From NCBI GenBank assembly GCA_002205965.3, contig NADL03000512.1, forward strand, positions 1,922,001-1,986,000: a DNA stretch of 64,000 bases, in the 5' to 3' direction. Positions 1-64,000 of this stretch are shown one piece after another (the first letter of the stretch is position 1; each line of letters begins with the position of its first letter). The notes beneath the pieces were generated by a model. It had not been told where the DNA came from. It ran no database searches and saw only the letters and a list, made by a program, of their open reading frames with translations. Source of the stretch: Kappaphycus alvarezii. Lineage: Eukaryota > Rhodophyta > Florideophyceae > Gigartinales > Solieriaceae. The translations under genes were made by a program, and so were the position numbers.

Positions 1-233
1 GGACGACATGGGCATCATGAAAGTAACTGCTGGTCTAAAGACAGCAAAAGAGCAAATTTATATGACGCGAGGAGCGAGTCAGGACCATAGGTGAAAAATT
101 TACAAAACAGAAAGGATAAAAGGTTGACGGATGCCAGTAACGTATCCATCGCTGAAAAAATTAGTCACGTCAATGTGACGAAAAGGGATGGGGAAGGGAA
201 CATTTTATCGGAAAAAATAGGCTAGATTATGAA

Positions 234-995
234 ATGCTGGAGCATATTCCAGCACCTGTACCTCCTCGGACCAAGAGGTCTGATAAAGTTGTTCCAGGAG
301 TGGAAATAACTCCGGGTAAGAAGACGAAAAAGAGTAAGGTATTTAAGAGTATCCCGAAGGACATATTAGAGTATGTGAATAAGTACAATTTGGCAGTTGA
401 GCTTGCATCGGCCCCAACTGGAATAAAGTTTGGTCAACTTTCGAGGGGCGATGCAGAGGATGCCAGAAAAGAATTCAAAAAAATTATCAGGTCTAATAAT
501 TCCGCTAAGGGTAAGATATTGTTTCATCAACCGGCCTCGACGGCTCCAAGACGTCTTAAGCTGGTACCAGTCAAAGTATTGGGAATGAAAACCCAAGCTT
601 TTTTCGATTCGGACGCTGTTCCAAACGTCATTTCAGAAACTTTGGTGACAGATCTAGGTCTTCAAATTATTCCAACTACTCGAAGAATAACTGCGGCGGA
701 TGGAACCTTCTCAAAATGCGTGGGCACTGTCGACAAAGTCTCTGTGTTTTTTGGGGACTCTTAAGTTGATGTAGACTTTCTTGTTATGCCTGATCTACCA
801 TTCAATGCCATTTTTGATTGCCCTACCATGAAGAGACTAGATACATGCATTGACTTGGGCCACCGAAGCGTTACAGTTCATATTGACAGCAGAACCGTGA
901 AGATGCCCCTGGATTTCGACAAAAGCACACATCCGGAAGATCTAAGAGAAACGGACAGCGAGGATTTCACTTCTAGTTATGAAAGCGAAAATTAA
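234..995 (+). pseudogene. Gypsy-1 retropepsin-like aspartic protease region, one in-frame stop
   Basis: The polyprotein segment is lysine-rich at its start and then carries a retropepsin fold. The active-site region reads AFFDSDAVPNVIS, where the family normally has D-S/T-G-A, so the glycine is replaced by aspartate. A typical C-terminal strand follows (MPDLPFNAIFDCPTMKRL). The reading frame is broken only by TAA at 762-764, since the same frame resumes at once and runs to 995. In the family this enzyme cuts Gag-Pol. The altered triad and the stop argue that it is inactive. The RT begins about 200 bases downstream. Confidence 0.75.
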
Positions 996-1208
996 GAACC
1001 AAATCACACTTTCGGAAGTGGAAAAGGGCACACTCGAGGGATAATGAACATGGAATGGGATTATTACGATTCTGGGTTTGAAGCAGATGACGAATGGAAT
1101 TCTAGGGTAGGTTCGAGACCTGAATTTATTTCTTTTTGCGATAATATCGACTCAAAGGACAGCATTCAGACCAGTAAAGAAGATTAACTTTGAAAAAAAA
1201 TTAATAAT

Positions 1209-2612
1209 ATGTCAAATTTCATATCTAAAGATGTGAGCACGCTGGAAGAGGTCCTTCAAAATATGGAGGGTGAGAATCAAGAAGAAGAAGAGCGCCACAT
1301 TGCAGAAATTCAAGAAAAAGTACAGAACCTTCCCGCCCCCGCCTCAATGAAAATATCCGGGATTCTAACATCTTACGAAGTAATTACATGGAGCGTTTCA
1401 GATCTAAGACAAGCAAGTGTACCGGTCACTCACTCATTTGAAATTCCCGATACTCAACCATTTTACTACAGGCATAGACTTCAACCGCAAAAATATGACC
1501 AATTTATCTCAAAGAATGTTACAAGTATGCTGAAAAATGATATTATTTGGCCATTTCATCCCCGTGGTCATTTCCAGTTGTGGTAGCACTAAAGAAGGAT
1601 GGAAAATTTCGCTTTTGCGTCGATTACCGACAACTGAAACAGAAAATGATACCTGTTCGATTTCCGATTCCAAACATGGAGGAAATCCTCGAGGACCTGA
1701 AGGACTGGAGATACTTCACGTCAATTCAACTTTACACTGGTTATTGGAAGATTCCATTTGATGAAAAATGTAAGGAAATAACAACTTTTACCAGCAAAGC
1801 CGGTACTTTCAGGTTCGAAGTGGTTCATTTTGTTCTCATGATTGCACTAGCTACATTCCAAATAATGATGAACATTTTTTTGAAAGGACTTCCATTTGCA
1901 AGAGTTTATATCGATGATTTGGTAATATTCTCAAAAGCCTTGGATCAGCACATATCACATGTCAAGACAGTAGTGGAGAGGATATCTTCATGCATCCTGA
2001 AAATTAAGTTCAGCAAATGCTTCATTGCGAAAACTTCTATCGAATTACTCAGTCATATCTTCGGTCACGAGGGAATTAAAGTGGATCCAGAGAAAACGAA
2101 AAAAATCATGTTGTCACCAAGGCCCGCTTCAAAGACGGAGGTTCGAAGCTTCTTAGGACTTGCCTCATATTACCGAAGATTTATCAAATATTTCGCCACG
2201 ACAGCAGCAAATTATATGCTAGCATTACGAAGAACAGAAAAATTTACTGGAACAAAGAAATGAAAACTGCATTTGAGGAACTTAAAGATGAGCTATGTGT
2301 ACCTCCAGTGCCCATGTATCCAGATTTCAGGAGACCTTTTTTTGTGAAAACAGATGCCTCAGAACGGTCTATGGGTGCCGTTTTGTCCTAAGAAGATCAA
2401 AACGAAAGACTACAACCTGTTCAATTCGCAATTGGTACTCTGAATGATGCGGAAAAGAGATACTCAGTCTGCAGGAAAGAAGAACTACCTGTCGTCCTCG
2501 CACTGAAAAAGTTTCACTAGTTCCTTTTATCACTGGAAACATTTATCTTGATAACTGATCATCAGTCACTTAAGACAGCATTCGAAAAGAAAGATATACA
2601 TCAACGTTAGTC
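1209..2612 (+). pseudogene. Gypsy-1 reverse transcriptase and RNase H, frameshifted
   Basis: The first part (1,209-1,586) holds the RT entry region. A frameshift near 1,550, in a TTT-rich stretch, moves the reading to the frame at 1,547-2,263. That frame carries FPVVVALKKDGKFRFCVDYR, the catalytic YIDD box (ARVYIDDLVIFS), the GIKVDPEK primer-grip region and the SFLGLASYYRRFI connection. RNase H continues to about 2,600 (VKTDASERSMGAVLS, ITDHQSLKTAF) with in-frame stops near 2,390 and 2,518 and a shift near 2,610. RT copies the element RNA and RNase H removes it. This copy cannot make either product whole. Confidence 0.9.
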
Positions 2613-2614
2613 TG

Positions 2615-4105
2615 ATGGCTCGACACTTCGCACAATATCGGTTTGAAATTGTGTATAGACTCGGAAACAATAATCAGCCTGCTGATTTCCTATCCCGCTT
2701 GAGGGATCCAATGAGTCCAAATGAAAAAGCTTCCGAGGACATCGTCGGAGTTGCCGGTGTGCAAGTGCAGAGCGATAACGAGTACGAAGCTAATATTCAC
2801 GGATTAATGAAATTAATTGATGGACTGATAATGAGAAAGGTTGATCTTGAACACAGAAATTGGTTACGCAGGAATCAAAAGGCTTTTACATTGTGGAATG
2901 GGAAACTCTTCCGACACATTAAAGCCGGTTCTCGTCTATTGGCCCTTTTGAAAGAAAGAATAAAGATCTCGAGGACTCTTCATGATGAGTTAGGGCATTG
3001 GGATCTCGAAACAACCAAAATATTCATTACGGAAAGATTATGGTGGCCCAGTATCCATAAAGACGTCTATAATTTCGTGAAAAGCTGCAATAACTGTTAA
3101 AAATTCACTCCGAAGCGAAAGTATAAGACAACTCTCAGCTTTCCAGTTTCTAGTCTTTTTGAAACATTCTCAATCGACTTTGCAGGCCTATTCAAGGAAT
3201 TCTCTTCCGGAAACAAATATCTCCTTATAGCGGTGGAACATCTTACTGGATGGCCAATAGCAGTTGCAGTTGAGGAGGAAAATGCTGAGGTAGTCCTGAG
3301 ATTCATCGAAAAAGAAATAATTGAATCGTTTGGCCTTCCAAAAAAGATCATCTCGGATAAAGCCCCTTGTTTTCCTGCAACCCCAGTGCTTCGTTACTTA
3401 AAAGAGAGAGGGATTCAGCTAAAGACCGTTCTCGCATACGCTCCTAAGTCAAACGGGAAAGCGGAGAGGATGGTTGGAACCATCAGACGAGCAATATCAA
3501 AAACTATGTCGGAGAATGAAATCCATTGGGAAGATGCCTTACCAAAAGTGTTATACGGCTATCGTCGAAGAAGAGGAAGAAGTAGACGCTCACCATTCGA
3601 GATAATGTACGGAAGGGCTCCTAGAATGTTACAGAGAGACATGGAAACAAATATTACCGATGAAGAGAGTAGAGAAGTCGAACTATTGACCACCAAAGGC
3701 TGGAGATCACGGCGCGCGCTAACAAAGACAAGAAAAAAGGATGCAGAGCCTCCAGTCCAAACTTTTTCAGTCGGCTCTAAAGTACTTGTAGCTCACGGAA
3801 AAGAAATACAACATGCTGTGAAGTGGCCGGCCTTCCAAACAAAGTACTCAAGCCCTTGCATCGTCGCGGAGGAAAGACGCCCGCATTATAACCTCTGTTC
3901 AAGCTCAGGGAAGAGATCAAGGAGGGCCACCCATGCCAGTCGTCTGGTCCCTTACCATCAGAGGCCTGAAGAACTCCTTCTCACACAGGACCATGCTCAA
4001 CCACGGGGCATACTCATCTTTAACTGCAGAATGATTCCTATTGGAGGAAGAGGGCCTGGGAATGGTTCATCTCGATTACACGGGACTACTACGAACTTCT
4101 CGTAA
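2615..4105 (+). pseudogene. Gypsy-1 RNase H tail and DDE integrase
   Basis: The segment starts with the end of RNase H (YRFEIVYRLGNNNQPADFLSRL). An H2C2 finger follows (LHDELGH...CNNC) and ends at TAA 3098-3100. The same frame continues into the integrase core: first D in FSIDFAG, second D in SDKAPCF, E in NGKAERM. The C-terminal part ends in HASRLVPYHQRPEE, as in Ty3/gypsy integrases. So only one stop separates the zinc finger from the core. The last 80 bases overlap the downstream ORF in another frame. Integrase joins the cDNA to the host genome in this family. Confidence 0.9.
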
Positions 4106-5076
4106 TCATCCATTTCTATATTAATATATGCTTATGTTTTCGTACGTTGAACGGCCCATTGCTATCTCAAGAAGATTTCCGACCATTAATAATAGTTCTA
4201 TTTTCATTCCAAAACGGAAGGTTCACGGAAGCAGGTCCAGAGTTTGTGGAAGTAATATACCATTACTCTATAGGAAGGTATGGAATGGTAGCTATCGGAG
4301 ACTTGTCTCAAACGTATCTGAACATTGTCTGTCCGATTTACGTATTTCTCAATAAAAACCAAGATGTGCAACTGAGAGGTTACGCCTTACCCCCTGATAT
4401 GGAATATAGACTGGTCCCATATCCCCTATGGGAACCTTATGTTTACCCGCCACAAATTGGGAACCTTGAGGTTGGCGAAGATCCTCCTGGAGCAGTGATG
4501 ATGGCCCGAGGAGGACCGTCGGGAGAAAACAACCCGCCCAGAAGAGGTTCTGGTCGTCCCCCGAGAGTACTTCGTGAAAGTCCTAGTACGTTAGGAACTA
4601 GTCGCGGCCATTCATCGGGACCACCCACCACAACTTCGTCTCCAGCTATCCTTCACCACCATTCGCAGCATACAGTCGGTAGAAGAAGATTATCTTTTTG
4701 GTTGCGCAATATCTCCGAGGACGCGAACGATGCGCAGGTCATTTCTTATTTCATGATTAGCATCTGTTTATGTTTTCGGGCGCTACATGGACAGAACTTA
4801 TCTTACGAAGACTCATTCTTGATGGTGCGTGTCTTCTTTTCTTATCGACATCCATTCCTCCGGCATCTTCCAGAAGAGTTTGCATATCACATATATTTTT
4901 TAACTATTGGAAAATTCGGAAGAGTCACGGAAGAAGAATGTATTCAACCCCATCTCGATGCTATCAAACCAATATATGAAGCTATGCGACAAAGTGAGAT
5001 AGCAGTAATGCGAAACTACTTTTTGAAGTATCATATTGGTAATCAGTTGCATCCGTCCCGGTTTGGAAGACCGTAA
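4024..5076 (+). CDS. Gypsy-1 third ORF of unknown function with an internally duplicated domain
   Basis: An open frame follows integrase and overlaps its 3' end by about 80 bases. It opens just after a TAA at 4,021, so the start is uncertain and it could be expressed by frameshifting from pol. Two copies of one roughly 95-residue domain are visible, at 4,036-4,341 and 4,690-4,977. Both contain INICLCFRTL / ISICLCFRAL, then LxxED, a V-x-F-S block, PEF/PEEF, IYxxSIG / IYFLTIG and PIY near the end. A Pro/Gly/Ser-rich linker lies between. The position is where env or accessory ORFs sit in some gypsy elements. I see no signal peptide or convincing membrane anchor and do not recognise the domain. 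Confidence 0.6.
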   Translation: MQNDSYWRKRAWEWFISITRDYYELLVIIHFYINICLCFRTLNGPLLSQEDFRPLIIVLFSFQNGRFTEAGPEFVEVIYHYSIGRYGMVAIGDLSQTYLNIVCPIYVFLNKNQDVQLRGYALPPDMEYRLVPYPLWEPYVYPPQIGNLEVGEDPPGAVMMARGGPSGENNPPRRGSGRPPRVLRESPSTLGTSRGHSSGPPTTTSSPAILHHHSQHTVGRRRLSFWLRNISEDANDAQVISYFMISICLCFRALHGQNLSYEDSFLMVRVFFSYRHPFLRHLPEEFAYHIYFLTIGKFGRVTEEECIQPHLDAIKPIYEAMRQSEIAVMRNYFLKYHIGNQLHPSRFGRP

Positions 5077-5152
5077 ATTTTATCAATAAGACAGATAACA
5101 CTAACGGAAAAAGAAGAAGAACAATGAAGACAAGCCGGGAGGATAGTCTTGA

Positions 5153-5163
5153 GCGGGAGGGCG
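5153..5163 (+). promoter_or_regulatory. Polypurine tract of Gypsy-1
   Basis: GCGGGAGGGCG lies directly before the TGATGTG start of the 3' LTR. A purine tract at this place primes plus-strand DNA synthesis in LTR retroelements. The short distance to the LTR start supports the boundary. Confidence 0.6.
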
Positions 5164-6489
5164 TGATGTGTGCAAAATTCGCACACGACAAAAATCTAAA
5201 AGAGGACCAAAATTGTATACAGTGTCGGAATTTGGAAGATATTTTTACAGTTTCTGAATTTGCAAGATATTTTTAATTTGGATGAGTGTGGGAAAATCAT
5301 GGGCTGATTTTTAATTTTAAGACACGGTGTCACTAATAGATGGCATTACTGTACACGTCCAAGGTCGTCATACTTTTCGAAGACGTCGCAGTATTTAAAG
5401 TTTGAAATGGACGTCGTTGAGACAAACTTTCGCCATCAACTACCCCATCGGTTCACCCCTTTTTTTGGCCCTTAACATGAACAACCTCCGCACTTCCCTC
5501 ACCATCACCAAGCCATCCTGAGGCCGTCGTCCACTCAACGCTTTGGCCCTAATGGCATATGGTTCAACCGACTACGATGATTACTGTAGAAGGTTGGATG
5601 GGGAACGCGTTCGGGAGTGTGTCCGTCGTAACTGCTTCAAGCAGGCAGAAGAAGAACAGGAGGAGGAGGAGGGAGAAGAGGAGGACTGGGTGGAACCGTG
5701 GGAGCCACGAGTATGAAACGGTAGGGGGGCTCTCATAGAGAACGAAAGGAAGACTGAGGGAGTAATTGTGATCTCCGACTCTTTTGACGAAGATAAAGAG
5801 AGGAGAAAAGAGGAGAATGAGGGGGAAGGAGACATAGAAAGTGCTGGATTGGTGGGGAAGGGGCCGAAAAATATGGACCAGGTGACCCTGACTCTGAAAC
5901 TGGATAGGAGAGTCCTCAGTGGTCTAGATATTTCGGAAGAGGAAATGGAGAATTCTAAGCCGTTCACGGATATATGTGTGGACTGCCTTGGTGGTATGGA
6001 TATTTTGGGGGAACTGTTTGGCTCTGATATAGAGGACTAAGATATTAAGGAAAGAATCTAGATATTTATCGTGATAGTACCTACTGTTAGTCTTTCTCGT
6101 TCACACGATTCCATTTGATGCATTTTATGGTTCTTAGTATGTTTCTTTGAGACTTTGGGTTTAGCTAAAATGTCTATGTAAACTGAGTAAACTGCTTCCT
6201 CTTGTGGAGGTCAAGCAAGTTGGCAGAAAACTTCAAGTCAAGTCTCGAGTACTAGGAAGTTGAGAGTCAGCTTCAGACCCAAGAAATATTTTTCCCACGC
6301 TGGTCACAGAGCATCAGTGGTAGACCCTGGCACTTCCATACTTGCTTGTAGCTATCTCAGTTGTTTTCCTTATCCACTCATTTTTGTTCGTTCAATTATA
6401 CCACGGTAGCACTTTTGTTGCTTGCAACACCTCCTTCTTGAGGTAGTTGGTTCTGAGTATCTCTTCTCCCGAAGATTTGCCCCATATCA
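5164..6489 (+). repeat. Gypsy-1 3' LTR, about 1.3 kb
   Basis: It starts TGATGTGTGC and ends CCATATCA, giving TGAT/ATCA termini. Its first 200 bases and last 450 bases match, as reverse complement, the solo LTR at 7,513-8,230. The middle differs: about 650 bases here, with an ORF, against about 90 bases there. A TATA-like GTATTTAAAG lies near 5,390, a plausible U3 promoter. No target duplication can be tested because the 5' LTR is outside the window. Confidence 0.75.
5552..6040 (+). pseudogene. Acidic ORF inside the Gypsy-1 LTR, one in-frame stop
   Basis: The ATG at 5,552 opens a frame that runs to 6,040, interrupted only by TGA near 5,714. The protein has a short Tyr/Asp/Arg start (MAYGSTDYDDY), a long Glu run, a second Glu/Lys-rich part and a Leu/Asp-rich tail ending GELFGSDIED. 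No known domain is recognised. It lies after the TATA-like box, so an LTR promoter could have transcribed it. The solo LTR copy lacks this segment. It may be a captured sequence or an accessory ORF; low-complexity acidic composition makes a chance frame possible. Confidence 0.4.
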
Positions 6490-6746
6490 ATATTTCGGGC
6501 CTCAACAGACCACATCTTTCAAATATTGAAGCACCCAAACATTCCCACCCACAAATGCTTCGTGCCGTAGGGTCCCATCACAGGCAGGTTAGTGTAATTC
6601 TCCGTGGCCATAATAACCCCGCGCCATGAAGTCTGCCCGTAGGCGCCTTTGGGTGTTGTTTGGTGATATGCGGCTTTCACCAAGGCGGAAGATTGGAGCT
6701 TGCCGCCACTAGGTGGCGGGCGCGGGGAGTTCGGTACCACACGTAG

Positions 6747-7279
6747 TTAGTAGTTCAATATGAGCCTGTTTCTCAAGGGAACAGACGGAGATGAGTGAGA
6801 ATCCGACCGTAAGGCGTCAAATATTGCGAGCAAAGGGTATCTCATGGAGCGTTGCAAACCACGCTTTGGTAACTGGCATGCTCTTACACGAGGTAGCAGA
6901 TCACATATGATTGACGCCACCAAGTGATCGATCTCGTAGTCACGCCACACAGTTACACTGTGCAGGCAGATGAACTGTTGGAGTTCAGACTCGAGGTGCT
7001 TGACCTGTGCGTGTAACCCGATGAGGTCTTGTTCCGGTTCACAGAGTAGGGAGCGGACATAACTTTCTAGACCGAATTAGACCAGCTGCAAATAGAGGAA
7101 AGATTCTCCGGGCGGCTTTCGGTTCCGCGGGACGTGCGATCAAGCGGCCTCCGTCCTCTCAAAATAGTTGCGGGATGCCCCGGAAACCCCAAATACCAGT
7201 CACCTTCGTCCTCGCCTTCATCTCCGCAATTGTCTGGCAAGTTGAAAATCGGGATGGTAGCGACTGTACCAGATTGCAC
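6747..7279 (-). pseudogene. Possible decayed reading frame between Gypsy-1 and Copia-1
   Basis: This lies in the 0.9 kb between the two elements. On the minus strand an acidic stretch (7,279-7,067; GDEGEDEGDWYLGFPGHP) is followed after one frameshift near 7,075 by a helix-like part (LIGLHAQVKHLESELQQF) and a tail ending at 6,747. The heptad-like Leu spacing suggests a coiled coil, as in some gag or host proteins. I recognise no family. Stops upstream and the frameshift make it a fragment at best. The rest of 6,490-7,415 shows nothing else that I can support. Confidence 0.25.
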
Positions 7280-7415
7280 AATTTATCCGTTACAAAAGTT
7301 GCACATTGTACACATTGAAGCGAAAGGGGCCAGTGGAATGCTCTTTTCGAATTGGGTCGAACGTTTAAAAGTGTAGGAGCAACTCCCTGTTTTTAAAAAT
7401 ATTCAATTTACGTAT

Positions 7416-8380
7416 TGACAGATTTGTTCGACAGAAGTGTACGAATGGAAAAGTCCAGGACATAGGACTCCAGTAGAAGTAGTGATAATCATTGCTGTCC
7501 TGGAGAGGGATCTGATAGGGTACATAGTCTGGAAAAGAGATACCCAGAACCAATTACCCCAAGAGGAAGGTCTTGCAATCGACGAAATTGCTACCATACC
7601 ATAGTTAGACGAACAAAAAGAGGTGGGTAAGAACGAAAGTTAAGAGGCATACAAGAAAGTATAGACGGAGCAAAGTCTACCATTGATGCTCTGTGACCAG
7701 CACAAGAGAAATGGAACCTGAAGTTGACTCTCAACTTTCTACTACTCGGGACTTGGATTGAAGTTGTCTGCAAACTTGCTTAGCTCCCACAAGAGGAAGC
7801 AGTTTACTCAGCCTATATTAAATTTTGGCTACCATAAAGTCTCAAACAAACACATTAATAACCATAAAATACATTCAAGGGAATCGTGTAAATTAGAGAG
7901 AATATTTGAAGATATTTCTTCAAGGTAAATATCTAGGTGCTATACCCGTGCCCACCAGACATCGGCCAGGGGTGAGAATTAATGTGAAAAATATGTGAAA
8001 ATTATATAGACCTTTGAGAGTCACTCATGGTATCACTCAGGACCTGGACGTGTACTGAAATCTATTAATTACAGCTTTTCTTAAAATAAAAAACTAATCC
8101 ATAAATTTACCACACTCATCCAAATTAAAAATGTCTCGCAAATTCAGATACTGTAAAAATATCTTGTAAAATCCGATAATGTATCCGAATTTTGTCCTCC
8201 TCTAGATTTTCCCCGGGTGCATGCACATCATGCTCTCCTAGAGAGGTATCATTGAAATAATTATAAGTTTAGTGAAGATGAATATATCGCACTCTCGAGT
8301 GGTATAAGTAGTAGTGCAATGCAGGTCGTAAGGAAAAAAATAAAAAACAGTAAAATATCCACTTTAAAACATCCTCAACA
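7416..8380 (+). repeat. Copia-1 5' LTR, split by a solo LTR
   Basis: It begins TGACAGATTTG and ends CCTCAACA, just before the primer site. Removing the insertion at 7,513-8,230 leaves about 246 bases that align to the 3' LTR: GTGTACGAATGG, ACTCCAGTAGAAG, CCTGGAGAGGGAT, then AGTAGTAGTGCAATGCA. The two LTRs differ at many places, so the insertion of Copia-1 is old. Confidence 0.8.
7513..8230 (-). repeat. Solo LTR of the Gypsy-1 family inserted in the Copia-1 5' LTR
   Basis: Read on the minus strand it starts TGATGTGCATGC and ends ACCCTATCA, matching the ends of the LTR at 5,164-6,489. It is about 718 bases long and lacks the ORF-bearing middle. It contains a TATATAA box. The flanks 7,493-7,512 and 8,231-8,250 are near-identical (17 of 20). 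The 3' LTR of Copia-1 has this sequence only once, so the flank copies look like a duplication made at insertion. Confidence 0.8.
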
Positions 8381-8391
8381 GGTTATGGGCC
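8381..8391 (+). promoter_or_regulatory. Copia-1 primer binding site of the half-initiator-tRNA type
   Basis: GGTTATGGGCC follows the 5' LTR directly. It equals the reverse complement of the anticodon stem-loop of eukaryotic initiator tRNA-Met. Drosophila copia is known to prime from a 5' half of that tRNA, with the site GGTTATGGGCCCAG. The match runs for 11 bases and then diverges. It differs from the usual 3'-acceptor site (TGGTATCAGAGC) of plant copia elements. Confidence 0.75.
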
Positions 8392-8481
8392 TGCAGTTCT
8401 CCCCTTTCGCACTCTTAACACAAGTCCTACGATCCTAGTCTGTTTGGTTTAGGTTTTCTCACGGCTTTCGAATTTTTCCTA

Positions 8482-9350
8482 ATGTCAGAGGAACGATTCG
8501 ATGCATCTACATGTCGAGTCGAGAAATTGACGTCGGAGAACTACTATCTTTGGGCCAACAAGATCTAAAACTTTATAAGAGGTGAAAGGTCATGGAAATA
8601 TGTTGGCAGATCCTTTGGCGAGCCAATTGAGGATGATCGAAAAGCACTGGAACTTCATGAACGCAAGATAGATATGGCTCTCGCGTATTTGTTAATGTCG
8701 ATTGATACTGCTTGCAAGTCGTATGTGCTACCAATGTGAGATCCCAAAGCTGGTCTGGGCCACGCTCCGCAAATCATACCATTTAGTGTATGAGGCGTCT
8801 ATTGATGCAACAATTTCTACGCTTCTGGATATCTCAATGGACAATTCGGAGGCCATAATTCAGTACTCAATCGCATTGATCATTTAGTTAATAATTTAGC
8901 GTCAATAGGTCACATGGTATCCTGCACTAAGGAAAACAGAGGCTTTCTCTACGGTCTCACAGCTCACTTCAGCGTCGCTGACCAATTCATCCGGTCTACC
9001 GTGAAGACATACGACCAGGATGTTGCAGAAATTGTTGTTGCAGACTTTGCAATGGACCGCAGCCCTTCTGAAAGCCATTAATAACTCGTCGTCTCTAAGA
9101 CGGAAAATATCGACAAAAATGTAGTCATTTCAGTCGTAGGGGGCACTATGCGGATCGTTGTTTCCGTAAGTCCAGGGGCAAGTACTACAAGAAGGATTTC
9201 TCTTCCCACAAAAATGGTCCGCACAAAGAAACGATTGCGGTTAAAGCCGAGAACTCAGCCGATTCTGAGCCTCACAAAAAGAGTGCTACGATAGCACAGT
9301 CTGCCTTGCTACTCCGGGATGGCCAGTCCCTACCGCCTCCTAGATAAATA
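8482..9350 (+). pseudogene. Copia-1 gag
   Basis: The ATG at 8,482 opens a copia-type gag: VEKLTSENYYLWANKI, then a stop (8,566-8,568), then IRGERSWKYVGRSFGEP and KIDMALAYLLMSIDTACKS, matching the UBN2-like gag pattern. A zinc knuckle lies near 9,120 (CSHFSRRGHYADRC). The second cysteine of CX2CX4HX4C is Phe here, so metal binding is probably lost. Several stops and shifts break the frame between 8,740 and 9,080. Gag packages element RNA in the family. Confidence 0.75.
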
Positions 9351-10990
9351 ATGGACTCAGGATACCCCACGCATATGACTTTCGACTTCTAGGACTTCTT
9401 TTATTTTACAGCTAATACTAATTCTGTTCAGGTTTGAAATAAGCAATAACTGGATTCGCAAGGTATTTGAACAGTATTCTTTGATACTATTTTGAATGAT
9501 GAATGTCAGACGATCGCATTCCATGGTGTAATTTAAACTTCAAGACTACTATATGATCTTTTATCAGTGTCACGTATTCGCAAGAGAAGGTTTATGGTAT
9601 CCTTCGAAGATTCCACTTCTGGTGATGGGTTTTGTTCTGTTCGGGACACGGGCTCTCATGAAATCAAACTCATGGCCACTCTGACCAGCAACGGCTTCTA
9701 CGGGTTATATTTCAAAGTCCTAACAGGCAGTTTTCCAGCTCTTGAAGTGACTCAGTTTCAGGAAGAATGAGGGCTTTGGCATAAATGACTAGGTCATATT
9801 AAAAGAAGTGCCTTTCAAAAGTCGATTTCTTTCACGAAGGTGATACTGTTCAGCTCCTGGGGACATGATCGTAACAAACTTTGTCGCCAGTGCTCCTTGG
9901 CTAGTCCCGTCAACACCTTCTTAAGCAGGTTTCGTTGCCAGATAAGGTTCAATACCCCCTTGATCGAGCCCATTCAAACTTTTTTGGACATGTGCGGGTT
10001 CTATCCCTCTCCACCAAGCACTATGTTGTCAATCTGCTTGAAGAATATAGTAGATACTCACTCGTTCGATTTATCTGTCCTAAAAACCAAGTGGCGGGCG
10101 CTTTATAAGAAATGATCCTCGAACTACAAAACCTTTTTAATAAGATCGTCTCGCACTTGATAGTGATGAACCGAAGAAAGCTGAAGTGCCTCCGGTCCGA
10201 TAAAGGCAGTTAATCTGTTTTCACAAAACTCCGGAACTGGTTTGCCTCGCAAGGACTCGTTGACAAATTGAAAACGCCGTATTTCCCAGAGTACAACGGC
10301 TGCAGCGAATATCTTAATCAAAACTTTATGGAGATGGAAAGATCAATGGTTACGAACATTCAAGCTCATAATCGCTAGCAATATTGCCCTGAGATTGTAA
10401 ACTGCGCAAAATACCTGCACAATCGATTGCAAACGACGGGTTGCAAAACGGAATGCACGCCTTATGAGGTCATTCAAGGCAAACCGCAGAACCTCTTTCA
10501 TACCATAACCTTTGGTTGTAAGGACTATGTACGCATCCCAAAGTCCAAAAGGGGGAGTGAGCTTTCACCCAGTACGTGGGAAGGAGTTGTTGTTGGATAT
10601 GATGGAGGAAATGAATTTCGAGTTTATGAACCTTCAGATGGGAAAGTATTAATTTCGCAAGATGTTGCCTTTGATAAGGCCACCACTGGATTTGAGTCCA
10701 ACCTCTCAAACTGCCCACTAAGGATTGAAATGCCCAACATGGATGTTGATATGCCTAAAAAAATGGATGGTGAGAATCCTGAACCATCTGCCAAGCCCAA
10801 TACAGACAACCTCAATCAACCAGCCCCGTATCCTAGTAAAACCAATGGATTCATTGTGAAAATTATGGAAACAAGGGATTCAAAGAGTCCCAGCGTTCCA
10901 CCTGCCTGGTACGGTTTCGAAACCGCATGTCCCATCACGGAATCCCTTATGAATGTCAACCGTCTAGATATCCCTCTCACGTACAATTAG
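9351..10990 (+). pseudogene. Copia-1 protease and integrase
   Basis: The protease active site reads IMDSGYPTHMTF near 9,350, with D-S-G retained, followed by a stop. A GAG-pre-integrase part follows near 9,775 (LWHK, then LGHI) and CRQCSLASPV near 9,880. The core region reads KCLRSDKGS near 10,190 and PYFPEYNG near 10,290. A stop follows near 10,374, and the typical tail TECTPYEVIQGKP with VGYDGGNEFRVYEP ends in an open frame to 10,990. The E-containing ER pair after PEYNG is changed. The order PR-INT-RT identifies copia rather than gypsy. Confidence 0.8.
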
Positions 10991-12325
10991 CTAATAGCCG
11001 CTCAGAACACGATCATTAAAAGAAGGCTATGGATGATGAGATTGCATCCCTGGAGGAACTCAAACCCTGGAAGCTAGCTCCCTTGTCCGCTGGTCGGAAA
11101 CCTGTAGGTACCAAGTGGGTATAATACATGAAGGTCAATGGTACAGGGAAAGCAGATCGCTACAAAGCCCAAATTTTCGCTGAATGCTTTACAAAGAAAG
11201 GAGAATCGATTTCTTTGATGTTTTTTATCTAGTCACACGCTAAGCTGCCTTCAGACTTCTTACTAATTTGCCGACTTTTTCCGGCTAGCGTCACCTAAAC
11301 ATCGATGTCAAGAATAACTTTTTAAACGCTCCACTACATGAGGAGATATATGTTCAACAGCCTTGTTGCTGATCTCACAGGGACAAATTTTAAGGATATC
11401 GACGGTAAGATTGAAGCCATAAAAGCAAATTTTAATATTCATACAATGGAGAACTGTAATAAATTACTTCAGATTGCGATTGAAATTTTGGAGCATTCTA
11501 TCAAGCTGCATCACGGGTCGCTAATTAAGCGCATGCTCATGTTCTTTGGAATGGATAATTGCGCTTCTGTTCCTCTTCCAATGCCACCAGGGACTGATTT
11601 GCACCTGTAAGACCCTGATAGGAGGTTAGAGATGTGGAAAAGACGCCTTATTAGCTGTTGACGCGCTGTTTGCTTCATTTAGCAAATACCAGCCGTCAAG
11701 ATATTTGCTACAGTGCTATTTATCTGGCTAGATTTATGAAAAACCTACAATGGCTTTATGGAAGGCTGCCAAGCAGGTGCTCATATACCTTAAATGTACT
11801 AAAACACTTGGCATTGTATATCATAAGAGTAGGGATATGTCAGATACTAATGGAATATTTGATCTAATAACAGTCTACTCAAATTTTGCAAGAGAAACTG
11901 GAAAGAAATTCCATCAGTGTATCATGATGGGAGACGCAATAAGTTGGCGTGGTAAGAAACAATCTATGACCACACTTAGTTCTGGAGAAGCAGAGTACGT
12001 TGCTCTATCCTTTGCTATCAGAGAAGCTCTCTGACTACGTACGTTCAATCAAGTAATTGGGACTCGGAAGACATATGGGCCTTTGAAAATAATGGAAGGT
12101 GACCAGTGCTGTATCAATAACTCTGTAAATCTAGCAATTAATGACTAGACAAAGCACATCGATGTTCAGGTAAAGATGGTCATGGATAACGCCGTTAAAG
12201 GACTGTTGTCGTTGGAATATATACACAGTTCTCAACAAGTTGCTGACATTTTTAAAAAGGCACTATCAAAACCCAGTTCAGTTATTTGGCTTGCAAACTC
12301 AGTATGCAGTAGTCAAAGTTAGAGT
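10991..12325 (+). pseudogene. Copia-1 reverse transcriptase remnant and RNase H
   Basis: The RT start is visible (SLEELKPWKLAPL, GRKPVGTKWV, RYKAQI) near 11,040-11,170. After stops near 11,230 and 11,300 only parts remain. The YVDD box and most of the palm are missing, apparently by deletion near 11,330-11,620. RNase H survives well: AISWRGKKQSMTTLSSGEAE at about 11,936-11,995, a stop at about 12,034, then KHIDVQ and QVADIFKKAL near 12,150-12,270. A G-rich tract at 12,339-12,347 lies just before the 3' LTR and is the likely polypurine tract. Confidence 0.8.
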
Positions 12326-12348
12326 TTGCTGTTCCCCTCGGGGGGGGT

Positions 12349-12564
12349 TGACGGGTACGAAAGTGTACGAATGGAATAATTAATTACATAGAACTCCAGT
12401 AGAAGAAATAAGAATCGCTATACTCCTGGAGAGGGATAACTGAAATATTTATAAGATTGAATGAAATTAAATGTAACACACCTAAAGCAGAAGTAGTAGT
12501 GCAATGCAAATCGTAGGGAAAAAATAAAAGACAATAAGTTTCCCACTGCAAAAAATTCTCAACA
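12349..12564 (+). repeat. Copia-1 3' LTR
   Basis: It begins TGACGGGTACG after a run of seven G and ends TTCTCAACA. It matches both halves of the interrupted 5' LTR, including CCTGGAGAGGGATA, which spans the site where the solo LTR sits in the other copy. About 216 bases. Confidence 0.78.
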
Positions 12565-12779
12565 AGATTGAATATATCTCTCAAAGGTAGAAAACCCATA
12601 CTTTCCCCTCTTTTGATGAATTGCACAGGGGAGATAGGAATTCAGTACTCTAATGTAGAAGTTGGCTAAACCGATAGCGTAACTGTCAAGGCATCGCGAA
12701 ATTCATTGCCGCAAAGAGCGAACCTGATTTAAAAACTATACTAGAGTTTCGATGGGAGGACAGTTACTTAGTTGTCGCA

Positions 12780-12903
12780 GTCAGCGGACAAGCCGCGTTG
12801 GAGTTTATTGCCACCGTCGAATGAAGTTGCAGAAGAACGCCTCGTAACTTCGAAACCCGTTCCATTGCGCGACTGGCTACGGTTATAGCGATCTCTGTGA
12901 CAA
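12780..12903 (-). pseudogene. Fragment of zinc-finger/nuclease non-LTR RT C-terminus
   Basis: The minus strand reads VASRAMERVSKLRGVLLQ and then NSNAACPLT. This matches the C-terminal end of the RT remnant at 24,822-25,193 (VATRAMERFSKVRGILLQ, TSNAACLLAG) and the one near 51,830. It is the third piece of one subfamily in this window. It lies just right of the Copia-1 3' LTR and has no recognisable upstream part. Confidence 0.6.
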
Positions 12904-12909
12904 TAGAGT

Positions 12910-13700
12910 GCAACACACTTACGTGTTGTGATTTTTAGAAACGCTGAAGATGTGCGAGAGTTGCTCTAGCCCAAATTTATGATACGGAGACATGAATATT
13001 AACCTAAATACTAAACTTTAGTAAGTGATTTACGTAGAGTGCTGAACAAACAGCAAAAAAAGGCAGCGGCTACAGCAAAAATTGAAGGGATAGAGTATAA
13101 AAGCGGACGGGCGATGTTAGCGGCGAGTATGAAAGAAATGCAGTGGTTTTTGCCTAGAGTAGACAAGATGAGTAGGTTGAGAACAAAATTTTCGATGCTC
13201 TTTTTACTTCAGTGCACGGGGAAGTGGGATCTTACATAGGCAGTAAATGCCGTCGGCTCTCTCCAGCACATCTAGTTAATAAATTGTTAGCTCCCTAGTG
13301 GATAGTCGTAAGGACGGTTCTAGTGACCCTGACATTACAAAGATCCTAACAGGCATCGCCAAAAGTACAATAAGATAGAGAAAATATAGACCACATACAG
13401 TAGAGTCGAAGTAGTATTAAGGGCAAAAAAGCTAAACTAAAGGACTGTAAATAATACGTAAAAAAGTTTAAGTATCTTTGTAATTTTAGCGGGAACTGAT
13501 AAAATTTTTTGACACTTGATTGGCTGAAATAGAACCATAAAAGTAACGATAGAATATCGTTACGCTCCCCATTCCGCGAAAAAAGGATTACTAATATTTT
13601 GGAATCGTTCCAATAGATACCAAAATGCCACAAAGTTGTGTCTGAGTGGTCGAATTGTTCCTTCGGGGTAAGGCTAGCATGACTGTCCGGGTAATATCGT
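12910..13700. other. Interval without recognised gene
   Basis: Between the RT fragment and Gypsy-2 there is no supported gene. A 66-codon frame at 13,039-13,239 (Lys/Ala-rich start) shows no family features. Gag and the 5' LTR of Gypsy-2 are expected here, but I could not identify either. Confidence 0.4.
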
Positions 13701-13717
13701 AATCCCGTCTTCGGAAG

Positions 13718-14311
13718 ATGAAGTCGGAAAATTTCGATAGATCTATCCGCTCACAAACCACCGCTAAGAACAAACAAGATAAGAAGAAAGGACAGGATGC
13801 TGGTACAACTGGTCGTTTTGATGACCTCAACGACAACCCGTCATCACCTGTCTCCCTTGACATCCCGTCATGTCCGATTTCAGTTTATGATGGCCGTACA
13901 TCTTACAAGTGTACAGGTCACTGCGAAGATGGTAGCGACGACAGCATCGTCTCTTCCAAGCTTTCCAAGGCCGCTGCCCTTACAGGCATCGGCAAGCTCA
14001 AGCTCACTGCAATTTAACCGGTACGCCTACAAGTCGCCCTCCGTTCTGATGAACGTGCAGAGTCTTTTAGGTTCTTCCTTTATTGAACTGCCCCGCGTAC
14101 TTTCCTGCATCTCGCAGTCGGGCAGTTGTCGCTCGTGAATGTAACGTACTTGGCGGCAGATGATGAAACCGCTTGTGAAGATTTACTGATTGGCCTACCT
14201 GTCTTTCGTCACTTACAAGTCGACACCAAGACCCTATTGAAGCCAACTGTGCCGCCTTGGATGGTGCTGTCTGCTCAACATTGGGCAGCCCCACTACCTC
14301 CAGCCGTTTAG
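13718..14311 (+). pseudogene. Gypsy-2 protease region
   Basis: A Lys-rich linker (KNKQDKKKGQDAG) leads to the active-site region CTGHCEDGSDDSIVSSKLSKA, where D-G-S-D-D stands in place of the usual D-T-G-A. After a stop and a gap the closing strand appears in another frame near 14,185 (LLIGLPVFRHLQVDTKTLL). Such D-x-S-D variants are typical of this protist and fungal gypsy group as I know it. The two parts need a frameshift near 14,015-14,130. Confidence 0.65.
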
Positions 14312-14459
14312 TTAGCGTCAGCCGCGTGATTATTTTCCATCTAAACAAAGTTTTGGATGACAACTGCTTGGAGGATAAGCATCTGTCTCGTTCCCGACCG
14401 CGCGTAGAGTACTAAACGCACGCACTGCCCAGGATCCCTTCCTGGAACCCTCCCCCCGT

Positions 14460-16200
14460 GACTCTATAGATGAGTATCAGCATGAAAAAATCCGTTGCGC
14501 TACCGCAGCGCTTGTTGAGAACGCTAGGGAAAATGGCATGGAAGAGACAGATGTCAAGGAGCTACAGAAAGTAACCAACGATTACATAGACATATTCCGC
14601 GTCGGTCTCTCTGCAGGCATCCCAGCTCAAGTCAAGCCTCTGAAGATTGAATTGGTCCCTGACAATCGCCATACCCGCATACGGCTTCGGAACTACTCAC
14701 AAGATCAAAAGGACTTCTTGAAGCGTTTCGTTGCGAATCTAATTTGCTTGGGTAATGTCTATTTCAACCCAATATCAGCGTGGGCAAGCGCTCCTTTGAT
14801 CGTCCCGAAGCCAGGAACCGCACCGTTCCGCTTCATGGTCGACCTCTGTTCCGTTAATAAGTACACCATCCGTCACCAATACCCGATGTCAAATTTGGAA
14901 CACGGAGATACCAAACTCGCTGGCTCCACTGTGAATGCTACGTTCGATCTATCGCACGGTTACTTGAAGTTTTCTCTTGGCAAGTCCTCTAAAGAGTGCC
15001 AATAATTCATTACACCTGGCGGAATTTTCACCCCCACCCGCCTATTACATGGGACTCCAAATGCGGTTAAGTTCCTCCAATCATGCCTAGCTGGCATCCT
15101 ACTTTCATCAGTTCGGTCTACTCTTCTTCACTGGCTTGATGATATGCTCTATATGCCAAAACAGTCAAGGCACTACTGTCGACTATACAGGATTTATTCA
15201 AGTTTTGCTCCGAATACAAAATCAAGTTACACCTGCCCAAATGCCCGTTGTATGCTACATCTCTCCGATGGTGCGGCCGCAATATCTCATCAAATGTCAC
15301 CCACCTTAATCCAAGGCACATAGATGGCCTCCTCTCCATGGAGGAGCCTACAACTGGCGCCCAGTTGCATCAATTTATTTGTGCTATGAAGTGGCTCAAA
15401 CACGGCATCCCGGATTTCACTAAGCTCATTGATCCACTGCACTCTTTCTTAGGACGCGTCTACAAATGCGCTGGACAGCGTACCAAACGAGCGGCTGGGG
15501 GCATTTCTCTTGCTGCTCTAGACTGGGGGTCTGTTGAGGGGACTGCATTCCAAGCTTGCAAAAACGCCGTTGCCGAGCAAGTTAAGTTAGCGCATCGGGA
15601 CATCGAGAAACGTTTGTGCATATATACAGATTCTTCCGACACATTCTGGTCTGGCATTGTGACTCAAGTCCCGAGATCTGATCTCCCAAAGCTCCATGCT
15701 GAACAGTCTCACGAATCTCTCGGATTACTCTCCGGTAGGATCCACCCAACGCAACTGGGTTGGTCCTTCCTGGAGAATAATTCATAAACTGTTATTGGTA
15801 AAATGGATCGTATGAATCGGTTGGCCGCTACAGCTGATGGTTTTGACCTCCACACAGATCATAACAACTTCATATTTATTTTTGATCAGCTCTCACTTGT
15901 GCATGATCTTTCGCAAACATCTTTGCGTAAGGTGTTACGATAGACCGTGAGACTATCGTTCTACAACTACACTTGTATATATATCAAAGGCACAAGTAAT
16001 TTGTGGGCTGACCTACTGGGGCACTGGTCTGCGCCACGTACAGTAAGTCGTCTAGTCTGCATATCAGAACTTCCCTCCGCTTCTTCTGAGGACTTTGACC
16101 CGATGTAACCGCACTCAATAGCTGCGGCGCAGCAGCTTCATTCATTTGGCCGGCCTCTAAATCTGGGAGAAAAGAACGTACTGTGGGCTAACCTGGCTTG
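14460..16200 (+). pseudogene. Gypsy-2 reverse transcriptase and RNase H
   Basis: An open frame at 14,538-15,005 gives the RT fingers (SAWASAPLIVPKPGTAPFRF, MVDLCSVNKYTIRHQYPMS). After TAA near 15,003 the palm continues in frame with FITPGGIFTPTR and the catalytic LLHWLDDMLYMP near 15,125-15,160. A frame at 15,248-15,787 covers the connection and the start of RNase H (KRLCIYTDSSDTFWSGIVTQ). RNase H then decays with stops to about 16,200. RT and RNase H make element cDNA in this family; this copy is inactive. Confidence 0.85.
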
Positions 16201-16245
16201 GGCGATCTGGATCCCGGACGCCTGTGACGAATTACAACTTTTTCT

Positions 16246-16900
16246 ATGTGTCATTGCTCACACTGGTCCTCTCAGACACAGAGGAAGCCCTTTTACGGAG
16301 AGGAGTTTGCGCAAATCATAATTTTGAGTAACGATGACATCGTACATCAAGTCCTTTGTGGGCTCTTGTATTCACTGTCTGTCAACGGTCGGAAAGGGAA
16401 GAGTACCTCGCCCATTCAGACCGCCTCTGGAAGGAAGCAATCCCAATGACCTACTAAAATTCGATTATATTGAGATTGGACCAAGTCAAGATGGCAGCAA
16501 ATACGTACCTATGCTCAGGGACGATCATTCCAGCGACATTTGGTTATTAGCTTTCCCGGACACGGCCGCAGATATCGCAGCACGAGCAATTGTGGACTGG
16601 TCTGCTGCATTCGGAGTACCAAAAGGACTAATGTCAGACGGCGCGACACATTTAAAGAACGAAACCGTGCGTCTGGTCGCCAAAGGTTTAAAACCCCCTC
16701 ATCATTTTCATTACCCTACTGCCCCTGGATCAATGGCGAAATAGAGCGGTCCGGAAAGGAAATAGTTCGGACATTTCGTGCAGTGTTATTGGAGCTACAA
16801 CTCAGGCCTGGCGAGTGGCCTGACCTACTTCAACTCGTTTAGAGTGCGCTAAACAACGCACCGTCACCGCAAAGAGGAAATGTGGCACCATTGACTGCAT
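16246..16900 (+). pseudogene. Gypsy-2 integrase
   Basis: A degenerate H2C2 finger ends with CIHC near 16,370. The core follows: first D in LLKFDYIEIG, second D in GLMSDGATHLKNE. A frameshift near 16,735 separates it from the third catalytic residue in INGEIERSGKEIV. A TAG near 16,840 ends the second frame, after which only remnants remain. Confidence 0.85.
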
Positions 16901-17097
16901 TTATTGGATTGGATCTACGCCTTCTATGGAGACATTCATTCGTTCTGACACGGCCGCTACTGTAACGATGACACCTTTGCAAGAGGAACGCTCATTGAAA
17001 ATTTCGACTTTACAACAGAAGGTTGATGAGCTGCACCCTGTGGTACAGAAGACACCTAGTGAGAATCTTCGTGATGCGCGAGAGGCCGCATAGTCCA

Positions 17098-17630
17098 TGA
17101 TGTTGCCAAACTTTACTACTGGTGACTATGTTTTGGTGGTAAGGGAAGATTTTTCAGCTGGAGAGAAACTGGCACTCCGCTGGAGAGGTCTACGACTGGT
17201 ACTACAAGCTTTGTAAGGTTACAACTTACAGATGGAAGACCTTCGCAATGGTGCTCTGCAAGAAGTAAATGGATCCCGGCTGAAGTTTTACACTGACAGT
17301 TCGTTGGGCTCTGCTACCATAATGACACAGGTACTGTCATCCGAGACTGGCATGCCCGTAGCTTACCTGATGAAGATCATAAATGACGATGGTGAGCTCA
17401 AGGTACACGTTAGGTGGAAAAGGCTTCCAACATCAGAGGGCACACTGGAACCGCTCCAGAACTTGTTTGAAGACGTACCTCAATTAGTGCTGCGATTTTT
17501 TGGAACGCAAGAACACGCCCCGCATTCTCGTCGAAAATACGCGCGAGATCTTGGGTCTTTGAGAGACGGTAGTGTAGCACATATACGATACTATAGAGTG
17601 CCAAGGTACATTATTAATCACTTAGATTAA
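17098..17630 (+). pseudogene. Gypsy-2 integrase C-terminus with chromodomain-like fold
   Basis: FTTGDYVLVVREDFSAGEKL, a stop near 17,215, then an open frame from 17,232. The frame ends in a chromodomain-like sequence (LKVHVRWKRLPTSEGTLEPL, QNLFEDVPQLVLRF). Chromodomains at this place steer chromovirus integration toward marked chromatin. The signature VRWxxLPxSExTxEPL is well kept, which makes this the best preserved part of Gypsy-2. Confidence 0.75.
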
Positions 17631-17639
17631 TTTGGGATC

Positions 17640-20600
17640 AACTTAGGATCAGGTCTCCGGATCCGCAGTGTACTGCATGGTCAGCATAGTGGACACATCA
17701 CCGCCGCCGTTACTGTCTGTAGCACGAATCGGGCGTCGCGAGGACTGAAATCGACTACTTAACCCCACATCGAGTTGATTCAGTAAGGCATCTCGAAAAG
17801 AGGCATCGAACACCAACCATCATTCCTTGACCCGTCACACCAAGGCATAGTTTTTTGAAAATTTTGCATTTATTGGTATCAGCTAAAAAATGACGCAGGT
17901 ATGAGTAGCATAGGAAATGCTTTAGTTTCGTTTAATTAAATTGTGTAGAACGTACTTGTGTAGACAGTGTGTTGACTGCAGGTATGAAACACAGAATTTT
18001 CTAAGCTGTAAACTAGATTTGGTACGAGCTTCTTCTTGTCTTGTTTTGGGGAGTTTAAAAAGGAAGTTGTAGGTTGGGCAGGAGAGATTCCGCTTGCTAG
18101 ATTCAGCTAGTCACAATCCATTATGATGAAAAATAAGAATTAATTTTGTTAAAAGTATTAAAAGTGTGCCTCAGAAGAACATTTTCAATTTATTAGAAGA
18201 TGTTTTCCAAATTTAAGATTAGGTGAGGAACATTTTCGAAAATATTTTCTTCGTGATATCCTTTGACAATTTTCTAGTAGTATTATAATGACAGGAGCAA
18301 CGATTTTTTGTTGCAGATATGGAAATGCCACATTTCTTATTTCAGTCGGAGGAAGCGAACTTTTTGTCCATTTGGAAGTAGAACAAATATAATGCATTAT
18401 TTAAAAGCTCGACTAACTATAGAAGTAATCCTCGGGCAATTTAGCGAAAATTATTGCTCAATATAATTGCGTAAACTTTAGTCAGAAGATTAAAACATCG
18501 ATACTGAACGAAATTGATACGAAACCATCGAAATGAAACGTTTCAAAATAAAATATGAAATGTAGGTCTTTCGTGACTAAACTATATGCTTCTGCAAGAA
18601 ACAGGGAAATCTGTACCAGCATAGGGAATGTACCAATTTGGATCTTAATAATAAATAAAATTTTGGAATCTTCCTATTCATCCAGACCTGATCAATTTTG
18701 GGCAGTTACAAAACCCTAAAAGTAATGAAAAAAGCCCGATCACCTCAAAGCAATCGCTGTATCACAGTAAATACTGTTTCATCTGCAATCTAATAAAATT
18801 AGTTTGAAATTACAGATGGAATAAGTCCCATGAGCAGTTCTATTTTGTCGACCAAGAAAATTAAAAATATGGAAGCAGTTTAATTCAGTATATGGAAACG
18901 GTATTACTTTTTACGATCCCATATAGTCCTCCACAAAATTTACAAAAGCAACGGAGACAAACAAATAATGTCGTTTCATTCGCTTCACACGCCTCGCTCC
19001 ACTCCTCTGCACAAAGCAACTGCGATGCCTTCAAAAATACCCCCCAAGGTATCTTTCCGCGCTCTCATTCGAAGTCGGCAATGTTTTGTGCAAAAGTTCG
19101 TAACGGCCACCTTTGCAGTCTCCTCTTGCTTCTTACGGTGCTTTATGCTTCTTCTGAAACTCACTGTTGCGCTGCGGCTTGAAGGCGAGCAAAGAATTTG
19201 ACCAAAATAACTGGATTGGAGCTTATTTCCGATAATTAAGTTCTAAGGTCACCGTCTGATAAGCTAATTTTATTTGACGTCTCAGCGATGTGGAGTATTG
19301 TATTCACATCGTTGACAGCTGTGGAAGGTCCCTGGACAGTTGCATTCCTTCCTCGATTAATGCAAGGGTACGCTCATCACTGGTTAGTCTCACATTCCCG
19401 GATTCGGGAGTTGCAGATTACTTGAGTTGAAGCGTCACAATTCCAACACGTTCGGGCGACTATCAATATTTTTACGATAAAGGCGCGGAAAAGCCTTGTT
19501 AAATGGGAACAGAACTGTTTCTTTAAAGCTACTCGTTATTTTTTGCGCTTGAAGTATTGAAAATCCGTGTACAACACATGAGAAACTGAACAACGTCCGA
19601 AAGTCGACCCCTGCTTGAGAACAAGCCTATTTCCGCAGTTACCGAAATCCAAGCTTGAATTTTTTAATCACATGTTTATCGGACAGCTGCAAGATATGAC
19701 ACGTTTGGGCAGTTGCAATCAATGCTCCAATGTTGTTTTCTTTGGATTATTCAATCCTCTCTATTCCGCTTCAAGGGAAATATCCACCAAGAGTTCGAAA
19801 TATATTCTCCACCCCTACATTTTTTCTCAATGAAACTATTGGTGTGTTTGATGGTGGAATATTGAGTACCCATTTCCATCGAACCGTTTTCGGTGGCATT
19901 CAAAACAACAGACGACGAGGAGAACCATCCTTCAGAAGAAAAACGGGAGGCAGCATAATTCAGACTTCCCTGAAATTTCCCTGAATAGTATCAAACCAGC
20001 GCTCCTTTTTAACATTTACGTGGGCAATAAAGATAGTATCAATCTTTAAAAAACTGACAGAAACACAAAAAACCGCTGTATCGTGTATATATTTGGTACT
20101 GCTACATGCCTTGTATCCTTCTGTTGACTGTTTGACTCAGTGAAGACCTTCTTCTTCGCGCCCTATGTGCCATCAACTGCTGCTTCACCAATGCTCCGAA
20201 TGCAGTTGGAGATGGCAAGGATACCGGGATGTTGCCCTTTCATCTTTCGAAGTATACGAAAAAAGAATTCGAATGGCTCTTACTTCTCTGCATTTAGTTT
20301 TGAGCATTCTTTGTTCTCCTGAGATCTAAATTTCAGTTTGCAGTGAAATAAGGGAAATGCCAGTAATGTGTCCTGGCAACAACTACCGTTTTTGAAACCA
20401 GGACTACCATCCGAAGCAGTCCTAGCCATCCTATATCGGAGTGATTCATGCCTTAAGACAGCCCCACGACTCGCACAAAACAGAAGACGCTAGACAACTA
20501 CCTGCTCCTCTGTCTGCTTTCAACGCAGGTAATCCTCCGCTAATCGCTTTCCTCCGAGAATCCTTTACAAACTTTTTTCATCCCAATTGTCCAAATAATG

Positions 20601-23600
20601 CTTCATTTATCTAACGGAAATATAGCCGAAAAATAGATGCGCGCTTTCTCTCCGAGATTCTTTCTAGCTTTAGAGTCCAATTCATGTTGTATCGTAATAA
20701 TAGGAGCAGATTTTCACACATTTCAGTCTGACTGAGTGTGTTGCATCCTGCATCCTGCATCCTGAAGGATAGAGGCATCGTTCAATTGTTCCATGTGTAG
20801 TTAATATTTGCCCAAAAGGGCTGAGGAGTACCCAAATGGTTTATTGAAATGAAATCTCAGAGGTGAAATAGTGTAGGAAAAGCGTAGGGCGCATTTGGGG
20901 AGTGCATATTTGGCAGGTGCACACTGCTTTTGTCCTGAAATTTTCTTGTTGGGCAGAATTGACCCTTCCGGGAGATTTTTGTGATCTGCGCCTACATTTA
21001 GCTTCTTTAAAGTGTTTAATTTAAGCCCCATTGTATTTTGTAATTTTATTGAGTTATTTGAAGTTTTAAATTTTGACGTGTCACAAAAACTAGTAAATTT
21101 ATAATCACCTTTTTATTTATCCGTTTTCTACCCGTAATTTACTCTGTTATTACCAACCCGAGAGTATTATCTTGATAATCGATGAGGAAAATTATATTTT
21201 TTCTATAGTTAATACAAAATTGGTTTATTGGTTTTACGACTTTTCAATTCTTTAGAATTTTTCAATTTACATAGACTAAATTATAAACCCTATTTTTTCT
21301 ACAGAATAACTCTGAAAAATGTAGTAATCAAATAATCATCAATTTTTAATTTTACTCCTCTAATAGGTACTAAAGATATTTATGTGTACAAAGCATTCCG
21401 CGATTTATATGTAGAGATATATATGGACTCGGAAGCTGAGAAAGAAAAGGTTTAAATACTACAGTCTAATATTTTCTACAGCTAAAGCGCTGTGAAACGC
21501 AATGTTTAACAGAACACTGAACAGGGCTCGATTATCATTGCCAGTTCAATTGTTTCGAACGAGCATTGCCCTTGTATGCACTACATCAGATTTGTACGAG
21601 TTTACAGACACTAAATATAGAAACACAGAACGGAACGAGATCAGGTAAATGAATTTCATAAAATTCAATGGCTAACTACCGTTCGAATAATATGCTTCTT
21701 GAAATTTATTTAAGAATAAAGTTCTACCTAATCATTCTTAAAGGCAGAAGTAGTATTATCGTAGCTTTTTATGTTCTTTCAGTAATTTTTCGCGAATAGT
21801 AGGAGTCAAGAGAGCAGTTAGTTCCTTTTCTACGATCAATATTGCTATTATTGATCAGAATGATTTTATTCCCTAGACGACACCTTCTTTGGATCAATGC
21901 CCCGAAATTACCGGAAGCCTACAGTCCAGCATGAGTTAAAATAAGCTCTAGTGGGAGTTTTCAGCTTACAATTCTACCTCAGATTTCCGCCAATTTCCTC
22001 GCTTTTAGTTTACCGAAGTATTAAATTAAGGCAGGCTACAACCTCGAAAAGGCTTGATGCCACTTTCCCTTATTTCTGAAAGAGACCAATTTGGCTTGGA
22101 AGTCAAATTGTTTTTATCCCTTTGTTTTGTTGTGTCCCGTAATTTCAAACAGATTGTAATTAAAAATATCAACCAAAGTTTCGCAAAGTTAACTTTAGAA
22201 TAAATCTTAAGGGAAATTTGACTTCGTGGCATGTTTAATAAAAAGCAATAAATCCGAGTAATAAATATACTGCAATTTTGTGATTTTAAAATTGGAACCA
22301 TTCCATTGTCGCTTCAAGCCATTTTCTTTCGTAGATAATCTTTTTTATGACCCAACTATTGTTTGCAAATGACTTTTATTTCTTATATGAAAACATCAAT
22401 TGAACTGGAAAAATGTAGAGGTTTGAGTAAGTAGTTGATTGAAAACTTTTATCAGTGTACAAAAGGTATACTTTTGATAGTTTTATTTTTCAGAATTATA
22501 ATAATAAATTGTTATATAGTTCATTCTATAACATCAAAATATGTGTACTTTCATGGATCTCGACGCAATTGCGTAGTTACAAATATAATTGTATGTAAAA
22601 GGTTAAAGAGGAGCAGAATTCCTCAGCAAGCAATTGTCAACTGTGAATCTTCAAATCTGGGTAATTGGTCGATAACTACTATCGATCTCTTGTGCAAATT
22701 ATTATTTTAGTAATCTATGCTAGCAAACAGAAAAGCGTTAAATTTATTTTAATCATTGCAACTAGCATCCGAACTGATAAAACATTTCCATTTTTTCTTA
22801 ATTTTAGTGTTGAATAAACATTAATGTTTGAGACCTCAAATGATTAAATACTGCAAAATAAATTTTCAGGCCCAAACGGGGAAAATTTAAGACACTTATG
22901 GTAGCCTCAAAATTTACCCAACTAACTTTCAGAATTTATAGGCAGCATTAAAAAACTGCTAATGAAGAAATTTGGAAATGAATTGAGTAATTTGATGTTC
23001 GAGAAAACATTTCCGGCCTTCTTTTTTTATTAAGCTTGGTTGGAAAAGAATAGTTTGAATTTTTGCCACTAGCTCTTAAGTGTGTCGCTTTTTTTCGGGG
23101 AGCCATTACGTTTCATTTAGTCCATAACACTGGAAAAAGATATTTTTTCCACATTTAGACTTAAGTAAAAGGATAAATTTTCCTTGAGGGAATCTTGCTC
23201 ATCGATGGAATTATAAGCAAATACTAAGAACCCTTCAATATCTCTACCAAAAATTTTGGAAGCTTTCGTTCATGAGGAAAGTCCCACTTTATTTTGAATT
23301 ATCTGAATAATATGCTTGTTGAGCGTAATGAATGTCTCGAGCAAGGGCATAATCACGTCAAAAGATCCCTTAAAATATTTTCGAAACCAGTCGAATTCAG
23401 GGATTTCCCACTAGGATACTGTACTAAGTTGTATTATCGCCAAAAAATTTAATATTTATAAATTCATGAAACCCGTTGAGTTATTTATTTTCTACTTCAA
23501 TGTTTCGAAGATTTGAGAATATCTTTTAAAGCTTGATCTTAATTCGTCATTTCGCCAATCAAGCAGTATAATTATTGCTTATGTTTTTTAATTTTCATTA

Positions 23601-24700
23601 ACAGAACATATCATTGGACCGAATGAACTTTATTAAAATTTTTAAGAGACTGTTTAAAATTTTTAATATAAAGGAATAGTAAAACAACTAAATTCTACTG
23701 CGATCCATTTGCTCACACTTGAAATCTTAACATTTGCATAAAAATTGACAGTTTAATGTCATGACGTTAAAATTTATCGAAAAGTTTATTTTCTAACGTT
23801 TTTACTTAACCAGATCTAAAACTATGCAAATTGAGACAAGTCAATATTTACTGTCAATCTGTGCATTTTTCTTGTAAATACTACGAACAGTATGATTTAA
23901 GGATGAAAGAAAATTCATTAGTCCCATTGGTGTAAACGCTGATCTTTTTTGGTGAAAATTCGAAAGGGAAATATCTCTCGATTTTCAGAATATATATTTA
24001 AACATTTTCAATCTAGTATTAATGACTTCTGAATATTAGCTGAGAATTTATGTAGTACAAATGAGCATTGAAGGTGATTTGTATTAAGAATTCGTTAATG
24101 TGAAGTACTACTCGACAAATTGTAAAGAGTGCACAGAACTTCAGCACCTTTTCTCGCTTTACAATATTCTAATTATATTATTGATGGAATATATAAATAA
24201 AAACTATATAATGTCTATGTTTGTTATATAAGTCCTTTAAAAGACAATGGCATCATTGGTACAATACTAGGCTCACATACTTGAAACGACTGTTCAATAA
24301 ATTTTTCTTATTTAGCTATATTATTGTCTCCAACTATGAAAAATTTCCCATGCTCAACTTATTTCTACATCTAAAATGATTCTGTAAGTGAACAATTATT
24401 TTCTACCACTGAAATGTAGAGAGAAATTATTTTCCTTAATAAAAATCAATTTAGTTCTTTTGGGACTTTTTCAAAGCCCTTTCAATTAGTAGTGAGGTTT
24501 ACTCTGGAGAACCGCTAAAACTTGTCTCAGGTAGTTCCAAATACTTTCTGCAAGCATACGAGTTTCTTGTACTACACAAATTTATGAACATTGTACTCTG
24601 TTCCTAACATATTCAGAATGAGCTGGCTTATTATAACATTTCGCTGAATACAGAGTTATTGGGCCATATAATAAAAGGGGAAAATGGTGGGTTAATTTAC
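17640..24700. other. AT-rich interval, no recognised gene
   Basis: About 7 kb of clearly AT-rich sequence. Open frames are short and none shows a family signature. A less AT-rich patch at about 18,960-19,200 has two overlapping frames without recognisable motifs. Apart from a 7 bp tandem repeat (separate entry) I see nothing to annotate. It could be old decayed transposon sequence or true intergenic DNA. Confidence 0.6.
20743..20763. repeat. Short tandem repeat, GCATCCT x3
   Basis: Three perfect units of GCATCCT in a row, a minor microsatellite in the AT-rich interval. Confidence 0.85.
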
Positions 24701-24821
24701 TGTGTTTGATATGTAGGTTGGTACCCAGTAAATTTGTACCAGAGCGTAGATACGGTATCATGGCCAAGCCAATTGTGAAACCGTACAAAGCGTCGAAAAC
24801 TGTAGATCGCACTCCAATCTA

Positions 24822-26348
24822 TCAGAAGGTGGAAGGGAGACCAGCCAGCAAACAAGCGGCATTGGAGGTTACTGTCAATGCGGAGTACCGCTGTAAAAGA
24901 ATGCCTCTAACCTTCGAAAACCGTTCCATTGCGCGAGTGGCAACAGTTCTCGCGAGTTCCTTGACGACGGAGAACGCCGCCGGATGCCATCCTCCAAGCG
25001 TTGAGATGGGAACAGGAACCAGCTTGTTTCTCCCAGACAGCTCAGCAAGGAACCCTTGGTATTTCCGCTGCTTCTCTGCGTGGGCTGCGATGAGGCTTGT
25101 GAGTGGGTTGAAAGCCCTGGCTCTTGCATGGGAGGGAGCGGGCGGGTTGACGAAGGTTAAATCAAAATAATCTGTGCCACCGACGGCTCCCATCGCCCTG
25201 ATATCCGGCCTTGCCCTGTTTTGTTAGTGTAAACGATGCTCAATGACTGTAATTCGGGCGGCTCTTGCGAGATTGTTCTCCAGTGAAGTCACCTGGTTGT
25301 TTTAGTGAGTATTCCGCTCGCAGCCAAAGCGACAATGTAGCAAGTGGTCCCCGTAGATATCCAGCATTTCAGGACACCCTGGTTTTGGGCACGGGGTACC
25401 TGGGGCGGATAAAGGGGTTGGGCAATAGAACTGGAACCATACGGACAAGTCTTTGCTCTTGATTTTCATCCTCAATCCAGGGCAAAGTGCACAGTAGACC
25501 CAGCCTTTGGCACCGGGGAGGGATACGATAGCGCGGAAGGCGCGGGTGCTGATGTTTCCGAGTGGCAAGGCTTCTTGCGTAGCCACATGAATTGCATCTG
25601 TTAGCTTCTTCTGCGATGGTGGGTTGGAGGAGCAGAAATTGCTAAACGAAATTCGTTCTGAGGGTCGACAAGAGGCGCTCCATGTGGTAAAGGCGGCTGC
25701 AGCATCCTCGTACTGCGTCAGGTCTTGAACACAGGACGGCAAAGAATTCCCGCATAACTGCTTTGGTGCAGCATTAGACGTAAGAAACGAAGCGGCGGCG
25801 ACGTCTCGCGCGGAGGAGAGGCCAATTCCCAAGGTCTGCTTCTTTTATAGTGGCTTAATAGGCAGTTACAGCTCCTTGAATATAAAGTTGTCTAGCATTC
25901 CACCCGCTAAAGTGAAGCAGCAGTTCTCGATTACGCTGTCGAAATAATCAGCCCCTTTTCACGTACAGGATGGCAGCACAATTTGCAAGAGGTATCCCAC
26001 TTTGCAAAACCCAAAGCAGTTCTGTGGTAGTCGGAATGAAGCGTGTGCGTCTTCGATTTACATGACAGCGTTAAGTAAAGGCTCTACGGTTTGTACATGG
26101 TCCAGGAAGTATTGTTCCATGAACGTTTGGGAGCCGATGTGTGCGTTCAAAGCCAAAGTCCCGCAACTGTATTCCTGCCGCTTATCAGAGGGGTATGCAG
26201 ACTGAACCGACGCGGAGGGGGCAGCTGGCCACCATACTTTGCATTTCGACACTGCCAGATGGAGACCTCGACGTTTGGCCTCGGGAGAAGACAGAACCTC
26301 GATTATCTTACAAAGAATAAAATGGATGATTGAGCTCCCACTATACAC
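24822..26348 (-). pseudogene. 5'-truncated non-LTR RT with zinc finger and nuclease-like C-terminus
   Basis: Read on the minus strand, 26,348-26,058 matches the RT thumb region of elements A and B (compare GLHLAVSKCKVWWP with the INPRKTRISWPH block). Then 25,832-25,302 ends in a finger with a conserved GDH (CPEMLDIYGDHLLHC). Finally 25,193-24,822 holds an endonuclease-like C-terminus (DYFDLTFVNP, then ISTLGGWHPAAFSVVKELAR). The RT palm with its YADD box is missing, so the copy is 5' truncated as usual for target-primed retroelements. Frames are broken twice. It sits alone in the AT-rich desert and is less AT-rich than its surroundings. Confidence 0.75.
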
Positions 26349-26349
26349 T

Positions 26350-29300
26350 CATTTCGTTTAGAGCCGGAATAATTTAGAAGCATCCTAAACAGATAAATTT
26401 CACATTTTATCGCAATAGATACACCAAACGTTTACATGTATCGTATTTTATTACCAACCAAAACCTAGCAATGATAAACAGGTTTACTGCGGATCCATTT
26501 GATATGTACAGATTTGCTGTGTATATTAAATCCAAAAACTATGGTGTTGAAGCTATGCTTTTCAAAGTATTCACCTGTACTCATCCATGTGCGGAAATTT
26601 AAATTTTCCAATTATAGCATAATTTAATTTCATTGTTAAATATTGAGGGAAACTGATATATCAAGCTCTCGAATACTTTCTGGATGAGCAAGTAGTTATT
26701 TTGAAGGGAGTACGAAACTGGGACTAACCTAATCGGTATTTTCAATATCTTTAACATGAAATATAGAGACCCACTCTTTTGTAATAATTTATGGTTCTAT
26801 TTGGGGGGCAAATGAAGACTTCTGTGACATTTTATTTTACAGGGTATTTTTTTACATTAGTATATGTATTAAATGCTTCACGAAACAGACCTTTTTTCGT
26901 TTCTAAAATAGGGTCTAGTTTACAGAGCAGTAGATCATTTAAATCTGCGATAAAAGAGGCAAATATTTCCCAAACCTTTGGTTGTTTGAAAAACTCTTGA
27001 AGTCTATTGCTGAAATTATAAATAGTTTGCTATATTGATAAATTTTATTTTCAGGGTAATGGACTATTTTTTCAAATTTCAACGAAATCATAACTCTGGT
27101 TATAACTCTTTTTGGCTCTGACCTTTCAAGGTCCCTCGAGGTTTACTGAGATATCTTGAATGTGTATTTGTAAATTAATTCTCGTATGAAATTCAAGAAG
27201 ATCTTTATTGGTTTCAAGAAACGGAATTAGAGTGAAAGAAGAAGTGTTTCTTATATTAAACTAGAATGTTTACCGGTGTCAATAACATGATACCGCGAAT
27301 AAGAGGCACTTTCACTCTCGAATGCTAACTGAAGAAAATTTAATACAATGTTCGAAAGAGCTTCCTTTTTCAGCTATATTGGACCTCATAGGGATCTTGA
27401 GATAGATAATTATGCTATGTAGTGAACAAGGCGTCGTGAAATGCGGATGATATTCATAACGAGTTTTGAACTCTATAAAATTGGAACTGCTTCCATTTTG
27501 TGTCTCTTTTTTATTAAATTCACGTGAAGAGGAGAAGTTGAGACTCTAAAAATATTTTTGTTGCGGTTTCTTTCTTGAAAATGCGATCTGCAATCCTTTT
27601 TCAGTTATATGTAAGTTAAAATAGCTCTTTAATGGTGATCATGTTCATATAAGAGCTAATTACTATTGACTATCGGAAACTCGCGCGTAGCCGTTAAATA
27701 TGATGTTTTAAGCTTTTCAAAACAGAATTTATAGCTAATGATCTCTACAAGTAATCAAAGGATATGTCGAAACATTAAATGAAGCAATAAAATCGATTGA
27801 AACGGATTATGTAATCGCAAAGAAGCTTATGAAGATATCTGGCGCCTAAATACCAATTCTATCGCTAGTCCTCTGGGTTCTAGAAAACTAGACCTACTAA
27901 TGTTATGATTCAGTACAATAAAAACTATTCGCCTATCAAAAATAAATTTCATGAGGTTTGCTCATTCAATGCGCAAGTAGACTGAAAATGAAAATGTAAG
28001 ATGTATAAGTTCAACAAGAGACGTTACAGGGAATAAATGCACTACTGTGCCTCTGCCTACAGCCTTAAGACTCATTAAATACATTTACAAGTCTTACAAA
28101 TGTGAATGAGAACAAGGTTTAGTGTCTATATGTGATATTTGACAACAAAATATTCAAAGCAATAATGAAATATCCTCCACAACCATTCTCTTTTTATAAA
28201 CTGCCCGTAAGTTTCCATAGATGTACTGTTCACTTTCTCGAAACAGAAGCCTAAATATGGAACAATCTCTGGTACGATTCAAGTGAAACAGCAACCGCAA
28301 GAAAAACTTTTTAAATAAGTCGCTTCTGAATAAATATGCCCGAAGGAAAGTTGATTCAAAAACGTGAATGGCCCTCAGCACGGTATATGTATTATTCGAA
28401 TAGCAAAGAAAACTCTAATCTAGAGGAGCAAAAACGCAGTAATGGTGGCAAATGAAATTATAAGTTCTGCATTGGTTCTTAGATTCGCGCATGAGAATGT
28501 GTTGATCCAATCTTACTTCTTTCTAAGTTAGTAGATTTATACTCCATGTATTTTTGGGATAAATTATCAAACAGCGGCAAGCAATATATTTCGAATACGT
28601 AGATTCTTAGTTGCTGAAAAAGAATATTTTACTGCTTTTAATACCCGTATCAGAGATCTGGAACCTGCAAAACTCTCTCTTAAGTCGAATTCAGCATTAC
28701 TATTTGCAAAAATGTATCTGATACAGCTTCGAGCTGTGTAAAAAGGCCAGGATGTGTTATTTCGCTTTCAACAGGGAGGTTTAAAAAATTACCAAAGAAA
28801 CATGAACGATTCCAAGTCAAAGGAGCTAAACGCAAAACATCTTTGATTTTGACTCAACTATTAGGCCAATATAAATAGGAGTACCTGTAATTTCTCTGAA
28901 AATCTGACAGTTCCTATCTATCTGACCGAAATAAGAGGTCACTATCCGTTGTACCCCGATGGAATAAGCACTATAATATGACCTTTGTCTTTGGATTCCA
29001 TTTAGACTCAATCCGATTTTTTCAGTACCACTAAATTTCTATTGGTACAAATAATTGAAGCAATTGGGTAGGAACGAAAAATATCACTAGCACATGCTTT
29101 GCAGTGCCAAGACTTCCTCCCATAGTGGCTTTTTTGGCTCCAAACGCTAAAGACAGTCACATAATAGCGACAATGTAGGAAGTTTAATTGAAGATGGAGT
29201 GATTCACCCGGATTTAAATGCGATTCGAAACACAAAAAAAGAAACTGAGATAAATTGCGGAACAAAAATAGTGCTCACGGCTACTGATCCTTTGAGCGTT

Positions 29301-32300
29301 TGACAGAAAACAATCAAGTAAGGGATAAAGTCACTACTAACAAAGAGTTTTGGGGAGAAAAGAGCAGTAGTAAGATAGCTACCCAGAATGGTTTATAGAA
29401 TCATGCTTTACTGTGTGATTAGAGAATTTTGCAGGAAACGCTCAAGGAAACAAAAAACGAACCTTGATGGTCTTTTCGAAAAATAGGGCTTTAATCGAAG
29501 TATAGTCACGTGGTACCCTATTTGGTTGAGACAATGAACAAAAATGTTTGTAATAAACAACTTTAATTTATGGTTTTCTCCTCATAATGTGCAATTTATT
29601 CTTTTGGGCAGAACATTTCCCTTGTAAGAGCTGAGCGGCAATGAGGTATCTTTAAGTACACATTTAACTTCTTTATGTAGCTTTAATATAAAATTAAAGC
29701 ATAAAATGCCTAAGCTTATGCCACTCGACGATTTCCACGGGTATAAAAAGCATTGTAAATTCGTAATTTTACAAATTAGTAATCTTGAAATGAGCACTAT
29801 AAATCACAACACCCTGAATCAGCATGCGAGTGAAAAGTGTAGCAATATATTTTACAATGTCCAGAAATTACAATCTTGTCATAGAATTACCGAAGAGGTG
29901 TCAGGGTGTAATGAAAGATGGGACTGGTAATATTAATAAAAGCTTGGTCTCCTAATTATTCGACCCGTTCTTTAATCACTCTTTCCCTTCAATTTCAATC
30001 AATATCAATAAACTACAGCAGAGTAATTTTTCACCTTGTTTATAATCTACTCTGTAGGGTCGATGCTAGACTATAAGCGTCAGACTGTAGTTCCACATGT
30101 AACGCTCAAACTTCCATTTCACTCCCAGGATGATATAAACATCACATTAACGCCATTAAAGCAATTAATACTGGGTTCATGAAGAAAAACATCATTTTCA
30201 TTTCCTATAAAACTAATATATATTCATCGGCCAGATGTAAAATAGTGCAAATTGAAATTCCTAGAGGCAACCAAATATTTCCTTAAAAAATATTTATATT
30301 AGGATTTTTTCTGGATATAGATAGAACGGAATCCGTAATGATTACGCAAAACGAAATGAAGAGTCCTTTAAAACAAACTGAGACTCATGTACGCACTAAT
30401 TTCATGTCTACCGAGACGAAAGAAGGGATTTGTCGCTTATTTGTCGAGCATCATAAGTTTGGACGGCATTGTGCGACAGAGACTACAGTAGAAAGCTGCA
30501 AAAACTAGCCTCAACTTCTGGTTATATAACTGTAAAACTTTATGAGTAAGCAAAGGTATTGCAGAAAACGTACTCGCCTCACGCATACTTACACTTGCTT
30601 CGTTGGTAGCTGTGGTACAAAGAAATTAATGTATCGTCAAAAAAATCAGGATGTGATAAAATAAAAACCACAATTGGGAATGAGAATTTTTCTTGATCTA
30701 CAGAGACGCTTTTACCTAAATTATTGACAATAGTAGGAGCTTTATACCCTTTTTGGTCAACCAAGGGCAGATCTCGGTCTCTAAAAATGGATCGAGAAGC
30801 CATATGGATGTATCTGTCTATTTTTTTGAAAAATATTAGTCGTGTTAGAAAAGGTTTTTAATGTGCAATTAGGAAAAATTATGATACCCCACCTAGTAAG
30901 AGTCAAAAGTCTGCTTTCAGTCTTTCTTCTGGAGTCAATTTTGTTTCAATAATGCCGCAAATCCCAGAAAACAGTAATATTTCAATCAACTGGATCTAAT
31001 ATGGGCTACTACAGTGAATTTATCATCAGATACAGTTTATGAGGGGAACTTTTGATTAGTTTATAATGTTTCTGGAAATACTAACTCTCGAGAAATATAA
31101 TATATCTAAACTATTCTTTGTAGTAATGCGGTGGATAAATCCCAAGATTTACCTGACCGTAGTTCACATCGTGATGCAAAAAAATCTTTAAAATAAAAAA
31201 GGATTACTTACGACTAAACCTCTCAACAGATCCTTTATATAGAAAGATATGTCACGTCTGGTCATATCTTGTACGAATTAGGATGGATGTTATACCCCAA
31301 GTATTTTCAAGGTCTAAAGGGTGCCCTACTCTCAGATCTCCACACAAAATTGCTATAATTGGCTTGTATCTGTTTTACACGTGTGCGTAATTGGTTGGTG
31401 AAATTGGTTTTGATGAGATTCACGAAGGGAAAAACTAATGACAATACGATTTAACAACACTGAATAAGTCTGGAAGGTTCATGCCGCCTGTGCTGATCGA
31501 AAAAATTTATTTGCGCCAAGTAATCTTCTTTTCCAAGGAGTTCTCAATTAAAATCAACATTAATGTACCAACAGACTAGTTGAGGTGGTATTATTTCTAT
31601 TTTCGGGTAATTTCGATGGCAATATGGCTTTTTTGCAGCCATTTGTTGATTTTCGGGGCACAGTAATGAATGTTAAGCTTGGCATGTACTTTACTTGGTA
31701 CTAAAAGCCTTGTTGTCCCAGTCATAATACATGATATATCTGAACATTCTACTATAGCAATATTAATCTATTTAGAATTGCTAGTAATATGCATACAGTT
31801 CTGTGGTGTAGAGAAGCGCTTCAGTTGGAAATGTTGGTTCAAGAATAATTTTCTAACAGAAGCAAAACTTATACCAGATTGTGTGATCAGCAGATTTTTA
31901 ACTTCTTGAGTTGCTCAAAAATGTATTAAATCTGTATTTATGATTTCTTGACCTCTTAACGAGTACGAAGCAATTTCTCTACTATCACCTCTGATATCGA
32001 ATAAATTGTTTCGGATCCAGAAATATTTCCAACCACGGAAAAACTAGTATCCAAGTACATATTGTATGTTCTCACCATTCTATCTCTAGTAGCTTGGTCA
32101 TTTTACAGTTTAAAGAGATTAATGTGGTCTTTTGATGAAATAACTTAAACACAACAATTTATTGAACCATGATTTACATTCAAAAGCTATCTCTGAGTAT
32201 TAAAAGAAATAATGGCAAATTTTTTATGTGGCTGGGGAACGGGTAATTTTCCTGTGATTAGGACATCTGCAACTGCAGGAGAGTTATAGTTGAAATATTT

Positions 32301-35300
32301 AAGGCTGAAGATACCCCCCCATGGCATTATTGATGAAATATTAATGTTGATGTTGATGAGGAAGATACCCCCGTGGCATTTTTGATGAAATAATAATCAT
32401 ATAATAATAAAAAAAGTGACAAAAAGATAATAAGATGAACATGAAACAGAAACTTTTCAGGACATTTTACAGAAGAATGAAGGGTTTGAAAAGTATTTCA
32501 TCTTACACTTTTACATAAAGATGCAGAAATTGCTCTCATCAGACTCAAACAGATTCATTTACAAATCTAAAGCTTTAGTATCTGCGCTGCTCTTTGATTT
32601 GCTTATATAGTGAGATCGATTAATTGTTCTGATTTTTGCCACCAATTTTAAGCTCATTTATTGAAGGATTAGGTGGAAAGATATTGAAATATTTGATTTT
32701 AAACATTTTCTTTTATTTAATTTTAAATCCACTTCGATGGAAATAAGAGCATCAAAGATCGATGGAAAGGATAATATGGGGTCAATTGAAGTTTTTCGAA
32801 TCATTCAATGGTTATTAAAATGTGAAAAAGTTACCTTATAAATCTCATTATACTTTTATCGCCACATCTGGTTCAGTTCTTAGATATGAGATGTTTTATT
32901 TACCAATTATTACTAACCATTGTGCATGCGCCATATTCTGCAGAAAGAACGAATGTTTTTGTTCGGATGTTCCCAAAAATTATCCTAAAAACACAATTTT
33001 TAAATCTCCATGCAAGAATTTCTCTTTTTCATGAAATAATGATGAATTCGTGGCTTACGGCCTTTTAAAGTCGAAAGAATATCAAAAATTCTTTCTATTA
33101 CACAAAACCTTTACCAATAGAGTCTGATTATACTACAAACTAGATTTCATTAACTTTTGAGGAATATTTTTAGCTACCTTGATGGATTTAAGTTCGATAT
33201 TTGCAAGCTCGAAAAAATGGTTAGGAATCTCCTAATAAAGCTAAGTGTTATTCAGAAAGAAGTATGCTGATTGGAGACTCTCAGATATTTCGTAAGCTCC
33301 CTCCCAGGCTCAAGCCCTTGAAAAAACCTTTTCGAGATTTACGTTACGAAAAATTCCACTTTTGTAAAAATTGAATCTTTGTTTGTCTTTAAGTGATGTA
33401 TTTTTCCCCTAACCATCTAGTTGCACCATACATTTCGTTTTCAGATGGTAAATAGTTCCTCCTTACAAGATAGAAAGTACTGGATGAGGAATACCCGGAG
33501 AATAAGGTTCATAAGCAGAAAGTTGAAAAGATTCTGCAGGTTTTACGAAGGAGTCGTTCTGAGTTCTACTAAAAAGGAAAGTTGTTTTTACCACTAACTT
33601 CAATTTCATCTATTTTGAGACTTCTCATAACTATAACATCGGTAGGAAATTTAAAATGCAAAAACACTGTTCGACTTGAGACTATTAGAACCATAGGACC
33701 AGGTATGATCGCAAATACTGGTAGGTATGTCTTGCTTGTCGACATTTAAAAGGACTCTGACTAAAAACGTTTGGCACACAAAATATTACTTGAATTGTTC
33801 GTTCGCTATTGCTGTCTATTAGCCACAGATTTTATTTTGTTCGCCATAACAAAAAATGTTCATGATGCAATAAAGACCTTGTATAGCCAGCTTACTCGGG
33901 AATCTCAATCGAAAAAAGAAACATTTTGATACCACTAGGGGGAAATGTGAAGATTTTTCGCGAAAATCTTCGAGAAACATGAGTTTTCGGATGATTTGAG
34001 TTCAGATAGTGAAACAAAATTATTTCAAAATTATATAAATAAGCAATGCTTATTTTTGTTGTGAAAAAGGTATTTATATAGTATTAAGTACACAAAAGGA
34101 GATGGCGTCTACGAAATTATGTATAGAATGTTCTAGAGCTAGCCTTGATTTTATTGCCCGTACCATCAAATTATCTGTAATACAGAGCTTCCTTTCGCAT
34201 ATTTGGCTTGATTTTCCGCTTTGAGTGGTATTCTGATAATTTAAATATTTTGATCTCGACTTTGCATGGACATCGAATCCTCCATTAAAGTACTTAAAAA
34301 AATTAACACTTGTTTGTATAGCTTCGAACATTTTCGTTATAAACTCTATGTTTCTCTTGGATATGACCATATTACTTGCAAGGCTTCAAAGCTAACAAAA
34401 TTCATGATACATCTCCACGACTCTGAGTATAAACTGAAGAAACATTTTAACCACTTTCAATGCCAAATTAGCGACAGTTAAAAACTTTTTCGGCACTGGT
34501 TTCAGTAATTGAGTATACTCCATGAAAAACATTGACGAAGTCGCTAATTGCTCCCAAATAGATTACAGGTATGCTTTGAACCCATTTCTCTACCGCATAT
34601 TATCGTATCTGATAACTTCTATCCTCTATAGTAGTTTTTTCCCTTGGCCAGTACTCACTATCTACTTTTTAGTTGAACATTTAATTTTGCGCTCTTTTTC
34701 ATTGTACATGGAACTGATTGTAACTCCATTTCTTAATATTTTTTCTCATTGTACTGCTGCTCGCAAATTGATATTGTAGATGTATATATCTTGATACAAT
34801 CCATATGTATTAAATTATATAACATATAGTACTTTATAAAAAAGGTCCATGTCGTTTGTATTCTTTAGAGAGGCCAGAAAAGGCCCAAAAGACATTTTGT
34901 TCCATATTGTTGAATTTTCCTCCTTCCAATTCTTCAGAAGTGCTACAACTGACCCATTTCGTTCTAGTTTTCTTCGAAAATAAAAACATGGAGTTCAACT
35001 CTTTGCAGCCATTCTGTTCAGTGATAAATCAAAAAAAATGCCATGTTTCTTCTAAACTAACTCTTATCTCAAGTATAAATATACCGTACATGTTCTAAGC
35101 CCCCTTTTATCTTATTAAATTCCGCACGCATTTGAAATCTTTTCAATTTAATCTTTATTTTGGGGAGAATGAAGGTCCCAACCATAATTCGAATTAATTC
35201 CACCGTGAAAAATTCTAAATGGCAAAATTTCCCATAACCGAATCATTAATGCGCTTTAATGCAGATTATGAGCCTGGTTAGTAAATAAATATGTCTATTA

Positions 35301-35350
35301 AATGCTTCTCACTCAGATTCTCTGGGAAATTTCCTGCATAAGCAAAAACA
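26350..35350. other. AT-rich interval, no recognised gene
   Basis: Nine kb of AT-rich DNA with only short frames of no recognisable family. I looked for transposase, RT and kinase motifs on both strands and found none that hold up. A local direct repeat near 32.3 kb is listed separately. Composition changes sharply at about 35.35 kb. Confidence 0.6.
32307..32398. repeat. Imperfect tandem duplication, period 54 bases
   Basis: Two units start with GAAGATACCCCC and continue TGGCATT and TGATGAAAT, at 32,307 and 32,361. They differ by a few bases and a 2-3 base indel in the C run. A simple local duplication with no coding context. Confidence 0.75.
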
Positions 35351-35362
35351 TATAATGGAGGT

Positions 35363-35477
35363 GTTGAAAACGTTAACCACTGAGCCACATGCGCTGGCTC
35401 TCTTGTGCCACTGAGCGGACACCAACATATCACAAGAGAGCCAGCGCATGTGGCTCAGTGGCTAACGTTTTTTCAAC
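35363..35477. mobile_element. 115 bp foldback (MITE-like) element with tRNA-type A-box arms
   Basis: Arms at 35,371-35,407 and 35,431-35,467 are reverse complements at 36 of 37 bases. The match extends outward with a 2 base indel to GTTGAAAA / TTTTTTCAAC. GGAGGT lies beside both ends (35,357-35,362 and 35,479-35,484) and may be a target duplication. Each arm, read toward its outer end, contains TGGCTCAGTGG, which fits the tRNA A-box. No B-box lies at tRNA distance. The short 23 base loop would allow a strong hairpin. Confidence 0.7.
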
Positions 35478-35484
35478 AGGAGGT

Positions 35485-36870
35485 CACTGCAAAATGTCCA
35501 ATAAGCACATCACGGAAAGAATTCTTTTCTTTGCACAAAGCATAGGGGACATTTCAAATATAGCTTTAGAATTATGATTTGGGCCTGGACCGCAAGGTGG
35601 ACGAGTCAGTCGGCGCCATGAGAACTCGATTGACTCTCTTTTTTTTACCTCCCCTCTCTCATCCTCTTTGTTCTGATTCTTCCCTTTTTTGAGGAAAAGA
35701 GGGAGTTTTAGACGATATAACATGGAAGGAGGTACTTTTTCGGATGGCTCAGTCGGTAAAGTGTGTGTAGTAGTGTCGATGTCGGGTCCAGGACATGAAA
35801 GTAATTTTTCTATCGGGGTGGACGGCGTAAAAAGCAATGAAGAAACCAGCAAAAAGGTAAAACGTCGTCTGTGGTCCTGTGAGAGGGTGATTGGGGAGAA
35901 AGGCGGGTAATTCGCTTATTCGCAGAGTGTGGGGGAGTGACTCCTTGTGCACGAGGCCTTGCGAGACTGTAAACCTTCTTGATTGATAGTAAGACAGCGG
36001 TACAGAGCAGGTGCGGAAGGAGCCTGACCGTGGCTCTCTTGAGAGTTAAATGGGCAACGTTAGACGAAAGAGAGTAGGAGCCGTAACGGTAGACCTGACT
36101 GATGTTGGCGGCGGGATAGTTTTTGTTGACCCCAGGGGATCCGAAGAAGTGGTTAGCCTACCAAGCGAAGAGCTTATCGGTATTTGGATCTTTTATAGAG
36201 AGCGTAAGCGGTCGAGGTGAGTATTTGGAATGAGAGAGGAGGATATCGGGGACCATATACGCTGACGAGGATTATCAAGTTGAGGACGTCTGATAGGACG
36301 AAGCTGCAACTACAAGCCGATGGGAGCCCGTCCTGAGTATACCAGCTGTTCTTAAGCAATTTGATGCGTCTCGAGAGACAGGCGGGGAAGGTTAATGGCG
36401 TGCTGTTGTAGTTGGATGTCTGACAGGCTGTGGTGGTTAGGAATGAGGGTTGGCGGTAGTAGCGGATACTGCAGTCAATGTGGGAGTGTCCTTACCTGAT
36501 TTTTGCACCCGGGGCAGAAAATTTTTCTCCACTTAGAGTGCGGGGGCATGCGGGTGTGTCGAGTATACCTTCCCATTTTGGGAGATACTATACGATATCT
36601 CCCCAGATCAATTATGTTTAGGTCTCAGAATTACTTTACCACAGACATATGCATGTGCAAAATGCAAAGTCTTGAATACCCCATTGCAACGAACCTAAAA
36701 CAATTAGGTTTACATAGGTTGGCTAAACTCTGCATATTGTGAAGCGCGACATATTACAGACGCCGCACAAATGGACTAAATCGCATAACCAAGCTCCTGG
36801 TAGAGCCAAGTCTTCACTCCTCCCGTCGAGCATCCGCTACGGGTTGCGACAGCGGCCGCGTATTCGTCGA
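35485..36870. other. Interval without recognised gene
   Basis: The sequence is less AT-rich than the region to the left. Short frames occur on both strands (for example 35,484-35,852 minus and 35,689-35,910 plus) but none has recognisable motifs. A second A-box-like TGGCTCAGTCGGTAAAG lies near 35,743, without a good tRNA fold. The 5' LTR of Copia-2 would be expected here or further left, but it was not found. Confidence 0.45.
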
Positions 36871-36971
36871 TTGCCTTGGACTTCGTCGCAGACGGCGATC
36901 CAAGTGAGTCGAAAGCTAGCGGCGCAAACTTCCATCCCAGTTTTGATCATCCTGGGAGGGCATCACCGAGG

Positions 36972-38143
36972 ATGGCTACTAATTTGTTGGAAAGCTCCCT
37001 ATTTTTCCTGGTTTGGAAAAATTTTGGGTTTCATTTTCATTTTGGTTTAGGTGCAGTGCACTTGCCGCATGGTGCAATGCAGTATATACTGTACTTTGTC
37101 GTGCGTGAACGAGTAGAAAAAGGGAGGTTTCGTTTGTCGTTTACAGCGCCCCAGCTGTGTTCTGTGGTCCTCGGTGGCTATGGCCATCATTTCCAGTGCC
37201 CCACTGCACGTTGCCGATGTTCACCATCCAGTTTGTTCCAACTGAATAGTCTGTCAGTGAATGTTTCCCATTTCAAGGTTGAGTCACAAAAATATAGTGG
37301 TCGAGTTGACCAACCATTTCCAAGGTTCCAGGCCCACTATCGCCGCCTGATAACGACGCATCGCATTTCCGAGGAAGATGCCACTAATTGCCTTCCATGC
37401 ATGCTGACCGGCCCTGCTCTCAAGTGGTACCAGGATGAAATTGAAGGCAAAGGTCTTGACTTGGATACATGCTTTGACCTCTTGAACCAACAGTTCAATG
37501 GTGTTGCTTCCCAAACTCGTCCTCAACCTGAGTGATCAGGCATCCTCTACAGCCACTACCAGCCGGATATGAAGCCGAATGCTGACAGCATGTTCAAGAT
37601 GAGATCTAGGATGTCAGAACTGCAAGAGACAGTGCCCCATCCTTTCAAGGTGCATAACACGACTCGCTCGGCTCAAGGATGCCATTTCCGGTGTACGTTT
37701 TGCAGAATCTATCTTGGCACAAATGCCACGCAAAGCTACAGACTTTGAAAACAAGGTCATGTGGCGCATTGAAGATATTAACAAGGACAAGAAATCCAAA
37801 ATCAATAAGTCTTCGGGGACGAAGACCATTGCACAAGAACTGGCCGAACTTCTCGGGTATGGACGACGACCTGAAAAAAACGCCATAAACATTCTCGTCC
37901 ACACCGCAGTCACCACAACCAACACAGGCAATCGCCACACAACTCTGGTAACGGTTCTACATCTTCGTGCGCACTGCCAAGCAAGACTAACCCTATCGAC
38001 TCCAAAACTGGCAAGCCCACCGAATGTGATTTCTGCAAGTCCATCATGCACTTCTGGCGCCAGTGCCCACACATGTCCAAGGAGAAAAAACTTCGACATC
38101 AGATTAACCTCATACGAGTCTCGAGTGACTCCGCTGATCAAAT
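36972..38143 (+). pseudogene. Copia-2 gag, with inserted foreign sequence
   Basis: The ATG at 36,972 starts MATNLLES. The gag sequence then resumes at about 37,262 with NVSHFKVESQKYSGRVDQPF and runs through RLITTHRISEEDA and TGPALKWYQDEIEG, a retrotransposon-gag pattern. The bases between are foreign; the last 113 are the 3' end of the non-LTR A/B family. The reading frame stays open across the insert by chance. A TGA near 37,533 and frameshifts up to 38,050 break the rest. Confidence 0.75.
37150..37262 (+). mobile_element. 3'-end fragment of the non-LTR A/B family inserted in Copia-2 gag
   Basis: The stretch GTGGTCCTCGGTGGCTATGG through ACTGAATAGTCTGTCAGT matches 46,265-46,370 and the reverse complement of 58,760-58,865. 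It covers the last codons and the start of the 3' UTR of these elements. The upstream 160 bases of the insert are of unknown origin. Confidence 0.7.
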
Positions 38144-39184
38144 AGTTGACCTTGCTGTATCTCTGGCTCAGGAAAGCACTACCGAAAGTAGTCAGGCCAA
38201 CTCCGGTGCTAATGGCTCAGACCCGGACTACTCTCCATCCGAGGACTCCGAATCGAGTGAGGACGACAAAATCGTCTATGTGTCCATGGACATTGCTTCG
38301 GACGCCGATTACGCCAAATCATTGCACGAAAGCCTTTGCACGAATGCAATCTGTCACGAGCTGCTCGTCGAGAATGAAGCTTCTCATACAGTGAACCCAC
38401 CTATCAAGGATATCAGCGTGGCCGAACGCCTAGCTTTGTACTCTCCTACTCGCCGTAAGATGATGCGCAAGCAACGAGGCAACGTCAAGAAGACGCTATT
38501 CGAGATCGAGGACAAGAATGGTATACTCAAACCTATCAAACATACAATCTATAAGGACAATGAGTTTCTTGGTGTGTGTCCAGACATTGGCCTTTCTACC
38601 TTGTGCTCTGGACTCACTAATTATCGTGCATATTGCTACCAGACCAAGCCACCCTTTCACCTCCGTGCATCAAGAAACGTTCTCAAGTTCGGTGGTGTAC
38701 GACACAAATCGATGGGAATTGCCACCATCCTCGTCCCTATTAACGAATCTTCATTCTTCCAGTACGACACTGATGTGTTGAAGGTTGATGTACCTATGCT
38801 TTTTGTTCCCCTCAAATGACGAAAAATGGTCCATATGTGAACAATGTCACAAGTGATATCGTTCATCACTATGCTGGTTGGACTATCCCCCTCACTCACC
38901 TCAACGGACCATTGTTTATACAATGGTATCATGCCACCATGTTCACTGAGACGGAACTGCAGAAGCTAAATCGGCAGTTTTTCCATCCCTCAGCTGGAAG
39001 ACTCTACGGTCTGCTCAAGCGTGCTCGACCTGAGGAAATGTCATCTGGAATCCGCAAGGTCATCAACAAGATATCTGATGCCTGCAAGACATACTCAGAG
39101 CTGAAACGCCGACCACTACGGCTCATTATTTCCATGCCGGACGAGAACATAGTCTTCAACCTAGTGCTATACATCGACCTTTAA
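38046..39184 (+). pseudogene. Copia-2 zinc knuckle, protease-like region and pre-integrase
   Basis: Just upstream in frame lies CDFCKSIMHFWRQC, a perfect CX2CX4HX4C knuckle, shared with the end of gag. An acidic linker follows, then a protease-like segment: FLGVCPDIGLSTLCSGL stands where the family has a D-T-G-A site, so the catalytic site is degraded. PILVPINESS-type strands and a DVPMLF strand follow. After a frameshift near 38,815 a pre-integrase part reads FFHPSAGRLYGLLKRARPEE and ends CKTYSELKRR, where the second Cys of CxxC is lost. Confidence 0.7.
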
Positions 39185-39264
39185 AGGCAACAGATGTAGA
39201 ATCGCATCACTCCTCGAGTATCGGCGAAAAATGTCACAACTCCGTTCGGCGAACATACAGTAAG

Positions 39265-39720
39265 GTGAAGGCTCGCTTTCCCAGCTTGGCACCCGAACAT
39301 GCGCTCTCGTTTGCGGTCAAGGCTCACAACGACACGGCCAACGTTGACGGTCTGGTACCCTCACTCCCATTCTACGGCATCATGCCTCGCTTTAATGTTG
39401 GCATAGACCCTCTCCCGAGCCAAGATGCGCGCGTCCAAGCTATGAGTGAAGTTCGGCACGAGATGGAGAAGCTTATCAACGAATGTTGCATACAGACGGC
39501 GCTTAAGCGGCGCACGCCGGCTGCTGCCAATCTTACATACAAAAAAGGAGATAAAAGTCTTAGACTACCGCAAAAAGCACCAGGATAAGGTAGTCAACAC
39601 ATGGATTGGACATTTTCCAGTCATATCTCAGGAAGAAAAGATGATCACGGTAGATGACAAGGGTCGAAACGTAAGATGTAATGTTGATCAAATCAAACTA
39701 TACCCACTACCCATTGCTGC
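39265..39720 (+). pseudogene. Copia-2 integrase C-terminal part, core deleted
   Basis: The sequence resumes with HALSFAVKAHNDTANVDGLV and SLPFYGIMPRF, the tail after the DDE core in this lineage. The core, with its D, D and E residues, is missing between about 39,184 and 39,240. A 1 base shift in an A run near 39,552 separates YKKGDK from VLDYRKKHQDK. The WIGHFPVISQEEKMITVDDK part then leads into the linker to RT. Confidence 0.7.
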
Positions 39721-39769
39721 ATCTGAATACAATGCACAGACTGATAACATCTCCCCAGCAGGCGTACTA

Positions 39770-41400
39770 CTTGCTGAAACACTTTCCATCCTACCGACCT
39801 TTACGCACAGCATTTTCATCACAGAAGTTCTGGACCCTTCCGACAAACGTAAGAGCGATCCCAAGTTTACGGAAGCAAGACTCAAGGAACTTCGAGGATT
39901 AATCAACCGCGGCATATTCAAAGCTGTTCTCAAACATGAACTTCCGGACAAACCCAATGTGCTAAATTCTCGTTTCGTGCTTGCTATAAAGAACCCTGGA
40001 ACCGACGAGGAAATCTTCAAGGCTTACCTTGTTGCCCAAGGCCACAAGGATCAGGACAAGGATGTCATCATTAATGTTTTCACTACCCTTCACATGTACA
40101 GCGTATGACTCATGGCAAGTCTCGCAGTTATACATGGATTCAAAATCTGGTCACAGGATGTGACAAAAGCATACTCGCAAGCCACATACAAACTGCTGCG
40201 TGATGTATTTATAAAGCCAGCGAGGAAGTTCCACGGTCTGCTCGACTTCTCTTCTGATGCATTGCTGCAACTACTGCTTCCGCTGTATAGGACTACGGAT
40301 GTTTGACATTACTGGGACATTACTTTCAAGGAACACCGCAAGGCAGATATGGGAATGAAAGCAATAACCTCGGATTCAAGTTTGTTCTGCCATCACCATA
40401 ACAAGAGCGGCAAAAAAATAACTTCAAGGTTTATCCGGAGCCGTTGTTGATGACTTGCTGCAGTTTGGTGATGAATTGTTCAAAAAACTGACGTAAGCAA
40501 CCGAAAAAAAGTTTGAGTCTAAGCCAAGAACCTTTCATGATCTCACATTCGCAGGCATGTGCATTAGAAAAGTTGGAAATATGTTCAAGGCATCTCAACA
40601 CGACTATATAGACAATCTCAATCTACTACCAGCATAATGCACTTTGAAAGACTTTCGCTCAGTCAGAGACAAACTATCTTGGATATCTCACACAAGACCA
40701 GATATTTAGTTTCTTCTCTCTCAGATTGATCAAGTTACAAAGATTACATTCAAAAGAACACAGTTGATATCGTGAACAAGATAATAACCTACTTGCGGAC
40801 GACAAAGGATATGACTCTAGACTTTGTTCCCCTTGACAAGCAATCAATTCATATCGCTTTATACACTGATAGCTCCTTCTCTAACAATCTGAATCTTACT
40901 TCTCAGCTTGGATTCATTGTATTGATGGTAGATGATGCAGGGAACTGCAATGTGATACATTACAACTCATAAAATTCCAGGAGAGTTACAACATCGGTGC
41001 TAGGGGCTCAGCTGTATGCATTTGCTGAAGGTTTCGACTTCTCTTTTTCGGTCAAGTATGATCTAGAAGTAATTATGAAGAGACATGTCAAGATTCGAAT
41101 GTTTACGGATGGCAAGAGTCTTTTCGACACTATGGTTAAGATGAGCTGCACCGCTGAGAAGCGACTTATGAGTGACTTCACTGCTCTCCGCAGTGCTTAT
41201 CAGCGCAATGAGATTTCGGATATTGTCTAGATTCGTCCAGAACACAATCCGGCGGATGGACTAGCCAAACATGCAAAGTTCCCTGCCCTAGACAACTTGC
41301 TTACGACGAACAAGCTCAACCACGCAGTGGAACAGTGGATTATTAAGAAAGATATTCAACGTCTTGAGAAACGTGTGGACATGCCCAGCGACTTAAAGTA
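39770..41400 (+). pseudogene. Copia-2 reverse transcriptase and RNase H
   Basis: RVT_2 features are clear: LKELRGLINRGIFKAVLKHE, NVLNSRFVLAIKNPGT, YLVAQGHKDQDKDVI, a stop near 40,108, then GFKIWSQDVTKAYSQATY, where D is the first catalytic Asp. The second box (VDDLLQFGDE) is visible near 40,448, after a stop near 40,305. Later parts carry several stops. RNase H shows LYTDSSFSNNLNLTSQLGF, a stop near 40,972, FTDGKSLFDTMVK and IRPEHNPADGLAKHAK, ending at the stop near 41,400. Confidence 0.82.
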
Positions 41401-41407
41401 GGGGGAC
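41400..41407 (+). promoter_or_regulatory. Copia-2 polypurine tract and start of probable 3' LTR
   Basis: AGGGGGAC directly follows the RNase H stop, and TGTTCTAGCG begins at 41,408. This is the usual copia layout. The LTR end could not be fixed because no 5' copy is present for comparison. Confidence 0.5.
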
Positions 41408-42489
41408 TGTTCTAGCGTCAGGCAGTCGACTGGAAAGCTGTCGTAAGAATGCCCTAAATTAACCGGCCGTCGACGCAAGTTGCTCAACAGAGTTTCTGGA
41501 CAGTAGAGTATTTAGACCGCCCCACCACTTGCCAGTCGAAGGTAACTCAGGGGAGCAAAAGAAGGAACATCAGCTGCAATATACCGCTGCAGTCGTCATC
41601 GTCTGTGAGCGGTTAGCGGCTCCTCTCCGACTCCCAAGTCACGTTTTACTACAGTTTATTTGCATGTTTTTATTGCCGAATTTCTTTAATGCTGTACTTT
41701 CAGGATTATACTGTAATGCTACGTACAGTAGTTCTATTGGGAAAGTCATGAAAATTAGGCAACGTGATGTCATCTGCATTTCTGCACTTGTGTAATGCAG
41801 TAGCATAATAAAAAGTGGTACAGATGCCATAAAGTTTCTACAGTATGACGGATACACACTCGGATAAAATAAATGTACCTTTTTTTCAGAAAACCACGCT
41901 CATGTTGACAACAAAAAGGCGCGGCGGAAATTACGCAAAGGCACGATGTTCTGTACAATACTGTACAGTGTAGCACCGTATGCTGAGGACCTGCGCTTAG
42001 CCACGCTTGCGAAAAACAGTGGACTTTTCTCGGCGCTAGACACGCGCTCGAGGCTATGTACAGTACTGTACCGTACGGTACACCAAGTTGACTACGATAT
42101 GTACAGTACTGTACAGTACATTATAACAAAACCTTTCGAAAGGGCATAATTAGGTCGGTGTGATGAACATTTTATTTTCTCCCGACGAAGAGCCATCTAG
42201 GGCTCGCCGGCATGGAGCCGGTACTGTAAGCAAGGTCATTTACTGTAATGTTACCCATCAGTGAGGACTTATCCCGCGTAACGTATTAGCCTCGTGGATA
42301 TAACCGACCACATCTTCCATGCATTAAAATAACCCAAAAATCCCCGTCTAGGGCTATGTTGTGAACGCCGTAATCATTTACCCCAACTCCGGTTTTGTAC
42401 TGTACAAGCAACATGCACACTCAATCGTGCAGTAGTAGGTGTGGTGAACATTTATTTTTAAACTCCTGACTTATAAAAGCCGCCTCTCT
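41408..42489. other. Probable LTR remainder and palindrome-rich interval, no gene
   Basis: The first 200 or so bases may be Copia-2 LTR. From about 41,945 to 42,410 the palindromic word TACTGTAC and variants recur (41,958, 42,063, 42,110, 42,395). A copy of the terminal motif GTGTGGTGAACATT, found also at 55,153 and inverted at 55,800, lies at 42,439, with a variant at 42,160. No protein-coding frame is convincing. Confidence 0.5.
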
Positions 42490-42493
42490 CTAG

Positions 42494-45302
42494 TGTCCAA
42501 AGGACAAGCAAATGTACTCATATGAGTACAGTAATGTACTCATATGAGTACAAATGATTGTTCAAAATTACTTAGATTTTTTTAATTAAAATTATACACT
42601 GGCACGCTGAATCCTTGAAAACTAACTTCCCCTAACTACAAAAGAAGTAGTTTCATCCTAGTTCACAACAACCGCTGTGGCCTAATGGGCTTCAAGTAAA
42701 GAATGAACAAAGAAATCGTGAGTCCGACTCGCTGCGCTCCACAGGAGGGCAAAAACTTCCTTCAGGAAGGTCGACATTTCTGCGACAGCTGTTACCTCAG
42801 TTTGCCTCAGCGCGCCCACTTGAACATGAGCAGAGAGGTTAATTCACTGATCACTCATAAAGGGGAATAACGCCATAGGTACGTATGCTAATTCCGCAAG
42901 TCGAACGACGCCAATCAGAAATGTAGGCGGCTATAGTCAACGACTCAATTTTTTTTCATTTTTACTCATTCAGCCTACATAAAATGTAAGCGTAGACAAG
43001 TAAACATCACTATAGAGTAGTCTAAAGCATCTTCCAATTATGACAGAAGTGGACATGGCGTAAGTGATTTTGAAAGCAGTTACGTCCTGTCTCTGAATGG
43101 ATTATCCAAACCTCTTTGTTCAGTTTCAGGCACTCAGAGCAGAGAAATTTGGACTTCTTGTCAGATTTACAAATTTTGCATCTGCTTTGAAACGCTGCTT
43201 TCGTTGGGGCCCCGTTGGCTCCTTTGCGCCTTTTCACTGTGGGCAACAGGTGGATTCCAGTACCGCAGACCAATGAGGGAATAGAATCATCTGGAACTTC
43301 AATGTCAGATCTGCGGAGACCAATAGCATCAAATGAATTGTCAATGAATTGCTCTGCAAGTTTTGCATAAAAATCTTTTTGGGACATGCAATTTCTTGCA
43401 CCCATCAAACCCTTGTATAGCAGCCTTGAGTCAACGATGCAAATTGCAAGCGAAGATGTATTAACCCTCAGTGACCAATTATTGACTTCGAATTTCTTCT
43501 CCAATCCAAAGTCATCCTGTCTGCATCTGTTATGCCTGTCAATCGGGAGCACGTTTGATAATATGTGCTGACAACCGCTGGAACTGAAATTTACATTTCA
43601 ACAAGCACCGTTTCATTACCAGAAGATCTCCAACGAGATCTTCTGATAGGCTCTGACGGAAGTGTTGTACCGGAAGTACTGACAAAGTATCTTCTGTCTC
43701 TATCCATCCACAGAACGACCATCATAGAAGGGTGGCTTTCCGTCCTGGGACTTACCATACAGATATGATGTCCGCGCCTGAAGAGTTTCAGCCCTGGCAA
43801 AAATGACATAGAAAACTGCCTTGTCGCATTCTTGACGACACCTGTAAACCTCAGTCCATATTCGAAAAGCGCATTTGCTGTGGCCACAGAAGCAAATGCA
43901 GAGTCTGCACAGACAAGTCGATTTGAATGAAACCAAGGCTCTGTAAGGCGAAGAACAATAGCAGTAACATGAGGGAAATCTGACTCGTAACGCCGACTAC
44001 TGCTGTCAGATGCTGACAAAACAATCTCAAAATTCAATACAATTCCACTGACACCGCAGCATGCAGTCTTGATCTCACATCCATTTTCAGGCTTACGGTC
44101 CATGGCGACATAGTGCGGTAGTCCCTCTGACATCCAGTCACCCCCCATTCCGTACCAGCGCGACATGCTTTCATCCACGCAAATATTCTCCGATGGCGAA
44201 AAACTTGACCTCCTATGCCGTTTTATGGCATCCACGAATCCGCTGACCAAAGACCATCTTCTGTCAGTGCTTTCAGTTTCAGTGTAGCGGCTGAATGTAA
44301 TACATGAGACCAGTGCTTCGAAACGGTTCCTCGAAATTATTTTTCCAAAAGCCGCCAATGGAATGTATTTGGATGCAGACTGCGTACTCCAAAGTGACCT
44401 TCTGCTTGTAAACTCGAATCTGCATAGCAATATGAGAATTCCAAAAAAACTTTAGAATTTCACCAGCTGATGTACGCATGTGCCCACCATTAGCGAGTTT
44501 TTGGTTTGTAAGTTCGGTAATTTTAGAAGGGTGTTCGACGGGAAACATGCAAAGGAAAAAATCATACGGGGTCTTCTCATACTCGGTATGACCTTGTATG
44601 TACGTGTTCCTTGCTGGACCAATTACCTTCCATGGCCGACATGCCTTTGATCCATTCAACGGTAATAATACCTCCTGATTGGTCCAAATTTTTCCATGCA
44701 CTTCTTCGCAAACCCCTCCTACTCCGGCCATCCCATTGGCTTCTTCTCGAGGATCTTCAACAGAAGGTTGACGATTCGGTAGGTCGACCTCAGCAGCAGT
44801 TGTCTCCATTTCATTGGGCGTTGCTTCGTCACCTTCAGATGCTTCTTCTGGCTTGATGTTGACGAGTTTCAAGCTGACGCGCTTTGTCCTGTCCTGAATG
44901 GACCAGTCTGCGGTGACCGAAGTCTGACGTCTTCCGGTAGATGTGTCAACTTCGATGTTGACCACGGTTCCGTTGACGCGCTTACTTCTCCAAAGGGAAC
45001 CGAATAGTCGCTTACACTCAGCCGCTGACGTGACAAGGGTTGCGCGAGTGTTAACAAGGTTTCCGGGCTGTTGACGGGGGTCATTTGGATTCGTCATTTT
45101 TGGTTAAATTTTGCGATGTTGACAAACTTGTTGTGTGTTCGAATGAACTGTTGAGGAGTAAACTCCGAAGTTTTGCACGGTTGACTGCCTAAGGGTGCTA
45201 TTAGATATGGTGAAAAGCTAATGGTGTCATTCTGTAAGTTTTTTATATAAAATCTAGCCGTTAGAAATATGGACTCATATGAGTACAATTGTCCTCTGGA
45301 CA
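42494..45302 (-). mobile_element. piggyBac-like DNA transposon with CTAG target duplications
   Basis: The element is 2,809 bases with near-perfect terminal inverted repeats (TGTCCAAAGGACAA left, TGTCCAGAGGACAA as reverse complement of the right end, 13 of 14). Both sides are flanked by CTAG (42,490-42,493 and 45,303-45,306). Behind each TIR lies an 18 base palindrome centred on CATATG: two copies on the left (42,513-42,530 and 42,535-42,552), one on the right (45,270-45,287, one mismatch). It encodes one piggyBac-type transposase on the minus strand. Classic piggyBac uses TTAA, so CTAG is unusual. Confidence 0.88.
43022..45097 (-). pseudogene. piggyBac-type DDE transposase, frameshifted
   Basis: The N-terminal frame (45,097 to about 44,445) is acidic and ends in the DDE_Tnp_1_7 start (KTPYDFFLCMFPVEHPSKIT). 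At an A7 run (44,443-44,449, plus strand) the frame must shift to reach GILILLCRFEFTSRRSLW and ISRNRFEALVSCITFS. The catalytic Asp positions are in ICVDESMSRWYG, VCADSAFASV and VLWMDRDRRYFVST. A stop at 43,591 and another shift precede the C-terminal part (LPIDRHNRCRQDDFGLEKKF) and a Cys-rich end (CKICKS...CSECLK...HLRHVHFCH), as in piggyBac RING-like fingers. All three catalytic Asp survive, so inactivation is recent or partly a sequencing matter. Confidence 0.88.
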
Positions 45303-45306
45303 CTAG

Positions 45307-45660
45307 TAGGCTAAACAACGTAAGATCGAGGGCCACCCGCGAAATGGGCGGTGCCGCTGCGATCGCTCACCGCAACGAGGTGACTGACCTGGAGCGAAAA
45401 CTTTCGCGGCGTCTGCCACCGCCCTTCGAGTTCCAACCGCTGGCGTTTGATTCTCTGGGTCACCTTCTCCTGCCACCTTACTCTTCATAGAGGGTCTTCT
45501 GCCGCGCATCGCGGAGAAGTTCAGCACCCCTGTCGGAGTGATCCGCACGCGCGTGTTGAGCCGCATCAGTTGCACTATCTGGTCGTCAGTTGCGCAAGCT
45601 ATTTCTTCGCGCATGTCGCTGCACGTGGACGACGTGGATAATCCTGTTAGCTCTTAGCTA
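45307..45660 (+). pseudogene. 3' fragment of the non-LTR A/B family, copy 1
   Basis: The frame gives GGAAAIAHRNEVTDLERKLS, then FEFQPLAFDSLG. After a shift near 45,465 it gives FIEGLLPRIAEKFST, IRTRVLSRISCTIWSS and LHVDDVDNPVSS before a stop. This is the nuclease-like C-terminal end of elements A and B (compare FRPLAFDSPGAPSP in A). Only the last 350 bases are present. It starts right at the CTAG flank of the piggyBac element. Confidence 0.8.
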
Positions 45661-45924
45661 TACTGTGTAGTCGGATCCTGCAGCGGACACCTGTTATACT
45701 GTACTAATGCCATAAAGTATTACCTATGTTGTCAGCGGTAATCTTGCACGTGAATACTGTAATGCATGCGGAGAATCTTGTTTAGTTGGACTTGGGTGTG
45801 TACAGTATCATAAGGGCCCTCTTAGGCCTGTGGCCCGGGATGGAGTATACGGTACAATATCAGCCCGCTGCCATTATCTTAATCTAACATTATCCTCGCA
45901 CAACTCCCCCGTGACACTAAGGCT

Positions 45925-46395
45925 GGCTTACCAGACCCACCTATCGCATGCGACGTCGCCGTTGCGTCACCGTTCAAGCAGACCTCAATCACCAAAGCCA
46001 CGCAAGTCGCCGGTGGGGCTGCCGCCCTCACTCTCCAACGCAAGGTCCAGGACCTACAGCACAAGCTGTCAAGGCGCCTGGTCCCCCCCTTCTTGCCCTC
46101 CCGCGACACAATTCCGATTCCAGCCTCTGGTTTTCGACTCCCTCGGTGCCCCTTCTCCGGATACCGCATTCTTCATCGAAGTGTTTGCACCACGTGTAGC
46201 CAGGAAATGCCACACCTCGGACGCTACGATTCGCACACGCATCTACCAGCGTATCAGTTGCACTTTGTGGTCGTCGGTGGCTATGGCCATCATATCGCGG
46301 GCCCCACTGCACGTGTCCGATGTGGTCCATCCAGTTAGCTCTTAACTGAATAGTCGGTCAGTCGGTGTACACTCAAGATAAGTAATGAGTAAAGA
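45925..46395 (+). pseudogene. 3' fragment of the non-LTR A/B family, copy 2, with 3' UTR
   Basis: The coding part reads KQTSITKATQVAGGAAALTL, LQHKLSRRLVPP, FRFQPLVFDSLGAPSP, FIEVFAPRVARKCHTSD and then SCTLWSSVAMAIISRAPLHV, with shifts between. The 3' UTR follows (GCTCTTAACTGAATAGTCGG) and ends AAGTAATGAGTAAAGAT. This matches element B almost base for base, so the two are close relatives. A LINE follows tail-to-tail on the minus strand. Confidence 0.82.
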
Positions 46396-46833
46396 TTTTC
46401 TCTTTCTTGGGGTTAGATATAGTAGGCAGATGCAATGTAATGGCCGCTAACGATGAGAATATAGTACAATGATGGCGTCCCGTAGTTGTTTGAGTTGGTT
46501 ACCGGTGAGGGCGTTGTCCGGAGGAGTTCCATGGTCCTGGTAGCGGTTCTGTGGGGCGTTGTCGCAGACACTGGGTGATGTGGGAACCAGTGTAGGAACC
46601 AGCGTAAGGAGAGGCGACGAGTGTGCCCCTTGAGGATGGGAGAGGTGAGAAAGGATGGGAATGTTCCGACTTGTGTTGTGGCGGGTGACTGTCGGGGTGA
46701 GAAGAGACGTTTACGGCGGCATGGGGGGCTGCTACGGGTATTCCAGACGGAGATGTAGAGGTGGGATGAGTGCGCCTGGGATGGGGAGGTGAGGGTTTTG
46801 TGGAGTACCGAGTTGGCTCCATAGGTTGTGATG

Positions 46834-48078
46834 TTATGTATTGTGCGGGACGCCGTGGTCTTCTGGTTGCCTTTGCTTGTCTTGTTGGTAGCTTAAAGGG
46901 TGGAGAGGAAGTTTGAGGCTTGTCGTTGGAGGAGGCTGGTGAGGCCGAGAATTGGAGGATGGCTCGTAGGCGGGATAGGTGGGTGGTGTTGAAAATGTAC
47001 CTCTCGTGCGGAGGTAGGATGCGAAGAGGTGCCACTGGATGCAGAGGTCGGCGCGATGGAGCTCGTCGAGGTCGCGCAGCAGGATAGCTCCGTACAGGTA
47101 CGTGCTGCGTGTGAAGGTGTGGAGGAGGTGGCCAGGACGGGCAGGGGTCATGTCAGTGGTGAGGGGCGTTGTGTGTAACAGGGACCGGGTGCCTTGTAGG
47201 GTACGTTGTGCCCTGATGATGGTCGCGTCGGGGTGTATCCCCTGGGGGATGATTGTCATCCCTAGGTAAAGGGCCTTGTCGGAGAGAGGGATCGCCGTGG
47301 ATTGGATTGTGAGTGGTAGTGCTGTCTGGGCCGGGGGTTGGGAGATTATTATGCACTTGTGGGGTGCCCAGTTCATATGTTTGGCCGATGCCCACCGTTG
47401 ACATTCATCGAGGAGAGTCTGGAGGAGGGAAGAGTCGTGTGAGTGGAGGAGGATGTTGTCTGCGAATAGTTTGCATGGAGGAGGGAGGGAGAGGGAGGTC
47501 GTGATGGCCGTCAGGGCCTCGGGAAGACCATTGATAAAGATATTGAAAAGGAGTGGCGAGAGAGGGGAACCTTGGGTAAGACCGAGGCGGATTTCCGTGG
47601 TAGAGGTACAGTCTTCTCTTGTCCGGACCGTGAGGGGCAGGAGGCATGCTCTTATCATGGCTGTTTCTGTGTGGGGGAGCATGCGTCCGCAGTCGTGCAA
47701 GAGCAGTTGACGGTTGACGCTGTCATAGGCCTTGAGCATATCCAGGGCAGCGAGCCAGCGGTCCCCTTGTCTTATGGCTGCTTCCGTGGCTATAAGAGCG
47801 TGGATGGGGCCTATTCTTCTTTGGAAGCCGAATTGCATTGGGTGGGGGTCTGTGAGGTCTGCTAGGAAAGAGGCGAGACCTCCTTCGATGGCTTTCCGGC
47901 AGTGCGATACGAGGCAAATTGGGCGGTAATTCGCTGGAGTTTGTTGGTCCCCGCGTTTGTAGACCGGTATCAGGGTGCCTGTGGCCCAGTTCGGGAGGGG
48001 AAAAGGTTTGGGTGGTTTACTCTTGGAAGATATATCCGATCTATCCCATGGTTTTCCAGACAACCACAATCGACTCAA
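46834..48078 (-). pseudogene. LINE reverse transcriptase, catalytic Asp changed
   Basis: A long open frame with non-LTR RT motifs in order: TGTLIPVYKRGDQQTPANYR, MQFGFQRRIGPIHALIATEA, the first catalytic Asp in LDMLKAYDSVNRQLLL, GLTQGSPLSPLLFNIFINGL and then LFADNILLHSHD. The usual FADD is FADN, which should abolish polymerase activity. The C-terminal part after the thumb is Pro/Thr-rich. The upstream 250 bases still show RT-like sequence in other frames (near 48,250-48,050). A tail continues in another frame to about 46,499. Confidence 0.85.
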
Positions 48079-48855
48079 AAAGGGTATACCGACACAGTAA
48101 TGGGGAAGGAACTACGCTCCCTAAAAAGCTACCTTCAGGCCAGCCATCAAGCAGGCCGCATTGGACATTCGGGAGATGGTGGAGTGTTTGGCCTATTGTC
48201 GTCCACCATGTGTACAGCAGAGTGGCGAAGAGAACGGGCTCGGTCTTCGTCATCTCAATGTGTATCCCATCATTGCCTACTGCTTTACCCCGTGGGGCGG
48301 TGCAAATGTAGTTGAGGATATGTTTTTCAAGCGCCGGTGGGGGGTGAAGCTCTGTATTTGTATCGGGGGTTGTTCCTGATTATGGGCCGTGCCCATGTAG
48401 ATAGTGAAGACCCGTGGGGAGAGCTGGCGTCCGTTGCGTTGTTGGTCCGCTTTTCTCCTGGCGGTCTGCCGTCGATCAGTTGCTACTGCACTTGTAAATT
48501 GTTCGTTGGGGAGGTCTGCGAGGCGGAGTAGGGTTCACTTTTGGAACCATCGTTTCTCTCTTCGGACTTTTTGTCGGACGACGGCCTGGAATCTTTTGAA
48601 CTTGAGGTAATCCGCATATATTCCAGTACGCTTTGCTTTCTTTTAAGCCTTGTTACGTTTGGCCGCCAGCGCGTCCAATGAGTGGGTCCAGAACGGTTTG
48701 AATCGGCGCGGTCGGCGGTTTGCGATCTCTTGCCATGGTTCGGTGATGGCTCGTGTGACACGATCGTATATGGCAGGGGCGGTTATCGCAGTGCAGTTGG
48801 AGAGCGCGTCTGTAAGTGGTGGCAGGGAGCTTTTGTAGGTTTCCGCTGCTTCCTG

Positions 48856-49605
48856 CTAGTTCGTCGGGCTGGTGAGCATTGATTTCGTTATCCTCCTGGG
48901 GGTCGTCTTAGTGTTGGTCAGGAGGGTGTGGGTGGACGTCGCTATTACAGGGTGGTGATCTGAGCAGCTGGTCCAGCTGTCTGTGCGGATGGTGCAGTGT
49001 AGGTGGTCGGAGGAAATGAAGATGCCTGGGTTGCTTGAGACTAGTGCCCTTCGTAGATGGAATGAGGGTTGGGTAGACGCGAATATCTTGAATCGTGTGT
49101 CCTGGGCTGCTCTCACAAGTGAGCGTCCCCTTGGGTAGGCTATTGAGTACCAGAGGGAGGATCGAGCGTTCAGATCTCCTGCTAGGATTGCATGCGGTGG
49201 GGAATGGCGGAGGAAGTCGTTGAGTAATGCCCGAACGATTGTGCTGGGAATTTCGGGCTCACGTAGGCTCCAGAGACGTTGGCGGATGGATTCAGTTTGA
49301 GTGTGGGGATTTGTAGGATTGAATTGGTAGGTGAATGGTAGGTGTTGCTGACATGGTGAGTGATAGCGCGGAGCCCAGGTCTTACCGCGATTGCAACGCC
49401 GCCACTGGAGGGAGCGTTTATGGTAGTGCGGCGTGGGGGATCTACGAGACGGGTGCCTGAGGCCAGACTCGGCACAATAGAGGCGCTGGGTCGGTACGGG
49501 TCTCCGTGACGATTAGGAAGTCTGGATTGGTAGTGGCGAGGAGAGTGTGAATTGATAGTGGGTAGGTTGCGAGGCCGCAGGTATTCCATTGGGCTACCCT
49601 AATTT
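48856..49605 (-). pseudogene. LINE apurinic-type endonuclease, frameshifted
   Basis: It opens with VAQWNTCGLATYPL and NPDFLIVTETRTD, the start of APE-type LINE endonucleases (N and E positions). After a stop near 49,446, SSGGVAIAVRPGLRAITHHV follows in a second frame. The closing motif CSDHHPVIATSTH (S-D-H) appears in a third, near 48,940. The endonuclease would nick the target for priming. At least two frameshifts and several stops inactivate it. Confidence 0.75.
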
Positions 49606-49639
49606 GTCATTTTGGGGGCCAACGAGTCCATTGGGGGGG

Positions 49640-50285
49640 CGTCTGGGTTGGGAGGCATGTTGGTGTCAATACTAGGTGGGTGGCTATTGGGTGGGAAGAC
49701 CTTGCGCGCTGCGGGCATTTGTTGCAAAGCTCAGAAGCGTGATTGCCTGCTTCACTCCGCGCAATACAGTGACACAATGTCGTCGAAGCATGACGGGCCA
49801 CATTACGTCGGACGTGTGGCTGACCGCGAACGGATGTGCAGTGAGGAAGGATGCGGCGGGTGTCGCCGCATCTCCGAGTCAGAGTGCGAGGCGGGCCGCG
49901 GAGAGTTGTCCCAGTCATCGTCTTGTCAGGACCACTTTGCTGCCGAGTCACACCACGCATGATGTAGTAAATTGCATGTTTAACAAGCGTTGGCAGCTGG
50001 CATGGATTCTGGACGGGCGCCGTACTCAGTCTTGAACGATGGTTGGAGGCCATGGGTAAAGTCCAAGAGGAGAGGGTCGAGCTTTCTGTATCGGTAGGGC
50101 TGTGTTCCGCGCCCACCGGTGTCTTGACTCGTGAGAAGGTGGTCGGAGTCGATGCGACTGGCAGCGAATGCTGCGATGTTCAACAGTGTGTGTGTCGTGA
50201 ACCCATGGCCGGCCTGTCGCAGAGGGAGGGTCGCCTGTTGGCAGACCGCCGCCGTCATGGGGACGTTGTTCAGTGAAAAGATCAT
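49640..50285 (-). pseudogene. Fragment of zinc-finger/nuclease non-LTR RT
   Basis: The minus strand reads ATLPLRQAGHGFTTHTLLNI, matching the LPLRLGGHAF region of element B. A QDDDW...PRPASHSDSEMRR part follows, matching EDDLWKRVPHPSCHSDTSTR. A damaged finger comes last (CHCIARSEAGNHASELC, compare the GDH finger of B). Frames change several times. This resolves what could be mistaken for a gag in front of the LINE. Confidence 0.6.
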
Positions 50286-50289
50286 TAGT

Positions 50290-51190
50290 TGGCAATTCGT
50301 CGTAATGCTTTTATTGGTGGCATTCTGTACCTACAAAACACGCCCGGTTCCCAGCCTAGATCAGAATGTTCCGAGTCCCAAACACCAGCTGACTCATAGG
50401 AGCGAGAGGGGAACTAAATGAAAACGGCGAAACGGAACTTCAGGTTTCAGTTGTAGCGCACCTTCAGGATTCGCCACAAGGTCCTGATTGTTTCCGTTGT
50501 CCCCCATTGCAGCACAAGGGTTTTACTCTCAAGCATTGTATGTTTCTTGTCCCTAGCTCGTTTGAATGTGAAGATTTTACCCTGCGAGTGATGATGCGCC
50601 GACTGCTTCAGACTAGGAGCCTTAGAAGCAGGAGCAGTAGCTCTTTTACAGTACATGGGCCACTGAGCGGCCAAGATTAGGGAAAATGTACAGTACTGTA
50701 CAATCCAGCACCAAACGCTAAACACTAACCCCTAATTGATGTGCCACTGATCCTCCAAATGTCACACGGTACGGTAATACTTGCACGTGTACATGTACAG
50801 GTTTCTGCTTCCAGTGATAGGCAGTGCCCCGAACCTGACTTTACTGTAAGCGTAGGGACTCACCATAAGAGGAAAACTAGTAGCAACCAATAGAAAGCCC
50901 AGGTTGAGCGCTTTCTATATTTTTAGAAAAGCTCTGCACATACCGTATCTGGTCTGGTCAGGAGCTTAATAACTGCAAATTGTCATTTTCTAAATTGATG
51001 GTAAAAATATTCTGATCCGTAGACTCCAATAAGAAAATTGAACGTGTCTACTGCAAACATCAGGTCAATGAGTAAGTCTTCTAAAGGCTTTAGCCAGCCA
51101 CTTTTTGCTTGCTCAAAAGGACAAATGAAATTTGCCACCGTTCCAACGCTGCACAATGTCGTAAGGAAGGTTTCATGTTCAAAACGAATT
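50290..51190. other. Interval without recognised gene
   Basis: No coding signature on either strand. A perfect palindrome, GTACAGTACTGTAC, lies at about 50,688. Several other GTAC-rich words occur at 50,765-50,800. Confidence 0.5.
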
Positions 51191-51199
51191 GGACGCATG

Positions 51200-51960
51200 A
51201 ATTTTGATTTACAACAAACTGTGCAACTCTTCAAGCAAACCACTGATGACGCTTACAAACGCAGTCCATGCGGCTGTGCAAGAGCAATACCCGCCATGCA
51301 ATACCCTTTCCCGTATTTTTCGCGCCCCAATATCAAGCTTGTACGAAGGGATGGTTCCATAGCGCACCTCGTGCAAAGTTGAACCCACACACCACGACCA
51401 AGGATTTCTCTGCGTGGCTACAGTACTGTACTTGTGCCAAACTCCGCTAAGACTCCTCCGAAACCAAGCTGCCCTAAGAAGCTCAACATCCATGGCGATC
51501 ATTTTCTGCACTATCATTATGGATGCCAGCGCCACACTCTCCACAACAGTCACGTTGCCTTGCTGGCCAACGATGTCGCACGGGCGGCTCGTCTTCCTTG
51601 CATCGAGTCTTGTGCGCATCATCAATAACGGACAAGGCGGGACATGAGAGCTACGGGAGCCGCAAGAGACATAACATTCGTGAATTTGTACGCCCCCTCT
51701 GATTCCAGGGTGTGAATGTTCAAGCCAGTGACCAGTCTCAACGCGGCCAGAGTGCATCTCCATGCTTGGCGGGTGGCATTCGGAGGGGTTTTGTGGGGTC
51801 ATGGAGCTCGTGAGAACCGTGGGCAGTCACGGAATGGAACGGTGTTCAAAGGTTGGAGCATTCTTCTGCAGTGACATTCGGTGTTGAGAGTAACGTCCAA
51901 CGCGGCTTGTTTGGTGGCAGGGCTCCCATCGACATTCTTGTAGATTGTTGATCGTGTTGG
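51200..51960 (+). pseudogene. Fragment of zinc-finger/nuclease non-LTR RT, same subfamily as 24.8 kb
   Basis: Plus-strand frames give KLNPHTTTKDFSAWLQY, the finger SCPKKLNIHGDHFLHYHYG with the GDH motif (last Cys changed to Tyr), and further on ISMLGGWHSEGFCG with VRTVGSHGMERCSKVGAFF. These match 25,400-24,850 minus in the same order. Frames are broken by many stops. A CAGTACTGTAC palindrome lies inside it at 51,420. Confidence 0.65.
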
Positions 51961-53000
51961 CTCTCTACGGCAAATCTGAAGGTTGTTTTGTCTGAAATTG
52001 CGATTTTTTGCAAAGGCAACCGCTGGTGCTAACTCTCCCTCTAGTGGAAGATGTATCTGTGGAATAGTGGAATAAACGCCATTTCGTTGGATAGAGTTGC
52101 TACGTTGTGGGTAATGTAGGATCGATACGATTGGATGTTTTTGCAGAGTTGTGGGGTACATTTAGCTTTGTTTTGTCAGGAATAGAAGGCAAGGACTTTT
52201 GTCTTTTGCGAAAATCGTTTCTTTGATGTATTTGTTTTTACTAATTAATTATACGACAAACGTTGAACAACGCCGTGAAATGGTGTTGACCTCAAGAGGA
52301 AAGCATGGTGCCGTCCGAGACTGTATCAACTCGACGTTTGGGATGGTACTCCTGTGACTGTACAACTTTACAGTACGTATTGTATGTGTTGAAATGCTGG
52401 GTAGGAGCAAACATGCATGTAAAGGTAAGGCAATTCCATGTGTTTCCTCGCGAGCGAGAGTCGTTATAACAGGAGAATGGTGTTCTGTCGAGTTGTGTAT
52501 TTCAATCTCTGGTCACCCTTTCCTGTGGTATTTCTTGAAAACTGTCCCACTTTTTATTAGACTATTGGCAAACTGTATCTCAAACTGTTTGGAATCGCCA
52601 TTCAACCACACACACTTGTCACGATTTCCTACTGTATACAGAATTATTATGATTGGCTCAAAATCAAGCTTTGAGGACTGTTTCCGAGGCAATGCTGACT
52701 CGGAGTCGGCATAGTCCGCTGAATAGGTCAAAGATATGCAAAACTTATGTCATCACTATTTTAAGTGGAAAATCTACCAAGCAAAAAAAAAGGTGTAACC
52801 ACAGTTTGACTGGGCACCAATCCCTCCACTTGCTGGGCGATGCCAGGTTCAGGCGCCCAATTCACAAATCATATCGCAAATTTTGCCTTCCCTGAAAATG
52901 ATGTTCTGTACAGACACTACTCTAGTAGCAAAACCTCTCACGATAGATCACCTCTTTCCATGAACCCGGCTCGTCCGCTTTATCTCCCCTCCTCAATAAA
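51960..53000. other. Interval without recognised gene
   Basis: Short frames only, without family motifs. This is the 3' flank of the kinase gene on the minus strand. I see no convincing polyadenylation arrangement and no further mobile element. Confidence 0.45.
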
Positions 53001-54041
53001 TCAAATCCATCGGCTCTGCTCCTCGATCAAGTAGGAACGTAATTGGCGGTAACGGGGACATTCACCAACCTTCAAGCTGCAAATATCCTCAAAAAAGCGT
53101 TCAAATCCCTCACCCATTCCACGGAACAGCTCCTTTGCACTAGAACCTCGTTTCTTTTCTGCGATAACGCGCCTCCATTCCTTCTTTGACATTCCCTCTC
53201 TCTCAATACCACTCCACGGAAGCTCTCCGTGAAACATCTCCGACAAAGAATAGGCCAGACTTTCCAGATCACACTTTTCCGACGGTGCACCGCCGTCATG
53301 AACATTCACCGACGCATACATTGTCGTGCCCACAAAGCCATACATCTCATCATCGTCCGTATACGATTTCTGCAGATCCCTCAACTCGGCGGCCAAGCCA
53401 AAATCGACGAGAAAATACTTGCCGTCGTAATATCCCACGCCAGCCAGAATGTTATCCGGTTTGACGTCACAGTGAATGTAGCCGGCCTCATGCAAACAGT
53501 CCAGGGCGTGCACACATTGGATTCCAACTTGAATCACCTGGTCTATCGGCAGCTGAGAATCCGGCTGTCCCTTCCGAATATCCTCTAGAGATTTTCCCAA
53601 ACGCTGCATGACCATAGCGTAGGTTTCATCTCCCAAATCCCTATAGCAAAGCATCTTTGCAAAACGTGTGCCATGTCCACTGTGGGCCAGAGCATCGTAG
53701 ACGTTGGCCTCATTGATCAGGGTAGGGTGATCTTCGGTAGCAGATTCAATTTTGATGGCCACACCTTCGCCGGTACTGATATCGAGGCCTTGATATACGT
53801 CGCCGAAAGAACCAGAGCCGATTCGCATCTGGGTGAGCCAACGATTGGCGACGAGAATGTTTGGTTCCTTTTTAGGACTTTCGTCTGTGTAGACTAGACT
53901 ACTGGAGCGTGAGCCGGTGACTTGGCTTGTGCTGGTGTGCCATTCGGCCGGGTGTGACTGGTCGCTGCAAGTCCACTTTTGCGTGGCAAAAGTGGTTTGC
54001 CAATGCCATTCGGAAATGGGAAAGTTGTTGGGGGAGGACAT
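53001..54041 (-). CDS. Casein-kinase-1-like protein kinase, single exon, 346 aa
   Basis: One uninterrupted frame. Residues 1-65 are a Ser/Thr/Gln-rich N-terminus without known domain. The kinase domain follows: glycine loop GSGSFGDVYQG (75-85), lysine K97 in VAIKIES, catalytic loop HCDVKPDN (190-197), DFG at 213-215, then the CK1 pattern GTTMYASVNVHDG, CDLESLAYSL and GELPW (239-276) in place of an APE motif. CK1 kinases phosphorylate Ser/Thr on many substrates. The HRD arginine is Cys here, so it is a non-RD kinase. The ATG has A at -3 and an A/C-rich leader (ACAACAATC). It is the only gene in the window that looks intact and under constraint. It is probably a host gene, though capture by an element is possible. 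Confidence 0.9.
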   Translation of the reverse strand: MSSPNNFPISEWHWQTTFATQKWTCSDQSHPAEWHTSTSQVTGSRSSSLVYTDESPKKEPNILVANRWLTQMRIGSGSFGDVYQGLDISTGEGVAIKIESATEDHPTLINEANVYDALAHSGHGTRFAKMLCYRDLGDETYAMVMQRLGKSLEDIRKGQPDSQLPIDQVIQVGIQCVHALDCLHEAGYIHCDVKPDNILAGVGYYDGKYFLVDFGLAAELRDLQKSYTDDDEMYGFVGTTMYASVNVHDGGAPSEKCDLESLAYSLSEMFHGELPWSGIEREGMSKKEWRRVIAEKKRGSSAKELFRGMGEGFERFFEDICSLKVGECPRYRQLRSYLIEEQSRWI

Positions 54042-54640
54042 GATTGTTGTTGTTTGGGGGGTGACGAGAGTGGATGGGGGTGTGGAAACGGAGGTTGAGG
54101 ATCGATGGAGGGAATAGAAGGAAAGGAGAGTGGAGGTTGTGGGTTGCGGTGGAGGGGATAATGTGGTGTTTGGGGGAGTCGAGTGGGGTGGTGTCAGTGG
54201 CGGCGTATCGCACAGATGCTCGACGACTGTTTCGAGTCTCTTCGGATGATGGAGCGAGGTTTTGAATGTTTTTCAAGTGATAAAATGGGGAAATTTTTTT
54301 TGTTGATGTTCATTTGGCATTTGGCAACTGGACGGGGGCTCTAATTTAAGAAAATTGGCAAATAGTTGCGATGATTCGCTGCCTGTCATTGTTCTACACG
54401 CGTCTTGGGGCATTACGGGAGGTGTCAGAACATTAAATCGTGCAGTTAGTAACTGACATTTTCGTTTATTTATTTTTAATTTTAATTAGCGAGACCACGT
54501 CACAGGTTGGCAAGATTACTTTTTTCGAGAAATAGCGTAATGCATGCTGCACTTGATCTTGATCTTTCTGGTATTATCACATCCATAGTGCGGTATGCGG
54601 CATTTTCTTGGCCATGTCTTTCTTCCCGACCAGCATTACA
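54042..54640 (-). other. 5' flank of the kinase gene
   Basis: Directly upstream of the ATG (minus strand) lies a C/A-rich leader, then pyrimidine-rich sequence to about 54,280 and AT-rich sequence to 54,500. A frame at 54,276-53,899 overlaps the gene in another phase and is a shadow. I see no firm TATA box. The promoter is presumably here, but no element can be named. Confidence 0.35.
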
Positions 54641-54670
54641 CTGTACTGTACTGTACTGTACTGTACTGTA
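54641..54670. repeat. Microsatellite (CTGTA)6
   Basis: Six perfect CTGTA units in a row, which also form a chain of TACTGTAC-type palindromic words. Related words continue at 54,695-54,725. Confidence 0.9.
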
Positions 54671-55081
54671 CATTACGTAGTGCAGCGCAGCACTGCTCAG
54701 TACAGTAAATGTACTGTACTGTAATGTCTCGTAACATTTTACAAAACAATGCAGCCGCCAAATGAAATATTTCACGTAAGTAGCATCTACAACAAGACCA
54801 AAACATGTTGCCCCTCACGCGCATCAACCTCTTTTAAAGATCTGCATCCAGTGAACCAGCATGAAAATGTCAAAAGCAACAGTATGATAAAGTTAAAAAA
54901 GGAATACGGGTCGAAGAAACAATATCTTGTGATGCATCCCATACCGAGAATATGGCATACTCTTCATCATTGTTATCACAGATCCTGTTTGTTTCGCTTC
55001 AGAGTCAACAATACTCAAACTCTTTTCCGCTCGCCAGGAATCGATTTCCACTAGGAAAAAGGAGGAATGCGAAATCCACGA

Positions 55082-55144
55082 TAGATACTCTGTCAGATAC
55101 TTGCTGAGCATATCTTGCTCAGCGAGTATCCGACAGAGTATCTA
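55082..55144. repeat. Long hairpin, 29 bp arms, 5 bp loop
   Basis: Arms 55,082-55,110 and 55,116-55,144 are reverse complements at 27 of 29 bases, with a TATCT loop. The arm begins TAGATACTCTGTC. It lies just left of the small TIR element at 55,152. No coding frame or terminator context explains it. Confidence 0.85.
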
Positions 55145-55542
55145 CAGCTGGTGTGTGGTGAACATTTTATTTTGACTCCTGGTGAAAAGCGGGTGGATAA
55201 TGGGCCGCCAAGAATTCTCGCCTTCATGCCTGCATTGTCTTCAACGTAATGCTTCATTAGGGCCAAAATGCAGAGCGAGGTGCAAAGAGGAGGTGCCTTA
55301 GTCCTACGCGAAAATCCTGTTGCGACTAGCCACACGTCGCATCCGGTAGCAGGTGGCGCAAACTCATTTGGACGTGTATTCCCCTCTACTCACATTCCTT
55401 TGACTAACCTTTTCCGTCGACGACTAGTAGTAACCACGGTACTGCAGCATGGTTTAACCGATTCGCTCTTACTCTGCTCTTCCCTTGTTTTACGGCGTCT
55501 GGAATGAGACATTCTAATAGGGAGTAGGTGGACGCTACTCTT

Positions 55543-55584
55543 TTTCATAATGTAAAATACTGTACAGTATTATACATTATGAAA
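55543..55584. repeat. Near-perfect palindrome 1 with TACTGTACAGTA core
   Basis: Arms of 21 bases match at 20, centred between 55,563 and 55,564. The core is AAAATACTGTACAGTATTAT. The outer arms are TTTCATAATGT and its complement. Confidence 0.9.
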
Positions 55585-55596
55585 GGGTTAGTAACG

Positions 55597-55640
55597 TTAG
55601 TAACTTTTAAAATACTGTACAGTATTATAAAAGTTACTAA
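55597..55640. repeat. Near-perfect palindrome 2 with the same core, different arms
   Basis: Arms of 22 bases match at 21. The 20 base core is identical to that of palindrome 1, including its single A/T asymmetry. The outer arms are TTAGTAACTTT and its complement, unrelated to those of palindrome 1. Confidence 0.9.
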
Positions 55641-55801
55641 TTGTGGACAAGCACGAAAATATGTACCACCATTAGTAGTCCTTCCTGTTACTCTAGAACA
55701 ATCTAAAGTCTGGACCGCTAATTACTGCAATTACAGTTTCCAATACCTACTTTACCAACAAATTCCCAATTGGCCACCATTAAATAAATGTTCACCACAC
55801 C

Positions 55802-56410
55802 ATTGTCCTCGAGTCTATGACTTTTACCCACTCGCTGTCCATAATAACTGCAGTGAAGCCCACAGTTTATCAGCCAACCATGAGGGGATCAACACCGCCT
55901 TCAAAGCTATTGTTGTAGAGGTGTACCGTCCAGTAAGTCCTGTTTCCATCTTTGTTTGAAACTTGAAAACAAAATGACCGTTATGAATTGATGACCATCA
56001 TTAACACGAAACATCCGACTGAAACTCAGAAACCTTATTTTCACAGTTTAGTCTTCAATTTTCAATATTTTCTCAATCAACGAATGAGTTTGGTTGAATG
56101 TTTTATTCACACGTCTGTCAAGAGCCCCCCCCCCAAGAGCGGGTGGTGGCGCGGCATTAACGCGCCACCACAGTTATGACACTTACCAGTCACCCTCCCT
56201 GCCCTCGCCTTATTCATCGTTGCTATAATTCCTGCAACAAGCTTACCCCAAATCGGTGATTGGACAAACACAAGGCAATGCGAAAGCCTTCCACATGACG
56301 ATTCCACCGTGTTACTATGTGTTCCACCGTGTTACTGTACCGTACGATGTATTCCGCTGTGCCATTAGTTGTTGTCCCCTAGCACTACATAGTAGTTGTC
56401 GGGGGGTTTA
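55802..56410. other. Interval without recognised gene, containing a GC-rich hairpin
   Basis: No coding signature. A run of ten C near 56,125 precedes a perfect hairpin at 56,143-56,171 (arms GTGGTGGCGCG, loop GCATTAA). A GTTCCACCGTGTTACT-type short direct repeat lies at about 56,302-56,335. Confidence 0.5.
56143..56171. repeat. Perfect GC-rich hairpin, 11 bp arms, 7 bp loop
   Basis: GTGGTGGCGCG and CGCGCCACCAC flank GCATTAA. It would fold strongly in RNA. No gene next to it explains it. Confidence 0.8.
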
Positions 56411-58727
56411 CTGCAGAAGCCCTTTGGGCTAATGCGCGATACGGTAAGGCCATGCGCGCCCTCCACAATGGCCCGCTCGCCGACGTCAACGACCCGGCGA
56501 CGATTCAGCGGCTCCGGGATCTGCACCCGTCCCCGCCGCGCCCTGTCTCGCCGCTCCCGGAAGGACGACTCCCGCCGCCCCTGTGCATCGCCGAGGCTGC
56601 TATGGAACACGCGGTCCGCGTGGACACCACCGCCAGACCCGAACGAACGCCGTCTCGCTGGTTCCACCTCCTGGTTAAGACTCGCGTCAGTCCTGAAGCC
56701 GGCGTGACCGGTCTGCGTGTCCTGACACAGCTCGTTTCCCGGCTCGCACGGGGGGAACTCCCGGACGCTGTGCTCCCCTTCGTGGCAGCGGCGACGCTCC
56801 TCCTGCTTCAGCCGACTCCCGACTTACCAATGCTCTCCCCTCGCTAGCACGCTTCGCAAACATGATCTATGGCCGAATACAACCGCCATTGCTTGTCCCG
56901 AACCGGGATCGCACCGTTATACCAAGTGCCCAGGGCACCCAACAGGGTGACCCGGCCAGCATGTTGTTGTTCTCGCTAACGATCCAACCCCTCATCCGTC
57001 GAGTTGCTGAGATCCCCAACATTGCTCTCTGCCGATGGTACGCCGACGACAGCACGATCGTCGGGAACCTTGGCGCCATCCGTCAGGCGCTCAAGCTCCT
57101 TGCCCGAGATGGTCCCACAGTTGGGTTCCATGTCAACCCACGAAAGACACGCATACATTGGCCTCACCTCATGCCGCCGGATCGAGCAGCCCTCTTAGCG
57201 GAATTCCGTCTCGCAGAATGCTCGCGGGACGGCTTTCCGCTTCTAGGGGCCCCCATTGCGAACAAAATGTTCACGGAGAGTTTTCTCCGGTCCAAGATTG
57301 CTCAGTGCCGCCGTACCCTGGACCGCCTCCTGCTGGTCCGCGACGCCCGTGCCCGGTTCCACATGCAACGGATCTGTGCCTCTGCATGCCTACTATCGCA
57401 TGCATTCAAGCTCTCAGATCCGCGCTTAGCCGAGTCCGCCGCAGAAGAATTTGATGATCTACAACGGTCATCGTATGAAAGGTTACACGGCATAGCTCTC
57501 ACGGACCGAGCCTGGGACCAAGTCTGCCTCCCCATGCACCTCGGAGGTCAGGGCTTCGAAAGCATCGCCTCGTGCCTCCACGGCGCTGCCGCCGCCAGCA
57601 TCATTGATGCTGCGCCCGCACGGCAGCGAACTTCCGCATACGCCACGCCGCGTGCTTGTGCACTTGCTTCTGGCCGCTACCGCGGCGACCATTCCTTCCT
57701 CCTCCGTCAGGCTGGGCCTTCTCTCTGCCGTTTCGCCCTCTCCATCCCCGGGATAGTCGACCTTTCCACCCTTGACCCTCCAACTCTCGCTGCTTCACCC
57801 ACCAACACTCTAACCCTTCTCAAACGGGTCCAGCAAGAGGCGCGGGCAAGAGTACATTGGCACCACGACTCCTGGGCGAATGCCCCAAACCCGACCGCCC
57901 ATAGCGACGCCGACATTCGACATCGCATCCGTGGCTTAGCGTTCCGCCGCAGCCCCGCTGCGGCGTTTCTCTTCGCTCACCCCACGGCAGCTACGAAGGT
58001 GTACACTACACACTGGCAGACCATGCTCCGCCGTCATCTCGGACTGCCAGTGTTTGATGACTCCATGGCCCTCAACTGCCACCACTGTGACCACCCCTTG
58101 GACACCCTCGGGGATCACGCCGCCAACCTCTGCTGCCCTGGTTTCGGCCGTCGTCACCGTCATAACTCGCTATGTAATGCAATTGCGACGCACGTCACCC
58201 GTGCCGCGGGTCTGGATACTCGGTAAGAGGTTCCGTTCCTCGTCCCGGGCACTGAGCTCCGGCCCGCCGATATCCTTGTACAAACACCCCCAACCCCGGA
58301 AGGCACAACGTTGCGCCCCATTGCCTGTGACATCACTGTCGTCTCACCGTTCAAGGCCGCAGTTCGCACCAAGGCGACCTAGGTTGCCGGAGGCGCTGCT
58401 GATCTGGCGGCCCGCGACAAGGTTACAACCCTGGAACGCAACATCGCCCGACGCCTCCCCGCTGCATCGACTGGCCCATCTTCTGCGCCTTACACGCTGA
58501 ACTTCACGTTTCGACCTCTGGCGTTTGATTCCCCAGGTGCACCTTCCCCTGGAACTATTGCATTTATCGAGTAGTTAGTTCCACGGATCGCGTCCAAGTG
58601 TCACTCGACAGTTGGCGTTATCCGCCGCCGTACCTACCAGCGACTGAGTTGCACCCTCTGGTCATCCATCGCTGAAGCTATCCTGTCGCGAGCCCCGATG
58701 CGCATGGACGACGAAGTACATCTATGA
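56411..58727 (+). pseudogene. Non-LTR element A: RT, GDH zinc finger, nuclease-like C-terminus; 5' truncated, internal deletion
   Basis: Homology to element B starts at 56,411 (AEALWANARYGKAMRALHNG). A frame at 56,452-56,847 leads to the RT start, then about 290 bases with the first catalytic motif are missing near 56,820. The main frame at 56,862-58,226 holds QGDPASMLLFSLTIQPLI, the catalytic RWYADDSTIVG, a long thumb and the finger CHHCDHPLDTLGDHAANLCC. After TAA at 58,226 the same frame goes on: LRPADILVQTPP and CDITVVSPFKAAV (endonuclease-like, R-P-x-D), TAG, FTFRPLAFDSPGAPSP, TAG, SCTLWSSIAEAILSRAP, stop at 58,727. Finger followed by R-P-D fits restriction-like-endonuclease non-LTR elements. 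Confidence 0.85.
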
Positions 58728-58759
58728 AATCTTTACTCTTTACTTATCTTGAGTTTACA

Positions 58760-61700
58760 CCGATTGACCGACTATTCAGTTTAGAGCTAACTGATGGACC
58801 ACATCGGTCACGTGCAGTGGGGCCCGCGATATGATGGCCATAGCCACCGACGACCACAAAGTGCAACTGATACGCTAGTGTCTATTGGACCGTTGTCCTC
58901 ATATGAGGACAACTTTTAGCCCTTTTTTTTCAATACAATTTTTTTTACCGCAGCGCATTTCTTGTCCCTCCGCATTAGTTCATGAGTGCAGATGGCCGAT
59001 CGAAACAAACTTTTCGAGATTGTTGACCTTGGTGAAGGCTAGAGCAGTTTTCCCTCACCAGCTTCCGCTCTTCGCAAGAAGTTGTGAAAACGGCTTCATT
59101 TTGGAAGGAAAAATAGTTCGTATTATCGTGGGGGGTTTTAGAAACGAGGGGCATGTACAGTAAAAATTACTGTACTGTAACTTAACAAAAAAACCTTTTT
59201 TGCAGTAAAATTTGAGGCTTCCAAAACATTTACTGTTCCAAAATGTAACGGAAACTGTCCTCATATGAGGACAAAGTGTGCCTCATATGAGGACAGAGCA
59301 TTGTCGTATAGACACTAGTAGATGCGCGTGCGCATCGTAGCGTCCGGGGTGTGGCATTTCGTGGCTACACGTGGCACAAACTCTTCAATAAGTAATGCGG
59401 TGTCCGGAGAAGGGGCACCGAGGGTGTCGAAAACCAGAGGCTGGAATCGGAAACCTGGGTCGTGGGCGGGCAGAGAGGGGGGGACCAGGCGCCTTGACAG
59501 CTTGTGCTGTAGGTCCTGGAGCTTGCGATGGTGCATGAGGACGGCAGCCCCACCGGCGACTTGCGTCGCTTTGGTGATGGAGGTCTGCTTGAACGGTGAC
59601 GTGATGGCGACGTCATATGCAATGGGTGGGTCATATAGGTCAGCTTCCGTGTCACGGGGGGATGCACGAGAAGAATGCCAGCGGGGCTGTAGTCCGTCCC
59701 GGGGAGGAGATTCTCAGCTTCGAACTCGTAGTCAAGGCCGGCGGCGCGGAACACGTGCCACGCGAACACATTGCGAACGGATTTGCGGCGGTGAATGCGC
59801 CCAAATTCTGAGACGCAGCGGTCAGCGACATGGTCACCGTGGAAATCCATGTCTTGCTGGCAGTGGTGGCATTTCAATGGCACCGAGTCTGAGTAGACTG
59901 GGAGACCGAGGTGCCTGCGCAGCATGATGCACCAGTGTGCTGATGACACCTTTGTGGCGGTGGTGGGGTGGGCCCATAGGAACGCCGCCGCACCGGTGTT
60001 ACGGAAGGCCAAGCCTCGAATCCGGCGACGTGTGGACGTGTCGGAGTGGCAGCTAGGATGAGGCACTCTCTTCCATAGGTCATCCTCCCAAAACTCCTTT
60101 GCCCTGGCTTCTTGCTGCGCCAGATTTAGGTGAGATTGCAGGTTGACGGGCATGGTGGCAAGGGAGGCGGGTTCAAAGGGGCCTAGGTCGGTGGCAAACG
60201 GGTCATCTTGGATCAGTCGGACGAAATCGCGGAGGGGCCGGCGTGCCTGATTGACGAGGAAGTGTCGGTCGCCCCGTGCCTGTTTCCCAAGGACGGCGAC
60301 GGAGCGGGGTGTTGCATAGTGTGCGGTGCGTAAGCGGAAGGGGGCAGCGTCAAGAATGCTGGCGGCGACAGCCGCGTGCAGCGCAGGGCCAATCCTTGAG
60401 AACGCGTGCCCCCCAAGGCGGAGGGGGAGACAAGCTTGTTCCCAGGCGTCGTCGGTGAGGGGGACCTTATGCAGCGTACCGTAAGCGGCTCGCTGCAGGG
60501 AGTCGAACTCCCTTGCAGGCTCCGCAGCATGCTGAGGGTCAGCAAGCCGAAACGCGTGAAGCACCTGGCATGCGGATGCACATAAGCGATGCATGTGGAA
60601 GCGGGCCCTGGGGTCTCGGACCCCTTCCAGCAGCGCCAGGGTGCGACGGCACCCCTCTATCTTTCTGCGTAAGAATGTTTTCGTGAAAGCAGCGCTACCC
60701 AACGGGGCCCCGAGGAGCTCGAAACCGTCGCCGGCGCATTCTGCGAGCGGGAACTCGGCCAGGAAAGCAGCGCGGTCGGCTGGCGAAGTGTGCGGCCAGG
60801 AGATGCGTGTCTTGCGAGGGTTAATAAACAGACCGTAAGACGGACCGTAGAGCGCGAGGGACCGTAGTGCTCGCCGTAGGCCCTCGAGTGACCCAATGAT
60901 TGTACCGTCGTCGGCGTACCACTGATTTAGGATGATGCCCTCCTCGTCGGCGACCCGCCTGATGAGCGGTTGTATCGTCAACGAGAACAACAGCATACTC
61001 GCAGGGTCCCCTTGCTGGGTTTCCTGGGCGCTAGAAAGCATCGTCCGCTCCCGGTTTGGGACAATTAGCGTTGGTCGGGATCGACCGTACACCATGTTTG
61101 CGAATCGGGCAAGTGAGGGGGCACGGGATGGCAGCATGTCGAGCATTGCTTGCCGATCGACGCAGTTGAAAGCGTTTCGGGCATCAATGAGGACGGTGGC
61201 AACGTTTGGATCCGACGACACCCTTCGCAGCATCGTGCGAACATCATGGACGATCGCATCCATCCCTGCCTTGATGCCATTGGCAGTTTGGAAGGGGGCC
61301 AAAAATGCACGGGAGTCATCAATAGCCGGTGGGAGCAGCGTCTTCGTGACCAGGCGCCGGAGGACAGAGCCGACCCCAATGGGACGGATCTTCCCAGGCC
61401 TAGGCTGCAGGGGGAGGAGGGTTGCTGCAGAGAGCAGGGGAAGCACCGAATGGGGAGGTCCCCTTTGCTATGCGATTGACCAGCTTCGTCAGAACGCCGA
61501 TGCCAGTGACACCGGCCTCGGGGCTAAGAGCGGTGTTAACAAGCAGGTGGAACCACCTCGAGGGAGTCCGGTCCGGACCCCGGTGGTATCCCGCGGGATG
61601 CGACGCGCGGACTGCGCAACAGCGGCTTCCGTGAGTTGCGGAGGAGGTGGGAGGCTTTCCTCGGGAAGCGGGGCGATGGGCTGTGGCGGTGACGGGTGAA

Positions 61701-61770
61701 GTTCGAGCAGACGCTGGCTTGTGGTAGGCGAGTTAACGTCGGCACATGGGGCATTGTGGAGGGACCGCAT
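58760..61770 (-). pseudogene. Element B RT with GDH finger and nuclease-like C-terminus
   Basis: The 693-codon frame (61,446-59,365) carries GKIRPIGVGSVLRRLVTKTL, the first catalytic Asp in VLIDARNAFNCVDRQAML, QGDPASMLLFSLTIQPLI, the palm NQWYADDGTIIG and the finger CHHCQQDMDFHGDHVADRC. A single-base shift in a G6 run (59,656-59,661, plus strand) then leads to IAYDVAITSPFKQTSITKAT and FRFQPLVFDTLGAPSP. The R-P-A-D of element A is S-P-A-G here, so the nuclease site looks lost. The final codons (RISCTLWSSVAMAI) lie beyond the MITE. Two compensating shifts occur at about 61,550 and 61,450. Confidence 0.85.
58879..59314. mobile_element. 436 bp MITE with CTAG target duplication, related to the piggyBac-like element
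   Basis: Ends TGTCTAT and ATAGACA are flanked by CTAG on both sides (58,875-58,878 and 59,315-59,318). The uninterrupted relative at 46,225 reads CTGG-TAGATG at this place (reverse complement), so a single CTAG was the target. Palindromes centred on CATATG lie inside both ends: GTCCTCATATGAGGAC at 58,895 and 59,257 and a variant at 59,280. This copies the layout of the 42.5-45.3 kb transposon. It has no transposase, so it would need one supplied. Confidence 0.85.
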
Positions 61771-62261
61771 CGCCTTGCCGTAGCGGGCGTCAGCGCAGAG
61801 AGCCTCGGCTCACCGGGAGCGTTTGGCGTTGTCAGGTGAAGCAGGTGTGCGAGCATTGGGGCAGTGTTCGATAACCCACTCCGCCCGGTGGTGATGGGCG
61901 TTGACAGCATCAGCCCATAGGGCGCCCCATTGGGAGCCGGTGTGAGCCCGCCGGAGCCGTTCCCTGAGCGCAGAGCGTTGGCATTGGACGGATCTCCACC
62001 CTTCCTCGCCCCGAAGGCTGCGCCGCATGACAGCGGTGGGCAGCATCTGGAGGTGAAGAAAGGCGCGATGTGTAGCTGCGTCACGCGTGCGTTAGCAGCG
62101 GCTTTGACCAACTTGATAAAGAGAAGGGTGAACTGGCGGAGACATGCGGAGGGGATGTCCTGGAAGATGTCCGCCTCACGATACGGCGTGCGTAGGACAT
62201 CGTAGGGGGTCGGCAAAGGGGAGGATGACGGGGAGGCTGAGGATGGGATCGGCGACTCCAT
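61771..62261 (-). pseudogene. Element B region upstream of RT
   Basis: The minus-strand frame from 62,261 reads YDVLRTPYREADIFQDIPSA, LRQFTLLFIKLVKAAANARV and then TQLHIAPFFTSRCCPPLS, before drifting into another frame near 62,040. The region continues to LCADARYGKAMRSLHN-type sequence near 61,790, where element A also begins. It links the N-terminal ORF to RT. I do not recognise a named domain. Confidence 0.55.
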
Positions 62262-62396
62262 GACAGGAGTTATGATGAGTGTCCCTCGGCGGTAGTCGCT
62301 GCCGGGGGAACCATTTGGCTTGCTTGTGCCGGGGTGTCCTTGTGCGGGGGAACCGCTGGCACCACCTCCTCCATGGCATGAGTTAGCCCCGAGGGC

Positions 62397-63130
62397 TCAG
62401 CAGGTTTGGGGGCCTGCTGGGCACGGGTGGGGGTAGTCCTTGTTCGGGGGTTCCGCCTGCACCACCTCCTCCATTGCCTGTGTAGGGACGGGGGAGACAG
62501 TAGGGGCGGGACGGGAGATGGCTTCAGGGTTGCGGGCCTGCTGTGCGCCGGCGGGGTCACGGGTGTTGTGAACACCATTGTAGGGTCCACGCGGGCGATG
62601 GCTTTGGCTGTGGAGGCCTGGGAGGTCTTCTGTTTGCCGATGGCCCCGGTGCAAACACGGCGGCGGGGCCTGGGGGTGGACGCGGCGGCCTTGGGCGGCG
62701 GCCGGGGGCAAGGGCGGAGGTCAACCGCTCTGCCTCGGCGATTGAAGGCTCCACGGCGGCAGGTCCCGCTGGGAGGTCGTCTTGGCGGGCCGGGGGTTAT
62801 CGTTGGTGGGGCAACCATGTTCTTCTGGGCGCCCTGTTTCCGGGGCTGTCTGGCCTGGCGGCGTAAGGCCGCGATGTCGTTGATATGGCCGCGGAGGACT
62901 GAAGCGAAGGCCTGAAGGGTGTAGGGGTTGGCCGACCGTCGCCCAGCGCGGCGGACCGCGTTGTGAAGGAGACGGATTTCCTTCAAGAGGCGAGTCTGTA
63001 TTCCGCCGGCACTGAATGCATCGAGGGCCTTCGCTGCCGCGGGAAGGGCGATGACTGAGTGCTTTAGGTCGGAGAACACTGCCTTCAGTTGGGTGAGAAC
63101 GGCCTGCATGTGGTCTGCCCCCGACGCCAT
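62397..63130 (-). pseudogene. Element B N-terminal (gag-like) ORF, basic and Pro-rich
   Basis: From the ATG at 63,130 (MASGADHMQAVLTQLKAVF) a helical part (GIQTRLLKEIRLLHNAVRRA, YTLQAFASVLRGHINDIAAL) leads to an Arg/Pro-rich basic stretch. Comparison with element C shows three single-base indels in B near 62,771, 62,705 and 62,553, the first two compensating. A repeated AMEEVV...PPxKD unit lies near the end. RNA binding is plausible from the basic Pro-rich make-up but not shown by a zinc finger. Confidence 0.6.
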
Positions 63131-64000
63131 CCGGTTAGATCGTAACCGTATAGTTAGGACGTGCGCAGTCTCCAGTAGATACCGAACGCATTATAACCTT
63201 CTTTCTTCTTCTTCTTTGCTACCACCTTCCCCTTCCCCTACCATCTCCCCGAGGCAGCCGCCCCCGCAAGCCGAGGTGCCCCTCCCCCGGTCGAGTCGTC
63301 GCTGCGGGCCCCTCGTGGCCTGCTGTGGCCGCGTTGCGTCCTACTGCTGCAAAGCCCTCCACACCCCTCGTCGAGTTGGAAAAGTTCGATATTCGAAGGC
63401 CCTCGATGCATTCAGTGCCGGCGGAATACAGACTCGCCTCTTGAAGGAAATCCGTCTCCTTCACAACGCGGTCCGCCGCGCTGGGCGACGGTCGGCCAAC
63501 CCCTACACCCTTCAGGCCTTCGCTTCAGTCCTCCGCGGCCATATCAACGACATCGCGGCCTTACGCCGCCAGGCCAGACAGCCCCGGAAACAGGGCGCCC
63601 AGAAGAACATGGTTGCCCCACCAACGATAACCCCCGGCCCGCCAAGACGACCTCCAGCGGGACCTGCCGCCGTGGAGCCTTCAATCGCCGAGGCAGAGCG
63701 GTTGACCTCCGCCCTTGCCCCCCGGCCGCCGCCCAAGGCCGCCGCGTCCACCCCCAGGCCCCGCCGCCGTGTTTGCACCGGGGCCATCGGCAAACAGAAG
63801 ACCTCCCAGGCCTCCACAGCCAAAGCCATCGCCCGCGTGGACCCTACAATGGTGTTCACAACACCCGTGACCCCCGCCGGCGCACAGCAGGCCCGCAACC
63901 CTGAAGCCATCTCCCGTCCCGCCCCTACTGTCTCCCCCGTCCCTACACAGGCAATGGAGGAGGTGGTGCAGGCGGAACCCCCGAACAAGGACTACCCCCA
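62420..64000. repeat. Head-to-head inverted repeat of elements B and C, about 600 bp arms
   Basis: The arms 62,420-63,025 (minus) and 63,397-64,000 (plus) are nearly identical and separated by about 370 bases. The spacer holds a CT-rich stretch and no known gene. The right arm may continue beyond the window. Confidence 0.85.
63398..64000 (+). CDS. Element C N-terminal ORF, plus strand, runs off the window
   Basis: It is a near-identical inverted copy of the B N-terminal ORF. The homology begins at about 63,397 with KALDAFSAGGIQTRLLKEIR and stays open to the window end through RPPAGPAAVEPSIAEAERL, APRPPPKAAASTPRPRRR and TQAMEEVVQAEPPNKDYP. It lacks the first 40 or so codons of B, so it is 5' truncated or rearranged there. 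It shows the undamaged frame where B has indels. Confidence 0.65.

Follow-up and report, generated by a model that had tools for sequence, protein, structure and literature searches.

The window analysed here is a stretch of 64,000 nucleotides from the red alga Kappaphycus alvarezii (GenBank assembly GCA_002205965.3, contig NADL03000512.1, positions 1,922,001 to 1,986,000), and coordinates without a contig name refer to it. An element of 2809 bp lies at 42494-45302 and is abutted at each end by CTAG (left, 42490-42493; right, 45303-45306), which we read as a target-site duplication from the sequence and from the flanks of other copies given below. The ends form a pair of terminal inverted repeats (TIRs), identical at 13 of their first 14 bases: TGTCCAAAGGACAA at 42494-42507 on the plus strand, next to where the transposase gene has its 3' end, and TGTCCAGAGGACAA at 45289-45302 when read on the minus strand. 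Just inside the left end are two subterminal palindromes, GTACTCATATGAGTAC (42514-42529 and 42536-42551), perhaps transposase-binding sites, and the other end carries a subterminal palindrome GGACTCATATGAGTAC at 45271-45286. piggyBac is one of the main transposons of genome engineering, and TTAA is regarded as its nearly fixed target. The original prediction was of a piggyBac-like transposon that duplicates CTAG instead, and the TIRs and flanking CTAGs that it reported were verified.

The transposase gene of this copy runs on the minus strand and is split over three overlapping or adjacent frames. Fragment 1 (44279-45097) is the N-terminal part, frame-shifted relative to fragment 2 (43591-44430), which carries the DDE_Tnp_1_7 domain and the first two catalytic aspartates (VDES and ADSAF). 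Fragment 3 (43022-43552) carries the third aspartate (IDRHN) and a Cys/His-rich C-terminal domain. Fragment 2 matches the Pfam family PF13843 with an E-value of 1.3e-27, in agreement with the predicted minus-strand transposase, and fragments 1 and 3, searched singly against Pfam, gave no match. The claim that all three catalytic aspartates survive holds for the residues themselves, since those aligned with piggyBac D268, D346 and D447 are kept in fragments 2 and 3, and does not extend to the gene, which is frame-broken although the aspartates persist.

Trinucleotide frequencies predict 137 occurrences of CTAG in the window, where 133 are found, and a search across the window for CTAG-flanked inverted repeats (12 bases, one mismatch) found none besides this element. 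A 436-bp MITE belonging to a second family lies at 58879-59314 between CTAGs at 58875-58878 and 59315-59318; its ends are TGTCTAT and it contains the palindromes GTCCTCATATGAGGAC. The window also has a TTAA-flanked stretch of 2.85 kb at 5273-8128, with exact inverted ends of at least 12 bp (TTTGGATGAGTG...) and three listed open reading frames (minimum 80 aa) of only 80-128 aa. One copy of the main family elsewhere, L036, is inserted in a repeat related to this stretch.

The element without its CTAGs was used as query against the host genome assembly (336 Mb, 884 contigs), giving at least 95 matches with 40 of 539 candidates scored; the main family has at least 40 copies in the 336-Mb genome. 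Flanks were scanned at 40 loci, i.e. 39 fetched loci and the window's own (L001), using a pattern that covered the ends only, and L015, a truncated stretch within L048, was omitted from the scan. Both ends were recognised at 34 of the 40 loci, 32 of which read CTAG/CTAG. When L024 and L035, with flanks duplicating those of L019 and L034, are dropped, the near-universal CTAG/CTAG flanks are found in 30 of 32 distinct insertions. The two deviants are degraded copies, L044 (GAAG/CTAG) and L046 (GCAG/TTAG), and each of the six loci outside the both-ends count (L016, L027, L037, L045, L047 and L048) has CTAG at one end at least. TTAA was sought on either side of the 34 two-ended copies and found in none. 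Positions beyond the CTAG, out to 14 bases, carry less than 0.3 bit each and are near random.

For the second family, a first look at the genome gave 1769 MITE candidates, of which 40 were scored, at 93-100% identity. CTAG/CTAG was found at 34 of these 40 loci and in 31 of 36 distinct insertions, counts with a mild bias as this query, unlike that of the main family, contained the CTAGs. The deviants read CTGG/CTAG (L064 and L092), ATAG/CTAG (L072 and its near-copy L081), CTAG/ACAG (L086) and CTAG/CTAT (L095). The TIRs of both CTAG families start with TGTC, whereas those of the piggyBac superfamily begin with CCY.

Empty sites were searched for with junctions in which the two flanks of a copy were joined by one CTAG. 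Eight of 32 junctions were run, and the best 40 of 2170 candidates were scored. The joined flanks of L012 correspond to contig C186, positions 38622-38841, in 220 of 220 bases (100%), with a single CTAG at the junction, the position of which was checked. This unoccupied place on C186, which may be allelic or a duplicate, has one CTAG, which makes CTAG the target and probably also the duplication. Two more places match the L012 junction at 94% and 93% with lengths within 2 bases, and the L011 junction has one place of equal length at 91%. With 205 of the 220 bases of the L017 junction given, 27 places were found at 83-85%; 26 of them differ from the query in length by at most 2 bases, and the remaining one is 4 bases shorter. 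Among the best 40 of 2170 candidates, the only place spanning the L013 junction is 4 bases shorter, and no place spans the junctions of L001, L009, L010 or L014. A guess at an empty allele from the collinearity of contigs C447 and C631 missed, turning up instead an 84% copy with CTAG/CCAG flanks (L057). Comparison of two allele-like contigs gave one match of 9749 bases at 99.7% without a large insertion, that is, no polymorphic copy there.

Paralogous sites with one 4-base unit were found for L031, L030, L043, L036 and L044 and for two MITEs, the one in the window and that of L082. The unit is CTAG for L031 (92.8% over 291 bp, with CTAA in two others), CTAG, TTAG and ATAG for L030 (three more have a one-base gap), CTAG in several and TTAC in one for L043, TTGA, TTGG and TCAG for L036, CTAG in a 70% paralogue for L044, and CTAG and CTAA for the L082 MITE. 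The window itself holds a MITE-free paralogue of its MITE site at 46112-46396 on the minus strand (285 bp, 93%), which has a single CTGG where the MITE has two CTAGs, and a second one at 45431-45654 (65%) that reads GCTC. We take the non-CTAG units at many of these sites as divergence of old repeats. Paralogue matches of L018 and L033 were excluded, the match being the start of their own element. L013, L019 and the near-copy L024 of the latter have CTAGCTAG on the left flank. As the paralogues of L013 and L019 are one 4-base unit shorter, an additional, separate event is indicated at these sites, and CTAGCTAG might be a candidate excision footprint, or slippage.

CTAG could instead be the outermost part of the TIR (CTAGTGTCC...) of an element that makes no target duplication. 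The palindromic CTAG is so constant that the ends alone give no distinction between this and a duplicated target. Such an element is difficult to reconcile with exactly one CTAG in the 220 identical bases of the L012 empty site, or with the presence of the same CTAG at two families with different ends. At L051 (contig C673), moreover, a main copy and a MITE lie side by side with one CTAG in common, as expected if one element entered the duplicated target of the other. CTAG as TIR only was rejected on the L012 empty site, and we regard it as extremely improbable.

A 2-nt stagger with duplication of TA, where an element GTGTCC...GGACAC picks C-TA-G sites, would leave the same filled and empty sites at every perfect CTAG, and would fit the deviants L072 and L095 as well. 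However, constancy is no lower at the outer bases than at the inner ones (C at -4 in 30/32 and G at +4 in 32/32 distinct insertions), so that an extra 4-base preference would be needed, and the stagger of piggyBac is 4 nt according to passages of PMC7351741. The deviants CTGG and ACAG are consistent with simple base changes, and CTAG stands in a paralogue (69%) of the L095 site. A duplication of TA only is considered improbable, and the whole CTAG is the probable duplicated target.

An intact transposase frame was sought in the 34 two-ended main copies and found in none. Full frames of 687 aa are present in L016 and L027, each of which has one end unrecognised (the query match starts at base 117 in L016 and at base 20 in L027). 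This is what would be seen if the ends were passengers of another CTAG-specific transposase and were not moved by the PF13843 protein. On the other hand, the 34 main copies, all of 2735-2874 bp, have ends and transposase remnants together, and in the second family an element at C677:164132-167002 (CTAGs included) combines both ends, CTAG/CTAG flanks and an intact 691-aa transposase. We find it very improbable that the ends are passengers; they are probably moved by the PF13843 transposase. The C677 transposase is 52% identical to that of L027, and the C677 element is likely the autonomous partner of the MITE. On contig C622 a second-family 5' end with CTAG is present, and the fetched stretch yielded no 3' end.

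A survey of the genome with PF13843 gave at least 119 matches, with 116 of 951 candidates scored. In a close relative, P0002, positions 2-349 of the 349 of the profile were covered. When a profile of 28 clade sequences was compared with PDB using HMMER, piggyBat was found with an E-value of 1.9e-17 and piggyBac with 1.2e-10. For hhalign the clade was represented by 56 rows, namely P0001 together with 55 hits from a list of 120 (out of 307), and the other side by 31 piggyBac relatives (from 120 listed of 1187). The two were aligned over 445 columns with a probability of 99.4% and an E-value of 3.6e-21, with the three catalytic aspartates aligned; D355, D445 and D567 of P0002 fall on D268, D346 and D447 of piggyBac, and the triad is conserved in 56, 56 and 54 of the 56 clade rows. 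Cys and His columns of at least 90% are found at the C-terminus of the 56-row alignment, and this region gave a weak match (E=0.063) to 6zop, a chain of 84 residues from a DDE_Tnp_1_7 protein that we take to be PiggyMac. A putative C-terminal cysteine-rich domain is thus present, as in the piggyBac superfamily.

The AlphaFold2 model of P0002 has a pLDDT of 83.3 and is low in the omega loop. With this model Foldseek placed piggyBat (E=4.9e-19) and piggyBac (1.2e-16) on top, followed by Tn5; the match is partial, with TM-scores of 0.40-0.43 by query and 0.60-0.62 by target and an rmsd of 14-15. The predicted overall fold is of the piggyBac type. Ahead of the transposase core, residues 51-127 of P0002 form a well-predicted small domain, mostly beta, for which Tudor and chromobarrel were among weak, non-significant Foldseek matches (E around 0.3 and above).

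The evolutionary position was examined in a tree of 42 proteins, where 26 clade members, including both families, form a group of their own against 15 piggyBac relatives, with support of 100/100. As had been predicted, a piggyBac-like lineage using CTAG is supported by the flanks, the single-CTAG empty site and the tree together, and the findings named beforehand as refuting (flanks of TTAA or of random bases, a CTAG that is part of the TIR) did not turn up. The second family has the same target; the two families in which the CTAG target is seen belong to a single genome and are near each other in the tree. Relatives (120 listed of 307) are uncharacterised 'Transposase IS4' proteins of 35-67% identity from metagenomes and the diatom Fragilaria crotonensis. 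Viral and genome contigs searched with a single protein gave no relatives, and an alignment-based search gave one locus in each (L049 and L050, respectively), for neither of which could ends be read with nine palindromic 4-bp flanks. L049 is the IMG/VR contig IMGVR_UViG_3300049043_000356, 33 kb long and filed as viral, with a transposase relative that is 39% identical.

A third, very diverged PF13843 family, on a very long branch in the tree, was found at L102 (885-3334, contig C681) and as ends on contig C744 (L107 and L108). It has the TIR CCCCTCGTCTGTA and the piggyBac-like motif YNFNMGGVD, and its ends, checked in two copies for TTAA and CTAG, have neither. Other ends adjacent to CTAG were noticed in the left flank of L020 and the right flank of L042 (TGTCCAATTGACC... 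and TGTCTATTTTACCC...); their sequences suggest further CTAG families.

Taken with the boundaries, flanks and empty sites, the homology of the transposase makes it very probable that the element is a cut-and-paste transposon with a piggyBac-homologous transposase and with CTAG as insertion target and duplication. Like piggyBac (Trichoplusia ni) and piggyBat, it has the DDE_Tnp_1_7 domain, a DDD triad, a similar predicted fold and a Cys/His-rich C-terminal region, as well as a single gene, short TIRs and a 4-base palindromic target with a central TA. It differs from both in the target, CTAG where theirs is TTAA, and in the columns that contact it. The element is not a canonical TTAA piggyBac; it is homologous to piggyBac and would work like it, with a target choice that appears to have shifted naturally.

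In the piggyBac complexes, as described in passages of PMC7351741, the TTAA bases are unpaired, the second T is held by V414, L416 and Y439, and N440 makes contact with the third base. In the strand-transfer complex a hydrogen bond joins the first T to the last A, and according to the authors no other first base could satisfy it. At the columns of V414, L416, Y439 and N440 the clade has R in 55/56, F in 55/56, Y in 53/56 and Y in 51/56 rows, where R for V414 is based on aligning piggyBat by HMMER; in hhalign V414 and Y415 are separated by a gap of 7 columns. The 31 piggyBac relatives have V in at least 90%, L in the majority at 416, Y in all and N in 31/31, and piggyBat has V, L, Y and N. The combination R/F/Y/Y is present in nearly all 56 rows and is thus common to our element and the metagenome and Fragilaria crotonensis proteins. 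Furthermore, the omega loop, which organises the target in piggyBac, has 8 additional residues in the clade and one residue fewer slightly later (hhalign against the piggyBac relatives).

By analogy with piggyBac, the enzyme would make a 4-nt stagger, and excision would proceed through a 4-nt CTAG hairpin followed by rejoining of CTAG overhangs. As CTAG is palindromic, the position of the cut is taken from homology. The central TA of the target would be kept, and the outer T-A would give way to C-G, for which a similar pairing is possible. The pocket round the target bases would be rebuilt by changes of V414 to R, L416 to F and N440 to Y.

It had been assumed in the original prediction that piggyBac is strict for TTAA. 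TTAA is indeed preferred, but strictness does not hold throughout, as PMC3849761 gives about 10% TTAT or ATAA duplications for Pokey, a piggyBac element of Daphnia. The central TA is kept there as here, which suggests that piggyBac-type enzymes need it. Unlike in Pokey, which prefers TTAA, CTAG is the rule here and none of the 34 two-ended copies has TTAA flanks. No CTAG-targeting piggyBac was found in titles and the openings of abstracts; subscription papers and Repbase were outside this scope, and an earlier report is possible. The CTAG passage in PMC5857283 appears, by its legend, to concern Helitrons, and that in PMC5704228 concerns a Helitron.

The entire sampled protist and algal PF13843 clade (56 rows) may be a CTAG-specific sister group of piggyBac, its target reading rewired by the longer omega loop and by a few pocket residues (R, F and Y in place of V414, L416 and N440), with outer C-G replacing T-A; we put this forward tentatively and hold it to be possible rather than probable. 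If true, swapping pocket residues would switch the target specificity. A natural lineage with another fixed 4-base target, in which a second family has an intact transposase between its ends and MITEs in large number, offers a handle on the residues that read the target. It could also be used to probe whether target choice and seamless excision, for which a coupling has been proposed on the basis of piggyBac structures (PMC7351741), stay coupled once the site changes.
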